A DNA stretch of 64,000 nt. It comes from Ruegeria arenilitoris. Lineage in GTDB: Bacteria; Pseudomonadota; Alphaproteobacteria; Rhodobacterales; Rhodobacteraceae. The stretch covers positions 124,001 to 188,000 of the forward strand of contig NZ_WPZQ01000001.1 of NCBI RefSeq assembly GCF_013030265.1, in the 5' to 3' direction. The position numbers were made by a program, and so were the translations under genes. Under the pieces are notes generated by a model. The model saw only the letters and a list, made by a program, of their open reading frames with translations. It made no database searches and had not been told where the DNA came from. Shown piece by piece: positions 1 to 64,000 of the stretch. Every line of letters begins with the position of its first letter. Positions within the stretch are counted from its first letter, which is position 1.

Positions 1-710
1 AGCGCGACAACGCGCAGAACACGCGGGTGATCTGCCAGTGCATCATAGAGGTTTGCTTTGTTGGGAATGGTCAGTTTTAGCATCACATCCTGCCCATCGG
101 CCAACTGATCGAGGTTCTTCAGGATTTCTGCTTTCAGAATATCCTCAGCCTCAGCCTTGGTCTCGGAATGGATGTTTACTTCGGGCTCAACGATCGGAAC
201 CATACCTGCGCCGATAACCTCGCGCGCTACATCGAATTGCTGGGCGACAACAGCAGCGATACCTTCTGCATTTGCCTCGTGAATCACCGAGCGTTCTTTG
301 GTGCCAAACACACCCTCAGCCTTCGCCAGCGTTTCCGCCAGTCCCGGGATCGGTTTCATCATCTGAACACCGTTCGCCTGCTCTTCCAGGCCTTTGTCGA
401 TTTTCAGAAACGGTACGATGTTCTTTACCGACCAGAGATAGTCGGCAACCCCGCGACCATCGATTGTCTCGCCCAGTGTGCGTTCGAACAGGATCGCGCC
501 GATCACTTTATCCTTGGTGAAATCGTCCGCCAGAATGATACGCGCGCGCATTTTCTGGATTTCGCCAAACATCTCTTCGTCATTGTTGTAGTCGGATGCT
601 TCAACGCCATACAGCGCAAGCGCCTTAGGGGTCGAACCGCCGCTTTGATCCAAGGCCGCAATGAAACCTGCACCTTTGGACATTTGCTCGCGCTGTTCTG
701 CCTTGGACAT
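1..710 (-). CDS. fda: Class I fructose-bisphosphate aldolase (3' end cut by window edge)
   Basis: Reverse-strand translation from the ATG at 708-710 gives 236 residues before the window ends; no stop is reached. It begins MSKAEQREQM and carries AALDQSGGSTPKAL, GAILFERTLG, PFLKIDKGLEEQ and VPIVEPEVNI, all typical of the Staphylococcus-type class I aldolase of about 295 residues. The lysine in VMLKLTIP is the expected Schiff-base residue by family alignment. The enzyme interconverts fructose 1,6-bisphosphate with dihydroxyacetone phosphate and glyceraldehyde 3-phosphate in the cytoplasm. It lies 74 bp downstream of the P450 gene on the same strand. A site resembling the gap operators overlaps the P450 stop codon. 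Identity is firm; about 60 C-terminal residues are outside the window. Confidence 0.95.
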   Translation of the reverse strand, partial: MSKAEQREQMSKGAGFIAALDQSGGSTPKALALYGVEASDYNNDEEMFGEIQKMRARIILADDFTKDKVIGAILFERTLGETIDGRGVADYLWSVKNIVPFLKIDKGLEEQANGVQMMKPIPGLAETLAKAEGVFGTKERSVIHEANAEGIAAVVAQQFDVAREVIGAGMVPIVEPEVNIHSETKAEAEDILKAEILKNLDQLADGQDVMLKLTIPNKANLYDALADHPRVLRVVA

Positions 711-783
711 AACTCTTTTCCCGTTCAATAATGATTCCGCTTTTTTCAACCGCATACAGCAAGGCGTTGGGCGATGGTAGTTT

Positions 784-796
784 GTTAGCGCTCAAC
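784..796. promoter_or_regulatory. Possible operator upstream of the aldolase (GTTAGCGCTCAAC)
   Basis: The 13-mer starts with the same nine bases as the palindrome GTTAGCGCTAAC found before the second gap gene and differs by one inserted base in the right arm. It lies 74 bp before the aldolase start but also encodes the last residues of the P450, so the match could be chance. Weak on its own; supported only by the similar sites before both gap genes. Confidence 0.3.
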
Positions 797-2134
797 CAGC
801 CGTAACCAAATTCCGTCTTTCGAACGCACAGTCAGATGTGCGACTGGAACCGGTGTCCGACCTTCGATCAACTCGAACCGAAAGTGGCGCAAGAGCATGG
901 ACAGGATCAGAGGCCCCTCTACCATCGCAAAGCCAGCACCTGTGCAGACACGTGGCCCTGCCGAAAAGGGGATGTAGGCCTCTCTTTGACATTTCTTGCC
1001 ATTCTCGGTTCCCCATCTGGTCGGGTCGAACTCATCCGGCTTGTCCCACAGGCGTTCCTGACGGTGCAGGTGCCACGGGCTCAGGACAATCTGCGAGCCC
1101 TGGGGCACATCCCGGTCTCGAAAGCGTTCGGGACACGTTGTTTCACGCACCATCATTGGAACCGGAGGATACAGTCTCAGCGCCTCGCGAAAGACATCCC
1201 GGCTGAGTTTGAGTTTTGAGACAGTGGCAAATGAAGGTTCCTCTAGTATCTGCGCCTCGGCCGCCAGTTTCTCCTGCCACTCCGGATAAAGCGCCATCAG
1301 ATACAGTGTCCACGCCAGAGCAGACGCACTGGTCTCGTGACCTGCCAGAAAGAATATGGCCACCTGATCGATCATTTCGTCCGTATTGAAACGGTGTCCG
1401 GTCTGCGGATCCGGGGTTGTCATGATCTTGGTGGCAAGATCATCCGGTGCCTGACCCGCCGATATGGCGGCTGCCCTTTCGGTCGTCAGACGTCCAATGA
1501 GTGCTCGGATTTCTTTGGCGTTCCTGCGGGTTTTAGCCGAATGAAACCGTGGCACCCAACGCGGCAGAGGTATGAACGCTGCGAGGTTCAGAAGCGGTTG
1601 TTCCCTCTGGTATGCGCGAAACTTCTCAAAAACCTGCGCCGCGATCTCATGCTCAATCGGAACCGAAAACAGAGTGCGAAAGATGACATCTGCGGCTGCA
1701 TGGCTGGTGACTTCCTCACACTCGATCTCACTGCTGCTTTGCGAGCGCAGACGATCGACGCAAGCCTGCGCCGCAGCCAACATGGCCGGGAACGTGTCCT
1801 TTAAACGACCGCCTTCAAACGCGGGATCTATGATCCGGCGCTGGCGCTTCCAGGTATCGCCATTGGTCAGAAAAACCGAGTCACCAAGCAGCGGACGCAA
1901 CCCCTCACTGATGCGGTTCGATTTGGGAAAGTCGTCTGGTCGCTGCTTCAGAACCGTGTTGATCAGTTCAGGCTGGTTGATCATGTATGACCGAAAAAAC
2001 GGCGTACGAAACTCGGCCATCCAAGCCCGATACAGTCGCTGAGGTTGTGCTGAGAGCAAATCCTGGCGGAAGAGCTTCAAGTAGCGCCAGAGCGATACCT
2101 TATCTGCGCGAACCTGAGGCTTTGGGGGCGTCAT
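785..2134 (-). CDS. Cytochrome P450
   Basis: A 449-residue heme monooxygenase. The I-helix oxygen-activation motif AGHETS is at 264-269, the K-helix ExxR appears as EALRLYPP, and the heme loop PFSAGPRVCTGAGF places the axial thiolate at Cys397. There is no N-terminal membrane anchor, so it is a soluble bacterial-type P450 that should take electrons from a separate ferredoxin and reductase, neither of which is in the window. Its start codon overlaps the stop of the upstream membrane serine hydrolase by four bases (ATGA), which implies translational coupling and a shared pathway. Substrate unknown; a lipid or acyl compound is a guess from the neighbour. Confidence 0.93.
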   Translation of the reverse strand: MTPPKPQVRADKVSLWRYLKLFRQDLLSAQPQRLYRAWMAEFRTPFFRSYMINQPELINTVLKQRPDDFPKSNRISEGLRPLLGDSVFLTNGDTWKRQRRIIDPAFEGGRLKDTFPAMLAAAQACVDRLRSQSSSEIECEEVTSHAAADVIFRTLFSVPIEHEIAAQVFEKFRAYQREQPLLNLAAFIPLPRWVPRFHSAKTRRNAKEIRALIGRLTTERAAAISAGQAPDDLATKIMTTPDPQTGHRFNTDEMIDQVAIFFLAGHETSASALAWTLYLMALYPEWQEKLAAEAQILEEPSFATVSKLKLSRDVFREALRLYPPVPMMVRETTCPERFRDRDVPQGSQIVLSPWHLHRQERLWDKPDEFDPTRWGTENGKKCQREAYIPFSAGPRVCTGAGFAMVEGPLILSMLLRHFRFELIEGRTPVPVAHLTVRSKDGIWLRLVER

Positions 2135-3345
2135 GCAGCCACCGATGTGTATTTGGACACAGAGACATCGATGCGTGACTTGGATGGCGCCCTGCCGTCG
2201 AACCTCTCAGACAGGGTTTCAGGGCCAGCGGTTATCCGAAAGTAATCATAGTCGCCCGGTCGATCGAACGCGCAGAGGTACTGGAAATGAAGTCGAAAGA
2301 ACCTCCACCGCAGTTCCTGCCAGCGTGCAGGAGACAGGGTTTGGGTGAACGCAGCGGATAACACCAGAGGCCAACGCTTTTCAGGACCAGCAACGCCACT
2401 GACTGACACAGGATCACATAACGCGAAGGCACACCCATCACCGGGTGCTGATACATCAATCCAGGTCAGCTCCGTGCGCTTGGACAGAAAGCTCAAGTCA
2501 GATCGCAACTGATCGGCTTTGGGCAGGAACGAAACCATCGGCACCACCTGCCCCAGTGTAAGGAATGACAGTGTCGGGCCCTTCACCTTGTATTTCTGAT
2601 CACGTAGCAAATCCGCCAACACGGAAACACCCAGATGTGCACCAGAGCTATGACCGACAACCAGCACTTCATCTGCACCAGAGCTCAGGGCTTGCGCGAT
2701 CAGAGATTTAAACTCAGCCAGGCGCGCACACATCTCGGGAGACGTTTCCCCCCAATGGCGCGCAGAATGGGCATAGTCATGCATCAGGTAGTAGGCAAAC
2801 AAGCGATTATCTATTTTGCGAAACCAGTTCAGTAGCGCGTAGGCTGCAATCAGTGCAGGTAATAAGGCGATCCAACCTACAAACATCGTCAGAACCGCGA
2901 AAACACCCCAAGCGGCGAAGACTGCGATCAATAGTTGCAACAAGAGCATTCCGACAGGATAAAGCGCGGCAATGACAGGACCCTTGCGTAGTCTCATCAA
3001 GCGCCACAAAACACCTGTTGAGATATAAATCCAGGCCGTTTGAGCCAGTTGCAGATATGTGGCCCCAATGGATCGCGCCATGCTGTCCCGCACGATATCC
3101 GACCAGACCAGAACCTCGACATCCGTCTCTGTATCAACGCCCTCCTGCCGCGATGTCACGTGCCACCCATATGGCCCATCGCCGGATCTGGCAGAAACTG
3201 CAATCTCATATCCTGAGATTTTAGACTGCAGATGCCCTTCTTTGCGGTAAAGTTCGCGATAGCGGCGGGGATGAATCGGGTCATAGCCAGGTATATAAAA
3301 TACCCTGCGTTTGCGCACCTTTTGCTGCGTTTTCTGACTGCTCAT
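2131..3345 (-). CDS. Membrane protein with alpha/beta-hydrolase serine motif, coupled to P450
   Basis: A 404-residue protein of no family I can name. The N-terminus contains VFYIPGYDP, resembling the first strand and oxyanion loop of alpha/beta hydrolases. Residues about 124-172 form two hydrophobic membrane segments. VLVVGHSSGAHLG at 228-239 is a clear nucleophile elbow with Ser233. The catalytic Asp and His are not assigned; the DYDYF region near the C-terminus is one candidate area. The start is supported by AGAGGT upstream. The product probably works at the inner membrane on an ester or lipid substrate, together with the P450 whose start overlaps its stop. Serine-hydrolase assignment is fairly secure, substrate is not. 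Confidence 0.7.
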   Translation of the reverse strand: MSSQKTQQKVRKRRVFYIPGYDPIHPRRYRELYRKEGHLQSKISGYEIAVSARSGDGPYGWHVTSRQEGVDTETDVEVLVWSDIVRDSMARSIGATYLQLAQTAWIYISTGVLWRLMRLRKGPVIAALYPVGMLLLQLLIAVFAAWGVFAVLTMFVGWIALLPALIAAYALLNWFRKIDNRLFAYYLMHDYAHSARHWGETSPEMCARLAEFKSLIAQALSSGADEVLVVGHSSGAHLGVSVLADLLRDQKYKVKGPTLSFLTLGQVVPMVSFLPKADQLRSDLSFLSKRTELTWIDVSAPGDGCAFALCDPVSVSGVAGPEKRWPLVLSAAFTQTLSPARWQELRWRFFRLHFQYLCAFDRPGDYDYFRITAGPETLSERFDGRAPSKSRIDVSVSKYTSVAA

Positions 3346-3422
3346 TGCTTTGACCTCTGTCGCGCAGACTAGCCTAGCAATGCGGCCAAGGTAAGACCCG
3401 TATATCGTCCTGTTTCAGGATG

Positions 3423-4175
3423 TTAGCCCAGGGTTGCAAGCGCCGGGAATGTCTCGAGCAACCACCAGCTGAACTCGGTGAACAACCCCGTGATCAGCAT
3501 GATACCGACGAACAGCAACAGCGCGCCCATAACCTTTTCGATAGTGCCCATGTAGGGCTTGATACGGTTCATTACGGCCATTGAGCGGTTCAGGAACATC
3601 GCAGCCAGCAGGAATGGGATGCCAAGCCCTGCCGCATAAACACCCAGCAAAAGCGTTCCACGGGCAACCGACGCCTCTGACGCAGCCAATGACAGGATCG
3701 CACCCAGCTGAGGTCCAATGCAGGGCGTCCAGCCAAATGCAAAAGCAAGTCCAAGAATATAGGCGCCAAAGACTGATCCGCCGGAATCTCCGGTCTCTAC
3801 CCGGGCTTCTCGATCCAGCAGCGGAATGCGGAATACGTTCAGAAAGTGCAGACCAAACACGATGACAACAGCGCCGGAAAGCTTGGCGAAAAGCACCTGA
3901 TTTTGCAGGACAAACGCTCCAAACGCCGAAGCTGTGAACCCCAACAGAAGGAATACGGTCGACAATCCAAGCACGAAAAACAACGCCGACAAAGTCGCCT
4001 TGCGCCGTGCGCGTGCCTCGTCCTGCATCTCGTTGATCGTGACCCCGCTCATATACGCCAGATAAGGTGGCACAATGGGCAACACGCATGGCGACAGGAA
4101 GCTGATCAGCCCCCCGATCATCGCAATGAACATGGCGGGTAGCAGTCCCGCGTCGATGATATCAATTCCGAACAT
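3423..4175 (-). CDS. ccdA: Cytochrome c biogenesis protein CcdA
   Basis: A 250-residue multi-pass membrane protein of the CcdA/DsbD-beta family. It passes reducing equivalents from cytoplasmic thioredoxin to periplasmic thiol proteins used in cytochrome c assembly. The paired redox cysteines are visible: Cys30 in SFLSPCVLPIVPPYL and Cys152 in GWTPCIGPQLGA. About six hydrophobic segments are present and the length is typical for CcdA. It is divergent from the TusA-like gene. The ccmE, ccmF and ccmH genes of the same process lie about 12 kb away in this window. Confidence 0.94.
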   Translation of the reverse strand: MFGIDIIDAGLLPAMFIAMIGGLISFLSPCVLPIVPPYLAYMSGVTINEMQDEARARRKATLSALFFVLGLSTVFLLLGFTASAFGAFVLQNQVLFAKLSGAVVIVFGLHFLNVFRIPLLDREARVETGDSGGSVFGAYILGLAFAFGWTPCIGPQLGAILSLAASEASVARGTLLLGVYAAGLGIPFLLAAMFLNRSMAVMNRIKPYMGTIEKVMGALLLFVGIMLITGLFTEFSWWLLETFPALATLG

Positions 4176-4280
4176 GTTTCAGCACATATGGTATCGCACC
4201 GCCAACGTCACGGGGCCAATAGGTCACATCCTCGTGGTTGCATGCTGGACACCATCCTCAAGTGGAAATATCTGACTCGC

Positions 4281-4511
4281 ATGACAAGTGATATTGAAAC
4301 ACTGGATGCACTGGGCCTGCTGTGCCCGCTGCCCGTCCTGAAGGCCCGGAAACGGCTGAAATCCATGCCGGTTGGCGGGTTGCTACGCGTTCTGGCAGAT
4401 GACCCGGCTGCAGTGATCGACGTTCCACATTATTGCACCGAGTCCGGCAACAAGCTGATTAGTCAGGAAGATACAGGTAATCATCAGATCTACGTCATCC
4501 AAAAGACTTGA
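4281..4511 (+). CDS. tusA: TusA/SirA-family sulfur carrier
   Basis: A 76-residue protein with the family signature LDALGLLCPLPVLKARK. Cys15 in the CPxP motif is the residue that carries persulfide sulfur in TusA proteins. Such carriers pass sulfur to tRNA thiolation or molybdenum cofactor enzymes. I use the ATG giving MTSDIETLDA; an upstream in-frame ATG at 4242 would add 13 residues and neither start has a strong ribosome site. The gene is divergent from ccdA and ends shortly before the hairpin shared with rne. The family is clear; which TusA-like paralogue it is cannot be told. Confidence 0.88.
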   Translation: MTSDIETLDALGLLCPLPVLKARKRLKSMPVGGLLRVLADDPAAVIDVPHYCTESGNKLISQEDTGNHQIYVIQKT

Positions 4512-4536
4512 GCAATAAAACTGGCGTATCAGAAAG

Positions 4537-4566
4537 AAAAAGGCGGGCCTGTTAGCCCGCCTTCTT
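4537..4566. terminator. Bidirectional terminator between tusA-like gene and rne
   Basis: A 7-bp GC stem (4542-4548 with 4555-4561) and a 6-base loop lie between the two convergent genes. An A-rich run precedes the hairpin and a T-rich tract follows it, so both strands have the form of an intrinsic terminator. Confidence 0.85.
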
Positions 4567-4569
4567 TGG

Positions 4570-7455
4570 TTACTGACCCAGAGACCACCATCCCCGCCGC
4601 TTGGGTTTGGCAGGAGCTGGTTCTTCTGGCACCGGCTCTTCTGCCACAACCTCCAAGACAGGCTCTGGCGTTTCAGGTGCGACCTGCTCAGGTTCTGGCT
4701 CAGACGCTTGTTCTTCTGCCGCTGCAACCTCTTCTTTAACGGGCGCCGCAGTTTCCTCCGCAGGTTCTTCCGTCACAGCAGATGCTTCTACTTCAGTCTC
4801 TGCAACTTCAGCTTCCACTTCGATCTGCTCAGAGACCGCCGTTTCGACGACCTCCGCCTCGGCCACGATCTCTACGCCTTCCTCGGCAGGTGCCTCCTCA
4901 GCGTTCTGCTCAGCTTCGGCATTCGCGACCTCTGCAGGTTCCTCGGCTTTCTCAGCGTCTGCATCTTTTTTGCGGCGGCGTGGTGCACGACGCTTCTTTG
5001 GCTTGGCAGGTTTCTCTGCCTCTGGCGCTTCTTCCGCAGGTGCTGCATCAGCCTCTACTGCGTCGGTCTTCTCTTCAGTGGCAGCATCACCACCATCGGC
5101 GTCTTCGGCCTCGGTCGGCTTGTCGCCTTCTTCTGACGCAGCCTCGGACCCTTCTCCGTTTCCACCGCCCTTCTTCCGGCGACGACGACGACGCTTGCGC
5201 TTGGGCTTGGTCTCTTCTTCAGCCTGAACTGTTTCTTCTTCTTCCTCGTCCTCCGAAGCATCCACCAGATCCATCAGCGATGCGTCTACGGATACCACGG
5301 GCGCAGTGGCCTCTGGCACTATCCGGCTGGCGGTCTTGAATTTCTCCATCGAGAAATCGGGGCTGACCAGATGGATATCGCCTTCAATGCGCACTGAAAG
5401 GCCATAGCGTCCTTCGATCTGAGCGATATGCTCGCGTTTCTGGTTCATCAGGAAGTTGGCAATGCTGACCGGGCAGCGCACCAGAACCTCGCGAGAGCGG
5501 CGACGTGTGCCTTCCTCTTCGATCTGACGCAAGATCGACAGTGCCATGTTGTCGTCCGAGCGGATCAGACCGGTGCCGTGGCAGGCCGGGCAAGGCTGCG
5601 TTGTCGCCTCGATCATGCCGGGGCGCAGACGCTGGCGGCTCATCTCCAGCAGACCAAAGCCAGAAATACGACCGACCTGAATACGGGCACGATCCGTTTT
5701 CAACTTGTCTTTAAGGCGCTTTTCGACGGCCGAGTTATTCTTGCGCTCGTCCATATCGATGAAGTCGATGACGATCAGACCTGCGAGGTCGCGCAGACGC
5801 AGTTGGCGCGCCACTTCGTCGGCGGCCTCAAGATTGGTCTTGAGCGCGGTCTCCTCGATCGAACCTTCTTTGGTGGCCCGGCCAGAGTTCACGTCGATCG
5901 CAACCAGCGCCTCGGTCACACCGATCACGATGTAGCCGCCTGATTTCAACTGAACTGTCGGGTTGAACATTCCCGCCAGATAGCTTTCGACTTGATAGCG
6001 TGCGAACAGAGGCAGCGCGTCTTCATACCGCTTCACGTTCTTGGCATGCGACGGCATGATCATCTTCATGAAGTCTTTGGCGATGCGGTAGCCACCCTCG
6101 CCCTCGACCAGAACTTCGTCAATGTCGCGATTATAGAGATCGCGGATCGAGCGTTTAATCAGGTCGCCTTCTTCATAGATCTTGGAGGGTGCGATGGATT
6201 CCAGTGTCAGCGCCCGGATTTGCTCCCAGAGACGCTGCAGGTATTCATAATCGCGTTTGATCTCGGATTTGGTACGCTTCGCCCCGGCAGTCCGGATGAT
6301 CAAACCCGCACCAGTCGGCACATCGATATCCGAGGCAATGTCCTTGAGCTTTTTACGGTCGGCGGCGTTAGTGATCTTACGGCTGATGCCACCACCGCGG
6401 GCAGTGTTCGGCATCAGAACGCAATAGCGACCCGCCAGCGACAGATAGGTTGTCAACGCAGCACCCTTGTTGCCACGCTCTTCTTTTACGACCTGCACCA
6501 GCAGAACCTGGCGCACCTTGATGACTTCTTGAATCTTGTAACGACGCGGGCGCGGTTTGCGCGGAGGACGAATATCTTCGCTGTCATCTTCATCAGCGAC
6601 AGACTCAATTGTCTCGTCTTTGTCCGTTGCTTCTGAACGTGCTTCGACCTCTTCAGCTTCCGACTCAGCGGCTTCGTCACCTTCGGATTCTTCAGCAGCA
6701 GCTTCTACCTGCTCATCTTCAGCAGTTTCAGGCTGCTCAGATCCCTCGGCTTCTTCACCGGACTCAGATTCACCAGCTTCTTCTGTGCTTTCGGCTTCCG
6801 CCTCAGCATTGGCTTCGACTTCTACTTCAGCAGTCTCAGTTACCGGCTCGGCTTCTTGCTCGGCAGCATCATCTTCCTGCTGTTCACCAGATTCGGCCTG
6901 ACCTTCGGTTTCAGTGACCTCTTCGGGCTCCTCAACCGGAGTTTCAGCCACCAATTCTACGGGCGATGTGCCCTCAGGAATTGAGACATCGGCGTTTTCT
7001 TCACCTTCATCCAGATCAATGGTTTCCATCCCGGTAGGTTCCGAGGACGGATCCATGGTTTCGACCGGATCGTCGGATTTAACACCCTCTGCCTTAGTGC
7101 GTGAACGCGAACGACGCTTTTTGGGCTTCGCCTCTTCAGCTTCGTCACGTGCCTTCATCGCTTCGGCGTAGGCGCGCTCTTCTTCCATCAGGGCTTCGCG
7201 GTCTGCGACCGGAATCTGATAGTAGTCGGGGTGAATTTCCGAAAAGGCGAGGAAACCGTGCCGGTTCCCGCCGTAATCAACAAATGCCGCCTGCAGAGAC
7301 GGTTCGACCCGTGTTACCTTTGCGAGGTAGATGTTTCCTGCAAGCTGACGCTTGTTTTCGGATTCAAAGTCGAACTCCTCGACCTTGTTTCCATCGACCA
7401 CCACGACGCGGGTTTCCTCCGCGTGGGTGGCATCGATAAGCATTTTCTTAGCCAT
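4570..7455 (-). CDS. rne: Ribonuclease E
   Basis: A 961-residue endoribonuclease that cleaves single-stranded RNA in mRNA decay and in rRNA/tRNA maturation and scaffolds the degradosome. The N-terminus MAKKMLIDATHAEETRV is typical. The S1 domain is split by a long acidic low-complexity insert at about residues 85-325, common in alphaproteobacterial RNase E. The catalytic aspartates lie in VAIDVNSG and VIDFIDMDERK, and the zinc-link is CPACHGTGL. The C-terminal third alternates basic tracts (KRKRRRRRRKK) with acidic Ala/Glu runs and ends RRGWWSLGQ, as expected for a disordered protein- and RNA-binding scaffold. The start with AAGGA just upstream is preferred over an ATG five codons earlier. 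A long leader of about 500 bp precedes it. Confidence 0.96.
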   Translation of the reverse strand: MAKKMLIDATHAEETRVVVVDGNKVEEFDFESENKRQLAGNIYLAKVTRVEPSLQAAFVDYGGNRHGFLAFSEIHPDYYQIPVADREALMEEERAYAEAMKARDEAEEAKPKKRRSRSRTKAEGVKSDDPVETMDPSSEPTGMETIDLDEGEENADVSIPEGTSPVELVAETPVEEPEEVTETEGQAESGEQQEDDAAEQEAEPVTETAEVEVEANAEAEAESTEEAGESESGEEAEGSEQPETAEDEQVEAAAEESEGDEAAESEAEEVEARSEATDKDETIESVADEDDSEDIRPPRKPRPRRYKIQEVIKVRQVLLVQVVKEERGNKGAALTTYLSLAGRYCVLMPNTARGGGISRKITNAADRKKLKDIASDIDVPTGAGLIIRTAGAKRTKSEIKRDYEYLQRLWEQIRALTLESIAPSKIYEEGDLIKRSIRDLYNRDIDEVLVEGEGGYRIAKDFMKMIMPSHAKNVKRYEDALPLFARYQVESYLAGMFNPTVQLKSGGYIVIGVTEALVAIDVNSGRATKEGSIEETALKTNLEAADEVARQLRLRDLAGLIVIDFIDMDERKNNSAVEKRLKDKLKTDRARIQVGRISGFGLLEMSRQRLRPGMIEATTQPCPACHGTGLIRSDDNMALSILRQIEEEGTRRRSREVLVRCPVSIANFLMNQKREHIAQIEGRYGLSVRIEGDIHLVSPDFSMEKFKTASRIVPEATAPVVSVDASLMDLVDASEDEEEEETVQAEEETKPKRKRRRRRRKKGGGNGEGSEAASEEGDKPTEAEDADGGDAATEEKTDAVEADAAPAEEAPEAEKPAKPKKRRAPRRRKKDADAEKAEEPAEVANAEAEQNAEEAPAEEGVEIVAEAEVVETAVSEQIEVEAEVAETEVEASAVTEEPAEETAAPVKEEVAAAEEQASEPEPEQVAPETPEPVLEVVAEEPVPEEPAPAKPKRRGWWSLGQ

Positions 7456-7945
7456 GTGTCCTTGGTGCACCGCGCCAAACGCGTTGTCCTTACCCGTCCG
7501 GGCGGACAGGCGCTTTTGGGGTGGTGTCTTGTCAGGGCGATATCGGACGGCGCGCGGCAGGGTCTGGCGCTCTGGCCCCCTGCCCGTTCACTCAATCGTT
7601 GCGCGCGCGTCATCGCGGTTCTTCTCCGACAGGCGCGATCCATGCCGCAGCCCGCCCATTTATTCCTTTCGCCCGTATTCCGGGCTCAGGTGCTCCAATA
7701 CCCCGTGAGGGGCACAATCGGTCTGCCTGGCCTTGTGGGAATGATCACCATCTGCGGCAAAGCAGCGAAACTCAAAGATTCGGGACTTCTGGGCGCAAAA
7801 TTAGCCCGGCCCGTCCCGTCACAATAAAAGCAGTCCTGTGGAAAAGACAATGGGCAAACTGCACGATCAGCATCTGCCGATAGGCATCAAAATCAGCAAA
7901 AAGCCGTCAAAGAGCTAATTTTCAGGGGTGTTTGGCCTAAAAAAT
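7456..7945 (-). other. Long non-coding leader upstream of rne
   Basis: About 490 bp separate the rne start from the terminator of dctD. The small ORFs here lack convincing ribosome sites and resemble no family I know. RNase E genes in other bacteria have long 5' untranslated regions through which the enzyme controls its own mRNA, so this stretch is most simply read as the rne promoter plus leader. A weak minus-strand promoter candidate (TTGTCT, 17 bp, TTATTG) lies near 7830. No recognisable RNA family seen. Confidence 0.5.
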
Positions 7946-7973
7946 ATCCGGAGAGAGTGTCCCCTCTCCGGAT
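7939..7973 (-). terminator. Intrinsic terminator of dctBD
   Basis: A perfect 10-bp stem (7946-7955 with 7964-7973) and an 8-base loop are followed on the minus strand by six U residues, immediately after the dctD stop codon. Confidence 0.92.
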
Positions 7974-7980
7974 TTGTTGG

Positions 7981-9315
7981 TCAGAGGTAATCGGAACGTT
8001 GCAGGCCATATTTGGCCATTTTTTCGTTCAAGGTCCGGCGTGGCAGACACAGCTCATCCATCACAGAAGCAATCGAGCCTTTGTGACGACGCATGGTATT
8101 ATCGATCAACATCCGCTCAAACGCTTCGACGTATTCCTTGAGAGGCTTGCCTTCGGTTGTCATGACCGGCTGCATCTCTTCGTGATCCGACATCAACAAC
8201 GATGCGATGGTACCCGACCCCCGTCGAGACTGAAGAACAGCCCGTTCTGCAATATTGATCAGCTGGCGTACGTTTCCGGGCCAGGGTGCCTGCAGCAGTT
8301 GCGCAGCTTCCTGAGCACTAACCTGAGGTGCCTCGCAGCCATATTCCTCTGCAAACTGCTCACTGAGACGAGTGAACAGTGTCAGAATATCCTCACCGCG
8401 CTGACGCAGCGGCGGCATGGTGATCCGCAGCGCGGCCAGACGATAGAACAGGTCAGGACGCAAAACGTCTTCGCTGGTTTTCCCGGCTTCCTGCAGATTC
8501 GAGATGGCAACGATCCGGGTTTCTGCCGGTGTGCCCTGCTCATTCATTACGCTCAACAGTCGAGCCTGGAGCGTATCGCTGAGAGCCTCTACATCCTCGA
8601 GCACCAGTGTACCACCGCGTGCCTCTTCGATCGCTGGTAGCTGTGCATCTTCGGGCATCATCGGGCCAAACAGCCGTTTCGACAGCGCCTCTTCTTCCAG
8701 AGCTGCACATGACACCAGAACAAATTTCTTACCCGCACGACTGCCGACAGCATGAAGCGCATGAGCGACGAGTGTCTTCCCGGTTCCGGTTTCGCCATCG
8801 ATCAATACATGACCATCGGCTTGCCCCAGATCCAGAATATCTTCGCGCAGGCGTTCCATTACCGGGCTGGCGCCAATCAGCTTATTCATGATCTGGGTGC
8901 CGCCGGACAGTTCGCGACGCAGCGCGCGGTTATCCAATGTCAGACGTCGCGCGTTGCTGGCACGTTTCGCCAGTTCGGACATACGGTCCGGGTTGAATGG
9001 TTTCTCGAGAAAATCGAACGCACCGACGCGCATCGCCTCGACAGCCATAGGCACATCACCGTGGCCCGTGATCATGATCACAGGAAGCGTGCTGTCAGCG
9101 CCCATCAGTTTCTTCAGCAGCTGAATACCGTCCATACCCGGCATCTTGATGTCAGAGATAACAATGCCTGGATACTCCGGCCCCAACACCTTGAGCGCAT
9201 CTTCAGCGCTGGAAAAGGTCTCGGTGTCGTATCCCGACAATGCCAGCCATTGGCTGATCGACTGGCGCATGTCCTGTTCGTCATCAACAATGGCTATCTT
9301 CATGGCCTGTGCCAT
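7981..9315 (-). CDS. dctD: DctD-type NtrC-family response regulator lacking the GAFTGA loop
   Basis: A 444-residue regulator: receiver domain 1-120 with phospho-acceptor Asp55 (VISDIKMPGMDG), AAA+ domain about 140-375, and a C-terminal Fis-type helix-turn-helix about 405-440. Walker A (GETGTGKT, 174-181) and the arginine-finger region (RPDLFYR) are intact. The segment that should hold the sigma-54 contact loop GAFTGA is replaced by LFGPMMPEDAQL (215-226), and Walker B reads TLVLED instead of the usual TLFLDE. By family knowledge, such proteins often act without sigma-54. The start has GAGGAAGT upstream and follows dctB by 12 bp. The partner kinase is DctB, so the likely role is control of C4-dicarboxylate uptake; the transporter genes are not in the window. 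Confidence 0.88.
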   Translation of the reverse strand: MAQAMKIAIVDDEQDMRQSISQWLALSGYDTETFSSAEDALKVLGPEYPGIVISDIKMPGMDGIQLLKKLMGADSTLPVIMITGHGDVPMAVEAMRVGAFDFLEKPFNPDRMSELAKRASNARRLTLDNRALRRELSGGTQIMNKLIGASPVMERLREDILDLGQADGHVLIDGETGTGKTLVAHALHAVGSRAGKKFVLVSCAALEEEALSKRLFGPMMPEDAQLPAIEEARGGTLVLEDVEALSDTLQARLLSVMNEQGTPAETRIVAISNLQEAGKTSEDVLRPDLFYRLAALRITMPPLRQRGEDILTLFTRLSEQFAEEYGCEAPQVSAQEAAQLLQAPWPGNVRQLINIAERAVLQSRRGSGTIASLLMSDHEEMQPVMTTEGKPLKEYVEAFERMLIDNTMRRHKGSIASVMDELCLPRRTLNEKMAKYGLQRSDYL

Positions 9316-9327
9316 AGTACTTCCTCG

Positions 9328-11106
9328 TTATTCAGCGGCCTCAAGGCCGTCGCTTCCCAGTATCGGCAGTTGCATTTCGAATACCGCGCCACCGTTTTGT
9401 CCGTTGCGCGCAGTCAGCCGACCCCCATGGTCGTTCACGATCCCGGATGAGATGGCAAGACCCAGTCCAACGCCATCCCCGGGACGCTTGGTTGTATAAA
9501 ACGGCTCAAACAGGTTCTCGATATCCTCGATACCGTGGCCGTTATCGCGGACCGTCAACACGGCGGTGTCGCCCGCCGCCAGAATGATTTCCACATCCGG
9601 CTCTATTACAGATTTGGTGGCGTCCAGCGCATTGCGCAAGAGGTTCACCATTACCTGTTCGATCCGCATCCGATCCCCCATCACTATAACAGGTTCTTCG
9701 GGCAGGATCTGAGTAATCTTCACGTGCCGCTGGCGCAGCTGCGGTTCCATCATAGACAGGCTAGAAGCCAGTGCCTCACCAAGATTTACTGGTGAAAACG
9801 CATCCGCACCCTTGCGAGCGTACGACTTGAGCTGGCGTGTGATTGCGCCCATCCGTTCGATAAGACCATCGATCCGACCGAAGCTGGCCAGCGCCTCTTC
9901 GGGACGATTACGCCGCAGCAAAAGGCGCGCACCGGCGAGGTAGGTTTTCATCGCAGCGAGCGGCTGGTTCAACTCGTGACTGACTGCGGCAGACATCTCA
10001 CCCAAGGCGGCAAGTTTGGAACTCTGGGCCAGTGTTTGCTCGGCCACTTCCAGCGTCTTTTCAACCCGTTCGCGTTCAGCAATTTCCCGCTGCAGCCTTG
10101 TATTCAATGCGCGAAGCTCCGCCGACTCACGCTGGAACAAAGCGGCGCGCAAAGCGGTGCGTCGGCTAAGTGCATAAAACGCCAGCGCCAGGAGAATCGC
10201 GAAGCCCATGATTTCGAGGGCCAGCACACTATTCACCTTCTCACGGATCGACGAATAGGTGGTGAAAGACGTCATCTGCCAGCCTCGGAAAGGAATACGG
10301 GTTTCCATCCGCATCACAGCCTCGCCCTGCAAATAAGCGTCGGGTGGTAGAGCCGTCCAATCCGTCGTTGCACGAATGGCGCGTTGAATGGCGCCTTGAG
10401 GCGGCTGGCGCAGCATCGCCGCGCTTTCATTAAGGCCACGCCATTGCGGTTCGGTCGACAAAATGATTGTGCCTGTACTGTCCGTCACCATCACGGCATC
10501 AGAAATCCCCGCCCAGGCGCGCTCGAACTTCTGCAGATCGACCTCAACAACGATTACGCCCAGAATTTCAGAGCCAGCTTCAAGTCGCCGGGAGTAGACA
10601 AAACTATAGCCGCCGGATTCACGCGGGATCACCGAAAATATCGTCGAGTTTGCGCGAATAGCATCGATAAAATAGGCGGCACTACGATGCGCCTCACCCA
10701 ACCGGTTACGGTCGGTTGCGGCAACGGTGCGGCCGTCGCTATCCAGCAGCATGAGTGAAGCCGCACCAATCTCTTCAACAAACGAGATCAGGCGTTGCGT
10801 AGACAACGAGAAATCGCTGGATTGTAGTGCAGCGATGAGCGTCGGGTCGCGCGCAAGCAATTGCGGCACGATGGCATTTCTACGTAGTTCGCTCAGAAGG
10901 TTACCGGAATACAGCGCTAGGCGCAGTTCGGCACGGTTTCGCGTCGATTCAGTAAACCGGTTCGTCAGCAGGCTGTTGGTTATCCAGACAGTGGCAACCG
11001 TTGCAATCAGCAGTACAATAATCGCCAATCGCAATCGCCAGCCCAGCGGCGCACCGCGGAACCGGCTTATGAAATTTGCCCAGCCTGATTGTACTTCGGA
11101 ACTCAT
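9328..11106 (-). CDS. dctB: C4-dicarboxylate sensor histidine kinase DctB
   Basis: A 592-residue membrane kinase. A first membrane helix (about 24-46) is followed by a periplasmic double-PAS-like sensor domain containing DSDGRTVAATDRNRLGE and SGGYSFVYSRR, and a second helix near 293-312. A short coiled coil (ALNTRLQREIAERERVEK) leads into the HisKA domain with SHELNQPLAAM, then the HATPase domain with NLLRNALDA, VRDNGHGIE and GDGVGLGLAISSGIV. This order matches DctB, which senses succinate, fumarate or malate in the periplasm and phosphorylates DctD. It forms an operon with the downstream regulator. Confidence 0.93.
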   Translation of the reverse strand: MSSEVQSGWANFISRFRGAPLGWRLRLAIIVLLIATVATVWITNSLLTNRFTESTRNRAELRLALYSGNLLSELRRNAIVPQLLARDPTLIAALQSSDFSLSTQRLISFVEEIGAASLMLLDSDGRTVAATDRNRLGEAHRSAAYFIDAIRANSTIFSVIPRESGGYSFVYSRRLEAGSEILGVIVVEVDLQKFERAWAGISDAVMVTDSTGTIILSTEPQWRGLNESAAMLRQPPQGAIQRAIRATTDWTALPPDAYLQGEAVMRMETRIPFRGWQMTSFTTYSSIREKVNSVLALEIMGFAILLALAFYALSRRTALRAALFQRESAELRALNTRLQREIAERERVEKTLEVAEQTLAQSSKLAALGEMSAAVSHELNQPLAAMKTYLAGARLLLRRNRPEEALASFGRIDGLIERMGAITRQLKSYARKGADAFSPVNLGEALASSLSMMEPQLRQRHVKITQILPEEPVIVMGDRMRIEQVMVNLLRNALDATKSVIEPDVEIILAAGDTAVLTVRDNGHGIEDIENLFEPFYTTKRPGDGVGLGLAISSGIVNDHGGRLTARNGQNGGAVFEMQLPILGSDGLEAAE

Positions 11107-11142
11107 CCCCCGAAGCTAAGCCCCAGCGGCCACGACCTCAAG

Positions 11143-11811
11143 TCACGCAGGTGTCAAAACACCTGACAATGCGCGGAAGAGCGCCGTTCCATCGGTGCCA
11201 CCATGGCCTTCATCCGCAGCCCGTTCCGGATGCGGCATCATCCCAAGCACGCGACGGTTGTGCGACAGGATGCCGGCGATATCGCCGCGGGAACCATTTG
11301 GGTTCTCGGTGTAGGTGAACGCGATGCGATCTTCATCACGAAGTCTTGCCAAAGTCTCATCATCGGCAAAGTAGTTGCCATCGTGGTGCGCAATCGGAAT
11401 CCCGATGACGTCACCCGCATTGTAGCCTTCGGTGAATGCGCTGTCGCTTGTTTCCACCTTCAATCCGACGGTGCGGCAGATGTATTTTAGTCCGGCGTTA
11501 CGCAGAAGCGCGCCCGGCAGGATGCCGGTTTCCGTCAGTATCTGGAAACCATTGCAAACACCAAAAGCATACCCGCCACGCTCGGTGTGTTCGACAACTG
11601 CCTTGCAGATCGGCGACTGCGCTGCAATCGCGCCACAACGCAGATAATCGCCATAAGAAAAGCCACCCGGTACGCCGACGATGTCGATGCCTTCTGGCAG
11701 TTTGGCGTCCTTGTGCCAGACCATATCGACCTGAAAGCCCGCCTGCTCAAAGGCGACCGCAAGATCTCGGTCACAGTTGGAACCGGGGAAAACGACGACG
11801 GCTGCGCGCAT
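11143..11811 (-). CDS. purQ: Phosphoribosylformylglycinamidine synthase, glutaminase subunit PurQ
   Basis: A 222-residue class I glutamine amidotransferase that supplies ammonia to PurL in the fourth step of purine synthesis. [17 protein letters not shown] and [15 protein letters not shown] are diagnostic; the nucleophile is Cys86 in [12 protein letters not shown] and the catalytic His/Glu lie in MMPHPERA. The chosen start has GGAG eight bases upstream; longer in-frame starts would add unrelated sequence overlapping purS. It follows purS in the order expected for the PurLQS complex. The purL gene is about 20 kb away on the other strand. Confidence 0.96.
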
Positions 11812-11867
11812 GACAGGCACTCCTTGGTCACAAATCAGTGGTTTGGTCGCATCACGACCGAAAAAAG

Positions 11868-12098
11868 TCAGACCAGTTCGATCTCGTAGCGTTCGATGAC
11901 CGTGTTGGCCAACAGCTTCTCGCACATCTCAGCCACGTCCGCCTCGGTCGCGCCTTCAGCAAGTTCCAGGTCGATCACCTTGCCCTGACGCACGCCTTCG
12001 ACTTTGTCGAAACCCATGGCGCCCAATGCGTGACGAACCGCCTCGCCCTGCGGGTCCAGCACCCCGTTCTTGAGCATCACATGCACCCGTGCCTTCAT
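11868..12098 (-). CDS. purS: Phosphoribosylformylglycinamidine synthase subunit PurS
   Basis: A 76-residue protein ([20 protein letters not shown], then [11 protein letters not shown] and YEIELV at the end) that bridges PurQ and the small-type PurL in the formylglycinamidine synthase complex. The start codon is set by a GGTGGAG site nine bases upstream and by the standard PurS length. purQ begins 56 bp downstream. Confidence 0.95.
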
Positions 12099-12229
12099 TT
12101 TCGCAACTCCACCTGCGGCCCGCGCCCCGGGGCCAATTCCGTTGCGCGGGGAGATACCCTGCTTATGGTATTTGGACAACCCTCGATAAGACGGACGGAT
12201 TACCGCAGCCAAGGCAGCCCATTAGTCGA

Positions 12230-12898
12230 TCAGCCGTCAGCGCCTGAGGTCAGACCCGGGTAATGCGCATCGATGGCATTGAAAGTGCCTGTCAGAACCA
12301 TTTCAACCGCTACTGCGACCAGTAGAATCGCCATGATCCGGGTCAGCACATTGATCATGGTTTCCCCAAGCAACCGAGAAATCTGGTCCGCAAACAGCAA
12401 TCCCAGCCCAACAATTGCGCAAGCTATCAGCACGGCAGAGCCCAGAGTTACCATTTCAGCACCATCCGAAAGCTGATGTGAGAAAACGATGGTGATGGCA
12501 ATGGTTCCCGGACCAATGGTCAGAGGTATCGCCAGCGGAACCACGGCAAAGTTGAGTTTCCGCTCCTGCCCTTCGGCGAGTGCGGCCTGATCACCTGCGG
12601 GACGGTCTTCGGCATTCAACATCGACATGCCGATCCCGAAGATGATGATCCCTCCGGCGATGCGGAAAGAAGGAACATCAATCCCGAAAATCGCCAGAAC
12701 CTCTTCTCCAATCCCTACGGCGATCAAAGCGATCAAAGTGACTGAAATCATCACGATCAAAGCCACCCTGCGCCGCTCGGGCTTGGTGCACTGACTCGTC
12801 ATACTCAGGAAAATCGGAATATTGTATAGCGGGTTGAATATGGCCAGAACAGCCGCGAGAAATTTCAAGAACACAGCGTGGTCGAACAGTTCGCTCAT
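12230..12898 (-). CDS. MarC-family integral membrane protein
   Basis: A 222-residue protein with about six hydrophobic helices and the MarC/UPF0056 features: IFNPLYNIPIFLSMT near the N-terminus, FGIGMSML, and the conserved PLAIPLTIGPGTIA. The family is found in the inner membrane and its biochemical role is not settled, despite the historical multiple-antibiotic-resistance name. I use the ATG (MSELFDH) rather than a GTG four codons earlier because it has AAGG at a suitable distance. It lies between purC and purS on the same strand with no visible functional link. Confidence 0.88.
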   Translation of the reverse strand: MSELFDHAVFLKFLAAVLAIFNPLYNIPIFLSMTSQCTKPERRRVALIVMISVTLIALIAVGIGEEVLAIFGIDVPSFRIAGGIIIFGIGMSMLNAEDRPAGDQAALAEGQERKLNFAVVPLAIPLTIGPGTIAITIVFSHQLSDGAEMVTLGSAVLIACAIVGLGLLFADQISRLLGETMINVLTRIMAILLVAVAVEMVLTGTFNAIDAHYPGLTSGADG

Positions 12899-12991
12899 AC
12901 CGAGTGTCACCTTGTTAGTAAGCCGGATTAGTCGTCAGCACTGAACATGCTGCATGACAGTCAAATCTGTCAAATACTTATACAAAATACG

Positions 12992-13019
12992 AAAAGTGCC
13001 GCCTGATAAGTGGCGGCAC
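12992..13019 (-). terminator. Terminator downstream of purC
   Basis: An 8-bp GC-rich stem (12996-13003 with 13012-13019) and an 8-base loop are followed on the minus strand by UUUU, 30 bp after the purC stop. Confidence 0.85.
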
Positions 13020-13048
13020 CTTAATCATTGCAAGTTTGCACTTGCGGA

Positions 13049-13804
13049 TCAGTTGATCAGTGTAGGTTTCGCGACATTGCTTTTGGGCAAAACGCCCAAA
13101 CGACGCGCCACCTCGGAATAGGCATCCGTCAGATTGCCCAGATCGCGGCGGAAGACGTCCTTGTCCAGCTTCTGACCGGTTTCAATGTCCCACAAACGGC
13201 AACTGTCGGGGCTGATTTCATCGGCAATGATCAGACGCTGGAAATCGCCTTCATATACGCGACCGATCTCGATCTTGAAATCGACCAAACGAATGCCGAC
13301 AGCCAACATCATACCACTCATGAAGTCATTCACGCGGAGTGCGAGGCTCAGGATGTCGTCCATATCCTGCTGGCTGGCCCAACCAAAGGCAGCAATGTGC
13401 TCTTCGGTAACCAGCGGATCACCGAGCGCGTCGTCCTTATAGCAATATTCGACAATCGGCCGCGGCAATTGCGTGCCTTCGGCAATACCCAGACGTTTGG
13501 ACATCGAACCAGCGGCGTAATTGCGCACAATCACTTCCAAAGGCACGATTTCACAGCTGCGAACCAGTTGCTCGCGCATGTTCAGGCGACGAATGAAATG
13601 GGTCGGCACGCCGATCTGGCTCAGACCGGTCATGAAGAACTCGCTCAGACGATTGTTCAGAACGCCTTTGCCGTCGATGACGTCCTTCTTTTCAGCGTTG
13701 AACGCGGTGGCATCGTCCTTAAAATACTGCACAATCGTGCCCGGCTCGGGGCCTTCATACAGAATCTTGGCCTTGCCTTCGTAGATCTTTTTGCGACGCG
13801 CCAT
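13049..13804 (-). CDS. purC: SAICAR synthetase PurC
   Basis: A 251-residue enzyme joining CAIR and aspartate with ATP in purine synthesis. [43 protein letters not shown] and [10 protein letters not shown] are family signatures. GGAAGG lies eight bases before the chosen ATG; the frame is open for 42 further codons upstream, but these do not resemble PurC. It is divergent from the F1-ATPase inhibitor gene, and is followed by its own terminator before the MarC gene. Confidence 0.96.
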
Positions 13805-13991
13805 AAGCGAACCTTCCAGTCTGGGGTGTGGGAATGAGTCCCTCTCCTTTGGCGCCCTCATAGTCCAAGCCCCACTTTCTCGCAAGTTCGCAGGCCCGAG
13901 GGGCTTTGACGCAGCGCAAATCTCTTGCACCCGGCCTCACGTATAGTCATATCATCAGGAAAGAAATCGTTATCCAAGGGGTCCCTAACCA

Positions 13992-14309
13992 ATGACCACG
14001 TTCGACGAACGCGAAAATGCCTTTGAAGCCAAGTTTGCTCATGATGAAGAGATGCAGTTCAAGGCGCAGGCCCGCTGCAACAAACTGCTCGGCCTTTGGG
14101 CTGCAGGAAAATTGGGCAAATCCGGCGCGGACGCCGAAGAATATGCAAAAACCGTCGTGTTGTCCGATTTCGAAGAAGCCGGGCACGAGGATGTTGTGCG
14201 CAAGGTGGCTGGTGATCTGGGCAGCCTGGCATCGGATGATGAGATCCGAGCCAAGATGGCCGAACTTCTGCCTGAAGCAAAATCGCAGGTTCTCAGCGAA
14301 GTTGACTAA
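13992..14309 (+). CDS. DUF1476 protein, F1-ATPase zeta-type inhibitor
   Basis: A 105-residue, charged, helix-rich protein starting MTTFDERENAFEAKFAHDEE with LLGLWAAGKLGKSG and DFEEAGHEDVVRKV. This is the alphaproteobacterial DUF1476 family, characterised in Paracoccus as the zeta subunit that inhibits ATP hydrolysis by F1Fo-ATP synthase through its N-terminus. No membrane segment or signal peptide is present, consistent with a cytoplasmic partner of F1. It is divergent from purC. The family assignment is firm; inhibition in this organism is inferred. Confidence 0.9.
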   Translation: MTTFDERENAFEAKFAHDEEMQFKAQARCNKLLGLWAAGKLGKSGADAEEYAKTVVLSDFEEAGHEDVVRKVAGDLGSLASDDEIRAKMAELLPEAKSQVLSEVD

Positions 14310-14358
14310 GGCTTTGCTGCCTTCCTCATGATCTTCATGAGTTTTATGAATTTGATTT

Positions 14359-14394
14359 GACGCCCCGGTCGTGAGACATGGGGCGTCTCTAAAT
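14359..14394 (+). terminator. Possible terminator after the zeta-type inhibitor gene
   Basis: An 8-bp stem (14359-14366 with 14380-14387) with a 13-base loop sits 50 bp after the stop. Only a short, broken T tract follows, so it may be a weak terminator or a pause site. Confidence 0.5.
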
Positions 14395-14432
14395 TTGATC
14401 GGCCATGGCGCCCTCTTTTTCGGAATACTCCA

Positions 14433-15449
14433 ATGACAAACGCGCTGAGCAAACTTCTGGAATCCACAGATGCCATCCTTGCGGATGGGGCCACTGGGAC
14501 CAACCTTTTCAATATGGGTCTTCAATCAGGTGACGCACCTGAGCTCTGGAATGTGGACGCTCCGGATAAAATCCGCGCGCTCTATCAGGGTTCGGTTGAT
14601 GCGGGCAGCGACCTGTTTCTGACCAATACCTTTGGTGGCACCTCGGCACGACTGAAGCTGCATGATGCGCAAAACCGAGTTGCGGAACTCAACCGCGCCG
14701 GAGCTGAACTTGGCCGTGAGGTTGCAGACAAGGCCGGACGCACGATTATCGTCGCGGGGTCAGTTGGTCCGACCGGAGAAATCATGGAACCTGTTGGCAG
14801 CTTGTCGCACAGCGAGGCCGTCGAGATGTTCCATGAACAGGCCGAAGCGCTCAAAGCTGGTGGCGTTGATGTTCTTTGGGTCGAAACCATCAGTGCACCT
14901 GAGGAGTTCCGCGCCGCAGCCGAAGCATTCGCACTGGTCAATATGCCTTGGTGTGGCACCATGAGCTTTGACACTGCGGGACGCACAATGATGGGTGTGA
15001 CCTCTGCAGATCTGGCACAACTGGTCGAAACCCTGCCCAACCCACCGATCGCCTTTGGTGCAAATTGCGGCACCGGTGCGTCTGACATTCTGCGAACGGT
15101 TCTGGGCTTCGGCGCTCAGGGAACTGAACGTCCTATCATTTCGAAGGGTAATGCGGGCATTCCCAAGTATGTGGATGGGCATATCCACTATGATGGCACG
15201 CCAGAGCTTATGGGTGACTATGCCGCTATGGCCCGTGATGCAGGTGCGACGATCATCGGTGGTTGCTGTGGCACCATGCCAACCCACCTGCGCAAGATGC
15301 GTGAAGCACTCGATACCCGCCCACGTAGTGAACGCCCGACCCTAGATCAGATCACGGATGCGCTTGGGCCGTTCTCGTCGGCATCGGACGGTACGGGCGA
15401 CGATGCGGCGGCGCCAGAACGCCGCACACGTAAACGCCGTCGCGCTTAA
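14433..15449 (+). CDS. Homocysteine S-methyltransferase (betaine- or cobalamin-dependent type)
   Basis: A 338-residue zinc-dependent methyltransferase. DGATGTNLFNMG, TNTFGGTSARL and the zinc-cysteine motifs GANCGTG and GGCCGTMP are those of the homocysteine-binding barrel shared by BHMT, MmuM and the first MetH domain. It makes methionine from homocysteine; the methyl donor could be betaine or a methyl-corrinoid. There is no cobalamin-binding or folate domain, so it may be the homocysteine module of a split methionine synthase as reported for some Rhodobacteraceae. The last 40 residues are disordered and end in a basic tail (RRTRKRRRA), unusual for the family. It stands alone, convergent with an enoyl-CoA hydratase gene. 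Confidence 0.85.
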   Translation: MTNALSKLLESTDAILADGATGTNLFNMGLQSGDAPELWNVDAPDKIRALYQGSVDAGSDLFLTNTFGGTSARLKLHDAQNRVAELNRAGAELGREVADKAGRTIIVAGSVGPTGEIMEPVGSLSHSEAVEMFHEQAEALKAGGVDVLWVETISAPEEFRAAAEAFALVNMPWCGTMSFDTAGRTMMGVTSADLAQLVETLPNPPIAFGANCGTGASDILRTVLGFGAQGTERPIISKGNAGIPKYVDGHIHYDGTPELMGDYAAMARDAGATIIGGCCGTMPTHLRKMREALDTRPRSERPTLDQITDALGPFSSASDGTGDDAAAPERRTRKRRRA

Positions 15450-15460
15450 AATTTACTGGA

Positions 15461-16237
15461 TTAACGCCCCTCGAACTTCGCGGGGCGTTTTTCCAAGAAT
15501 GCTACAACACCTTCCGCAAAATCACGTGTCCGGCCGCAATCGCCCTGCAAATGCGCCTCGGTCGCCAATTGCTGTGGCAACGTTTTGTCATAGGTGCCAC
15601 GGATCGCCTGTTTGATCGCACCAAACCCAGCGGTTGGTCCATTGGCCAGATACTCTGCGCGCTTGCGCCAATGGGTGGCGAAATCTGCGTCAGCAACCGC
15701 TTCCCAGATCAAACCCCAGTCATCTGCCTGCCGTGCGCTGATCTTTTCCGCAAACAATGCAGCCCCCATCGCCTTGGCAAAACCCATCTGACGCGGCATG
15801 AACCATGTACCGCCGGCATCAGGCAAAAGGCCAATGCGGGCGAAGGCCTGAAGGAAGTATGCACTCTCAGTCGCAATCACGACATCGGCACATAATGCAA
15901 GGTTAGCCCCTGCCCCCGCTGCCGGACCATTCACCGCTGCAATGGTGGGAACAGGGCAATCATAAACGGCTTCGAGCATGGGCTCGTACTCATCACGCAA
16001 GGCACGCTCAAGATCGATCTTTCCGGTGCTGGATGCATCACCCAGATCCTGTCCCGAACAGAACGCGGGCCCTGCGCCGGTAAGTACAATTGCACGTGTA
16101 TGCCGCGCTGCATGTTTCATCGCATGCGTAATCTCGGCGCGCATCTGAGTTGTCAGTGCATTCATCTTGTCGGGCCGATTCAATGTCAGCACCGCCAATC
16201 CATCAGTGATATCCAGAAGGATCGCTTCGTATTCCAT
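15461..16237 (-). CDS. Enoyl-CoA hydratase/isomerase, PaaG-like
   Basis: A 258-residue crotonase-fold protein. GAGPAFCSGQDLGD and AAVNGPAAGAGANLAL form the CoA oxyanion-hole regions; ARIGLLPDAGGTWFMPR and DDWGLIWEAV resemble PaaG, the ring 1,2-epoxyphenylacetyl-CoA isomerase, more than FadB or HIBCH. The Asp of LLPDAGG matches the PaaG catalytic acid. No other phenylacetate genes are nearby, so a general acyl-CoA role is possible. The start is set by AGATGAGG six bases upstream; an ATG four codons earlier falls inside that ribosome site. It follows ccmH on the same strand. Confidence 0.83.
   Translation of the reverse strand: MEYEAILLDITDGLAVLTLNRPDKMNALTTQMRAEITHAMKHAARHTRAIVLTGAGPAFCSGQDLGDASSTGKIDLERALRDEYEPMLEAVYDCPVPTIAAVNGPAAGAGANLALCADVVIATESAYFLQAFARIGLLPDAGGTWFMPRQMGFAKAMGAALFAEKISARQADDWGLIWEAVADADFATHWRKRAEYLANGPTAGFGAIKQAIRGTYDKTLPQQLATEAHLQGDCGRTRDFAEGVVAFLEKRPAKFEGR
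15463..15492 (+). terminator. Terminator of homocysteine methyltransferase, inside the end of the convergent gene
   Basis: An 8-bp stem (15463-15470 with 15482-15489), an 11-base loop and a T run form a clear intrinsic terminator for the plus-strand gene. The hairpin lies within the last codons and stop of the convergent enoyl-CoA hydratase gene. Confidence 0.85.
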
Positions 16238-16310
16238 AAAAAACCTCATCTGCGCAGAGCTTTGTCAGACCCTGACGCAGTTACCATGGAAGGGAAAGTG
16301 GAACCACGCG

Positions 16311-16766
16311 TCAGTCTTCGAGAATTTGGCGCAGGCGCTCTTTTTCGTCATCGCTCAATGCGTCGACGTTCCCGGAAACTTGTTTGGCTGAGCGCGAACG
16401 CAGAAAGCTCCACCCTACAATCGCCGCAATCAACAGCATAATCGGACCAGCCAGCCATAACAGAAGGTTGGAGCCAGACGTTGTGGGTTTCAGCAGGACG
16501 TATTCACCATAGCGATCAACGATGAATTCGATCGCCTCTTCATCCGTATCGCCTGCGACCAGACGTTCCCGAACAAGCAAACGAAGATCGCGCGCCAGAT
16601 CGGCATTGCTTTCATCGATGCTTTCGTTCCGACAGACCAGACAGCGCAGCCCCGTGCTCAGATCACGCGCCCGCTCCTCAAGTACGGGGTCGTCAAGTAC
16701 TTCGTCAGGCTGAACCGCCAGCAGTGGCGTGGCGGCAATCATCAATATCAGGACAAGACGTTTCAT
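16311..16766 (-). CDS. ccmH: Cytochrome c maturation protein CcmH
   Basis: A 151-residue periplasm-facing protein with an N-terminal signal segment, the redox motif GLRCLVCRNESI (Cys42, Cys45) and one C-terminal membrane helix (about 101-122). CcmH keeps the apocytochrome CXXCH motif reduced during heme attachment. The usual motif is LRCxxCQ; here Arg follows the second cysteine. The start overlaps the ccmF stop by four bases, so the two are translationally coupled. Length matches short CcmH, without the CcmI-like extension. Confidence 0.94.
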   Translation of the reverse strand: MKRLVLILMIAATPLLAVQPDEVLDDPVLEERARDLSTGLRCLVCRNESIDESNADLARDLRLLVRERLVAGDTDEEAIEFIVDRYGEYVLLKPTTSGSNLLLWLAGPIMLLIAAIVGWSFLRSRSAKQVSGNVDALSDDEKERLRQILED

Positions 16767-18727
16767 TCCGCCGGTACTCCTGAAGCGGTTGACTTACGAG
16801 CCCCCGCCGCAACCCTGAACCTGCGGTCAGACAGGCTGAGCACGCCGCCGAGGGCCATCAGAATACATCCACCCCAGATCCAGTTCGCCAGTGGCTTTAT
16901 GTAGGTACGCACAACCCAACCGCCATCAGCCTGCTGATCACCGATCACGACATAGAGATCTCGCAGGAACCGGTAGTCAATTGCAGCCTCGGTCGTCGGC
17001 ATCCGTGCCACCGGGTAGTCCCGCTTTTCAGGATGCAATGTGGCGATCGGACGACCATCTTTTTCTGCCACTATGTCGGCCATGGTCGAAAAATAATTTG
17101 GCCCCTGAACGCGTTTTACGTCCTGCAGGGTCAAAGTGTATTGCCCTACCTCAAACGGTTGTCCCGGTTGGACGACGCGAATGTCCTCTACTTCCCATGC
17201 AGTCAGACCTGCGATTGCGAACATGGTGACACCCAGCCCGGTATGTGCCACTGCCTTGCCCCAGTCAGCACCTGGCAGGCGCAGCAAGCGCTTGAAACTG
17301 CCATTGCGGCCCGTGCGGCTCCACAGATCAACAATGGCGCCAAAGGTAATCCATGCACCAAGGAACAACCCGATCGGACCCATAGCGCTGCGCCCTGTCT
17401 GCATAACCCAAACCAGCAGCGCCAGCGCAACAGCCAGAATGAACGCATATCGCAGCGACCAGGCAGCACGTCCCAGTTTTCCGCGCTTCCAAGGCAGGAT
17501 CGCGCCAATCGGCAAAGCGATCCCCAATGCAATCATGAACGGTGTAAATGCCGAATTGAAGAATGGTGCACCAACCGACAATTTCCGGTCAAAAGCCATC
17601 TCGGCAACCATCGGCCACATCGTACCGACGAACACGACAAAACAGCTTACAGCTAGCAGGATATTGTTCAAAATCAGTGCACTTTCCCTGCTGACCATGC
17701 CAAACACACCTTTGGCCTCCATCGCCTGAGCGCGCGCAGCAAACAGGGTCAATGCACCGCCGATGAAGATCACGAGAATGAACAGAATGAACACACCCCG
17801 TTCAGGATCGTTCGCGAAGGCATGTACCGAAGTCAGCAAACCGGATCGGACAATAAATGTACCGATCAACGAGAAACCGAACGCAATGATCGCCAGCAGG
17901 ATGGTCCAGCTTTTCAGAGCTTCCCTCTTTTCAACCACGATCGCCGAATGCAGAAGCGCCGCCGCCAGCAACCATGGCATGAAAGAAGCGTTCTCAACCG
18001 GATCCCAGAACCAGAAACCGCCCCAACCCAACTCGTAATAGGCCCACCACGACCCCAATGCGATACCGATGGTCAGGAAGATCCAGGCAGCAAGCGTCCA
18101 AGGGCGTACCCAACGCCCCCACGCAGCATCAATGCGGCCCTCAATCAACGCAGCGACTGCAAAGCTGAACGCCATACTCAAGCCAACGTAGCCCAGATAG
18201 AGGAATGGTGGATGAAAGGCCAAACCCGGATCCTGCAACAGAGGGTTCAGATCTCGCCCGTCAAAGGGTGCTACTACCAGTCGGTCGAACGGGTTCGACG
18301 TAAACAGGATAAACGCGAAAAACGCCACTCCGATCGCAGCCTGAACCGACAGAACACGTGCCTTCAAGGTTGGCGGCAAGCCCCCTCCAAATATAGCGGC
18401 CATGGCGCCAAACAGCGCGACGATCAACACCCACAGCAGCATGGAACCCTCGTGGTTCCCCCATGTGCCGCTGATCTTGTACAGCATCGGCTTTGCCGAA
18501 TGGCTGTTTTCGACGACGATACGTAGCGAAAAGTCGGATGTGACGAACGCCCAGACCAGTGCGCCGAAAGCAAAGGCTGTCAGGATGAACTGGGATATTG
18601 CCGCAGGTTCAGCAAATACCATCCAGCCAGTCCAACGTTTTGCCGCCCCGATCAGGGGGACTGCGCTTTGGACGATGGCTACAAAAAAGGCTAGGATCAG
18701 TGCGAAGTGGCCGAGCTCTGTAATCAT
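16763..18727 (-). CDS. ccmF: Heme lyase subunit CcmF
   Basis: A 654-residue protein with about 14 membrane helices that joins heme to apocytochrome c in System I maturation. It has the tryptophan-rich heme-handling WWD segment (GWGGFWFWDPVENASFMPW) and a large C-terminal periplasmic domain with LQDVKRVQGPNYF. The start MITELGHFALIL matches the family; an upstream in-frame TTG is not needed. It is coupled to ccmH downstream. Upstream, the GTA-type holin and endolysin separate it from ccmE. Confidence 0.95.
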   Translation of the reverse strand: MITELGHFALILAFFVAIVQSAVPLIGAAKRWTGWMVFAEPAAISQFILTAFAFGALVWAFVTSDFSLRIVVENSHSAKPMLYKISGTWGNHEGSMLLWVLIVALFGAMAAIFGGGLPPTLKARVLSVQAAIGVAFFAFILFTSNPFDRLVVAPFDGRDLNPLLQDPGLAFHPPFLYLGYVGLSMAFSFAVAALIEGRIDAAWGRWVRPWTLAAWIFLTIGIALGSWWAYYELGWGGFWFWDPVENASFMPWLLAAALLHSAIVVEKREALKSWTILLAIIAFGFSLIGTFIVRSGLLTSVHAFANDPERGVFILFILVIFIGGALTLFAARAQAMEAKGVFGMVSRESALILNNILLAVSCFVVFVGTMWPMVAEMAFDRKLSVGAPFFNSAFTPFMIALGIALPIGAILPWKRGKLGRAAWSLRYAFILAVALALLVWVMQTGRSAMGPIGLFLGAWITFGAIVDLWSRTGRNGSFKRLLRLPGADWGKAVAHTGLGVTMFAIAGLTAWEVEDIRVVQPGQPFEVGQYTLTLQDVKRVQGPNYFSTMADIVAEKDGRPIATLHPEKRDYPVARMPTTEAAIDYRFLRDLYVVIGDQQADGGWVVRTYIKPLANWIWGGCILMALGGVLSLSDRRFRVAAGARKSTASGVPAE

Positions 18728-18802
18728 GGCCAAGGGTATAATCCTGTCTCCGGGCAAGCGCCAATCACTTTCGCCCGGAAACAGCGCACATAGTGTCGCG
18801 GC

Positions 18803-19381
18803 TCAGGATCGCCTTAACTGCCTCCAGTCCTCGAGTGCCCGGTTCGCATCCGGTTGCGCTATATTGATTTTTAGCTGAGCATCGTGACCCGGATCTGCAG
18901 CACCCGGAGTATCGTTGCGCAATCGATCAAGCGCCTCGAGATTGGCCACCACAGCTGGCGCGCGGACCATCGTCGCGGTGATCTCTCGCTGCAAATCCTG
19001 TACTTTGGCCTGATGCCGAGCGCCAAAATAGAAAGAGACGATCACCCCCAGCAGCCACCACAGAGGCTCGGGGACCAATGCGATGCCCTGCATCCGTTCG
19101 GCAAACCACAATGGATCCACCATGGCTGCCCCGAACAATCCCAGCGTCCCCAAGGCAAGTGCGGGCCGAGGCAATCGGTTCAGGCCGTCCATAAAGCGGT
19201 CAAAGCCACTCTTTCCGGACGTATGAAATTCTGCCCCGAATTGCGTCATGGCTTGCACCCGCATGGTCGCGCTTCGCTCTGCCCCGGCCTCGGTATTTTC
19301 ACGAAACACTTCGGCAGTTTCGCGCACGACATTGCGCCCGTTTCCGAACAGAAAACCTAACAAGCCAGAAATCAATCCCAT
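18803..19381 (-). CDS. GTA-type holin (3TM holin family)
   Basis: A 192-residue protein of the holin family described for gene-transfer-agent release. An N-terminal amphipathic segment (MGLISGLLGFLFG) is followed by FDRFMDGLNRLPRPALALG and two membrane helices at about 73-93 and 107-121, the second preceded by EPLWWLLGV. The rest is charged and cytoplasmic. Holins open the inner membrane so that endolysin reaches peptidoglycan. The start overlaps the end of the endolysin gene by ten bases. The GTA structural cluster is not in the window; identification rests on sequence pattern plus the paired muramidase. Confidence 0.87.
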   Translation of the reverse strand: MGLISGLLGFLFGNGRNVVRETAEVFRENTEAGAERSATMRVQAMTQFGAEFHTSGKSGFDRFMDGLNRLPRPALALGTLGLFGAAMVDPLWFAERMQGIALVPEPLWWLLGVIVSFYFGARHQAKVQDLQREITATMVRAPAVVANLEALDRLRNDTPGAADPGHDAQLKINIAQPDANRALEDWRQLRRS

Positions 19382-19983
19382 CCTGAAACCCTCATTTGAA
19401 ACTCTGCGTCGCTAAGGTGGTAAGTCGGCGAAAGAAATTCCTCAGCCCGTTTGATCCATCCACCTTTGCCACCAGACCGACTGCGCGCATATTTTCTCGA
19501 TGCAGGTCTGCGGTCTGCCAATCTGAAATAGTAGTTCCGCCTTGCAACGCCGTACGCATCCCGCAACGCAATCGGATTTGGATCAGCGGCCGAATGAGAT
19601 GCCTGAGCGGTCTGGGGGCCCAACGCGCCATCCACGTTCACCTCAAACCCCATTTCTCGGAGAAGCCGTTGCAGGATTTTCACCGCCTGCGCGCCTGCGT
19701 TTACATACATGTCAAACAAAGAAGGTTGCAGCGTTTCGGGCAGCAGTTCTATGCGTGGCTTTCGATAATAGTGGGTCAGAAAAACATCCACCGCCTGATC
19801 GCGTGTCAAAGCGCGAACGTCGGCACGATTTACCATGCCGTTGTGATCCAGATCCAAACCCAACCGCCGCATGGTGTGAATTGTCACACCGTATTTGGTC
19901 GCCCCACCTGGATCATCGGGATCATCCACAAATCCCCCTTCACGTGCCACAATTCCTTGGGCGATCTGACGAACCGTCTGCAT
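19372..19983 (-). CDS. GTA-type endolysin, holin-associated N-acetylmuramidase (GH108)
   Basis: A 203-residue peptidoglycan hydrolase. IVAREGGFVDDPDDPGGATK holds the GH108 catalytic glutamate (Glu15 in REGG) and the conserved DPGG turn; DMYVNAGAQAVKILQR and VDGALGPQT form the C-terminal binding region, and the end contains GGKGGWIKRAEEFL. There is no signal peptide, so export depends on the holin. A perfect GGAGG seven bases before the ATG sets the start; the frame is open for 35 more codons upstream without family similarity. It forms a two-gene lysis cassette with the holin, as in Rhodobacter-type GTAs. Confidence 0.9.
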   Translation of the reverse strand: MQTVRQIAQGIVAREGGFVDDPDDPGGATKYGVTIHTMRRLGLDLDHNGMVNRADVRALTRDQAVDVFLTHYYRKPRIELLPETLQPSLFDMYVNAGAQAVKILQRLLREMGFEVNVDGALGPQTAQASHSAADPNPIALRDAYGVARRNYYFRLADRRPASRKYARSRSGGKGGWIKRAEEFLSPTYHLSDAEFQMRVSGWD

Positions 19984-20045
19984 GCAACAACCTCCGCTTG
20001 ACGCTGCAAACGGTCGGGCAACTTCATTAAGACAGCCAAAATAGT

Positions 20046-20082
20046 AAGGGCGCTGCAGGGCTATCCCTTGCAACGCCCCTTT
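20046..20082 (-). terminator. Hairpin between ccmE and the GTA endolysin
   Basis: GGGCG...CGCCC arms flank a second AGGG/CCCT stem, giving a long, slightly bulged hairpin 30 bp after the ccmE stop. On the minus strand it is followed by UUACUAUUUU. It could end or attenuate transcription from ccmE into the lysis genes. Confidence 0.55.
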
Positions 20083-20112
20083 GGTCATCCATCCATGGAT
20101 TTCAGATGAAAA

Positions 20113-20559
20113 TCAGCCCTCATCGGCCTCTTTGTAGACACCCTGTTCTTTCAACGCATCCACGACCTCTTTCGGCATGTAGGTCTCATCATGTTTTGCA
20201 AGGATTTCCGTGGCTTCGAACACACCGTTCACGTAGCTACCGGTACCCACCATGCCCTGATTTTCAGAGAACAGATCAGGCAGCACCCCGGTAAATGATA
20301 CCGGGACACTCTCGCCCCCGTCTGTAACAACAAAGCGGACAGTTTCACCTTGCCCGCGGATGATAGAGCCTTCTTCAACCAGTCCTCCGATGCGAAACAC
20401 TTCGGTTGGTTGTGGCGGCTCAGCAATAACCTGGCTGGGTGAACGGAAGAAATTGATGCCGTCCCGCATGGCATACCCAATCAACGCCGTCGACAAAGCC
20501 AAGGCAACAACGGCCAGAACTATGATCTGTACACGACGACGTTTCTTGAGTGTTTTCAT
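20113..20559 (-). CDS. ccmE: Heme chaperone CcmE
   Basis: A 148-residue protein with a basic N-terminus, one membrane anchor (about 10-30) and a periplasmic beta-barrel. The motif AKHDETYMP supplies His123, the covalent heme attachment residue, and Tyr127. CcmE receives heme and hands it to CcmF. It follows argC after 7 bp with TGAGGACGGT before the ATG. The expected next genes, ccmF and ccmH, come only after the intervening GTA lysis pair. Confidence 0.95.
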   Translation of the reverse strand: MKTLKKRRRVQIIVLAVVALALSTALIGYAMRDGINFFRSPSQVIAEPPQPTEVFRIGGLVEEGSIIRGQGETVRFVVTDGGESVPVSFTGVLPDLFSENQGMVGTGSYVNGVFEATEILAKHDETYMPKEVVDALKEQGVYKEADEG

Positions 20560-20566
20560 ACCGTCC

Positions 20567-21595
20567 TCACGGGAATAGAGGGGCCATCATCAGCCCCTTA
20601 GTCTCAGCCTCACCTAACATCAGGTTGGCATTCTGCAAGGCTTGCCCGCTGCTACCTTTTGTCAGGTTATCCAATGCTGCGATCACAATGGCGCGACGTT
20701 CAATCCGATCCGCAGCCACACCGATGTGACAGAAGTTGGATCCCCGGACATGGTGGGTCGACGGTGCCTCGCCAAATGGCAACATCTGGATGAATGGTTC
20801 ATTTTCGTAGGTGGCGCACAGCGTCTCATAAACACTTTGCGGATCACCCTTCACATAGGTAGTCGCCAGAATGCCCCGGTTGGCTGGAATCAGGTGCGGT
20901 GTAAACTGGACATGCACAGTCCGCCCGGCCAGCTTGGAGAACTCCTGATCGAATTCACCCAGATGCCGGTGCGATCCTCCGATGGCGTAGGCATTGGCCC
21001 CTTCGCTCAACTCCGCATGCAGCAGGTTTTCCTTCAGCGACCGCCCCGCCCCCGAAACAGCACATTTCAGGTCGAGAATGATGTCATCCAGATCGATAAC
21101 CCCCGCAGAAATAAGGGGCCGCAACACATACTGCCCGGTTGCGGCATTACAACCGGTTCCGGCAACAAGCCGGGCATTGCGGATTTCTTCCCGATAGAAC
21201 TCGGTCAGACCGTACACAGCCTCTTCCTGTTGTTCGAGCGCGGCATGAGGGTTGCCGTACCACTTCTCGTATTCCTCAGCATCCTGCAGCCTGAAATCGG
21301 CCGAAAGATCGATGACCTTCAGTGTCTTGGGCAAGTCACGGATGACCTCTTGGCTGGTTTTGTGCGGCAACGCGCAGAAACATAGATCAATCTTGGAAAA
21401 GTCGATCTGAGAGATTTTGCACAGCACCGGCAGATCTAGATGCCGCAGATGGGGAAAGACCTGTGCCATGGATTGACCGGCTTTGCGCTCGGCCGCCAAA
21501 GCCACGATTTCCATACTCGGGTGCTCGGCGATCAGCCGCACCAGTTCCGCACCGGTATAGCCGGACGCGCCAAGGATTGCGATTTTATGGGTCAT
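20567..21595 (-). CDS. argC: N-acetyl-gamma-glutamyl-phosphate reductase
   Basis: A 342-residue NADPH-dependent enzyme of arginine synthesis. [15 protein letters not shown] is the cofactor loop, Cys149 in [12 protein letters not shown] is the catalytic thiol, and [13 protein letters not shown] plus the [12 protein letters not shown] region place the substrate-binding His and Arg. The usual motif around the cysteine is PGCYPT; the GTGCNAATG form is a known variant in this bacterial group as far as I recall. AGAGGT precedes the ATG. It lies between murI and ccmE. Confidence 0.95.
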
Positions 21596-21690
21596 GTCAG
21601 ACCTCTTTGTATTTGAGTGTCATACGTATCGATCGCCGATGTGACGATCATCGAACTACAGAATCAATGCGGCTGTTTCCTTGACCTAAG

Positions 21691-22500
21691 TCAGGCCGCC
21701 TCAAATGCGATTTGTCGTCGGAGGAATTGCGTTGCGCGATCGCTGACAAAGTCCGGTTTACCGGTTGTCACGAATCCACCCTCGCCGGTCCCCAGCATAT
21801 TTGGATGGCGTTGCAGATAGTCGGCAAGACTTTGAGCAACCAGATCACCTTGGCTGAAAACCTGTACATCTGGCCCAAGCGCTTTCTGGAATGTCTCGGC
21901 CATCAGCGGATAGTGGGTGCAGCCCAAAATAGCTGCCTGCGGCTCGGGCATCTTGCGTTTCAGCGCATCGACATGGGACCGGACCAATGCCTCGGCCAGG
22001 ATCATGTCCCCGTCTTCGATCGCGTCAACGACGCCGCCGCAGGACTGGGCCTCAACATCCACGCCGATTGCACGGAATGCGAGCTCCCGCTGAAAGGCAC
22101 GGCTCGATACGGTTGCGGGTGTCGCAAACAACGCCACGTGCTTGACCGCCACTTCGCGAGGTGGGCTGTTGTCGCCCCATTGCCGCTCAGTCAGGGCTTC
22201 GATCAGTGGCACGAACACGCCCAAAACGCGTTTGCCTTCTGGTACACCTTCTTCCTGCATCCGGCGCAGCGCGGCAGCGCTCGCTGTGTTGCAAGCGAGA
22301 ATCACCAGATCGCACCCACGCGACCACAGATCAGACACTGCCTTGCGGGTGAGTTGATAGATATCTTCTGCATCACGCACGCCGTAAGGCGCGTGTGCGC
22401 TGTCCGCAAAATACAGAAAATCAACGTCCGACAGACGTTTCTGAGCTGCGTCCAGGACGGTCAGACCGCCCAACCCGGAATCAAAGATACCTACTGCCAT
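21691..22500 (-). CDS. murI: Glutamate racemase
   Basis: A 269-residue enzyme making D-glutamate for peptidoglycan. The two catalytic cysteines are Cys70 in ILACNTAS and Cys194 in [10 protein letters not shown]; the N-terminal substrate loop [13 protein letters not shown] and the DSAHAPYG segment are standard. AAGGGGC precedes the start. It begins eight bases after the end of the acyltransferase gene, so both probably share a transcript. Cytoplasmic. Confidence 0.95.
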
Positions 22501-22508
22501 TTGCCCCT

Positions 22509-23387
22509 TCAGGCGCGATGCCGTTCCTCAAATTCATAACCGTAGTCATACGACTTCAACGGCTTTGGAGACAGCTCATACGTGGCTTTGCGCAGGAAAT
22601 CCATCATCTTGCGCGTATCCTTGGCCAGCGGGTCTAATACGTCGCGGCCAATGGGCTCGCCGATCACGACTTTTACAGGTGTATCAACACGCTTTTTGAA
22701 CTCTTTGATCAGCAAACCCATGCGAAGGGTGTAATGAAGATGGCTTGCGATCTGGAACAGGCGTGACGTGTGACCATCGAAGAAAACCGGCACAACAGTA
22801 GCATTGGATTTTGCCACCATACGTGCGGTGAAACCACGCCAGCCCGGATCCATTGGGTGTGAGAATGGTTTCGCTGCCGTGCTGACTGTCCCGCCAGGAA
22901 ATATTCCGATGGCCCCACCCTCGCCCAGATAATTCAGCGCGTTTTTGCGGGTTTCAAGGTTCAGCTTCATGGCCTCCTTCGTTTCGTCAAACGAGATCGG
23001 CAAGATAATTCGGTTCAGGTCTTCGGCCTTGCGAAACACGTGGTTCGCCAGAATGCGAAAATCGCCACGAGCCTGAGACAAGATGTGTCCCATCATCAGC
23101 CCATCAAGAATCCCGTAGGGATGGTTCGCGATCAGGATCAGAGGCCTGTTCTTTGGTATGTTCGTCAGCGATCCCCCGACCACATCCAGCGACAGTCCAT
23201 AACGTTCGACCATAACGGACCAGAAGTCACGACCCTTGGCCACCTCTTGCTCATATCCGTCCGCACGCTTGATCAGGCGCAGACGGCCTGTTGTGTTTTC
23301 CATAAGCTTGATGACCATCCTGCCGCTTTTGGTTTCGGCAGAATAGGCATAGGAAATGTCACGAGCAACGTGGCGGCGCGAGGGCAT
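22509..23387 (-). CDS. PlsC-like lysophospholipid acyltransferase family protein
   Basis: A 292-residue protein with acyltransferase motifs: [16 protein letters not shown] (block I, His89 and Asp95) and [10 protein letters not shown] (block III, usually FPEGTRS). Block I is H-x5-D rather than the common H-x4-D, as in some alphaproteobacterial acyltransferases that modify ornithine or related lipids. [14 protein letters not shown] and GEPIGRD correspond to later conserved parts. It probably acylates a lyso-lipid at the inner membrane face; the acceptor cannot be told from sequence. It is closely followed by murI. Confidence 0.82.
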
Positions 23388-23465
23388 AAAGGTCTCCGGT
23401 TTGCTGCCTGCTACATAGGTTGTCTCAACAGTTTTGCCTAGCTTGCATGACAGTCCTGTGACGAT

Positions 23466-26400
23466 CTACTCAGCCGCCTCCTTGAGCTTTTCGCCACCTT
23501 GCCGAATTGCCGCAAGCAATTCCTCGCGCCGTTTTGCAGCCTTGGTCTCATTGGCAATCAAAACCGGGCCAAACCCACGGATATCCAAGGGAAGTCGACC
23601 AAGAGCTGCAATAGCGTCTTTTGTCTCGGGCGAAAGCTTCGGCAATACCTCTTTCATGTCCTTTTCGTACTGCCGGATCAGCGCCCGCTCCATTCGCCGT
23701 TCAGCGCTGTATCCAAAGATATCGAGCGGCGTCCCACGCAAACCCTTCATTTTGGCCATCAGCTTAAGCGGCCCTGACAGCCATTCACCAAAGGCGCGTT
23801 TACGAGGGCGACCATCAGACCCCTTACCGCCCAGAATCGGCGGTGCGAGATGGAAGGTCATCTTGAAGTCACCATCAAATTCAGCCGCAGCCTTTTCACG
23901 GCTGCTCAGCAACAAACGCGCGACTTCGTATTCATCCTTGTAGGACAACAGCTTGTGATATCCTTTGGCGACCGCTTCCTTGACCTCACGGTCCTCAATG
24001 GCGTCAACAAGCTTGCGATAGCGCTTGGCAAGTCGGTTCCCTTGATAAGCCGTCAAATGCTCCGCACGCAGATCAATCTTCTGATCCAGTGTTTTCGGCA
24101 GTTCGGTCACGCCAGGTTTCAGGATTTTGGCTACTTCATCTGGGTGCAAAACGGCCCAGCGACCAACCTCGAAGGCCCGTTTGTTCCGTTCGACTGCAGC
24201 ACCATTCAGTCCTATAGCCTGCAAAATGGCCTCATGGCTGACCGGAAGCAGTCCACGTTGCCAGGCTGCACCAAAGACCATCATGTTGGAATAGATCGAG
24301 TCACCCATCACCGCACGTGCCAGATCGGTGGCATCGAACAGATCCAGCCCATCTTTCAGGCGGGCCTCGAGGGCCAATTCCAGACGGTCGCTTGGAATGT
24401 TGAATTCGGTATCCCGCGTGAAATCGCCGGTGATGATTTCGTGTTTATTGACCACTGCGCCTGTCTGGCCGGTTTGCGTCAGACCCAACGTCTTGGCCCC
24501 GGCCGACACTACGAGATCGCCACCGATCAACGCGTGCGCCTCGCCGGTCGCCACACGGATGGCACTAATATCTTCGGGTTTGTTGGCTAGTCTGCAGTGG
24601 ATATGAACCGCACCGCCCTTTTGGGCGAGGCCAGCCATCTCCATCATACCAGCGCCCTTGCCGTCGATCTGGGCAGCCTGCGCCAAAACCGCGCCGATGG
24701 TGACAACTCCGGTACCGCCAACGCCCGTGATGACCACATTATGCGTTCCCTTGATCACCGGCAGAGACGGATCTGGCAAGTCTGGCAGGTCCAGATCGGT
24801 TGTAGCCTCCTTGCGGATTTTTGCACCTTCAAGCGTCACGAACGATGGGCAGAACCCGCTGAGACAAGAGAAGTCCTTGTTACAGCTTGACTGATCAATC
24901 GCACGCTTACGACCTAGCTCAGTTTCTTTTGGAACAATCGAAACACAGTTGGACTGAACGCCGCAATCACCGCAGCCTTCGCAGATATCGGTATTGATGA
25001 ATACCCGTTTGTCCGGATCAGGAAAGCTGCCCCGCTTGCGGCGACGACGTTTTTCAGCGGCACATGTCTGAATATACACGAGGACAGACACGCCCTCTAT
25101 CTCGCGGAATTTTTCCTGAACGCTCATCAGGTCAGCGCGTTCAAATGTTTCCACGTCTGACGGCAACGCCTTGAAGTTCACATCTTCCTTCTCGTCGTAG
25201 ACCACCGCCACATGGCGCACGCCCATGGCTTTGACCTCACGAACGATCCGCTCGGCCGTCAAATCACCTTCGTTATCCTGCCCGCCGGTCATTGCAACGG
25301 CATCATTGAACAGGATTTTGAAGGTAATGTTGGTTCCTGCAGACAAAGCTGCGCGAATGGCCTGAACACCCGAGTGGTTGTAGGTACCGTCGCCAAGATT
25401 CTGGAACACATGCTTTGTGGTCGAGAAAGGCTCCTCACCGATCCAGTTGGCACCCTCACCACCCATCTGGGTGAAGCCGGTCGTATTCCGGTCCATCCAC
25501 TGCACCATGTAGTGGCACCCGATCCCAGCATAGGCACGGCTGCCATCTGGTACTTTGGTCGAACTGTTATGCGGGCAGCCCGAACAGAAATAGGGCAGAC
25601 GGGTCGCAATCTCTTGCGCGTTGTCAGCCCGGCGCGCCTCGTTCAACTGGTCCAGACCGGCACGGACACCATCGGTATCACGCCCCTCCTCAATCAGGAT
25701 TTCGCCCAGTTTTTCCGCAATCATGATCGGGTCGAGTGCGCCTCGGGTCGGGAACAGCTCCTCACGATGCAATGTGCCTGCTCCACCCTTGTACCAACCG
25801 TACACCCGGCGCCCGCGACGGTCGTCGAAAATGGCTTCCTTAACTTGCACCTCAATCAGCTTGCGCTTTTCTTCGACGATAATGATCAGGTCCAGCCCTT
25901 CGGCCCAGTCGTGGAACCCCTTCATATCAAGCGGGAAAGTCTGCCCGATCTTGTAGGTGGTAATCCCCAGCCGTTCGGCCTCATTCTCGTCGATGTTCAG
26001 CAACGACATGGCATGGACAAGATCCAGCCAGTTTTTGCCTGCAGCGGCGATACCGATCTTGGCCCCGGATTTGCCCCAGACCCGGCGATCCAGCCTATTG
26101 GCATGAGAAAAAGTCTCAGCCGCAAAGCGCTTGTAATCAATGACCCGCGTTTCCTGCAGATGCGGCGTGTCACCCAATCTGATGTTCAAACCACCCTCAG
26201 GCATGTCGAATTCGGGTGTGACAAGCCGCATACGATCCGGGCGACCATCGACAACCGAGGTTACCTCGATCGTATCCTTCATGGTCTTCAAGCCAACCCA
26301 CACACCTGCAAACCGGCTGAGTGCGAAACCATAGATGCCGTAATCAAGGATTTCCTGTACGCCCGCCGGGCTGACCACCGGCATATACATATCGACCAAT

Positions 26401-26885
26401 GACCATTCGGATTGATGCAACACAGTCGAGCTTTCACCCGTATGGTCGTCGCCCATGGCCATCAGGACGCCGCCATGCTTGCCGGTTCCTGCCATGTTCG
26501 CGTGACGCATCACGTCGCCGGAACGGTCAACCCCGGGTCCTTTGCCGTACCAAAGACCAAAGACGCCGTCGAACTTGCCGTCTCCGCGCAACCCGGCTTG
26601 CTGGCTTCCCCACAATGCGGTCGCCGCCAGATCTTCATTCAATCCAAACTGAAAAGTGACGTCATTCTCGGCAAGCTGCTTTTGCGCCCGCGACATTTGA
26701 AGGTCTACCGCGCCCAAAGGTGATCCCCGATACCCAGTGACCAGACCGGCGGTATTCAACCCGGCATCACGGTCACGCGCCTTTTGCATCATCATGAGGC
26801 GAACAAGCGCTTGCGTCCCGTTCAGAAGAACAGGGCTTTTGGATAGATCAAAACGGTCGTTGAGCGATATTTTCGGCTGACTCAT
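23466..26885 (-). CDS. Indolepyruvate ferredoxin oxidoreductase family protein (fused)
   Basis: A 1139-residue fusion of the subunits of a 2-oxoacid:ferredoxin oxidoreductase. The N-terminal part (LNTAGLVTGYRGSPLG) is the pyrimidine-binding domain; LPYFCSGCPHNSSTKVP and the middle region hold the thiamine-diphosphate domain with DNEGDLTAER; a ferredoxin-like cluster motif is seen in CEGCGDCGVQSNC; NVVITGVGGTGVVTIGAVL starts the gamma-type domain. Such enzymes convert aryl pyruvates, from aromatic amino acid breakdown, to acyl-CoA with reduced ferredoxin. A LysR gene is divergent, with an inverted repeat between them. Substrate is inferred from family annotation only. Confidence 0.9.
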   Translation of the reverse strand: MSQPKISLNDRFDLSKSPVLLNGTQALVRLMMMQKARDRDAGLNTAGLVTGYRGSPLGAVDLQMSRAQKQLAENDVTFQFGLNEDLAATALWGSQQAGLRGDGKFDGVFGLWYGKGPGVDRSGDVMRHANMAGTGKHGGVLMAMGDDHTGESSTVLHQSEWSLVDMYMPVVSPAGVQEILDYGIYGFALSRFAGVWVGLKTMKDTIEVTSVVDGRPDRMRLVTPEFDMPEGGLNIRLGDTPHLQETRVIDYKRFAAETFSHANRLDRRVWGKSGAKIGIAAAGKNWLDLVHAMSLLNIDENEAERLGITTYKIGQTFPLDMKGFHDWAEGLDLIIIVEEKRKLIEVQVKEAIFDDRRGRRVYGWYKGGAGTLHREELFPTRGALDPIMIAEKLGEILIEEGRDTDGVRAGLDQLNEARRADNAQEIATRLPYFCSGCPHNSSTKVPDGSRAYAGIGCHYMVQWMDRNTTGFTQMGGEGANWIGEEPFSTTKHVFQNLGDGTYNHSGVQAIRAALSAGTNITFKILFNDAVAMTGGQDNEGDLTAERIVREVKAMGVRHVAVVYDEKEDVNFKALPSDVETFERADLMSVQEKFREIEGVSVLVYIQTCAAEKRRRRKRGSFPDPDKRVFINTDICEGCGDCGVQSNCVSIVPKETELGRKRAIDQSSCNKDFSCLSGFCPSFVTLEGAKIRKEATTDLDLPDLPDPSLPVIKGTHNVVITGVGGTGVVTIGAVLAQAAQIDGKGAGMMEMAGLAQKGGAVHIHCRLANKPEDISAIRVATGEAHALIGGDLVVSAGAKTLGLTQTGQTGAVVNKHEIITGDFTRDTEFNIPSDRLELALEARLKDGLDLFDATDLARAVMGDSIYSNMMVFGAAWQRGLLPVSHEAILQAIGLNGAAVERNKRAFEVGRWAVLHPDEVAKILKPGVTELPKTLDQKIDLRAEHLTAYQGNRLAKRYRKLVDAIEDREVKEAVAKGYHKLLSYKDEYEVARLLLSSREKAAAEFDGDFKMTFHLAPPILGGKGSDGRPRKRAFGEWLSGPLKLMAKMKGLRGTPLDIFGYSAERRMERALIRQYEKDMKEVLPKLSPETKDAIAALGRLPLDIRGFGPVLIANETKAAKRREELLAAIRQGGEKLKEAAE

Positions 26886-26933
26886 CTGACGTCTCCCCTC
26901 GTCGGATTAGTGTGCTGCATTTGTAAACATTTT

Positions 26934-26952
26934 AGGTCATAAAAGCTGACCT
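26934..26952. promoter_or_regulatory. Inverted repeat AGGTCA-N7-TGACCT between oxidoreductase and LysR genes
   Basis: Two perfect 6-bp arms separated by seven bases lie 49 bp before the oxidoreductase start and about 100 bp before the divergent LysR start. Position and symmetry suit a LysR binding site. Binding is inferred. Confidence 0.55.
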
Positions 26953-27054
26953 GTATAGTGATTTTCCCCTATTGCGTAACGATTTCGCCGTTTGAATGTG
27001 GAATTTGTTACCTCTTTCATATAGGGCTGCGTGAGGATAACGAAAGTTGCGGTT

Positions 27055-27963
27055 ATGGATTGGGACAAGCTTAGAATATTTCACGCAGTAGCTGACGCGG
27101 GCAGTCTCACTCATGCGGGAGACAAGCTGAATCTGTCCCAATCTGCAGTCAGTCGACAAATTCGTGCACTGGAAGAATCACTGGATGCCACCCTTTTTCA
27201 CCGTCATGCACGCGGCCTGATTCTGACCGAACAGGGTGAGCTTCTGTTCGACGCCACTTCTGCCATGTCCAAACGATTGGATGCAGCTGCTGCGCGCATC
27301 CGGGACAGCGAAGACGAAGTGTTCGGCGTTCTTCGCGTAACGACCACCTTCGGGTTTGGAACCCTTTGGCTGGCCCCGCGCCTTCCGAAGCTTTATGAGC
27401 AATACCCCGATCTCAACATCGACCTGATGCTGGAAGAACGTGTTCTGGACCTTCCGATGCGCGAAGCTGACGTTGCAATCCGCATGAAAGAACCCAGCCA
27501 GGCAGATCTGGTGCGCAAACGGCTGATGACGGTTCAAATGCTGCTTTATGCGACCCGCGATTATCTGGACACCCATGGTGGCGCGCCTCAGACACTCGAA
27601 GATATCGCCAAGCATCGTTTGATCTGCCAGACCCCGTCAGCGCCACAGGTTGGCGCTGGCGCGTCAATGGTGCGACACCTCATGACCTGTAACCCAAGCT
27701 CGCTGCTGACCGTGAACAACTATTTCGGTGTATTGCAGGGGGTACTGCACAATCTGGGTATTGGTGTGCTGCCTGACTATGTGACCGAAGATTTTCCTGA
27801 TCTGGTCCCGATACTATCAGACATTGAAAGCGCCGATGTACCTGTCTATCTAGCCTATCCCGAAGAATTAAGACATTCTAAACGTGTCGCTGCCTTCCGG
27901 GATTTCGTTCAGGATGAGATCATCGCGCACCGCAAGCATCTGAGGCAATTGGGAAAACTCTAG
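27055..27963 (+). CDS. LysR-family transcriptional regulator
   Basis: A 302-residue regulator. The N-terminal helix-turn-helix is clear: MDWDKLRIFHAVADAGSL, then KLNLSQSAVSRQIRALEESL and RHARGLILTEQGE. The remaining residues form the two-lobed effector domain (TTFGFGTLWLAPRLPKL, LMLEERVLDLPMREADVAIR). I use the ATG rather than an in-frame GTG eight codons earlier because LysR proteins of this type start MDWDKLR. It is divergent from the indolepyruvate oxidoreductase gene, its most likely target. Effector unknown. Confidence 0.88.
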   Translation: MDWDKLRIFHAVADAGSLTHAGDKLNLSQSAVSRQIRALEESLDATLFHRHARGLILTEQGELLFDATSAMSKRLDAAAARIRDSEDEVFGVLRVTTTFGFGTLWLAPRLPKLYEQYPDLNIDLMLEERVLDLPMREADVAIRMKEPSQADLVRKRLMTVQMLLYATRDYLDTHGGAPQTLEDIAKHRLICQTPSAPQVGAGASMVRHLMTCNPSSLLTVNNYFGVLQGVLHNLGIGVLPDYVTEDFPDLVPILSDIESADVPVYLAYPEELRHSKRVAAFRDFVQDEIIAHRKHLRQLGKL

Positions 27964-27999
27964 CTATGCGCCTATGACATAGCGGACATGTACCAATGT

Positions 28000-28029
28000 T
28001 TGTGAAAAAATCTTGAACGTACATACAGT
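28000..28029 (+). promoter_or_regulatory. Candidate promoter of predicted sRNA
   Basis: TTGTGA at 28000-28005 and TACAGT at 28024-28029 with 18 bp between them fit a moderate sigma-70 promoter placing a start near 28036, just before the first hairpin of the predicted RNA. Confidence 0.4.
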
Positions 28030-28035
28030 GATAAC

Positions 28036-28130
28036 TAAATGAGCACTCGAAGGCGGTGATGCTGAAACGCTCATCATCTTCATACCTCCCTGTTGGACTA
28101 CGGCCGAGCTTAATGCTCGGCCTTTTTTTT
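28036..28130 (+). ncRNA. Predicted small RNA with CCTCCCTGTTGG motif
   Basis: An intergenic segment has the layout of a bacterial sRNA. A 5' element closes with ATGAGC (28039-28044) pairing GCTCAT (28069-28074). A single-stranded pyrimidine motif CCTCCCTGTTGG at 28085-28096 could pair with ribosome-binding sites. The end is a strong intrinsic terminator: 8-bp stem 28102-28109/28115-28122, TTAAT loop and eight T. No ORF with a ribosome site lies within it. The CCTCCCTGTTGG segment recalls the alphaproteobacterial suhB/MmgR (alpha-r8) family, but I assign this from memory of the motif only. It lies between the LysR gene and mscS, both on the same strand, and could also include a processed 3' end of the LysR mRNA. 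Confidence 0.6.
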
Positions 28131-28241
28131 CGTACTTTGTAGTTTCGAAGGTCGCACCATCCCAATTTCACTGGGAATTTCCCCCCGGTATGGCTATGAT
28201 GCGGGAAAATAAACAAATTTTCTGCCTTCGAGGGAAAGCAA

Positions 28242-30494
28242 ATGTTCCACCCACTACGCCTTGTGCTGGCGTTGCTTGCCGCGATTTGTTTCGCGGTACC
28301 AGCGTTCGCACAGGTGCCATCAACCAGCACCTCCTCTTCCGCGCCCGCTCCGGTCACCATTCCAGATGATCTGACGCCCGATCAGGTGGACGATCTCGTC
28401 GCCCGTATGTCTGACGATCAGGTCCGCTCGATACTGCTTGAACGGCTTGATGCTGTTGCGGCCAAACAGGCTCAGGCGCCTGCAAAGAAGGGTCTGGTGA
28501 CGCGAGTCACCGAAACAGCCACAGCAATGGCTGCATCCTGGGTGGATGTAATCAGAAAGTTGCCGTCCCTTGTAACCTTGCAGATCGAAGCAATTACCAA
28601 TTTTGGCAAGGCTTTTGGCTCAAGCGGCTTAATGACCTTGTTCGGCTTTACCTTCCTGGCGCTGGCCATAGGTTTTGCCGCTGAAAAGATCGTTGGTATT
28701 TGGACACGTCGCTGGATCAAAGCCGTCCCGGGAGATGCCGAACACGATTTGCGCGGAGCAGTCATGTTCCTGATCAAACGTTTTTGCCGGGAACTGCTGG
28801 GCCTAGTGGTCTTTTACTACACGCTCGTCTTTGTTGGTCGTCAACTGCTGAACCCCGAGCAAATCGCACAGGTTGCTCCATTCGTATTTTTCCTGATCTG
28901 GTTCCCAAGGCTTGGCGCTGCAATTTCCCGTTTCGTGCTCGCTCCCGAAAGGTCCGAACTTCGACTGGTTAACATCGACGATCATTGGGCCAAATACCTG
29001 CATCGCAACCTGATCGGTCTGTTCCTGCTGATAGGGTTCACCATGTTCATCATCCGCTTCAACACCCTCAACGGTGTCGAAATGGGCGAGACCCGACTGG
29101 GTTTCTGGCTGAACACATCGATCCATATCTATATCGGCCTGATTGCCTGGACCGCACGCAAAGGTCTGAGCGACATGATGCGCGGCACCGATCCCGACCG
29201 GACCGAGTTTGATGAATGGGTAGCCGAATTTTATCCCTATTTCGCAATCGGCGTGTCCTTCGTCATGTGGTTCGTGGTTGAATATCTTGCAGCCACCAAA
29301 GACCCGCAACTGGTCGCGATGGCCGCCGAAGGTGCACACTTTGCGACAATGTTCTGGTTGCTGATCCTGCCAGCGCTCGACACGCTGATCAGAGGATTGG
29401 TACGGCATTTGCAACCGCCCATCATGGGACATGGCGCAATCGCTGAACGTGCCTACAAATCCACGAAACGCAGCTATATTCGCATCGGTCGTGTTCTGGC
29501 AGGTATCTTCATCGTTCTGATGATCGCAAATGCCTGGGATCTGGATCTGCAAGAAATCGCGGGCGCCGGAACTGATGCTGGCGGACGTGTGATCCAATTC
29601 TTCATCCTCGTTGCCTTCGGCTATATCCTGAATGAGGTCGTCTCGCTCTGGATCAACCGCCGACTAGCGAAAGAAGAGACCGAAGGCCAAAGCCCCGATG
29701 AGGAAGCGGGCGAAGGCGGCGGTACAGGCGGTTCACGCCTTGCAACTGTCCTGCCGCTGCTGCGCGTTACGGCACAGGTCGCAATTGCGGTTATCTTCGG
29801 CCTGCTCGCGCTGGGCGCACTAGGCATGGACATCACACCGCTGCTGGCCGGTGCTGGTATCCTTGGTCTGGCCATCGGTTTTGGTGCACAGAAGCTGGTT
29901 TCGGACATCGTTGGTGGTATTTTCTTCCTGATCGACGATGCCTTCCGTGTTGGCGAATACGTTGATGTCGGCGGAACCACGGGTACGGTCGAGAAAATCT
30001 CGATCCGCTCGATGCAATTGCGTCACCACCGCGGTCCGGTTCACACCATTCCTTATGGTGAGATTCAGAAGCTGACCAACTACAGCCGTGACTGGGTCAT
30101 CATGAAACTGAAATTCACTGTTCCTTTCGACACGGATCCGAACAAAGTGAAGAAGATTTTCAAAAAGATCGGTGCCGAGATGATGGAGGACGAAACCCAC
30201 AAGGATGGCTTCCTCCAGCCGTTCAAGTCACAGGGCGTGTTCGACTTTGACGATGTCGGCATGATCATCCGCGGTAAATTCATGGCCAAACCCGGTAAGC
30301 AGTTCACGCTGCGCAAGGAAATCTTCAACCGGGTCAAAGCGGCCTTTAAGGAAAACGGCATCGACTTTGCCCGTCGCGAAGTGCGCGTCGCGATACCGGG
30401 CCTAGAAGAGGCTGAAAACCTGTCCGACCAGCAAAAGGCCGCAATTGGCGCGGCCGCAAGTGATGCGGTCAACAAGGAACAGGGACCAGCCTGA
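28242..30494 (+). CDS. MscS-family mechanosensitive channel, large form
   Basis: A 750-residue inner-membrane channel with a signal peptide cut near AFAQ (24), a periplasmic segment, about ten membrane helices, and a C-terminal MscS core. The pore helix is recognisable as LLAGAGILGLAIGFGAQKLV, followed by GGIFFLIDDAFRVGEYV and the beta domain VHTIPYGEIQKLTNYSRD. The extra N-terminal helices place it with the larger YnaI/YbdG/YbiO-like proteins, which release solutes under hypo-osmotic shock. A hydrophilic, glutamate-rich loop (EEAGEGGGTGG) precedes the core. GAGGGAAAG precedes the start. A terminator follows. Confidence 0.92.
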   Translation: MFHPLRLVLALLAAICFAVPAFAQVPSTSTSSSAPAPVTIPDDLTPDQVDDLVARMSDDQVRSILLERLDAVAAKQAQAPAKKGLVTRVTETATAMAASWVDVIRKLPSLVTLQIEAITNFGKAFGSSGLMTLFGFTFLALAIGFAAEKIVGIWTRRWIKAVPGDAEHDLRGAVMFLIKRFCRELLGLVVFYYTLVFVGRQLLNPEQIAQVAPFVFFLIWFPRLGAAISRFVLAPERSELRLVNIDDHWAKYLHRNLIGLFLLIGFTMFIIRFNTLNGVEMGETRLGFWLNTSIHIYIGLIAWTARKGLSDMMRGTDPDRTEFDEWVAEFYPYFAIGVSFVMWFVVEYLAATKDPQLVAMAAEGAHFATMFWLLILPALDTLIRGLVRHLQPPIMGHGAIAERAYKSTKRSYIRIGRVLAGIFIVLMIANAWDLDLQEIAGAGTDAGGRVIQFFILVAFGYILNEVVSLWINRRLAKEETEGQSPDEEAGEGGGTGGSRLATVLPLLRVTAQVAIAVIFGLLALGALGMDITPLLAGAGILGLAIGFGAQKLVSDIVGGIFFLIDDAFRVGEYVDVGGTTGTVEKISIRSMQLRHHRGPVHTIPYGEIQKLTNYSRDWVIMKLKFTVPFDTDPNKVKKIFKKIGAEMMEDETHKDGFLQPFKSQGVFDFDDVGMIIRGKFMAKPGKQFTLRKEIFNRVKAAFKENGIDFARREVRVAIPGLEEAENLSDQQKAAIGAAASDAVNKEQGPA

Positions 30495-30509
30495 CCCAAC
30501 CAACTTTCA

Positions 30510-30549
30510 GGGGCAGCGGAGATATCTTCGCTGCCCCTTTTTCTTTTCG
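30510..30549 (+). terminator. Terminator of the MscS gene
   Basis: A 9-bp stem (30510-30518 with 30529-30537), ten-base loop and T-rich tail follow 15 bp after the stop codon. Confidence 0.9.
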
Positions 30550-30564
30550 AATAAGGTAAAGTGC

Positions 30565-31677
30565 ATGCGACCTCATGCCATTACTCTAGTTCTGCCAATT
30601 CTTGCATGCAGCGCGTCTGTCACCATTGCCGGTTCGGTCACGCTTGAGCCTAATGTCGATACTTTCGATGACGCACAGGAAGAAGAAACCGTAGGGTTTG
30701 GGAATGGCTCGGTCATCGTGGTACCCATTCCCTTCTCAGATCCAACAATTGGTTCCGGGCTTACTCTTGCAGCAGGATATCTGTTCACAATTGATGAAGG
30801 TTCAAAACCTTCGCTGATTGGCCTGGCTGCTTTGCGATCCAGCAATGGCAGCGAAGCTTATGGTGGCGCCGCAAATTTCGCCTTCGACAACAATCGCTGG
30901 CTGATCAAATCGCTCTATGCAAAGGCCAATATCAACTACGATCTCTTCACTCCCATCGGGCGTCTGCCGATCACCCAGGAAGGCGACCTTGGCCGACTCG
31001 AACTGTCATACGGTTTCACACCAGATATTTCAGCAGGGATTGCGGTTCGTTATCTGAACACATCGATCAGCCCCGATGGTCTAGGCTTGCCACCGATACC
31101 GCCGCCATTCGATCGGTTTCTTAACATGGAGATTGTCACCCCCGCCTTGGTGGCCAACTGGGATACCCGCGACGATACCATCTACCCAACAAAAGGGTTC
31201 AATCTCAACTTTGAGGCGTCACATAGTTACACGCTCGAGGGTATTACTGGTGATTACTCCAAGTCGTTCGTGAACTTCACCAAGTACTTCAACCCCATCC
31301 CCAATGGCGTTATCGCAGCTCGAGTATCAACGTGCGCGGCATCGCAAGAGACTCCGTTCTTTGATCAATGCTCGTTAGGTGGGACAGACGCCTTTCGCGG
31401 GTTCCCGGTGACCCAGTTCCTCGACTTTCGCTCAGCCTCGCTGCAGGTAGAGTATCGCCATCAATTCACCAAGCGTATCGGCGCTGTAGCGTTTGGTGGT
31501 GTCGGTCAAACCGGCGACAGCTTTTCCGATCTTTCAGATGGTGGAACGCATTCCGCCTTTGGTTTGGGTGCACGTTATCGCGTGTCCAAGAAGTTCCCGG
31601 TTGATTTTTCAGTGGACTGGGCTCGTAACAATCTGGATGAAGATCAGCTTTATATCTATGTCGGACAGCGCTTCTGA
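30565..31677 (+). CDS. Omp85/BamA-TamA family outer-membrane barrel protein
   Basis: A 370-residue protein with an N-terminal signal peptide (LVLPILACSASVTIAG). The remainder is beta-rich with the C-terminal surface-antigen (Bac_surface_Ag) pattern: WDTRDDTIYPTKGFNLNFEA, the GGTDAFRGFP loop (the RGF/Y motif found in Omp85 barrels) and a final aromatic residue (YIYVGQRF). No POTRA repeats are visible and the length suits a barrel alone, so it is not BamA itself. AAGG lies eight bases before the chosen ATG; the frame is open for 40 codons upstream, across the mscS end and its terminator. Function unknown. Confidence 0.85.
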   Translation: MRPHAITLVLPILACSASVTIAGSVTLEPNVDTFDDAQEEETVGFGNGSVIVVPIPFSDPTIGSGLTLAAGYLFTIDEGSKPSLIGLAALRSSNGSEAYGGAANFAFDNNRWLIKSLYAKANINYDLFTPIGRLPITQEGDLGRLELSYGFTPDISAGIAVRYLNTSISPDGLGLPPIPPPFDRFLNMEIVTPALVANWDTRDDTIYPTKGFNLNFEASHSYTLEGITGDYSKSFVNFTKYFNPIPNGVIAARVSTCAASQETPFFDQCSLGGTDAFRGFPVTQFLDFRSASLQVEYRHQFTKRIGAVAFGGVGQTGDSFSDLSDGGTHSAFGLGARYRVSKKFPVDFSVDWARNNLDEDQLYIYVGQRF

Positions 31678-31765
31678 AGGGGCTGCGCGCTCTTGACCCT
31701 TCCCACCGGCGCGCCCTTGCCCTAAAAGGCGCCCAAACTCGGCCACCTTGAAAACAGGACAGACC

Positions 31766-33925
31766 ATGCAAGAGCCCGCCATCACACCGGATCTGATTGC
31801 TGCACACGGGTTGAAACCCGAAGAATACGATATGATCCTCGAGATCATTGGGCGCGAGCCGAGCTTTACCGAACTGGGCATTTTCTCGGCGATGTGGAAC
31901 GAACACTGTTCCTACAAGTCCTCCAAGAAATGGCTTCGTACATTGCCAACCTCGGGCCCTCAGGTCATCTGCGGTCCCGGTGAGAATGCTGGTGTTGTCG
32001 ATATCGGCGATGGTCAGGCCGTGGTCTTCAAGATGGAAAGCCACAACCACCCGTCTTACATCGAACCCTATCAGGGCGCGGCGACCGGCGTGGGTGGCAT
32101 CCTGCGCGACGTTTTCACCATGGGTGCACGTCCGATTGCGTCGATGAACGCTCTGTCGTTTGGCGAGCCGGGTCATCACAAGACCCGCCAGTTGGTCAAC
32201 GGCGTGGTCGAAGGCATTGGCGGCTATGGCAACTGCTTCGGCGTTCCCTGTGTCGGTGGCGAAGTTCGTTTCCACCCTGCATACAATGGCAACTGCCTCG
32301 TAAACGCATTTGCTGCCGGTCTGGCGGACAGCGACAAGATTTTCTACTCGGCAGCTTCTGGCGTTGGTATGCCCGTCGTCTACCTTGGCGCAAAGACAGG
32401 CCGTGACGGTGTTGGTGGTGCGACAATGGCCTCTGCCGAATTCGACGACACGATCGAAGAAAAGCGTCCCACCGTTCAGGTTGGCGACCCCTTCACCGAA
32501 AAACGCCTGATGGAAGCGACACTGGAGCTGATGCAGACCGGTGCCGTAATCTCGATTCAGGATATGGGTGCTGCGGGCCTGACCTGCTCCGCCGTTGAGA
32601 TGGGCGACAAAGGCGGTCTGGGCGTACGCCTCGATCTGGAAACCGTACCGCAGCGCGAAGAGAACATGACAGCCTATGAAATGATGCTGTCCGAGTCTCA
32701 GGAGCGCATGCTCATGGTTCTCAAGCCCGAGCTTGAGGCCGAGGCCCGCGCGGTGTTCGTAAAGTGGGATCTGGACTTTGCCATCGTTGGCGAAACGATT
32801 GCCGAAGACCGTTTTCTGATCATGCACAACGGCGAAGTCAAAGCGGATCTGCCTTTGTCCAAACTCGCCTCGACCGCTCCTGAATATGATCGCCCCTGGG
32901 TGCCGACACCCCAGGCTGAAGAACTGGCAGAAGTACCTCAGATCGATCCGATCGATGGTCTGCGCGCCCTGCTCTCTTCACCAAACTATGCCGGTAAACA
33001 ATGGGTCTACGAACAATATGACACTATGGTTATGGCCGACACAGCCCGCACGCCGGGTCTGGGCGCGGGCATGATCCGTGTACATGGAACCGACAAGGTA
33101 CTGGCATTCACGTCGGACGTGACGCCGCGCTATGTCCGGGCCAACCCTGAAGAAGGTGGCAAACAGGCTGTAGCCGAAGCTTATCGCAACCTGACAGCAG
33201 TTGGCGCCAAGCCGCTGGCGACGACTGACAACCTGAACTTTGGCAACCCAGAAAAGCCAGAGATCATGGGTCAGTTCGTTGGCGCGATACAGGGCATCGG
33301 CGCTGCAGTAGCTGCTCTGGACATGCCAATCGTGTCAGGCAATGTCTCGCTCTATAACGAAACCGATGGACAGGCGATCCTGCCGACCCCAACCATTGGT
33401 GCGGTTGGTCTGCTGTCTCACACCGATGAAATCATTGGCAATGAAGTGCGCGAAGGTCACGTTGCGATGGTGATTGGAGAAACGAATGGCCATCTGGGTC
33501 AGTCCGCCCTGCTGGCCGAAGTCTTCAATCGCGAAGACGGCGATGCGCCGCATGTTGACCTTGAGGCCGAGCAGCGCAACGGCGAATTTATCCGCGCGAA
33601 CCGCGACATGATCAAAGCCTGCACCGATCTGGGTGACGGAGGCCTTGCTCTGGCAGCGTTTGAACTGGCCGAGGCCGCCAAAGTCGGCATTCACCTGGAT
33701 GACGCATCAACCGAATTCCTGTTCGGTGAAGATCAGGCGCGTTATCTGGTTGCCTGCAATTTTGATCAGGCCGAAGCGCTGATGATCGCCGCAGGTCAGG
33801 CAGGTGTTCCATTGGTATCTGTGGGTCGCTTCACCGGTGACAGCGTCAAGATCGGCGCATCAGAGGCACCTTTGGAAGAGTTGACAGCAACCTTCCGCTC
33901 CAGCTTTGCCGAGGCCGTGGCCTGA
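31766..33925 (+). CDS. purL: Phosphoribosylformylglycinamidine synthase, small-type PurL
   Basis: A 719-residue catalytic subunit working with PurS and PurQ to convert FGAR to [53 protein letters not shown] and GNVSLYNET are conserved ATP and substrate segments. AGGA seven bases upstream sets the ATG; a TTG six codons earlier also is in frame. The short length without a glutaminase domain fits the separate purQ and purS genes found at 11.1-12.1 kb. Confidence 0.96.
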
Positions 33926-33952
33926 CTGCTGGCACCAGATAGCGAAAACTCA

Positions 33953-33990
33953 AAATCCTGCGCCTAATATACGGCGCAGGATTTGCTATT
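33953..33990 (+). terminator. Terminator of purL
   Basis: A 12-bp stem (33953-33964 with 33973-33984) and an 8-base loop with a T-rich end lie 27 bp after the purL stop. The A-rich left arm gives it some capacity on the other strand too. Confidence 0.85.
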
Positions 33991-34067
33991 TCTGAGAGCA
34001 CTGCACACCCTTGCACGGGCTCCTGCATCGCTCTACATCTTGATAAAGACCTTCAGGAGAAACCTAC

Positions 34068-34304
34068 ATGCCGATGAGCGCCCACGAAATTGAACACCTG
34101 CTGCGAGAAGCCTTTCCCGATGCGGAAATTCAGGTCGGCGGGCATGATGGTGTTCATATGTCTGCAATGGTTGTGGACGAGAGCTTTCGCGGGAAAAATC
34201 GGGTTCAGCAGCAACGTGCGGTTTATGCAGCACTAAAGGGCAAGATGGACGGCCCCGATGGTGAGCTTCATGCGCTGGCATTGACAACGAAAGTGCCGGA
34301 GTGA
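34068..34304 (+). CDS. BolA-family protein
   Basis: A 78-residue protein of the BolA/IbaG family: MSAHEIEHLLREAFPDAEIQ, then DGVHMSAMVVDESFRGKNRV with RVQQQRAVYAALKGKM, ending in an HALALTTKVPE segment that holds the conserved histidine. BolA proteins pair with CGFS glutaredoxins in iron-sulfur cluster trafficking; such a glutaredoxin is the fourth gene of this cluster. AGGAGA precedes the start. The stop overlaps the next start (TGATG). Confidence 0.92.
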   Translation: MPMSAHEIEHLLREAFPDAEIQVGGHDGVHMSAMVVDESFRGKNRVQQQRAVYAALKGKMDGPDGELHALALTTKVPE

Positions 34305-34537
34305 TGCAAACAGCGATGGTCATTGCTGGAATTCTAGCAGCTGTGATCCTCGTGGCCCTATTGGCACGCAGCAGAGCCAAATCAGATCCCAAACCGGAGC
34401 GTGGAATAGAACCCGGGCAAGGCGAGCAGCTTGTAAATGCGAGCTATGACTCCGGCGGAGGTGGTGGACACGGAATTGTGGTTCGTGTCCCCAAAGACCC
34501 TCAGGAGTATGCCAAAATCATGACTCCAAAGAAATGA
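34304..34537 (+). CDS. Small single-pass membrane protein of unknown function
   Basis: A 77-residue protein with one N-terminal hydrophobic segment (TAMVIAGILAAVILVALLA) and a polar C-terminal part containing SYDSGGGGGHGIVVRVPKDP. I do not recognise the family. Its ATG shares one base with the BolA stop and its own end overlaps the next gene by four bases, so it belongs to a tightly coupled BolA-to-glutaredoxin operon. A GTG one codon earlier is also possible. Confidence 0.7.
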   Translation: MQTAMVIAGILAAVILVALLARSRAKSDPKPERGIEPGQGEQLVNASYDSGGGGGHGIVVRVPKDPQEYAKIMTPKK

Positions 34538-34782
34538 GTAACTGGATCATCTGGATTGGAGGAGCAATCTTGGCGCTTGTGGTTGCCGCTGCCCTGATCG
34601 AGGCCTATCTGAAGCGCAACACCAAACGCCGGCTATCAGACATGCGTCCGGACCCTGAGGCTTTGAAACGCCGACCTTGGGAGCCTGACGGGGTGACGAA
34701 AGTTGCCGATATCGACAAGGTTCACGAAACGAACCAGAAAATAGAAGAACGGAGTTCGCGGCAAAGCCGCCAATCCCTCTGA
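34534..34782 (+). CDS. Small single-pass membrane protein of unknown function
   Basis: An 82-residue protein: an N-terminal membrane helix (WIIWIGGAILALVVAAALIEAYL) followed by a basic, proline-containing soluble tail (RRLSDMRPDPEALKRRPWEPDG). No known family. It overlaps the preceding small ORF by ATGA and is followed 45 bp later by the CGFS glutaredoxin gene. Together with the preceding ORF it may be an inner-membrane partner of the BolA/glutaredoxin pair; that link is inferred from gene order alone. Confidence 0.7.
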   Translation: MSNWIIWIGGAILALVVAAALIEAYLKRNTKRRLSDMRPDPEALKRRPWEPDGVTKVADIDKVHETNQKIEERSSRQSRQSL

Positions 34783-34827
34783 CGAAATGACAGCCCGGGC
34801 ATACGGGTAAGATTAAGGAAACGCGAA

Positions 34828-35190
34828 ATGAGCGACGTTAAGACCCAAATCGACGAAACCGTCAAAGCTAACGATGTGGTGCTGTATATGAAAGGCACTA
34901 AAGAGATGCCGCAATGCGGGTTCTCTTCGCGTGTGGCGGGTGTTCTGAACTATATGGGCGTGGATTACACTGACGTGAACGTTCTGGCCGATGAGGAAGT
35001 CCGCCAGGGCATCAAGGATTATTCCGACTGGCCAACCGTTCCGCAGCTTTACGTCAAAGGCGAGTTTGTTGGCGGCTGCGATATCATCACCGAGATGACG
35101 CTGTCCGGTGAGCTGGATACCCTGTTTGACGACAACGGTGTCGGCTACAACAAAGAAGCAGCCGACAAAATCCGTGAGGCTAACGCCTGA
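34828..35190 (+). CDS. grxD: Monothiol glutaredoxin, CGFS type (Grx4/GrxD)
   Basis: A 120-residue protein with [16 protein letters not shown] (the CGFS cluster-binding cysteine), [20 protein letters not shown] (glutathione-binding and second conserved region) and a variable C-terminal tail. CGFS glutaredoxins hold a glutathione-ligated 2Fe-2S cluster and act with BolA in cluster delivery and iron sensing. Its position in the BolA operon supports this role. Cytoplasmic. Confidence 0.95.
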
Positions 35191-35197
35191 TCAGGCA

Positions 35198-35548
35198 TTA
35201 CCGGCTGGTACATTCCTGATAAATGACCTGCTCATTGGCGGCAGATCCTGCCGCCTGATAGCTGATCGTAGCATTCCAGCCCTTGGAGCGAAGGATATAG
35301 GTTCCGTCGCTCCCTACCGACTCGTACCGAATGCCCGAGCCACTAGGTACCTGACGCATTGCCACCAGGCTGTTGTCCACAATCAAGGCTGCTGCCCCAG
35401 ACCCGTCCGATGCATTGAAATAGCTTACTGGCACCGGCACGTTGTTTTCACAGGTAAAGGTAACCGAAAGGATATCAATCTCGGCCAGCGCTGCGGTGGC
35501 GGGCACCATCATCAGTGCTCCGCAGGCGATTGCGCGCAGTATGTTCAT
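35198..35548 (-). CDS. MliC-like lysozyme inhibitor, secreted
   Basis: A 116-residue protein with signal peptide (cleavage near ALA-E, 22) and the MliC fold pattern: VTFTCENNVPVPVSYFNASD, ALIVDNSLVAMRQVPSGSG, and YILRSKGWNATI. The two cysteines (FTCEN near the start and QECTS at the end) match the usual disulfide. There is no lipobox, so it should be periplasmic rather than lipid-anchored. MliC proteins block c-type lysozyme. Its start overlaps the zapA stop by four bases, an unexpected coupling between a division gene and a cell-wall defence gene. Confidence 0.82.
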   Translation of the reverse strand: MNILRAIACGALMMVPATAALAEIDILSVTFTCENNVPVPVSYFNASDGSGAAALIVDNSLVAMRQVPSGSGIRYESVGSDGTYILRSKGWNATISYQAAGSAANEQVIYQECTSR

Positions 35549-35940
35549 TTTGCAGATTTCTCCTCGACAACCGACGCCAGCGCCTCTGCCCTTGCGGCCA
35601 ACTCAGCCAGTGTATCGGTGACCGATGGCGGGACTACGGCAACTTCGACACGCTCGGGTTCGGGCGCAGGCGCATTCTTCAGGTTTGTCAGTTCAGCTTC
35701 AACTTCGGCCAGTTTGGATTCGACGGTTTTGATGCGATCCTCGCTGGCCGCTGCTTTGTCAGCCAGCATCAGACCAGCCATCAGCAGCATCCGTGATTCC
35801 GGCATGCGACCGATCTGGTCCGACAAGACCTGTGCTTCGTCGTCCAACATCTTGGCAGCAGATTGCAGGAACACCTCTTCGCCTTCCTGACAAGAGACTT
35901 CAAAGCCGCGTCCACCGATATGAATGGTTACCTCGGGCAT
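35545..35940 (-). CDS. zapA: Cell division protein ZapA
   Basis: A 131-residue protein. The N-terminal ZapA domain (VTIHIGGRGFEVSCQEGEE, then AAKMLDDEAQVL and MLLMAGLMLADK) is followed by a coiled coil (RIKTVESKLAEVEAELTNL) and an Ala/Glu-rich tail longer than in E. coli ZapA (109 aa). ZapA bundles FtsZ filaments. The ATG overlaps the stop of the upstream coiled-coil gene (TAATG) and the stop overlaps the MliC-like start, giving a compact three-gene operon. Confidence 0.9.
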   Translation of the reverse strand: MPEVTIHIGGRGFEVSCQEGEEVFLQSAAKMLDDEAQVLSDQIGRMPESRMLLMAGLMLADKAAASEDRIKTVESKLAEVEAELTNLKNAPAPEPERVEVAVVPPSVTDTLAELAARAEALASVVEEKSAK

Positions 35941-36797
35941 TATTCCACCTCTCCTTCAGCCAGGTTGGCATGGGTCAGCAACGGCTCCAGACGCGCCAGA
36001 ACCGCATGGGCTTCAGCTGCGTCCGTTGCTCGTGCAGCCCGTGTCGCCTCAAGCTCGGCAACGGTCGCGCGATTCAGCAACTCAGCATCCGGCACACCAT
36101 CTTCGGCTGCGGCACGCAGTTCCTCTACCGCTTCGCGCAACTGATCGTTTGCCTTGCGCAGTCGCTGAAGATCGTCATCAAGGCGAGACATCGCCGCGCC
36201 GTGGCTTGCGCGTTCGGCCCGCAGCATATCCAGCTCTGCGCTTAGTTCCGCGACCCTTTCGCTGTCGGCAAGTTCGGACCGAAGCTTTGCAATTTCGGTT
36301 TCCAGCTCCTGTGCCTTACCCGCAATTGGCTTGAGTTGTTCCAACTCTGCCCGTAGCGGTGCAGGATCTTCGACGTTTTCTTGTTCGGCGCGCAGCGATT
36401 CAATTTCGGCTTTGAGCGCCATAACTTCATCGCGATCTTCCAGCGCTGCTTTAGCTTCGGCCAGCTCGGCACGCGCTGCCTCAACTGCGGCCAGCTTTTC
36501 GGCGGCTTCAGCAAGCTGCTCACGCAAGCCATCGGCCTCGGCGCTATCTACCGGTTGCGCCCGTAGCGTTTCGATATCGGCGCGCATCGCGTCGATTTCC
36601 TGATCGTGTCTTTCTTTCAGGGATTTGAGGCGTTCTTCTAACTGAGCATTCGCGACCCGCTCTTCATCAAGTGCTGCGCGCAGCTCCTGATCCTGATTTC
36701 CGCCAGCGGGGGCCGCTTCACCCAATGCCTCGACGCCCGAACCGATCCGCTCCATGGCGGCTACTATACGGCGCTGTAGTTCCTCGATCTGACTCAT
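35940..36797 (-). CDS. Coiled-coil protein upstream of zapA
   Basis: A 285-residue, nearly all-helical protein with continuous Leu/Ala/Glu heptads from about residue 35 to 240 and no membrane segment. Short breaks fall at AAPAGGNQDQ (28-37) and EDPAPL. It shows no domain I recognise. Its position directly before zapA with a one-base overlap suggests a role in the division ring, as ZapA partners such as ZapB are also coiled coils; this is inference. It is divergent from transketolase. Confidence 0.78.
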   Translation of the reverse strand: MSQIEELQRRIVAAMERIGSGVEALGEAAPAGGNQDQELRAALDEERVANAQLEERLKSLKERHDQEIDAMRADIETLRAQPVDSAEADGLREQLAEAAEKLAAVEAARAELAEAKAALEDRDEVMALKAEIESLRAEQENVEDPAPLRAELEQLKPIAGKAQELETEIAKLRSELADSERVAELSAELDMLRAERASHGAAMSRLDDDLQRLRKANDQLREAVEELRAAAEDGVPDAELLNRATVAELEATRAARATDAAEAHAVLARLEPLLTHANLAEGEVE

Positions 36798-36878
36798 GCC
36801 CCTGTCACCTCTTTACCAAGGTTCATTCTGTTGCTCGGTTGGCCGAATCGAATCCAGCCCCGCTCGTCCCTAGTCTAA

Positions 36879-37004
36879 CGGAATGTTCCGGAAAATACCC
36901 ACTCTTTGCTTTCAAGTACTTGAGCACCACTGTTGAACCAAGGACGGCGTGTCACGCCCGGTTCTGCTTGCACTTTGAGGGTTGGATGGTATTGAGCGCG
37001 CAAT
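36879..37004 (+). promoter_or_regulatory. Intergenic region before transketolase with two inverted repeats
   Basis: The 235-bp divergent region contains CGGAA-TG-TTCCG at 36879-36890 and ATTGAGCGCGCAAT at 36991-37004, the latter 29 bp before the start codon. Either could be a regulator site. The second has the GCGC core of the gap operators but only weak arm similarity. No clear minus-35/minus-10 pair was found. Confidence 0.3.
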
Positions 37005-37032
37005 CTGCCTGTAATCCAAAGGAACAACACCC

Positions 37033-39054
37033 GTGGACCTGACTGCGCTGCGTACTGCCAACCCCGAACACTGGGACAAGGCTGCGGCTATCCGCACCCT
37101 GACCCTTGATGCTGTTGCCGCTGCTAATTCCGGCCATTCCGGCATGCCGATGGGCATGGCCGATGTCGCGACCGTGCTGTTCGAAAAGCACCTGAAGTTT
37201 GACGCATCGGCTCCGAACTGGCCTGACCGTGATCGCTTTATCCTGTCGGCTGGCCATGGTTCGATGCTGGTCTATTCGCTGTTGTATCTCACAGGCCACG
37301 GCGACGTTACGCTGGAAGAAATCAAAAACTTCCGTCAGTTGGGCGCCAAAACTGCGGGTCACCCCGAGAACTTCCTGGTTGATGGCATCGAAACCACGAC
37401 TGGCCCACTGGGTCAGGGCATTTCCAACGCCGTCGGCTTTGCAATGGCCGAGGAAATTCAGCGCGCGCATTACGGCAAGAAGGTCGTTGACCACTATACT
37501 TACGTGATCGCAGGCGACGGCTGCCTGATGGAAGGCGTCAGCCAAGAGGCGATCACCCTTGCCGGTCGTCACGAGCTTAGCAAACTGATCGTCTTCTGGG
37601 ACAACAACAACATCACCATCGATGGAACAGTTGATATCGCCGATCGTACGGATCAGGTTCGTCGATTTGCAGCGTCAGGCTGGCATGTCATCGAAATCGA
37701 TGGCCACGACCCCAAGGCGATTGATGCGGCGATCATCCAGGCAAAGAAATCCAACAAACCGACGATGATCGCATGCGAGAGCCACATTGCTCTTGGTCAC
37801 GCTGCGCAGGATACGTCGAAAGGCCACGGTGCACTGACCGATCAGGACCAGCTGAAAGCTGCAAAAGATGGCTATGGCTGGCCGCATGACGCGTTTGAAG
37901 TACCGGCCAACGTGAAATCAGCATGGGAAGCCATCGGAGCCCGTGGTGCGTCCGAACGCGCTGCCTGGGAAGAGCGTTTCGCGCAGCTATCCGAGCGCAA
38001 GCAGGCCGAGTTCAACCGCGCTTATGCGTTTGAAGCTCCCAAAAAACTGGCAGGTGTCATCCGCTCGTTCAAAAAGCAGATGTCGGAAGATCAACCGAAA
38101 CTAGCCACCCGCGCATCGTCTGAGAAGGTTCTGAACGTCGTGAACCCGATCATGACGGAAACCGTAGGCGGTTCGGCTGACCTGACCGGTTCGAACAACA
38201 CCAAATCTTCGGATATGAGCGTGTTCCTGCCCGAAAACCGCAAGGGTCGCTATATCCACTACGGTATCCGCGAACATGGCATGGCAGCCGCGATGAACGG
38301 CATGGCGTTGCATGGCGGCATCCGCCCCTATGGCGGTACGTTCATGGCCTTCACCGACTATGCGCGCCCGTCCATGCGTCTGGCAGCACTGATGAAGGTG
38401 CCGTCTGTCTTCGTAATGACCCATGACTCGATTGGTCTGGGTGAAGACGGCCCGACCCACCAGCCAGTCGAGCATCTGGCGATCTCGCGCGCAACGCCGA
38501 ACACCTATGTGTTCCGCCCAGCAGACACCGTTGAGACCGCCGAAGCATGGGAACTGGCGCTGACCTTCAAGGACAGCCCTTCCGTCCTGTCACTGACCCG
38601 TCAGGGTGTGCCGACCGTACGGACCCAGCACAAGGCCAAGAACCTGACCGCACAAGGTGCCTATGTCCTGGCAGAGGCCGAGAGCAAACGTCAGGCGATC
38701 CTGATCGCCACCGGGTCCGAGGTGTCATTGGCGATGGAAGCCAAAGCCATGCTTGAGGCCGAAGGTATCGGCACCCGCGTTGTCTCCATGCCTTGTATGG
38801 AACTGTTCGCTGAACAGGACGAAGCCTATCGCAAGCGCGTTCTGCCAGCGGGTGCAGTTCGCGTCGGCATCGAAGCCGCCGTCCGCGCCGGAGGCTGGGA
38901 TCGCTGGCTTTTGGGTGAACGCGGCCGCGAGGCCAAGGCTGGTTTCATTGGCATGTCGAGCTTTGGTGCATCCGCCCCCGCTGGCGAGTTGTACAAGCAC
39001 TTCGGCATCACCGTCGAGGCAACCGTGGCCAAGGTTAAGGAACTGCTGGGTTAA
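37033..39054 (+). CDS. tkt: Transketolase
   Basis: A 673-residue thiamine-diphosphate enzyme of the pentose phosphate pathway. It starts at GTG with AAGGA nine bases upstream. Motifs: [34 protein letters not shown], the cofactor motif [13 protein letters not shown] ending in [19 protein letters not shown] and a C-terminal domain. It links fructose 6-phosphate and glyceraldehyde 3-phosphate to pentoses. No phosphoribulokinase or RuBisCO gene is near, so a Calvin-cycle copy is not suggested. Divergent from the coiled-coil/zapA operon; a strong terminator follows. Confidence 0.96.
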
Positions 39055-39086
39055 ACCCGCGTTTCGCAGGCAGACTAAATTATCGA

Positions 39087-39115
39087 AAGCCCCGGTCACA
39101 ACCGGGGCTTTTTTT
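39087..39115 (+). terminator. Terminator of tkt
   Basis: A 10-bp stem (39087-39096 with 39101-39110), 4-base loop and seven-T run form a textbook intrinsic terminator 32 bp after the stop. Confidence 0.95.
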
Positions 39116-39132
39116 GATGGATGCATTACTTG

Positions 39133-39933
39133 TCAGATAAAGATAATGACGGATTGCATCCCGTCTACCACAAGCTCTCCGTCCGTATTCCACATCCGCA
39201 TCACTTGCGAGCTATAGCCATCTCGACCAGCAGTCAGTTGGTTCTCCATCAGCCACCAGCCGTCGTCGGTTTGAACCGTCTCGGACAACAGGTTCACCAT
39301 CCAGTTCATCGACGAATTCGCGCCCGGCTTTGTCAACAGCGAGAAAATACTCGGCGGCAGCACATCGGCCAACGCTATCAACCCTTCGATTCGATCCCGC
39401 ATTCGTTCATCTCTGTGACGAGCCCAGACCCGTACATACCCGCTGTCTGAACCGGTGAACGGTAGCGCCCCCTCGATAAGCCGAACATCAAAGTTGTTAA
39501 AAAACGGGATCGGTCCTTTGGTGACGCCGGGCGGCAGATAACCGAGGGTATCCTCTGGTGCCGGGCTGGGTATGGGCGGACACGCAACCGAGACAAGGCT
39601 TTGTTGTGCCGCACCGAACGAGAAGGTTCCCATCGCCGCCGTCTTTCCACTAATGTCGGCCCGAGCGCTCAGCGTGGTGACATTGCGACCTTGTCTCAAC
39701 ATCTCGGTTTCGATGGACGGCCCTTCGCCAATAGGAGCCGTAAAATTGATCAGGGCCGAGCGAAGCGGTGGCAGATCGTGATGCTGTGTACGCGCAGCGT
39801 TAAGCAACATAGCGGCCGTAAATCCGCCAAAACTCGTACGTCCCTGCATCCAGTTCGGCGGCAAGGGACATTGAACGCGCCCCTCGCTGCATTCTACAGC
39901 ATCAAGGGCGTCCGAAAGTGTGCATTCGGTCAT
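39133..39933 (-). CDS. Acyl-CoA thioesterase family protein (double hotdog, TesB-like)
   Basis: A 266-residue protein with two hotdog-like halves: WMQGRTSFGGFTAAMLLNAAR and RSALINFTAPIGEGPSIET in the first, and MNWMVNLLSETVQTDDGWWLMENQ in the second. The segment LLSETVQTDDGWWL aligns with the TesB-type C-terminal hotdog. Predicted to hydrolyse acyl-CoA thioesters in the cytoplasm; chain preference unknown. GAGAG precedes the start. It is convergent with tkt and lies downstream of the DUF808 gene on the same strand, with 70 bp between them. Confidence 0.82.
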   Translation of the reverse strand: MTECTLSDALDAVECSEGRVQCPLPPNWMQGRTSFGGFTAAMLLNAARTQHHDLPPLRSALINFTAPIGEGPSIETEMLRQGRNVTTLSARADISGKTAAMGTFSFGAAQQSLVSVACPPIPSPAPEDTLGYLPPGVTKGPIPFFNNFDVRLIEGALPFTGSDSGYVRVWARHRDERMRDRIEGLIALADVLPPSIFSLLTKPGANSSMNWMVNLLSETVQTDDGWWLMENQLTAGRDGYSSQVMRMWNTDGELVVDGMQSVIIFI

Positions 39934-40003
39934 GGGACTCTCAATTCTTCAGGTCACGCCGAGCATAAGAACACGGCATGACCTGGACATCTGTGACCTT
40001 GCG

Positions 40004-40975
40004 TCAGTGCTTTTGAGAGTCGCCCGATATGCTGCTCAGGAGCGGTGCGATGAGCTTTGTGGCCAATGGAATCAGAACCATCCCCCAAGCCAGACCAAAA
40101 ATGCCGTCCATCGTGGCTTTGGACACCCATTCCACAACTGCAGTCCACTGATCCGACACGGAATGCCCGATGGCATAGGCCCAGTCGTGGATGTGGTGGC
40201 CCAACCAGCCAAAGCCCAGCACTTCCATTCCGTGAATGATGATCGACCCACCAACCCACAGCATCGCAGCAGTTCCGACGATCGAAAGCACCTTCATTAC
40301 AGCTGGCATCGCCTTGACCAACCCGCGCCCCAAACCGCGTCCTATTGGTGTAGGTGCGTTGTTCGCCAGATACAGCCCGACGTCATCCATTTTTACGATC
40401 AACGCAACAGACCCGTACACCGCCAGCGTAACCCCGATTCCAACGACCGCCAGTGTTGCTGCCTGCATCCACAGATTCGGAGCTTCAATGGCCGCCAGCG
40501 CAATTGTCATAATTTCCGCAGACAGGATAAAGTCGGTCTTGATGGCCCCCCTGACCTTTTGCTCTTCCAGATGGCCGGGATCGCGCACATTCATGTCGTC
40601 TTCGATCACGTGACTGCCATGCGGAAACAGTACGTGAAAGATTTTTTCGGCCCCTTCGAAACATAAATAGGACCCACCGATCATAAGCAGGGGCGTTATC
40701 AGCCAGGGTGCCAGGTTCGCCAATAGCAAGGCGACCGGAAGCAACAGGATAATCTTGTTGAACAGAGATCCGCGTGCAATGCGCCAGATGATCGGCAGCT
40801 CGCGCGCTGGTGCAAATCCCTGAACGTATTTTGGAGTGACGGCTGCGTCGTCAATGATCACACCGGCTGTTTTCGCCCCGGCCTTACCTGCAGCCGCGAC
40901 CACATCGTCAACGGACGCCGCCGCAACCTTGGCTATCCCTGCTACATCGTCCAACAGGGCCAACAAACCGCTCAT
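40004..40975 (-). CDS. DUF808/YedI-family membrane protein
   Basis: A 323-residue inner-membrane protein matching the DUF808 (YedI) family: MSGLLALLDDVAGIAKVAA at the start, DDAAVTPKYVQGFAPARELPI, KIFHVLFPH and KTDFILSAEIMTIAL. About seven hydrophobic segments are present. The family has no established biochemical role. AGGAAAGGAAG precedes the start. It is divergent from the GapB-type gene, so the intergenic operator cluster could act on both. Confidence 0.9.
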   Translation of the reverse strand: MSGLLALLDDVAGIAKVAAASVDDVVAAAGKAGAKTAGVIIDDAAVTPKYVQGFAPARELPIIWRIARGSLFNKIILLLPVALLLANLAPWLITPLLMIGGSYLCFEGAEKIFHVLFPHGSHVIEDDMNVRDPGHLEEQKVRGAIKTDFILSAEIMTIALAAIEAPNLWMQAATLAVVGIGVTLAVYGSVALIVKMDDVGLYLANNAPTPIGRGLGRGLVKAMPAVMKVLSIVGTAAMLWVGGSIIIHGMEVLGFGWLGHHIHDWAYAIGHSVSDQWTAVVEWVSKATMDGIFGLAWGMVLIPLATKLIAPLLSSISGDSQKH

Positions 40976-41026
40976 GGTGCTTCCTTTCCTTTCACCTGCC
41001 GCATTCGGAACCTACCTGATCCAACG

Positions 41027-41069
41027 CTTAGCGCAAGCGTTAGCGCAACCGGTGCAGGTTTGCGCTAAC
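41027..41069. promoter_or_regulatory. Cluster of three TTAGCGCAA repeats upstream of the first gap gene
   Basis: TTAGCGCAA occurs twice as a direct repeat (41028-41036 and 41040-41048, period 12 bp) and once inverted as TTGCGCTAA (41060-41068). The last one lies in GTTTGCGCTAAC, 11 of 12 bases identical to the palindrome before the second gap gene. The middle and last copies form an inverted repeat with an 11-bp spacer. The cluster is 88-130 bp before the gap start and 52-94 bp before the divergent DUF808 start. Confidence 0.65.
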
Positions 41070-41156
41070 ACCTTAAAAATATGCCACTTTTGCCCTTTTG
41101 AGATTGTCAATTCGCGGCTATATGGCCTGCAAAGCAAGCGCATTTGGAGACGTCTG

Positions 41157-42158
41157 ATGACCATCAAGGTCGGTATCAATGGTTTTGGCCGCATCGGCCG
41201 CTGTACCCTGTCGCACATCGCGGCATCGGCTCGCAACGACATCGAAGTGATCAAGGTCAATGCAACCGGGCCCTTGGAAACCTCGGCTCATCTGCTGAAA
41301 TATGACAGCATACATGGTCGTTTCCCGCGTGACGTATCCATCAATGGGAACACCATGGATCTGGGCCGCGGCCCGATGGAGATGTTCTCTACCTACGACA
41401 TGAACGAGCTGGATTGGGATGGCTGCGACGTCGTTCTGGAATGCACCGGCAAATTCAATGATGGTCATAAAGCCAAAACTCACCTTGACCGCGGTGCCCA
41501 GAAGGTTCTCCTTTCGGCCCCTGGCAAGAATGTAGACAAGACAATCGTCTTTGGTGTGAACCACAATGACCTGACAACCGAAGACAAAATGGTGTCCAAC
41601 GGTTCGTGCACCACCAACTGCCTTGCCCCGCTTGCCAAGGTATTGGACGAAGGCATCGGTATCGAGCATGGCATCATGACCACGATCCACGCTTACACCG
41701 GCGATCAGCCGACCCTGGACCGCCGCCACAGCGATCTGTACCGCGCCCGTGCTGCTGCTATGTCGATGATTCCAACCAGCACCGGCGCTGCCAAGGCACT
41801 GGGTGAAGTACTGCCGAACCTGAAAGGCCGCCTCGACGGATCGGCCATCCGGGTCCCTACCCCGAATGTGTCAGCTGTTGACCTGACCTTCCGCGCGTCG
41901 CGTGACGTCACCGCAGAAGAGGTGAACGCAATCGTTCAGGATGCAGCACAAGGTCCGATGCAGCGCGTTCTGGGATACGAACCCGCACCACTGGTTTCGA
42001 CCGACTTCAACCATACCGAAGAAAGCTCGATCTTCGCACCGGATCAGACCCGCGTTGTTGACAATCGCATGGTTCGGGTTCTGGCCTGGTATGACAACGA
42101 ATGGGGCTTTTCGGTTCGTATGGCCGATGTAGCCGTCGCAATGGGCCGTCTTAACTGA
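41157..42158 (+). CDS. gap: Glyceraldehyde-3-phosphate dehydrogenase, GapB-like (likely gluconeogenic)
   Basis: A 333-residue GAPDH with the catalytic SNGSCTTNCLAP motif and the conserved end VLAWYDNEWGFSVRM. At the position where NAD-specific enzymes have IND, it has KVNATG (Ala36 replaces the Asp that binds the adenosine ribose). Together with ECTGKFNDGHKAKTH and APGKNVDKTIVFGVN this resembles B. subtilis GapB, which uses NADP(H) in gluconeogenesis. GGAGA seven bases upstream sets the ATG; the frame is open upstream but those codons cover the operator region. A strong terminator follows. The cofactor preference is inferred. Confidence 0.92.
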   Translation: MTIKVGINGFGRIGRCTLSHIAASARNDIEVIKVNATGPLETSAHLLKYDSIHGRFPRDVSINGNTMDLGRGPMEMFSTYDMNELDWDGCDVVLECTGKFNDGHKAKTHLDRGAQKVLLSAPGKNVDKTIVFGVNHNDLTTEDKMVSNGSCTTNCLAPLAKVLDEGIGIEHGIMTTIHAYTGDQPTLDRRHSDLYRARAAAMSMIPTSTGAAKALGEVLPNLKGRLDGSAIRVPTPNVSAVDLTFRASRDVTAEEVNAIVQDAAQGPMQRVLGYEPAPLVSTDFNHTEESSIFAPDQTRVVDNRMVRVLAWYDNEWGFSVRMADVAVAMGRLN

Positions 42159-42185
42159 CATCGGCTTGATTGCTTGAACAGCATT

Positions 42186-42216
42186 GCCCGCTCAGGTTAT
42201 CTGAGCGGGCTTTCTT
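42186..42216 (+). terminator. Terminator of the GapB-like gene
   Basis: A perfect 10-bp stem (42186-42195 with 42201-42210), 5-base loop and TTTCTT tail lie 27 bp after the stop. The next small ORF begins only 14 bp later. Confidence 0.9.
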
Positions 42217-42229
42217 GTTCGGGGCCGTA

Positions 42230-42373
42230 ATGACCAACCAACTCGCCATCTGGCTCGGAATTCTAATTCTTGGCGGGTTCATGCTCGACTACACACTCTA
42301 TGGGACCGAGCATTTATTGTTCCTTGGAAAGAAGTTGTACGACTTTCTTGACTGGCTGGCCTTCTGGCGCTGA
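42230..42373 (+). CDS. Small hydrophobic protein between the two gap genes
   Basis: A 47-residue ORF: MTNQLAIWLGILILGGFMLD followed by an amphipathic tail (KKLYDFLDWLAFWR). One membrane helix is predicted. The upstream bases offer only a weak ribosome site and the gene sits directly after a terminator, so expression would need read-through or its own promoter. The regular hydrophobic pattern and aromatic C-terminus argue for a real small membrane protein; I do not know the family with certainty. Confidence 0.5.
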   Translation: MTNQLAIWLGILILGGFMLDYTLYGTEHLLFLGKKLYDFLDWLAFWR

Positions 42374-42385
42374 CAGAGGTTTTGC

Positions 42386-42422
42386 TTGACTTTTTCTCTC
42401 ACCTGATTTTGTTAGCGCTAAC
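42386..42422 (+). promoter_or_regulatory. Promoter region of the second gap gene with operator GTTAGCGCTAAC
   Basis: TTGACT at 42386-42391 is a good minus-35; the minus-10 would fall near 42409-42414, overlapping the perfect 12-bp palindrome GTTAGCGCTAAC (42411-42422). A repressor bound there would block RNA polymerase. The palindrome has the even, CG-centred form of LacI-family operators. It ends 45 bp before the gap start codon. Confidence 0.6.
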
Positions 42423-42467
42423 TGACCATGAAACCGAAGCCGGACGGCTATTCAGACGGAGCGCAAA

Positions 42468-43472
42468 ATGACACTGAAACTGGCAATCAATGGCTTTGGA
42501 CGTATCGGGAGAGGCGTACTGCGGGCCGTAATGGAATCCGGGCGCCAAGACGTAGAGATCGTTGCGATCAACGATTTGGCCAAACCTGAAATGAACGCCC
42601 ATCTCTTCGAATTCGATAGTGTTCATGGACGCTATAAAGATACGGTCACCCTGAGTGACGCTGGGTTCGATGTCGGTCGCGGCCCTATCCGCTTGACCAG
42701 CGAACGCAATCCGGAAGACCTGCCTTGGTCAGACGTTGATGTGGTTCTGGAATGCACTGGTGTATTCCGTACGCGTGAGGCAGCGTCGCGTCACTTTCAA
42801 AACGGATCAAAAAAGGTGCTGATCTCAGCTCCCGCTCGCGGCGATGGCGCTGTCAAAACTGTAGTGTTCGGTGTGAATGAGCATGAGCTAACTGCCGAGG
42901 ACTTGGTGGTTTCAAACGCGTCCTGCACGACGAATTGCTTGTCACCGGTGGCAGCGGCACTTGATGCAGGATTGGGCATTCGGCACGGAAACATGACAAC
43001 CGTGCACGCCTATACGGCCAGCCAACCCGTTCATGACACGGCTGGAAAAGACCCCTACCTGTCGCGTGCTGCAGCGTTGTCGATGATCCCGACAACGACA
43101 GGTGCGGCCTCTGCAGTTGGTCTGGTTCTGCCACAACTTCAGGGCAAACTGACGGGTCAGGCCATCCGCGTACCCACGCCTAACGTTTCCGTGGTCGATT
43201 TGGTTGTCGAAGTCTCCCGTCCGACAACTGAAGAAGAAGTGAACGCGTTGTTCATCGAGGCCGCAGAAAAAATCCCCGGCGTATTGGCCGCAGAAAATCG
43301 TCCTCTGGTCTCTGTAGATTTCAACCATGACGCCCATAGTTCGACCGTCTCTCTGTCGGAGACCAAAGTCACCGACGGAACACTGGTTCGTGTTCTCGCC
43401 TGGTATGACAATGAATGGGGTTTTTCGAACCGGATGCTGGATACTGCAGCAGCGATGGGCGCTTTAGCCTAA
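42468..43472 (+). CDS. gap: Glyceraldehyde-3-phosphate dehydrogenase, NAD-type
   Basis: A 334-residue GAPDH with AINDLAKPEMN (Asp36 present, as in NAD-dependent enzymes), catalytic SNASCTTNCLSP, PTTTGAASAVGLVLP and VLAWYDNEWGFSNRM. It differs widely from the neighbouring GapB-like copy, so the pair is old or separately acquired rather than a recent duplication. This copy is likely the glycolytic/Entner-Doudoroff one. Its last nine bases overlap the end of the convergent coaD gene. Confidence 0.93.
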   Translation: MTLKLAINGFGRIGRGVLRAVMESGRQDVEIVAINDLAKPEMNAHLFEFDSVHGRYKDTVTLSDAGFDVGRGPIRLTSERNPEDLPWSDVDVVLECTGVFRTREAASRHFQNGSKKVLISAPARGDGAVKTVVFGVNEHELTAEDLVVSNASCTTNCLSPVAAALDAGLGIRHGNMTTVHAYTASQPVHDTAGKDPYLSRAAALSMIPTTTGAASAVGLVLPQLQGKLTGQAIRVPTPNVSVVDLVVEVSRPTTEEEVNALFIEAAEKIPGVLAAENRPLVSVDFNHDAHSSTVSLSETKVTDGTLVRVLAWYDNEWGFSNRMLDTAAAMGALA

Positions 43473-43955
43473 CCTCTCGCGCAATGCAGTGTTGACACGG
43501 GGCGTGACAAATTTTGACACGTCCCCACCCAACCTGGCGATCTCTTTTACCAGTTTGGATGCGATGGCCTGATGTCTCGCCTCAGCCATCAGGAATACGG
43601 TTTCGATTGAATCATCCAAGGCTCGGTTCATCCCAACCATCTGGAACTCATACTCGAAATCAGCAACAGCACGCAGGCCGCGTACGATGATCTGGGCACC
43701 GACATCTCTGGCACAATCGATCAGCAGGTTTTCAAAGGGATGCGCGACAATCTCAGTACCGGTTTGTTCGGTCAGATAGGCGCATTCCGCCTCAATCATG
43801 GCTACGCGCTCTTCGAGTGAGAACAAAGGGCCCTTGTCCCGATTGATCGCAACTCCGATGACCAACTTGTCGACCAGCGCTGCGGCGCGGCGAATGATAT
43901 CGATATGACCCAGAGTAATCGGGTCAAAGGTTCCGGGATATAATCCAACGCGCAT
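43464..43955 (-). CDS. coaD: Phosphopantetheine adenylyltransferase
   Basis: A 163-residue nucleotidyltransferase of coenzyme A synthesis. MRVGLYPGTFDPITLGHIDII contains the T/HxGH motif for ATP binding; IIVRGLRAVADFEYEFQM and ETVFLMAEARHQAIASKLVKEIA complete the family pattern. AGGAGA lies just before the ATG; the longer frame upstream is unrelated. The 3' end overlaps the second gap gene by nine bases, tail to tail, leaving no room for a separate terminator. Confidence 0.95.
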   Translation of the reverse strand: MRVGLYPGTFDPITLGHIDIIRRAAALVDKLVIGVAINRDKGPLFSLEERVAMIEAECAYLTEQTGTEIVAHPFENLLIDCARDVGAQIIVRGLRAVADFEYEFQMVGMNRALDDSIETVFLMAEARHQAIASKLVKEIARLGGDVSKFVTPRVNTALRERLG

Positions 43956-44040
43956 CACTGTCTCCTGCGCAACTTTATTTCTGCGCAAGCAAACACAACT
44001 TCGCCGCGTGTGCAAGAGGCGGCATCAGGCTGAAACCCGA

Positions 44041-44478
44041 TCAGTGCCCCATGATCATGCCTTGCAATGCGTCTTTTTCCATGGCCAGTTCGGTCAATTG
44101 AGCCTTGACCACATCGCCCAAAGTCACAATTCCAACAAGCTGCCCGTCTTCCAGAACCGGCATATGTCGAAACCGGCCTTCTGTCATTCTGGACATGATA
44201 TCCTGTACAGTGTCCTGGCGGCTGGCTGTCACCAAATCTCGGGTCATATAGGCGCTGACGGGTTCCGAGAGACACCCGCTGCCACTTGCCGCCAGTTCTC
44301 TTACGATGTCACGCTCTGACAGAATACCGGATGCTGTCTGACCACCATCTTCTGATATGACCACCGTACCAATACGTTTTTCAGCCAGAATTTTTGCAGC
44401 TTCCGAGACTGTTGCTGACGGTTCGACGGTCACAACCCCGCCCGCCGCTTTGGATTTCAGAATGGCCTGAACAAGCAT
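44041..44478 (-). CDS. CBS-domain pair protein
   Basis: A 145-residue protein made only of two CBS motifs: TVSEAAKILAEKRIGTVVIS with GILSERDIVRELA, and TVQDIMSRMTEGRFRHMPVL with GIVTLGDVVKAQL. Free-standing CBS pairs bind adenine nucleotides and regulate partner enzymes; the partner is unknown. GGAGG precedes the start. It lies between coaD and a LysR gene on the same strand. Confidence 0.9.
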   Translation of the reverse strand: MLVQAILKSKAAGGVVTVEPSATVSEAAKILAEKRIGTVVISEDGGQTASGILSERDIVRELAASGSGCLSEPVSAYMTRDLVTASRQDTVQDIMSRMTEGRFRHMPVLEDGQLVGIVTLGDVVKAQLTELAMEKDALQGMIMGH

Positions 44479-44541
44479 AAGCGAAAAAACCTCCGGAATA
44501 ACGTACTGTTTTTTAAAGCGTTGCCGGAATGAAAGACCCTG

Positions 44542-45444
44542 TCAAGGTTGGGCTTCGGCTTCAAGCCGCGCAACCTCGTCGCGGATACCTTTGGTCAGGG
44601 CATCTGCAAAGCGGTTCAACCGCTCGTTGCGGTGATCCCCCTGATGTCGAACGAGGTAGAAACTACGGGTCAAACTGACTTGATCCGTCAGTATTTTACG
44701 AAGATGAGGATGGAACGGCAGCGTAAAGTCATGAGCGACGCAGACACCACTTCCCAACGAAACCTGTCGAAGTTGCACAGAGACCGAATTTGATGCAAGC
44801 GCAACACGGTCAACGCCGATATCGTTGAGATAATCCAACTCACGGTCAAAAATCATATCGGGGATGTATCCGATCAGACGGTGCCCCCCAAGATCGGCGA
44901 CAGATTGAATTGGGGCATGGCGATCCAGATATTCCCGGGTCGCGACCAGATGCAATTTGTAATCGCTGACTTTTTGCACCAGCAGCTTCCCTGCCGTAGG
45001 CGCACTGACTGTAACCGCCATATCAGCTTCGCGGCGGGACAGGTTAATAATGCGAGGCAGCGCGAGAATCTGAATGTCCAGATCAGGGTTCGCATCACTG
45101 ATTTTGGCGCAAACCTGCGGCAACAAGTAGTTTGCGCTGCCATCCGGCGCTCCGATCCTTATCTGACCGCTTAGAGATTTTGTTGAACCGGCTACTGCGC
45201 CTGCTGCCGCACGCATCGCCTCTTCGGCGTGCAGGCTGTGATCCATTAAGCGCTCACCTGCTGGTGTGAGCAGATAACCCTGCTGAGATTTCGTAAAAAG
45301 TGAAGCATTCAGGGCGGTTTCCAGACGGGCAATTCGCCGCCCGACGGTCGCCGGATCAATCTTCAGCAATCGGCCTGCGGACGAAAGGCTTTCCTCGCGT
45401 GCGACGGCCAGAAAGACCCGCATGTCATCCCAATTTGGGTTCAT
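44542..45444 (-). CDS. LysR-family regulator divergent from mmsA
   Basis: A 300-residue regulator. The DNA-binding domain is MNPNWDDMRVFLAVAREES with SSAGRLLKIDPATVGRRIARLE, a helix-turn-helix of LysR type; the effector domain follows (IRIGAPDGSANYLLPQV, INLSRREADMAVTV). An AAGGAAAGAG site sets the start. It is divergent from mmsA with about 100 bp between the starts, so control of methylmalonate-semialdehyde dehydrogenase, and hence valine or inositol breakdown, is the simplest reading. Inducer unknown. Confidence 0.87.
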   Translation of the reverse strand: MNPNWDDMRVFLAVAREESLSSAGRLLKIDPATVGRRIARLETALNASLFTKSQQGYLLTPAGERLMDHSLHAEEAMRAAAGAVAGSTKSLSGQIRIGAPDGSANYLLPQVCAKISDANPDLDIQILALPRIINLSRREADMAVTVSAPTAGKLLVQKVSDYKLHLVATREYLDRHAPIQSVADLGGHRLIGYIPDMIFDRELDYLNDIGVDRVALASNSVSVQLRQVSLGSGVCVAHDFTLPFHPHLRKILTDQVSLTRSFYLVRHQGDHRNERLNRFADALTKGIRDEVARLEAEAQP

Positions 45445-45547
45445 CTCTTTCCTTTTGCAATTTTGCAAAGCTCTTTTGAGACATTGCCTCTGTTCGCGGG
45501 ATTTCTGCAAGCCTATTCTGCGCGCAAATTTACCGGAGGAGTTTGCA

Positions 45548-47047
45548 ATGCAAGATCTGACCCATTTCATCAACGGCGAGAACGTGGCGGGTACATCCGG
45601 CCGTTTCGACGACGTTTTCAACCCTGCAACCGGCGAAGTTCAGTACAAATGCCCGATGGCAAGTGTGGCTGAAACCACAGCGGCGATCGAAGACGCAGCC
45701 GCCGCACAGATTGCCTGGGGTGCAACCAACCCGCAAAAGCGCGCCCGTGTCATGATGGCCATGGTCGGCCTGATGAACCGTGACATGGACAAGCTGGCCG
45801 AAGCGCTGAGCCGCGAGCACGGCAAAACCATCCCCGACGCAAAGGGCGACCTGCAGCGTGGTCTCGAAGTGATCGAGTACTGCATTGGCGCCCCTCAGAT
45901 GCTGAAAGGTGAATTCACCGACAGCGCGGGCCCGGGCATCGACATGTATTCCATGCGTCAGCCACTGGGTGTTGTCGCGGCGATCATGCCCTTCAACTTC
46001 CCCGCCATGATGCCTTTGTGGCACGTCGGCCCGGCTCTGGCATGTGGTAACGCCGTTGTCCTGAAACCTTCCGAGCGTGACCCATCCGTTCCGCTGATGC
46101 TGGCAGAACTGTTTGTCGAAGCCGGCCTGCCCAAAGGTGTGTTCCAGGTCGTGAACGGCGACAAAGAAGCTGTGGACACCTTGCTAGACAGCGAGATCAT
46201 TCAGGGCGTCTCGTTTGTTGGATCGACCCCGATCGCGCAGTACATCTATTCGCGTGCAACTGCCAACGGTAAACGCGCGCAGTGTTTTGGCGGTGCGAAG
46301 AACCACATGATCGTCATGCCCGATGCTGACATGGACCAAGCAGCGGACGCGCTGGTCGGTGCAGGCTTCGGTGCGGCCGGCGAACGCTGCATGGCCATTT
46401 CGGTCGCTGTTCCGGTTGGTGAGGAAACTGCCGATGCGCTGATCGAAAAGTTGGTCCCACGCATCGAAAAGCTGAAGGTTGGCCCTTACACCGCAGGTGA
46501 TGATGTCGACATGGGTCCGGTCGTAACCGGCGCAGCAAAAGAACGCATTCTTGGCCTGATCAACTCGGGCGTGGAACAAGGCGCTAAGCTGGTTGTCGAT
46601 AACCGCGACTTCAGCCTGCAGGGCTATGAGGACGGGTTCTTTGTCGGACCGCACCTGTTTGACCACGTGACTCCCGAAATGGACATCTACAAGCAGGAGA
46701 TCTTTGGTCCGGTTCTGTCGACCGTCCGCGCAGGTTCCTATGAAGAAGCGCTGAAGCTGGCGATGGATCATGAATACGGCAACGGTACCGCGATCTTCAC
46801 CCGCGACGGTGATACGGCGCGTGACTTTGCCAGCCGTGTGAACATCGGCATGGTCGGCATCAACGTTCCGATCCCGGTTCCGCTGGCCTATCACACCTTC
46901 GGTGGCTGGAAGAAATCCATGTTCGGCGACCTGAACCAGCACGGCCCGGACAGCTTCAAGTTCTACACCCGCACCAAAACGGTGACCTCGCGCTGGCCGT
47001 CGGGCATCAAGGAAGGTGGCGAGTTCAACTTCAAAGCGATGGACTAA
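45548..47047 (+). CDS. mmsA: Methylmalonate-semialdehyde dehydrogenase (CoA-acylating)
   Basis: A 499-residue aldehyde dehydrogenase. MQDLTHFINGENVAGTSG, PFNFPAMMPLWHVGPALACGN, VSFVGSTPIAQYIYSRA and the catalytic cysteine in GFGAAGERCMAIS are those of MmsA, which converts methylmalonate or malonate semialdehyde to propionyl- or acetyl-CoA at the end of valine catabolism. GGAGGAG seven bases upstream sets the start. The other genes of the pathway (isobutyryl-CoA dehydrogenase, 3-hydroxyisobutyryl-CoA hydrolase, mmsB) lie 4.6 kb downstream on the same strand. Confidence 0.95.
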   Translation: MQDLTHFINGENVAGTSGRFDDVFNPATGEVQYKCPMASVAETTAAIEDAAAAQIAWGATNPQKRARVMMAMVGLMNRDMDKLAEALSREHGKTIPDAKGDLQRGLEVIEYCIGAPQMLKGEFTDSAGPGIDMYSMRQPLGVVAAIMPFNFPAMMPLWHVGPALACGNAVVLKPSERDPSVPLMLAELFVEAGLPKGVFQVVNGDKEAVDTLLDSEIIQGVSFVGSTPIAQYIYSRATANGKRAQCFGGAKNHMIVMPDADMDQAADALVGAGFGAAGERCMAISVAVPVGEETADALIEKLVPRIEKLKVGPYTAGDDVDMGPVVTGAAKERILGLINSGVEQGAKLVVDNRDFSLQGYEDGFFVGPHLFDHVTPEMDIYKQEIFGPVLSTVRAGSYEEALKLAMDHEYGNGTAIFTRDGDTARDFASRVNIGMVGINVPIPVPLAYHTFGGWKKSMFGDLNQHGPDSFKFYTRTKTVTSRWPSGIKEGGEFNFKAMD

Positions 47048-47068
47048 AATCCATTCCTTCGAAGTACC

Positions 47069-47096
47069 AAAGGCCGCCCAATCGGGCGGCCTTTTT
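47069..47096 (+). terminator. Terminator of mmsA
   Basis: An 8-bp GC stem extended by three A-T pairs (47069-47079 with 47084-47094), 4-base loop and T run, 21 bp after the stop and in front of the convergent EF-hand gene. Confidence 0.93.
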
Positions 47097-47114
47097 CAGT
47101 TCCTCAGCGAGGTA

Positions 47115-47900
47115 TCAGTTCTGGAGGAACTCGCGCAGCGTAATCTGCCCATCAAAATCAGCATCAAACTCAGCCATCATCATCCGCAGATCATGTTCAG
47201 GGACACAGGCTTTGGCGATGCCTTTAATCTTTCCGTTTTCCACCATTGTCAGGCATTCGGCCGGCAAAGGCTCATCCATTTCGGGATCCGGGAACTCGAT
47301 TATGTCCTGCACATCAACTGCAACGAGTTCATCAGGTGAAACAACGCCATTTTCATCGGCGTCGTATTCCAGAAACTCCATTGCACGCTCTGCCAGAAAC
47401 ACGGTTTCAAACTCGGAATACTCAACATGGCCATCCGCATTTGCGTCGGCACGGCTGATTTCGTCAGCAGCTATTGCTTCTGGCGTGCAGGGTTCAGTGC
47501 TGGCGTCACAATCATCGGGTAGAAACAGCACGTCTTCCTGCGTCAGGAATTGCTGGAACTCAGGCTTTGTGATCACTCCGTCCCCATTTCGATCAAGCTC
47601 GGTGAAAAACATACGGGCCATGGGGGTAGCCTGCGCAGGTGTCTGGGCCGAACCCCAATACACCCCTGCCAGCAACAAGACAGGTAGCACGTAGAGGGTT
47701 TTGGGGGCAAAATTGCTCAATGAGCGAACGGGCATGTCATGTTCTCCAATATTGTCAGATGACGGCCCTGCCAGCTCCCGGTCGATCACACCGCGTACGA
47801 GTTCGCTCATTGACGATCCGCGTTGTTCGCTGAGATCAGCCAGCTTGCTTTTCAACTCATAAGATACGCGAATTTCCAAGGTTTCTGATTTCTTGGTCAT
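47115..47900 (-). CDS. Membrane-anchored ribbon-helix-helix protein with four EF-hands
   Basis: A 261-residue protein with an unusual domain order. Residues 5-46 (LEIRVSYELKSKLADLSEQ, GSSMSELVRGVIDREL) look like a ribbon-helix-helix DNA-binding domain. Residues about 68-85 form one membrane helix preceded by basic residues, predicting the N-terminus inside. The rest has four canonical 12-residue EF-hand loops starting at Asp103, Asp152, Asp180 and Asp246, each with Glu at position 12, and four cysteines (131, 138, 216, 232) suited to periplasmic disulfides. GGAGA nine bases upstream sets the start. A GGAG site before Met56 could also yield a shorter EF-hand membrane protein. Repeated operator-like sites lie in its promoter. 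No close family is known to me. Confidence 0.85.
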   Translation of the reverse strand: MTKKSETLEIRVSYELKSKLADLSEQRGSSMSELVRGVIDRELAGPSSDNIGEHDMPVRSLSNFAPKTLYVLPVLLLAGVYWGSAQTPAQATPMARMFFTELDRNGDGVITKPEFQQFLTQEDVLFLPDDCDASTEPCTPEAIAADEISRADANADGHVEYSEFETVFLAERAMEFLEYDADENGVVSPDELVAVDVQDIIEFPDPEMDEPLPAECLTMVENGKIKGIAKACVPEHDLRMMMAEFDADFDGQITLREFLQN

Positions 47901-47954
47901 ATCGTGTGGTCTCCGGAATACTGTGGGCCTGTCTCTTGCAGTTGGAGCAGACAT

Positions 47955-48032
47955 GGTCCGAAAAATAGCCCAACCCGTGTCCGGCAAACAGGCAAATCGT
48001 GTCCGGACAGTGGTTAATCTGCTGTCCGGACA
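47955..48032. promoter_or_regulatory. Four phased TGTCCGGACA-type sites between the RHH/EF-hand gene and an L,D-transpeptidase gene
   Basis: Two perfect TGTCCGGACA palindromes (48000-48009 and 48023-48032) and two degenerate copies sharing GTCCG (beginning at 47955 and 47978; 7 of 10 bases each) are spaced 23, 22 and 23 bp, about two helical turns. They lie 55-132 bp before the RHH/EF-hand start and 118-196 bp before the divergent gene. Repeated phased sites are typical of ribbon-helix-helix operators. Confidence 0.7.
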
Positions 48033-48150
48033 GGCGAAAATTCGCAAGTAAATCTGATATCTCACAGAAAATTTAGGTGACACATCTGGCTCTGGCGTGA
48101 ACGAATAACTAAATTGCCGAAAAATCTGAGCAGTCTTTCAGGAGGCTTAA

Positions 48151-48750
48151 GTGTCCAGTTCCCGTATTAATCGTCGCGCTGCCCTGTTGGGCGTAGCATC
48201 CGCTATTGCCGCACCAACCTTATTGCGCGCCCAAAGCTCCGATGCATTCCCTGAGACTGAAGATGAGATCAGCACTCAATTACCTGTGCGTCGTAATGTT
48301 TCTTCGTTCTCACAGCAGAACTGGCAGGACCATTTTGATGAGCTGGGCGTCGGCTGTCTTCTGGCGGATATCACCAGCCGAGCAGTGCACTATTGGGGAC
48401 CTAATGGCACCTACAAGCTGTACCCAAGCTCGGTTCCAATGAGCGAAGAGCTGACTAAACGCGGATACACCGAGGTTGTCAGAAAGCGTGAAAACCCAAG
48501 CTGGACACCAACCGCATCTATGCGCGAGCGTGATCCATCCCTGCCGATCCGCATGGAGGGTGGCGACCCGGGCAACCCGTTGGGAACCCGCGCGATGTAT
48601 CTGAGCTGGCCCGCCTATTTGGTGCACGGCACCCATGACACACGGAAAATCGGTCGTCAGAGCTCATCCGGCTGCATCGGCCTTTACAACCAGCATGTCG
48701 AAGAACTCTACCCGCTGGTTAAAGTCGGAACCAAGGTCCGGCTCCTCTGA
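48151..48750 (+). CDS. L,D-transpeptidase (YkuD family), Tat-exported
   Basis: A 199-residue protein starting at GTG with a strong AGGAGG site. The N-terminus SRINRRAALLGVASAIAAP is a twin-arginine type signal. The catalytic YkuD motif is seen as YLVHGTHDTRKIGRQ and SSGCIGLYN (nucleophile Cys), followed by VKVGTKVRLL. Such enzymes make 3-3 peptidoglycan cross-links or attach proteins to the wall. It is divergent from the RHH/EF-hand gene across the array of palindromes and may be controlled by it. A terminator follows. Confidence 0.9.
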   Translation: MSSSRINRRAALLGVASAIAAPTLLRAQSSDAFPETEDEISTQLPVRRNVSSFSQQNWQDHFDELGVGCLLADITSRAVHYWGPNGTYKLYPSSVPMSEELTKRGYTEVVRKRENPSWTPTASMRERDPSLPIRMEGGDPGNPLGTRAMYLSWPAYLVHGTHDTRKIGRQSSSGCIGLYNQHVEELYPLVKVGTKVRLL

Positions 48751-48756
48751 AACACG

Positions 48757-48786
48757 AAGCCCCGGCCACAAGGACCGGGGCTTTTT
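48757..48786 (+). terminator. Terminator of the L,D-transpeptidase gene
   Basis: A 9-bp stem (48757-48765 with 48775-48783), 9-base loop and five T residues, immediately downstream of the stop codon. Confidence 0.9.
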
Positions 48787-48806
48787 CATTGTGGTGAAGC
48801 GGTAAC

Positions 48807-49283
<477 letters not shown>

Positions 49284-49354
49284 AACTGTCTTCTCCTCTC
49301 CAGCTAGTTATGGAAAGGGGTACGGGCCTTTAGTAAAACCGGATCACTTTATGA

Positions 49355-50206
49355 TCACGCGGGGTTGTACTGAACCCAGATGCTTTGAGCGCGACCATCC
49401 TTGAGAAACGGTAAGGATTCTACCGCATCCGGGCGATCCTGCTGCAGGTAGTATCCCGGCCAAAGCATTGAATATGAACCAGATTGCAGCAATGCGTGCA
49501 GCATGTACTGCTCTCCCCAACCGGGACAGTCATAGAAGAAACGCTTGGGGTATTCATACGGCAGAAATACATCGTGGACATGGATCACTACGCCCGGCTT
49601 GAGAGCCGGTATGATCCGACAGAACAAATGCGCCACATCATTGCTCATCCGCACAACATGACTGGAATCGATGAACAGAACATCCCCGGCCTCAAGCTGT
49701 GCAAACAGCTCTGGATCGACTTCTTCAAGCCGTTTCTGTTCGAACTGATCGACTACGTGAGCAATGTCCGCACGGGGATACGGATCGATGGCTGTGATTT
49801 TCGTATCCAGCCCGCCATCAATGATCGCCTGCCGTGTCACTCGGGTCGAGTTGCCACAGCCCACCTCGATCACGCGCTTTGGCTGAAAACGGCGGATCAT
49901 CAGATACAGCGCCTCAGCATCCGGGCTGTCATAGTAACCGTTACCAATGCGATATCCGGTCTTGTTGCGTGAGGGATCTTTCAACGCCGCCAAGGCATCG
50001 GCGTGTTCATGAAACTCATTGGTCAGCTGGGAAATGTCAAAATCGTCCATTCCCGGTGACAGGGCATACGCCGGACGTGCCAATCCCCCTGCCCGTTCAA
50101 ACGCCTCAAGCCGTGCGCGTTCATCCCGCTCAGTCACCTTGTCGATCAGTTTGACACCGATCCGATCCAGGACGGCATTGATCCGGGGGAATTTTCTGGG
50201 TTTCAC
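49355..50206 (-). CDS. Class I SAM-dependent methyltransferase
   Basis: A 283-residue protein with a Rossmann-type methyltransferase core: RVIEVGCGNSTRVTRQAI (motif I), ITAIDPYPRADI, GDVLFIDSSHVVRMSNDV and GVVIHVHDVFLPYEYP, as in the Methyltransf_24 group linked to sugar or small-molecule methylation. I choose the GTG start (giving MKPRKFPRINAVL) because GGAG lies eight bases upstream; a longer TTG-started form would add 27 residues. Substrate unknown. It is divergent from the YbdK-type ligase. Confidence 0.82.
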   Translation of the reverse strand: MKPRKFPRINAVLDRIGVKLIDKVTERDERARLEAFERAGGLARPAYALSPGMDDFDISQLTNEFHEHADALAALKDPSRNKTGYRIGNGYYDSPDAEALYLMIRRFQPKRVIEVGCGNSTRVTRQAIIDGGLDTKITAIDPYPRADIAHVVDQFEQKRLEEVDPELFAQLEAGDVLFIDSSHVVRMSNDVAHLFCRIIPALKPGVVIHVHDVFLPYEYPKRFFYDCPGWGEQYMLHALLQSGSYSMLWPGYYLQQDRPDAVESLPFLKDGRAQSIWVQYNPA

Positions 50207-50349
50207 GCGGAAGGCTCCGATTTGGCATTGGGCTTTGGACGCTGCATAGCGTTGCTTGCATGACCTCTGCAAGAACCACAATCCCAAACCCTTGGCAAAA
50301 AGGCCAATTCCGTATTCACTGGTCTGACAAATAGACGAGAGGTCCGCGT

Positions 50350-51465
50350 ATGCAGCAGGAATTCACGCTTGGCATAGAAGAAGAGTATCTGCTGGTCGAT
50401 CGCGACAGCCTGCATCTTGCCGAAGCACCTGCTGAACTCATGGAAGCCTGCCAATCCGATTTCGAAGGTCAGGTCAGCCCTGAATTCCTGCAATGTCAGA
50501 TTGAAGTTGGCACTCGCCCCCACACCACAATCGCTTCAGCGCGGGAAGATCTGAAACGACTGCGTTCCTGCGTGTCCAAACGCGCTGCGGAATACAATCT
50601 GGCTCCGATAGCGGTTTCGTGCCATCCCTTTGCGGATTGGAAAAACCAAAGTCACACCCGCAAGGAACGATACGACGCATTGCAACATGCTCTTGGTGGT
50701 GTGGCACGCAGGATGCTGATCTGTGGCATGCATGTCCACGTAGGAGTTGAAGACCCTGCATTGCGCGCTGATCTGATGCCTCAGCTCTGTTACTTCCTAC
50801 CGCATCTGCTTGCGCTTTCAACCTCCTCCCCCTTTTGGAATGGCGAGGATACAGGGCTTTCATCATACCGCCTCACTGTCTTTGACAATTTGCCGAGAAC
50901 AGGCTTGCCTCCGGTCTTTGGCAGTTGGTCCGAATATGAACGTACCACGGGTGTGCTGGTCGAACTGGGCGTGATTGAGGACACCTCGAAAATCTGGTGG
51001 GATCTGCGTCCTTCGCATCGGTTCCCCACACTTGAAACCCGCATCATGGATGTCCAACCGAGACTCGAGCATACGCTATCGCTTGCCGCTCTGAATCAGG
51101 CACTGACACGGATGCTCTGTCGTCTCAAAGAACGCAACCTGCGTTGGCGTCAATACGACCGCTTTCTGATCGGAGAAAATCGATGGCGGGCGCAACGATA
51201 TGGCGTTGGTGAGGGTCTGATCGACTTTGGTGACCGGTCAATCAAACCAATGGCTGAACTCATGGGTGAGCTTATGGGTATGCTTGCCGAAGATGCAGAG
51301 GCTTTGGGCACCATGAGCGAGCTTGCGCGTTTGCTACAGATCGCAGAAAGCGGCACATCAGCCACTCGTCAGCGGCGTGTTCATGCTGAGGCTGCGGCAC
51401 AAGGTGAAGATCCAGGCAGAGCTGTCGTTAAACATCTGATCGAAGAATTCCACTCCGATCTTTGA
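50350..51465 (+). CDS. YbdK-type carboxylate-amine ligase (GCS2 family)
   Basis: A 371-residue ATP-dependent ligase of the glutamate-cysteine-ligase 2 family. [48 protein letters not shown] and [11 protein letters not shown] are characteristic. E. coli YbdK shows weak gamma-glutamylcysteine ligase activity; the natural substrates of most members are unknown. AGAGG lies upstream of the ATG. It precedes the valine-degradation genes but has 186 bp between and no obvious connection. Confidence 0.9.
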
Positions 51466-51525
51466 TCCGCCAAATCCGATCGTTTCGCGGATTTCTGACT
51501 CAAAGTTCGTCACAGCGATTTCAAA

Positions 51526-51570
51526 GCAGGTACCTGCAAGAATAAGTGCATATTTTGTAGGTAGTCCTAC
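51526..51570. promoter_or_regulatory. Two palindromes upstream of isobutyryl-CoA dehydrogenase
   Basis: GCAGGTACCTGC (51526-51537, perfect) and GTAGG-TAGT-CCTAC (51557-51570) lie 82-126 bp before the acyl-CoA dehydrogenase start in a 186-bp gap. They may be regulator sites for the valine genes; no known consensus is matched. Confidence 0.4.
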
Positions 51571-51651
51571 GATTGCTGGCCGTGAAAAATTTCTGTAAGG
51601 ATTGGGAAATAAACACTCGTTCAATTCACCAATCTGCAGGGGAGGCAGGCC

Positions 51652-52794
51652 ATGGATTTCGCGCTGACCGAGGAACAAACAGCCATCTTCGACATGGCCT
51701 ACGCGTTCGGACAAGAGAATATCGCCCCGCACGCGCGCCAATGGGAAACGGATGGAACAATCCCAAAGGAGCTTTGGCCGCAAATCGGTGAACTGGGTTT
51801 TGGGGGTCTCTACGTTTCCGAAGATAGTGGTGGATCGGGACTGACGCGGTTGGACGCTACTCTTGTATTTGAAGCGCTCTCAATGGCTTGCCCCTCGGTC
51901 GCGGCATTTCTTTCGATCCACAATATGTGCGCCAAGATGCTCGACAGCTTTGGCAGCGATGAACTGAAATCTCGCATTATGCCAGAGGTTCTGAGCCTGA
52001 ATACCGTACTCAGCTACTGCCTCACCGAACCAGGTTCAGGTTCGGATGCCGCAGCACTTAAAACTCGGGCTGAACGCACTAATGAGGGTTACACTCTGAA
52101 TGGCACCAAAGCCTTCATCTCAGGTGGCGGGTACTCCGATGCTTATGTCTGCATGGTCCGCACCGGCGAAGACGGACCGAAAGGCATTTCGACGGTCTAT
52201 GTCGAGGACGGAACAGCAGGCCTCAGCTTTGGGGCGCTTGAGCAAAAGATGGGATGGAAAAGCCAGCCGACGGCACAGGTTCAGTTTGACGATTGCAAGA
52301 TTCCATCAGGCAATCTTGTGGGAACCGAAGGTGATGGTTTCAAATACGCAATGATGGGACTGGATGGCGGCCGTCTTAACATCGCCTCCTGTTCGTTAGG
52401 TGCAGCCCAAGCCGGTTTGGACATGACCCTACAATACATGTCCGAACGCAAGGCGTTTGGGAAATCCATCGATCAGTTCCAGGCGCTTCAATTCCGACTG
52501 GCTGATATGGAAATCGAACTGCAGGCTGCCAGAACCTTCCTGCGTCAGGCAGCATGGAAGCTTGATCAGGGTGCACCGGATGCCACCAAGTTCTGCGCCA
52601 TGGCCAAGAAATTCGTAACTGAAACGGGATCGAAAGTGGTCGATCAATGCCTGCAACTGCATGGTGGTTACGGATATCTTGCAGACTATGGCATTGAGAA
52701 GCTTGTGCGCGACCTTCGGGTGCATCAGATATTGGAAGGCACCAACGAGATCATGCGTGTGATCGTCGCCCGCCAAATGCTTGCCAATCGCTGA
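51652..52794 (+). CDS. Isobutyryl-CoA dehydrogenase (ACAD8-like acyl-CoA dehydrogenase)
   Basis: A 380-residue flavoprotein. SYCLTEPGSGSDAA, NGTKAFISGGGYSDAYV, GWKSQPTAQVQFDDC, GGRLNIASCSLGAAQAG and the C-terminal HGGYGYLADYGIEKLVRD follow human ACAD8 closely, including SIHNMCAKMLDSFG. It should oxidise isobutyryl-CoA to methacrylyl-CoA in valine catabolism. The next two genes encode later steps of that route, which supports the assignment. GGGGAGG precedes the start. Confidence 0.92.
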   Translation: MDFALTEEQTAIFDMAYAFGQENIAPHARQWETDGTIPKELWPQIGELGFGGLYVSEDSGGSGLTRLDATLVFEALSMACPSVAAFLSIHNMCAKMLDSFGSDELKSRIMPEVLSLNTVLSYCLTEPGSGSDAAALKTRAERTNEGYTLNGTKAFISGGGYSDAYVCMVRTGEDGPKGISTVYVEDGTAGLSFGALEQKMGWKSQPTAQVQFDDCKIPSGNLVGTEGDGFKYAMMGLDGGRLNIASCSLGAAQAGLDMTLQYMSERKAFGKSIDQFQALQFRLADMEIELQAARTFLRQAAWKLDQGAPDATKFCAMAKKFVTETGSKVVDQCLQLHGGYGYLADYGIEKLVRDLRVHQILEGTNEIMRVIVARQMLANR

Positions 52795-52801
52795 GGAATT
52801 C

Positions 52802-53842
52802 ATGTCCGACATCGACATTCGTATTACTGGCCGTGCAGGACGGATTACCCTGACACGGCCACAGGCCCTGAACGCGCTTAGCTATGATATGTGCATGGCA
52901 ATCGACGTTGCGCTGCGCAACTGGCGCGAAGATGACGCCGTTGATCTGGTCATTCTTGATGCTGAGGGTGAAAAGGCCTTCTGCGCCGGGGGGGACATCG
53001 CAGAACTCTATGAAACGGGTACAAAAGGCGATTTTGCCTACGGTCAGACCTTCTGGCAGGACGAATACCGCCTGAATGCAATGATCTTTGAATACCCTAA
53101 ACCGGTCGTCAGCTTCCTGCAGGGCTTCACAATGGGTGGCGGTGTTGGCATCGGTTGCCACGGCAGCCACCGAGTTGTCGGAGAATCCTCGAAAATCGCC
53201 ATGCCGGAATGCTCGATCGGCCTGGTTCCGGATGTCGGTGGCTCACTCATGCTGGCATTGGCGCCAGGGCGTTTGGGAGAGTATCTGGGTACAACCGGTG
53301 CACGCATGGGGCCAGCCGATGCGATCTACGCTGGGTTTGCTGATCTCTACATTCCACAATCACAATGGTCTGACTTGATCGAGATGCTCGAGGCGTCGGG
53401 AAATGCCGAACTCTTGTCTGATCACGCCGAGAATCCGACCAACAGCAAGTTGGAACAGGCACAGAAGGAAATTGATCAATTCTTCGACGGTGAAACTCTG
53501 GGCGATATTCTGACAAACCTGCGCAACGGAAAGACAGAATTTGCCGAGAAAACGCTAAAGACGCTGTCACGGACTTCGCCGCTTTCGATGGCATGTGCGA
53601 TCGAGATGCTGCACAGACTGCGAGGCCCTGCCCTGACTATGCGAAAGGCGTTGGAGTTAGAGTATCGTTTTACCCATCGCGCGATGGAACACGGTGATTT
53701 TCTGGAAGGCATTCGCGCCCAGATCATCGACAAGGATCGCAATCCGAAATGGCAGTTCACTGACATGAATGTTCCTGCCGTTTCCGTATCAAAAATGTTG
53801 CAACCGTTGGGCGCGGATACACTGAGTTTCGAGGAGGAATAA
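52802..53842 (+). CDS. 3-hydroxyisobutyryl-CoA hydrolase
   Basis: A 346-residue crotonase-family hydrolase, longer than ordinary enoyl-CoA hydratases. AFCAGGDIAELYETG, GFTMGGGVGIGCHGSHRVV and AMPECSIGLVPDVGGS place the oxyanion hole and the acidic residue typical of HIBCH; YRFTHRAMEHGDFLEGIRA is in the family-specific C-terminal region. It releases free 3-hydroxyisobutyrate from its CoA ester. The ribosome site GAGGA overlaps the dehydrogenase stop, and mmsB starts three bases after its own stop. Confidence 0.92.
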   Translation: MSDIDIRITGRAGRITLTRPQALNALSYDMCMAIDVALRNWREDDAVDLVILDAEGEKAFCAGGDIAELYETGTKGDFAYGQTFWQDEYRLNAMIFEYPKPVVSFLQGFTMGGGVGIGCHGSHRVVGESSKIAMPECSIGLVPDVGGSLMLALAPGRLGEYLGTTGARMGPADAIYAGFADLYIPQSQWSDLIEMLEASGNAELLSDHAENPTNSKLEQAQKEIDQFFDGETLGDILTNLRNGKTEFAEKTLKTLSRTSPLSMACAIEMLHRLRGPALTMRKALELEYRFTHRAMEHGDFLEGIRAQIIDKDRNPKWQFTDMNVPAVSVSKMLQPLGADTLSFEEE

Positions 53843-53845
53843 GAG

Positions 53846-54718
53846 ATGAAGATCGGTTTCATTGGACTGGGCAACATGGGTGCACCTATGGCCTCGAACC
53901 TGGCCAAAGCAGGCCATCAGGTTCATGGCTTTGACACCGCAGGCGTTTCTGTTCAGGGCGTCAAGCAGGTCGAAACAGCGGCCGCGGCTGCCGAAGCTGC
54001 AGATGCTGTGATTACGATGCTGCCAAATGGCACGATTCTTCGTGCAGTCGCCGATCAGATCATTCCTCAGATGCAGCCGGGCGCTGTGCTAATTGATTGT
54101 TCAACTGTTGACGTCGACAGTGCCCGCGCCGTTGCTGAACAGGCCCAGGCGGCAGGTCTGTTGTCGGTGGATGCGCCGGTATCAGGCGGTATCGGCGGCG
54201 CTGCAGCCGGCACCCTGACATTCATGGCAGGTGGTTCTGACGAAGCCTTTGCTAAAGCCGACCCATTGTTCGATATCATGGGTCAAAAGGCGGTGCATTG
54301 TGGTGAAGCTGGTGCAGGTCAGGCAGCGAAAATCTGCAACAACATGATCCTGGGCGTCACAATGATCGCCACCTGCGAGGCCTTTGCATTGGCCGACAAG
54401 TTGGGACTGGACCGGCAAAAGATGTTCGATGTTGTCAGCACTTCCTCGGGCTACAGCTGGACCATGAACGCTTACTGCCCTGCACCAGGTGTTGGTCCCC
54501 AAAGCCCTGCGGACAACGAATACCAGCCCGGATTCGCTGCCGAGCTGATGCTGAAAGATCTGCGTCTCAGCCAGCAGGCCGCAGACAGTGCCGATGCAGA
54601 CACGCCGATGGGACAGATTGCCACCGCTCTATATGAACAATTTGTCGAAAACGAAGACGGGCTTGGTCGCGACTTCAGTGCTATGCTACCGCGATTTGAA
54701 AAGCGTGGCCGCAGCTGA
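53846..54718 (+). CDS. mmsB: 3-hydroxyisobutyrate dehydrogenase
   Basis: A 290-residue NAD-dependent beta-hydroxyacid dehydrogenase. The cofactor loop is MKIGFIGLGNMGAPMASNL, substrate motif DAPVSGGIGGAAAGTLTFM, and the catalytic lysine lies in GAGQAAKICNNMILG. It oxidises 3-hydroxyisobutyrate to methylmalonate semialdehyde, the substrate of MmsA at 45.5 kb. AGGAGG lies upstream, in the end of the hydrolase gene. This makes the three genes a valine-degradation operon. Confidence 0.95.
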   Translation: MKIGFIGLGNMGAPMASNLAKAGHQVHGFDTAGVSVQGVKQVETAAAAAEAADAVITMLPNGTILRAVADQIIPQMQPGAVLIDCSTVDVDSARAVAEQAQAAGLLSVDAPVSGGIGGAAAGTLTFMAGGSDEAFAKADPLFDIMGQKAVHCGEAGAGQAAKICNNMILGVTMIATCEAFALADKLGLDRQKMFDVVSTSSGYSWTMNAYCPAPGVGPQSPADNEYQPGFAAELMLKDLRLSQQAADSADADTPMGQIATALYEQFVENEDGLGRDFSAMLPRFEKRGRS

Positions 54719-54827
54719 TTAGTCACCGGCAGCAAATCGCGCAGTCATCGTAGACGTGACTGCGCGCACTTATTTTTCCGGGTATGCTCTGACAGACGCC
54801 ACTGTTGATGGTCATTGGAGTGCTTCG

Positions 54828-55220
54828 ATGAACAAATTGCCCTGTCTTGCCATAGTCGCTGCCATTGCCCTCTCTCCCGCCGTCGTGAGCGCCGGAAACG
54901 GTAATGGTAAGGGCAAGAATTCTATTCAAGTTCAAAGGGTTTCGCCACAGCAAGGAATTGTCGTTCAGGGGAATGCAGGTCACTGCCCTCCAGGACTAGC
55001 AAAAAAAGCCGTTCCCTGCGTACCTCCTGGTCAGGTTAAGAATCGTTACCAGATCGGTGACAGGATCGATCGCGACTACATCTGGATTAATGATCCATAC
55101 CGCTATGGGCTTAAGAGAAACGGTTACTACGTACGCGCCGGTGATTATGTCTACGGCATCGACCCCGACACGCATAAGGTTTTAAACCTGATCGGGGCCG
55201 TCGCAGACATCCTGAATTAG
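54828..55220 (+). CDS. Secreted small protein, RcnB-like, unknown function
   Basis: A 130-residue protein with a signal peptide (CLAIVAAIALSPAVVSA, 5-21). The mature part starts with a glycine/lysine-rich segment (GNGNGKGKN), then a low-complexity segment with two cysteines (HCPPGLAKKAVPCVPPGQ) and a C-terminal GYYVRAGDYVYGIDPDT segment like the end of RcnB-type periplasmic proteins. TTGGAG eight bases upstream supports the ATG. Convergent with uvrA, leaving four bases between stops. Confidence 0.68.
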   Translation: MNKLPCLAIVAAIALSPAVVSAGNGNGKGKNSIQVQRVSPQQGIVVQGNAGHCPPGLAKKAVPCVPPGQVKNRYQIGDRIDRDYIWINDPYRYGLKRNGYYVRAGDYVYGIDPDTHKVLNLIGAVADILN

Positions 55221-55224
55221 CGCG

Positions 55225-58083
<2,859 letters not shown>

Positions 58084-58260
58084 TCAGGCCCCCAACAAAC
58101 AAGTGTCCTAGAAATAGGCGAGCGGCGCCGAGTCTCCAACAAAAAAGTTAGAACAAAGTGTGAACTACCGGTTTATTGCCGACATCTCCTGACACTGAGA
58201 CCACAATCCAATCAGTGCCCCCGGGTAGGGGTTTACTTATCATCGGTATTGAACGGAAAA

Positions 58261-58337
58261 TGGCGCGGTTGACGGGGCTCGAACCCGCGACCCCCGGCGT
58301 GACAGGCCGGTACTCTAACCAACTGAGCTACAACCGC
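58261..58337 (-). tRNA. tRNA-Asp (GUC), copy 2 of tandem pair
   Basis: A 77-nt cloverleaf including encoded CCA: acceptor GCGGTTG/CAACCGC, D-arm GCTC/GAGT, anticodon stem CCGGC/GCCGG with loop CTGTCAC (anticodon GTC) and T-arm with TTCGAGC. Identical in sequence to the upstream copy 52 bp away. Confidence 0.97.
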
Positions 58338-58389
58338 GCATTTAGGGTCTATGTCTGATCCATTAACCCGGATCAAAGGCTGGCAGCGA

Positions 58390-58466
58390 TGGCGCGGTTG
58401 ACGGGGCTCGAACCCGCGACCCCCGGCGTGACAGGCCGGTACTCTAACCAACTGAGCTACAACCGC
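58390..58466 (-). tRNA. tRNA-Asp (GUC), copy 1 of tandem pair
   Basis: Same 77-nt sequence as the other copy, with CCA encoded. It is nearest to a strong promoter (TTGACG, 17 bp, TAATAC), so the two copies are probably co-transcribed and processed from one precursor. Confidence 0.97.
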
Positions 58467-58497
58467 CCGCTGCCCGTTCGTTGCTGAACGTTGGGGT

Positions 58498-58526
58498 GTA
58501 TTATGGCTACGCCCCGACATCGTCAA
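58498..58526 (-). promoter_or_regulatory. Promoter of the tRNA-Asp pair
   Basis: On the minus strand TTGACG (58521-58526) and TAATAC (58498-58503) are separated by exactly 17 bp, near the sigma-70 consensus, and end 31 bp before the mature tRNA 5' end. Confidence 0.82.
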
Positions 58527-58746
58527 GCGGCGTTTTCAAGTTTTTTCAATTAACCCGAAAATTTGTTTGTGAGTTCGAAGATATAGCTGCGCCCCTTCCT
58601 GAGATTCGGGTGTGCAGGGTTCTCCTCGGCGCAAAACATCTGGTTCTATGATTGTAGTCTTGAACCTAAGCCCGTCATCAAAAGCATCAATAATTCAAAG
58701 ATGGAAGATGCCACACCAGGCGCACACACGTCTTTTGGTCTGGCCG
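58527..58746. other. Intergenic region between tRNA-Asp promoter and tRNA-Pro terminator
   Basis: About 220 bp without a credible ORF, RNA fold or repeat. Reading frames here have no ribosome sites and run into tRNA-Pro. I see nothing functional beyond possible upstream elements of the tRNA-Asp promoter. Confidence 0.5.
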
Positions 58747-58778
58747 AAAAAACGCAGGGTCTGACTATTGTCAGACCC
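58747..58778 (-). terminator. Terminator of tRNA-Pro
   Basis: A perfect 9-bp stem (58757-58765 with 58770-58778), 4-base loop and, after four bases, six U residues on the minus strand, 29 bp past the end of the tRNA. Confidence 0.9.
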
Positions 58779-58807
58779 AATTGCGCTTTCAACTTTTTTG
58801 AAAGAAG

Positions 58808-58884
58808 TGGTCGGGGCGGCAGGATTCGAACCTACGACCCCCTGTACCCAAAACAGGTGCGCTACCAGACTGCGCCACGCCCCG
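58808..58884 (-). tRNA. tRNA-Pro (UGG)
   Basis: A 77-nt cloverleaf with encoded CCA: acceptor CGGGGCG/CGCCCCG, D-arm GCGC/GCGC, anticodon stem CCTGT/ACAGG with loop TTTGGGT (anticodon TGG) and T-arm GTAGG-TTCGAAT-CCTGC. Followed by a strong terminator. Confidence 0.97.
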
Positions 58885-58927
58885 GACCGTGCGCCTTCCT
58901 AACGATGCCGATCTGATTTGAAAACCC

Positions 58928-59392
58928 CTAACAAGGCCATTTTGCGGGTCCTTGTGAAAAAATTTCATGCCGCATGATAGTTCCGGGTTTGATTGAATAG
59001 CGCGCGGCCAAGCCTGCATTGATTTCCAGCACCGCAAACACGGAATCACCGCCTTCGACAGGTGTCAGATTTCCGGGAATCGCACCTTCGTGAACACGAG
59101 TCACCGTCCCGGTTTTGTCGAGAAAAATCATGTCCAACGGAATCAGAGTGTTCTTCATCCAGAACGCCACACGCTGAGGAGGATCAAAGACGAACAGCAT
59201 ACCTGAGCGGCGCGGAAGCGATTCCCGAAACATCAAGCCGCGCGACCTCTCTTGAGGCGTCACGGCTAGTTCCACATCGAATCGAATCTGGGCCTGATCG
59301 TTTTTGAGGTCGACACTATCGGCGCGGCAGGCAGCAAGTGCATTCCCGGACCAGAGCAATGTTACAACTGCAAGTGCCGGAAACAACTTCAT
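58928..59392 (-). CDS. DUF192 family secreted protein
   Basis: A 154-residue protein with a signal peptide (LFPALAVVTLLWSGNALA, about 3-20) and the DUF192 pattern: ELAVTPQERSRGLMFRESL, GMLFVFDPPQRVAFWMKNT and the IPLDMIFLDKTGTVTRVHE segment, ending in VLEINAGLAARYSIKPG. The family is widespread and of unknown function. GAGGT five bases before the ATG and eight bases from the cold-shock gene stop indicate an operon with it. Confidence 0.92.
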   Translation of the reverse strand: MKLFPALAVVTLLWSGNALAACRADSVDLKNDQAQIRFDVELAVTPQERSRGLMFRESLPRRSGMLFVFDPPQRVAFWMKNTLIPLDMIFLDKTGTVTRVHEGAIPGNLTPVEGGDSVFAVLEINAGLAARYSIKPGTIMRHEIFSQGPAKWPC

Positions 59393-59400
59393 GGGCTACC

Positions 59401-59928
59401 TCAGTCGTCCAACGCTGCTTCCCAGGCAAGTACCTGAGCTGCCATCCGGCCTCGCTTGCCGTTTATGACGCGCATCGCCAATGCCTCGCCCGGTTGCAGA
59501 TCGGCCAGACCCGAGCGGCGTAGAACCTCAATATGCAGAAACACGTCTTCACTACGACCAAAGACGTTCGCGAAACCAAAGCCTTTGCCTTTGTCGAACC
59601 ATTTTACCCGAGCAGCCTCCAACGGCGCGTCGGATATCTCTGCCGGGTCCAACTCGGCAAAATCAGCCAACAGCATCGAGTCGGTGCGTTCCGGCGGATC
59701 AATGCTGACAACCTCGACCGCCTGCACGCCGCGATCGGTGCGGTGTGTCATGATTTCGATACCCGCACCGTCAGCGACGGAGCTCTGACCGAAATTGCGC
59801 AAGACATTCACGTGCAACAGAATATCCGGCCCACCTTCGTCGGACACAACAAATCCGTATCCCTTTGCGGGATCGAACCATTTAACGTGTCCACGGACGC
59901 GGTACATGCTATTCAGATCTTCTGGCAC
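59401..59928 (-). CDS. Cold-shock protein with two cold-shock domains
   Basis: A 175-residue protein with two CSDs. The first has GHVKWFDPAKGYGFVVSDE and ILLHVNVLR; the second has ARVKWFDKGKGFGFANVFG and VFLHIEVLR. These are the RNP1 and RNP2 RNA-binding strands. The linker (about 78-105) is acidic. Tandem-CSD proteins of this size are typical of alphaproteobacteria. The start is a GTG; an ATG seven codons later (59907) is an alternative. The DUF192 gene follows after eight bases. Confidence 0.92.
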   Translation of the reverse strand: MPEDLNSMYRVRGHVKWFDPAKGYGFVVSDEGGPDILLHVNVLRNFGQSSVADGAGIEIMTHRTDRGVQAVEVVSIDPPERTDSMLLADFAELDPAEISDAPLEAARVKWFDKGKGFGFANVFGRSEDVFLHIEVLRRSGLADLQPGEALAMRVINGKRGRMAAQVLAWEAALDD

Positions 59929-60049
59929 GGTTTTCCCATCACGAAAAAGCTCAAGTCGTTAAGGGTCGGATGTGTATGATATTGAGCCGCAAATTCAAGC
60001 TGAAAAAGCCCTGAAATTTCCGGGTGTTGCATTTCACGATACGTGAGTG

Positions 60050-60655
60050 TCATGGATTCAGCCTCTGCACACGCCATTCGTGACCGGGCATTTCACGATA
60101 CCAACGGAACCGGTCATGCAACCGGAATGCACCATCAGCCCAGAACTCGATTTCCACGGGGGTCAAACGGTATCCGCCCCAGAACGGTGGACGCGGAGGA
60201 TTCGATCCCAGCTTTGCCGTGACCTTAGCAACCTCAGCCATCAAAGCGGCCCTGCTCGACAATGGCTGCGACTGCTGCGACGCCCATGCACCCAGACGGC
60301 TTTTCAGCGATCGGGACGCATAATATTCATCGGCTTGCGGCCCTTCTTCTTTGGTAATGATACCACGAACACGGATTTGTCGCCGTAACGATTTCCAGTG
60401 CATGACAAACGCAGCCTTTCCTGCGCTGTCCAGTTCTCGGGCCTTTGCACTTTCGTAATTCGTATAGAATACGAATGCGTCCTTTTCGATCTCTTTCAAA
60501 AGGACCATCCGGGCATTCGGCAAGCCATCAGAATCAACGGTTGCAAGCGCAATCGCATTCGGATCGTTCGGTTCTGTCTCTTCGGCCTCGGCTAACCACC
60601 GCCCCGCTATTTCAAACGGATCGGCGCCAGCGAAAATGCCAGTACGCTCACTCAT
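60050..60655 (-). CDS. pdxH: Pyridoxamine 5'-phosphate oxidase
   Basis: A 201-residue FMN enzyme forming pyridoxal phosphate. Motifs: [63 protein letters not shown] and the C-terminal [14 protein letters not shown] ... [20 protein letters not shown]. The ATG chosen has AGGGGA six bases upstream; another ATG lies two codons earlier. Divergent from fabI with 136 bp between. Confidence 0.95.
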
Positions 60656-60791
60656 TTCCATCCCCTGGAACGAATTGTTAACGACCCTACGGCGAGAACC
60701 CGCTCCGGCGCAAGAGTGCACGGCCTTGAAGCAGCGCAATCAATGGCATAAACCAACTCAACATATCGCGAAGACAGGCGGAGAACCGAAC

Positions 60792-61598
60792 ATGTCAAAT
60801 CAGTTGATGGCCGGCAAACGCGGCCTCATCATGGGACTGGCCAATGACAAATCAATCGCATGGGGAATCGCCCGCGCCTTGTCCGATGCCGGGGCCGAAC
60901 TGGCCTTCTCTTACCAAGGGGATGCTCTGAAGAAGCGTGTTGACCCTCTGGCGGCGCAATTGGGCAGCGAAATCGTACTCCCTTGCGACGTAAGCGACGA
61001 AGCGTCGATCGATGGTCTGTTTACATCCTTGTCTGAAAAGTGGGGCAAGCTGGACTTCGTCGTGCATGCCATCGGATTCTCCGACAAAAATGAGCTTCGT
61101 GGCCGTTACGTGGACACGTCGCGCGCGAACTTCAACTTGACGATGGATGTGTCGGTTTATTCTTTCACAGCTGTCATGCAACGCGCCGAGAAGTTGATGA
61201 CCGAAGGTGGCAGCGCGATCACCCTCACCTACTACGGCGCCGAGCAGGTCATGCCACACTACAACGTTATGGGTGTTGCCAAGGCCGCACTTGAGGCATC
61301 AGTAAAGTATCTGGCCGAAGACCTCGGCAAAGATGGCATCCGCGTCAACGCTATCTCGGCTGGCCCGATCAAAACGCTGGCTGCCAGCGGTATTGGTGAT
61401 TTCCGCTACATCATGAAGTGGAACGAATACAACTCGCCGCTGCGCCGCAATGTAACCATCGATGATGTCGGTAATTCAGCACTCTACCTGTTGTCTGACC
61501 TGAGCAGCGGCGTGACCGGTGAAAACCTGCACGTGGATTCGGGTTATCATATCGTCGGTATGAAGGCCGTCGATGCGCCGGACGTTGAAAAAGGATAA
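60792..61598 (+). CDS. fabI: Enoyl-[acyl-carrier-protein] reductase FabI
   Basis: A 268-residue NADH-dependent short-chain reductase completing each fatty-acid elongation cycle. GLIMGLANDKSIAWGIA is the cofactor loop; the active site is YYGAEQVMPHYNVMGVAKAAL (Tyr-x6-Lys) and SAGPIKTLAASGI follows. A longer frame exists upstream but the ATG with a GCGGAG site and the FabI N-terminus MSNQLMAGKRG is preferred. gpt begins six bases after its stop. Confidence 0.95.
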   Translation: MSNQLMAGKRGLIMGLANDKSIAWGIARALSDAGAELAFSYQGDALKKRVDPLAAQLGSEIVLPCDVSDEASIDGLFTSLSEKWGKLDFVVHAIGFSDKNELRGRYVDTSRANFNLTMDVSVYSFTAVMQRAEKLMTEGGSAITLTYYGAEQVMPHYNVMGVAKAALEASVKYLAEDLGKDGIRVNAISAGPIKTLAASGIGDFRYIMKWNEYNSPLRRNVTIDDVGNSALYLLSDLSSGVTGENLHVDSGYHIVGMKAVDAPDVEKG

Positions 61599-61604
61599 CA
61601 GATC

Positions 61605-62114
61605 ATGAGCGCCAAGGACCGCCTGCCCCACGAAAAAGGCTTTCACATCAGCTGGGATCAGATTCATCGTGATTCCCGCGCTTTGGCCTGGCGTCTGGAT
61701 GGACAGGGTCCGGATGACGGCGCATGGCGAGCCGTCGTGGCAATCACGCGTGGCGGGATGGCTCCCGCCATGATCGTAAGCCGAGAACTGGATATCCGAA
61801 CCGTCGATACCATCAGCGTTCGCTCTTATCATCATCAGGAACAGGGCGAGGCCGAAGTTCTCAAAGCCCCCGATGCTGATCTGATGGGCGATGGCACAGG
61901 CGTTCTGATCATCGATGATCTGGTCGACAGCGGGAAAACCCTGGAACTGGTGCGGGATATGTATCCCAACGCTCACTTCGCTACGGTCTATGCCAAGCCC
62001 AAGGGTCGCCCGATGGTAGATACCTTCATCACCGAAGTGAGCCAGGATACCTGGATTTTCTTCCCGTGGGATATGGCGCTGCAATATGTCGAGCCCTATC
62101 GCGGTACAGACTGA
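61605..62114 (+). CDS. gpt: Xanthine phosphoribosyltransferase
   Basis: A 169-residue salvage enzyme converting xanthine or guanine and PRPP to nucleotides. [20 protein letters not shown], the PRPP loop [13 protein letters not shown], and the C-terminal [18 protein letters not shown] match E. coli Gpt. It follows fabI after six bases, so it is probably co-transcribed with it. Confidence 0.94.
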
Positions 62115-62186
62115 ATCGCGACTAAAGACCATCCTTTGCCTCAATCAGACCGCGGGGAGTTCCTCGCAATCAGAATCGGATAGCCG

Positions 62187-63362
62187 ATGACACTGACACG
62201 CACCGCCTCCACTTTCGCTCCTCCAGTGATGGAGGCGCGCCGGTGGCTGGAAGGGGTTGAGTTCACTGCTGATCGGCCATTGATCAATGTCAGTCAGGCG
62301 GCACCTGTTGACCCGCCACCATTGGCATTGCGTCAAGCCATGGCAGAATTTGCGATTACTGAAGACAGCGCTCACCTTTATGGGCCTGTTCTTGGCAACG
62401 ATGACCTTCGCTCAGAATTGGCACATGAAATTAGCGGGCATTATGCTGCTGCAATTGCAGCTGATCAGGTCGCGATCACTTCAGGCTGCAATCAGGCCTT
62501 CTCGGCCGTAATCTCGGCGATAACGGATCAGGAAGATGAGGTTATCCTGCCAACCCCATGGTATTTTAACCATAAAATGTGGCTGGATATGGCGGGTGTG
62601 CGTGCCGTTGATCTTCCAACGGGTGACGATCTGTTACCAAACCCCGACAAAGCCCGCTCGCTGATAACAGACAAAACGCGCGCAATAGCGCTGGTTACTC
62701 CAAACAATCCCGGTGGCGTCGAGTATCCTGCTGAGCTTGTGTTGGCTTTCTATGACCTGGCACGCGAGGCAGGCATTCGTTTACTGGTCGATGAGACATA
62801 TCGCGACTTCGACAGTCGCAATGGTCCTCCGCACGCACTGTTCCAGCAGCCCGGTTGGGAAGATACTCTGGTTCATCTGTATTCTTTCTCCAAAGCATAT
62901 CGACTGACAGGCCACCGTGTTGGCGCAGTGGCCAGCAGCGTTTCGTTGTTGGCTGAAATGGAGAAGTTTCTGGATACCGTCGCAATTTGTCCCGGGCAAA
63001 TCGGACAGTTTGCAGCACGCTGGGGGATGCAGAACCTTACCCAATGGCTGGCAGGCGAACGGGCAGAGATCCTTGATCGTCGCGCAGCAATTTCTGAGGG
63101 CATGCCGCGTCTCAAATCCAAGGGCTGGCGCTTGTTGGGGTTAGGCGCATACTTTGCCTATCTAGAACACCCGTTTGACATGCCGTCAGATGAAGTCGCT
63201 CGTCGTTTGGTGTCAGAGGCAGGCATTTTGCTCCTTCCCGGAACGATGTTCATGCCGGACCATGATCCTGCCGGAAAGCGACAAGTTCGCATCGCGTTTG
63301 CCAATCTCGATCGTCGAGGCATCGAACAATTGTTCGACCGCTTGCAGGCATTGACCTTCTGA
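62187..63362 (+). CDS. PLP-dependent aminotransferase, class I/II
   Basis: A 391-residue fold-type I enzyme. ITSGCNQAFSAVISAITDQ and LPTPWYFNHKMWLDM form the cofactor and substrate pocket, TPNNPGGVEYP is the conserved NPxG loop, VDETYRDF holds the PLP-pyridine Asp region, and YSFSKAYRLTGHRVGA has the Schiff-base lysine. It belongs to the aspartate-aminotransferase-like group, but sequence alone does not tell the substrate. It lies between gpt and a PpiD-like gene. Confidence 0.9.
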   Translation: MTLTRTASTFAPPVMEARRWLEGVEFTADRPLINVSQAAPVDPPPLALRQAMAEFAITEDSAHLYGPVLGNDDLRSELAHEISGHYAAAIAADQVAITSGCNQAFSAVISAITDQEDEVILPTPWYFNHKMWLDMAGVRAVDLPTGDDLLPNPDKARSLITDKTRAIALVTPNNPGGVEYPAELVLAFYDLAREAGIRLLVDETYRDFDSRNGPPHALFQQPGWEDTLVHLYSFSKAYRLTGHRVGAVASSVSLLAEMEKFLDTVAICPGQIGQFAARWGMQNLTQWLAGERAEILDRRAAISEGMPRLKSKGWRLLGLGAYFAYLEHPFDMPSDEVARRLVSEAGILLLPGTMFMPDHDPAGKRQVRIAFANLDRRGIEQLFDRLQALTF

Positions 63363-63443
63363 GCTTGCCCCTCGCGCACGCGCATCGTATTCAGGGCCGC
63401 AACCGACAGGGCAGATACCTGCCGCAAGAAGCAAGAGGGCACC

Positions 63444-64000
63444 ATGGCCGCAGGCATGAAAAACCTATCCAAAACCTTTGTCTGGATTCTCATGGGTCTT
63501 TTGATGGTGGGACTCGCCGGATTTGGTGCCGTCAATCTCAGCGGAACCGCACGTTCGGTTGCACAGGTAGGCAACGAGGACGTTTCAGTTCAGGAATATG
63601 TACTTGAGTTGCAGCGTGAGATCCGAGCGGTCGAGGCCCAGACCGGCCAACCGCTGCAGATGTCTCAAGCGCAGCAATTGGGGCTTGATCAGAGGGCTCT
63701 GTCACGCCTGATTGCGCTGGCCGCGCTGGACAATGAAACCCAAGAGCTCGGCATCTCAATCGGTGATGAAAATCTTCAAAATGAAATCGTACAGATTCCT
63801 GCATTCCAGGGCGTGAACGGCACATTTGATCGCGAAGCCTATCGGTTCCAGCTGGAACAGGCCGGGATCACGGATTCCCAGTTCGAGGCGGATCTGCGTA
63901 AGGAATCTGCGCGCACCATCGTGCAGGGCGCGGTAATGAGCGGCGTCGAAATGCCCGCAACACTGACCGAAACTCTGGCGAACTATGTTCTGGCCCGCCG
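63444..64000 (+). CDS. PpiD/SurA-like peptidylprolyl isomerase (3' end cut by window edge)
   Basis: The first 185 residues of a membrane-anchored foldase. MKNLSKTFVWILMGLLMVGLAGFGAVN is a short cytoplasmic tail plus membrane anchor; then VAQVGNEDVSVQEYVLELQREIRAV and QALSRLIALAALDNE-type helices, and IPAFQGVNGTFDREAYRFQL, the SurA-N chaperone domain seen in PpiD. The parvulin domain should follow outside the window. AGAGGG six bases before the ATG supports this start. Such proteins assist folding of outer-membrane and periplasmic proteins. Confidence 0.88.
   Translation, partial: MAAGMKNLSKTFVWILMGLLMVGLAGFGAVNLSGTARSVAQVGNEDVSVQEYVLELQREIRAVEAQTGQPLQMSQAQQLGLDQRALSRLIALAALDNETQELGISIGDENLQNEIVQIPAFQGVNGTFDREAYRFQLEQAGITDSQFEADLRKESARTIVQGAVMSGVEMPATLTETLANYVLAR

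What the first reader, a model, noticed from the sequence alone, without database searches (positions are those of the whole stretch)
47115..47900. One protein joins an RHH DNA-binding domain, a membrane helix and a calmodulin-like set of four EF-hands
Seen: a continuous 261-codon frame with RHH residues 5-46, one membrane segment 68-85, and four canonical EF-hand loops at 103, 152, 180 and 246. Known: RHH proteins bind DNA as dimers; EF-hands of this form bind calcium. Inferred: a membrane-tethered regulator that reads periplasmic or seawater calcium and changes DNA binding. I know of no described one-component calcium sensor with this architecture. A GGAG site before Met56 could also allow a second, RHH-free product.
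Basis: partly seen in the sequence, partly recalled or inferred. Interest (0 to 1): 0.78.

Follow-up and report, generated by a model that had tools for sequence, protein, structure and literature searches.

The report
Membrane-tied calcium-binding gene regulator with nested product
A marine bacterium carries one gene that joins a DNA-binding domain, a membrane segment and a calcium-binding domain that probably faces outward; relatives in several bacterial families keep the same joined design with matching DNA sites at their own promoters, so it looks like an undescribed kind of membrane-tied self-regulator that may sense calcium.

Summary
In detail: one 261-codon minus-strand frame holds an RHH domain, one membrane or signal-peptide segment and four canonical EF-hand loops at the stated residues. 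It belongs to a conserved family: 51 intact rows from four taxonomic families keep the halves joined; two further Ruegeria copies are broken. (1) Operator: TGTCCGGACA with a second, degenerate box 22 bp downstream; all 17 exact boxes in 18 regions (about 400 kb) lie at this promoter. (2) Specificity code: RHH strand residue 7 tracks the operator core: Lys with CATG in 6 of 6, Leu with GGGG in 2 of 2, Ser/Thr/Gln with an exact CCGG box in 39 of 43 and a CATG box in 0 of 43. This is strong, though indirect, evidence that the RHH domain binds its own promoter. (3) An internal Shine-Dalgarno site and start codon just before the signal-peptide-like segment occurs in 46 of 51 rows, predicting a second, exported, RHH-free EF-hand protein. 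That calcium controls DNA binding is inference. No paper in the searched library pairs RHH with EF-hand.

The parts
47115..47900 (-). Long ORF, 261 aa: RHH + membrane/signal segment + EF-hand domain
   Evidence: full-length homologues
47763..47888 (-). RHH domain, residues 5-46; residue 7 (Thr) is the position that covaries with the operator core
47911..47914 (-). GGAG Shine-Dalgarno core of the long form's start codon
47744..47747 (-). Internal GGAG Shine-Dalgarno core, 8 nt before Met56
47733..47735 (-). Internal start codon Met56: predicted second product, EF-hand protein with signal peptide
   Evidence: 46 of 51 rows have an equivalent start with an SD core
47628..47702 (-). Membrane segment / signal-peptide h-region ending in AQA (residues 67-91)
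   Evidence: sequence and hydropathy
47559..47594 (-). EF-hand loop 1, DRNGDGVITKPE (residues 103-114)
47412..47447 (-). EF-hand loop 2, DANADGHVEYSE (152-163)
47328..47363 (-). EF-hand loop 3, DADENGVVSPDE (180-191)
47130..47165 (-). EF-hand loop 4, DADFDGQITLRE (246-257)
48023..48032 (-). Operator copy TGTCCGGACA (distal, 23 bp before the main site)
48000..48009 (-). Operator copy TGTCCGGACA (main site, at -109 from the long start)
47978..47987 (-). Operator copy TTGCCGGACA (degenerate), 22 bp downstream of the main site
   Evidence: the 22-bp spacing recurs across the family

Best explanation
The gene encodes a self-regulating, membrane-tied regulator and, from an internal start, an exported EF-hand protein. 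Long form (Met1): the RHH domain stays in the cytoplasm, pairs into dimers and binds two or three TGTCCGGACA-type boxes spaced 22-23 bp (two helical turns) at its own promoter; the hydrophobic segment crosses the membrane with the N-terminus inside; the EF-hand domain, probably held by disulphides in this lineage, faces the periplasm. Calcium occupancy outside most likely changes dimerisation or stability of the long form and so DNA binding, giving calcium-dependent autoregulation. Short form (Met56): the same EF-hand domain made with a normal cleavable signal peptide and released into the periplasm, as calcium buffer, effector or competitor of the tethered copy. Shown by sequence: architecture, conservation, operator, specificity covariation, internal start signal. 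Inferred: topology, DNA binding itself, autorepression rather than activation, calcium binding, signal transfer.
For: Joined architecture in the 51 intact rows read, none with a stop between the halves. In 394 family genomes the profile matches are bimodal: 10 genomes full length (129 bits or more), 80 genomes without the RHH part (55 bits or less). The RHH profile in 384 family genomes finds 12: 10 are the fusion, 2 are other small RHH proteins. Operator: mean match of the site 22 bp downstream of the best box is 6.38 of 10 over 32 rows (5.62 over 16 rows under 60% identity); no other offset from 11 to 40 exceeds 3.72. All 17 exact boxes in 18 regions lie at -99 to -188 of this gene's start; 14 of 18 regions have one. 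Covariation: Lys7 with CATG 6 of 6 (no CCGG box in any), Leu7 with GGGG 2 of 2, Ser/Thr/Gln7 with an exact CCGG box 39 of 43 and a CATG box 0 of 43; on the tree both traits need 4 changes, 3 of 3 independent pairs agree, one origin of Lys7 is rejected (p-AU 0.0008). Internal start: SD core in 14 of 14 divergent rows that have the start, against 32 of 239 other in-frame start codons; Gly codons in the SD window are GGA in 10 of 11 against 17 of 208 elsewhere (p=1.4e-10); also 16 of 20 rows of family f146. Cysteines 131 and 216 (or their equivalents) in 31 of the first 32 rows; the second pair 138/232 comes together in 15.
Against: No experiment. RHH_1 is below the Pfam cut-off for this protein. 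The AlphaFold model is poor (mean pLDDT 53, RHH below 50). The segment's hydropathy is weak (1.38) and it ends in a signal-peptidase-like AxA, so the long form may be cut and lose its sensor. The sign test for the covariation is p=0.25 (three independent pairs), and the p-AU rests on a tree with long branches (L153, L140, L064 with L105) and a group chosen after the data were seen. In the Lys7 rows the box 22 bp downstream is weak (4, 2, 1, 3, 3 and 5 of 6 outer letters); L151, L150 and L062 also lack a good one in that scoring. Against the CCGG consensus the pair is weak in L096 (13 of 300 shuffles as good) and L106 (54 of 300). Boxes with one mismatch are no commoner in the window than in shuffles (2 found, 2.09 expected), and the loose pair pattern occurs in 53 of 101 genomes much like its reversed control, so the case rests on exact boxes, place and conservation. 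The energy-based synonymous-shuffle test for the internal SD is modest (Fisher p=0.013, no single row under 0.05). Rows L105, L106, L138-L140 lack the internal start. The gene is patchy: 10 intact and 2 broken in 54 Ruegeria-group genomes. No regulon beyond itself was found and no sigma-70-like promoter was recognised. In f146 most rows lack the cysteine pairs.
Confidence: 0.6

Rival explanations
1. Export-coupled autorepressor, not a calcium sensor. The RHH part reports how much of the EF-hand protein is still unexported: precursor in the cytoplasm represses its own promoter, export pulls the RHH to the membrane or leads to its cleavage and removal, and expression resumes. Calcium is only what the exported protein binds.
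For: The segment looks by eye like a cleavable signal peptide ending in AxA in nearly every row (sequences); good paired boxes were found only at the gene itself; the internal start would make a conventional secreted protein. It resembles autogenous RHH repressors such as PutA (start of abstract in the listing).
Against: It does not explain why the RHH domain is fused to a calcium-binding protein rather than to other exports. Rows L105, L106, L138-L140 keep the fusion without an internal start.
Confidence: 0.25
2. Two functions merely sharing a frame: an RHH autoregulator and an exported EF-hand protein overlap because of translational coupling, and the long fusion product has no special role.
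For: Strong internal SD and start, in several rows much stronger than the first start's SD (L014-L016, L093, L094).
Against: No stop codon separates the halves in the 51 intact rows, although little but a need for the fusion would prevent it; the RHH part was not found alone in 384 family genomes except in a relic or unrelated proteins; five rows have the fusion and no internal start.
Confidence: 0.1
3. Another regulator binds the TGTCCGGACA boxes, and the RHH domain does something else, such as protein interaction.
For: RHH_1 scores are marginal for several members.
Against: Operator core changes together with RHH residue 7 on separate branches; exact boxes are found only at this gene in 18 regions.
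Confidence: 0.05

Closest known systems
Transmembrane transcription regulators (ToxR, CadC, TcpP; survey PMC10269533: outline, abstract and one passage seen)
   Same: Predicted single protein with cytoplasmic DNA-binding domain, one membrane pass and extracytoplasmic domain
   Different: RHH where ToxR and CadC have a winged helix (recalled); EF-hand domain; internal start for an RHH-free exported form. The survey's main text does not contain 'ribbon', 'RHH', 'CopG', 'calcium' or 'EF-hand'; its supplementary tables were not read
Trifunctional PutA (PMC5293562, start of abstract in the search listing only)
   Same: N-terminal RHH domain fused to another function, acting as autogenous repressor
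   Different: PutA is an enzyme that associates peripherally with the membrane (the latter recalled); here a membrane segment and a calcium-binding-type domain
Periplasmic EF-hand proteins: CaBP of Caulobacter (PMC13171946, passages) and EfhP of Pseudomonas (PMC11559002, PMC9132961, listing only)
   Same: EF-hand protein linked to gene regulation; CaBP is exported by Sec, like the predicted short form
   Different: No DNA-binding domain is mentioned in what I saw; regulation appears indirect
CopG/MetJ/Arc-type RHH repressors and RHH antitoxins (MazE7, VapB26; profile matches)
   Same: RHH fold family; short palindromic boxes at the own promoter (the latter recalled for that group)
   Different: Those are soluble (recalled); no recurrent partner gene was seen here

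Membership tests
RHH (CopG) DNA-binding superfamily | N-terminal strand followed by two helices, profile match | tested here: met
   RHH_1 below cut-off for the window protein but 4 of 10 relatives pass an RHH-type cut-off; PDB MazE7 E=6e-4. No structure model (too poor)
RHH (CopG) DNA-binding superfamily | Strand residues read the operator | tested here: inconclusive
   Residue 7 covaries with operator core, 6/6, 2/2, 0/43, three independent pairs; indirect, no binding data
EF-hand proteins | Canonical 12-residue loops | tested here: met
   Four loops; 27 of the first 32 rows have four strict loops, five have two or three
EF-hand proteins | Calcium binding | not testable with these tools
   needs protein
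Calmodulin | Four EF-hands in two close pairs with about 36-residue spacing, cytoplasmic (recalled) | tested here: not met
   Spacings 49, 28, 66; signal-peptide-like segment and conserved cysteines
Transmembrane transcription regulators | DNA-binding domain plus membrane pass in one protein | tested here: met
   by sequence; topology not measured
Transmembrane transcription regulators | Regulates transcription from the membrane | not testable with these tools
   needs fractionation and reporter assays
Lanmodulin / XopAW | Score above curated cut-off | tested here: not met
   26.4 of 135 bits and 38.6 of 120 bits, EF-hand part only
Type II toxin-antitoxin antitoxins | Adjacent toxin gene | tested here: inconclusive
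   In 18 regions the gene families shared by at least 4 regions are larger, mostly metabolic-looking genes (named by eye); ORFs under 80 aa were not considered

The most novel reading that the evidence does not exclude
A new class of one-component transmembrane regulator in alphaproteobacteria: an RHH dimer tied to the membrane reads extracytoplasmic calcium through a fused EF-hand domain, controls its own promoter through 22-bp-spaced boxes with a one-residue specificity code, and from an in-frame internal start also makes the free exported EF-hand domain, so that one gene holds sensor, regulator and effector.
Probability: 0.45. Interest if true: 0.85.

Novelty: new variant of a known kind. 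Interest (0 to 1): 0.72.

Why it matters
How bacteria sense calcium outside the cell and pass it to genes is poorly understood. Here sensor candidate, membrane pass, DNA-binding domain and operator come in one small gene, with many natural variants and a natural swap of DNA specificity (residue 7 against operator core), so calcium sensing, membrane-tied DNA binding and nested translation can each be tested directly in marine Ruegeria or in laboratory E. coli. It also suggests that membrane regulators need not rest on helix-turn-helix domains.

Tried and rejected
RNA structure: the 5' part folds better than shuffles (z -3.57), but the consensus fold of 7 relatives has an unfavourable covariation term (+2.34) with only 5 of 76 pairs changed on both sides; not claimed. 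AlphaFold model from 6 sequences too poor to search; no fold search was run. Conserved partner gene: none seen; two synteny groups only (genes that look by eye like mmsA/acyl-CoA dehydrogenase surroundings, and glmU/glmS surroundings). Regulon: the four other TGTCCGGACAC sites in the own genome lie within long open frames and lack a good partner at 22 bp. Plasmid records: no match. Sigma-70 promoter scan: none found. Membership in XopAW or LanM families: rejected on score. A paper holding both 'ribbon-helix-helix' and 'membrane-bound transcription' (PMC10482370, passages) concerns soluble AmrZ and, in its reference list, another regulator: not relevant. Further searches on membrane-tied RHH proteins or bacterial calcium regulators gave capped lists; I looked at those lists only, so RHH regulators with a membrane segment are not excluded from print.

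Rows left out of counts: L012 (frameshifted homologue in G011) and L017 (deletion relic in G018) are in none of the 51 rows. In one search only the 20 places with loci were read, of 38 listed in 32 genomes (one of the 20 is the already held L106). Matches without the RHH part were not aligned. In one search the operator core of row L061 was set by hand to CCGG, because the automatic pick had taken the neighbouring box. The rows were found with a profile or protein that includes the RHH part, so 'joined in all rows' is partly by selection; searches are the less biased tests. Row L155 is truncated in its EF part. Alignment A3 used 17 of 32 N-termini. No background for the internal start was computed for the f146 rows, where some SD cores are marginal.

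Full report
WHAT IS THERE. The frame is real: ATG at 47900 on the minus strand, 261 codons, stop at 47115. The genome is most likely a Ruegeria (its close relatives are Ruegeria records). Pfam gives four EF-hand stretches (E=9.5e-20) and a sub-threshold RHH_1 match at residues 8-43. The hydrophobic segment is weak by hydropathy in this protein (1.38) but reaches 1.6-2.4 in many relatives, and it ends in an AxA motif. The genome holds one copy; the only other weak RHH-profile match is a 59-codon frame (E=0.04).

A CONSERVED FAMILY. Of 101 relatives' genomes, 37 match: 11 with intact full-length proteins, one frameshifted (G011), one reduced to a relic (G018), and 24 without the RHH part. Of 394 genomes of the family, 90 match the profile: 10 full length (129 bits or more) and 80 without the RHH part (55 bits or less). 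Of 390 genomes of the order, 27 match, 21 of them with the fusion, the split G011 included. Of 385 genomes of the class, 5 match, all with the RHH part, from families f1, f2, f146 and f151. In family f146, 32 of 101 genomes match; the 20 loci fetched all begin with the RHH part and continue into a membrane segment and EF-hands, one of them truncated. The 51 intact rows read have no stop between the halves. The RHH profile alone finds 12 of 384 family genomes: 10 are the fusion, the other two are other small RHH proteins. Distribution is patchy (10 intact and 2 broken of 54 genomes of the genus), and two genomic positions recur.

SELECTION. Within the close Ruegeria set, dN/dS is about 0.02 in the RHH part, 0.30 in the linker, 0.04 in the membrane segment and 0.05 in the EF part (21, 18, 8 and 12 of 21 pairs usable). 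dS in the RHH part is 2.5 to 7 times lower than in the EF part in four clades (0.35 against 2.41, 0.65 against 1.72, 0.55 against 1.38, 0.61 against 1.83); the linker is also low (0.30 to 0.80); the fifth clade, one pair, is saturated. This suggests a second layer of constraint in the first part of the gene, which I could not explain.

OPERATOR. An exact TGTCCGGACA lies within 260 bases upstream in 39 of the 43 rows that have Ser, Thr or Gln at residue 7. A second, degenerate box lies 22 bp downstream: mean match 6.38 of 10 at offset 22 over 32 rows and 5.62 over 16 divergent rows, at most 3.72 at any other offset from 11 to 40. In 12 of the 16 divergent rows none of 300 shuffles equals the pair score; the others are L062 3, L064 2, L096 13 and L106 54 of 300. 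In 18 regions (about 400 kb) all 17 exact boxes lie 99 to 188 bases before this gene's start; 14 of 18 regions have at least one. The window has boxes starting at 48032, 48009 and 47987 on the minus strand. Results that do not help: allowing one mismatch, the window count of 2 equals chance (2.09), and the loose pair pattern is found in 53 of 101 genomes at rates like its reversed control; in the own genome three overlapping hits are at this promoter and one is elsewhere. The other four TGTCCGGACAC sites of the genome lie in long open frames without a good partner.

SPECIFICITY CODE. I picked the box by its outer letters only (TGTNNNNACA, flank, partner at 22 bp) and then read its core. Lys at strand residue 7 goes with CATG in 6 of 6 rows and none of these has a CCGG box; Leu goes with GGGG in 2 of 2; Ser, Thr or Gln goes with CATG in 0 of 43. 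On a tree built with residue 7 masked both traits need four changes; three of three independent pairs agree (sign test p=0.25, too few pairs to reach 0.05); a single origin of Lys7 is rejected (p-AU 0.0008), with the cautions that long branches are involved and the group was chosen after the data were seen. In RHH proteins alternate strand residues face the DNA (recalled), which fits residues 7, 9 and 11; 9 and 11 (Glu, Arg) are invariant in the 17-row alignment. In the Lys7 rows the downstream partner box is weak.

NESTED PRODUCT. 30 of the first 32 rows have an in-frame ATG or TTG at residue 56-67, just before the signal-peptide-like segment, behind an SD core. Among 14 divergent rows the SD core is present in 14, against 32 of 239 other in-frame start codons; Gly codons in that window are GGA in 10 of 11 against 17 of 208 elsewhere (p=1.4e-10). 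The surrounding residues differ between lineages (for example Gly-Glu, Lys-Glu, Met-Glu, Arg-Thr), so the signal is kept at DNA level. The stricter energy test is weaker (Fisher p=0.013 over 14 rows, none under 0.05 alone; median p 0.19 against 0.68 for 228 control starts). In family f146 16 of 20 rows have it, some with marginal cores; L106, L138, L139 and L140 do not, nor does L105: 46 of 51 in all.

TOPOLOGY HINTS. Cysteines equivalent to 131 and 216 are kept in 31 of the first 32 rows (not L106), and those equivalent to 138 and 232 come together in 15; with the AxA segment this points to an oxidising compartment. In f146 most rows lack these cysteines, so this hint is lineage-specific. 27 of the first 32 rows keep four strict EF loops. 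Calcium binding itself was not testable.

MECHANISM. Best reading: an autoregulating RHH protein tied to the membrane with its EF-hand domain outside, plus a free exported EF-hand domain from the second start. My estimates: RHH binds its own promoter 0.85; dual translation 0.8; extracytoplasmic EF domain 0.8; calcium control of DNA binding 0.45. The main rival is export-coupled autorepression.

LITERATURE. No paper in the library holds both 'ribbon-helix-helix' and 'EF-hand' (also with 'transmembrane'). The survey of transmembrane regulators (PMC10269533; outline, abstract and one passage) does not name RHH or calcium in its main text. Periplasmic EF-hand proteins linked to regulation are described (PMC13171946, passages; EfhP papers, listing only). 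The library lacks most subscription papers, so absence is only absence there, and RHH regulators with a membrane segment but no EF-hand were not excluded (searches gave capped lists).

Noticed in passing
L012 (G011) and L017 (G018): Two genomes of the genus carry broken copies, one frameshifted in the membrane segment, one reduced to the first 25 codons; intact copies exist in relatives.
   Followed up: partly
window 47735-47900 and relatives: Synonymous sites in the RHH-coding part (and linker) evolve several times slower than in the EF part in four clades; cause unknown.
   Followed up: partly
window 48151-48750: A divergently transcribed gene that looks by eye like an L,D-transpeptidase shares the intergenic region with the boxes; a relative is a neighbour in 4 of 18 regions and might be co-regulated.
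   Followed up: no
G051, G032, G022, G073: Multi-copy or tandem CCGGACA-type repeats, several at contig ends, perhaps ends of mobile elements or repeat arrays; no link to this gene seen.
   Followed up: no
L135 (G167): Open frame with what looks like two RHH-like segments in tandem and no EF-hands, perhaps a mobilisation protein.
   Followed up: no
G000:C18:58578-59078: Second EF-hand protein of the genome (228-codon open frame), matching without the RHH part; such matches are common in the family (80 of 394 genomes).
   Followed up: no
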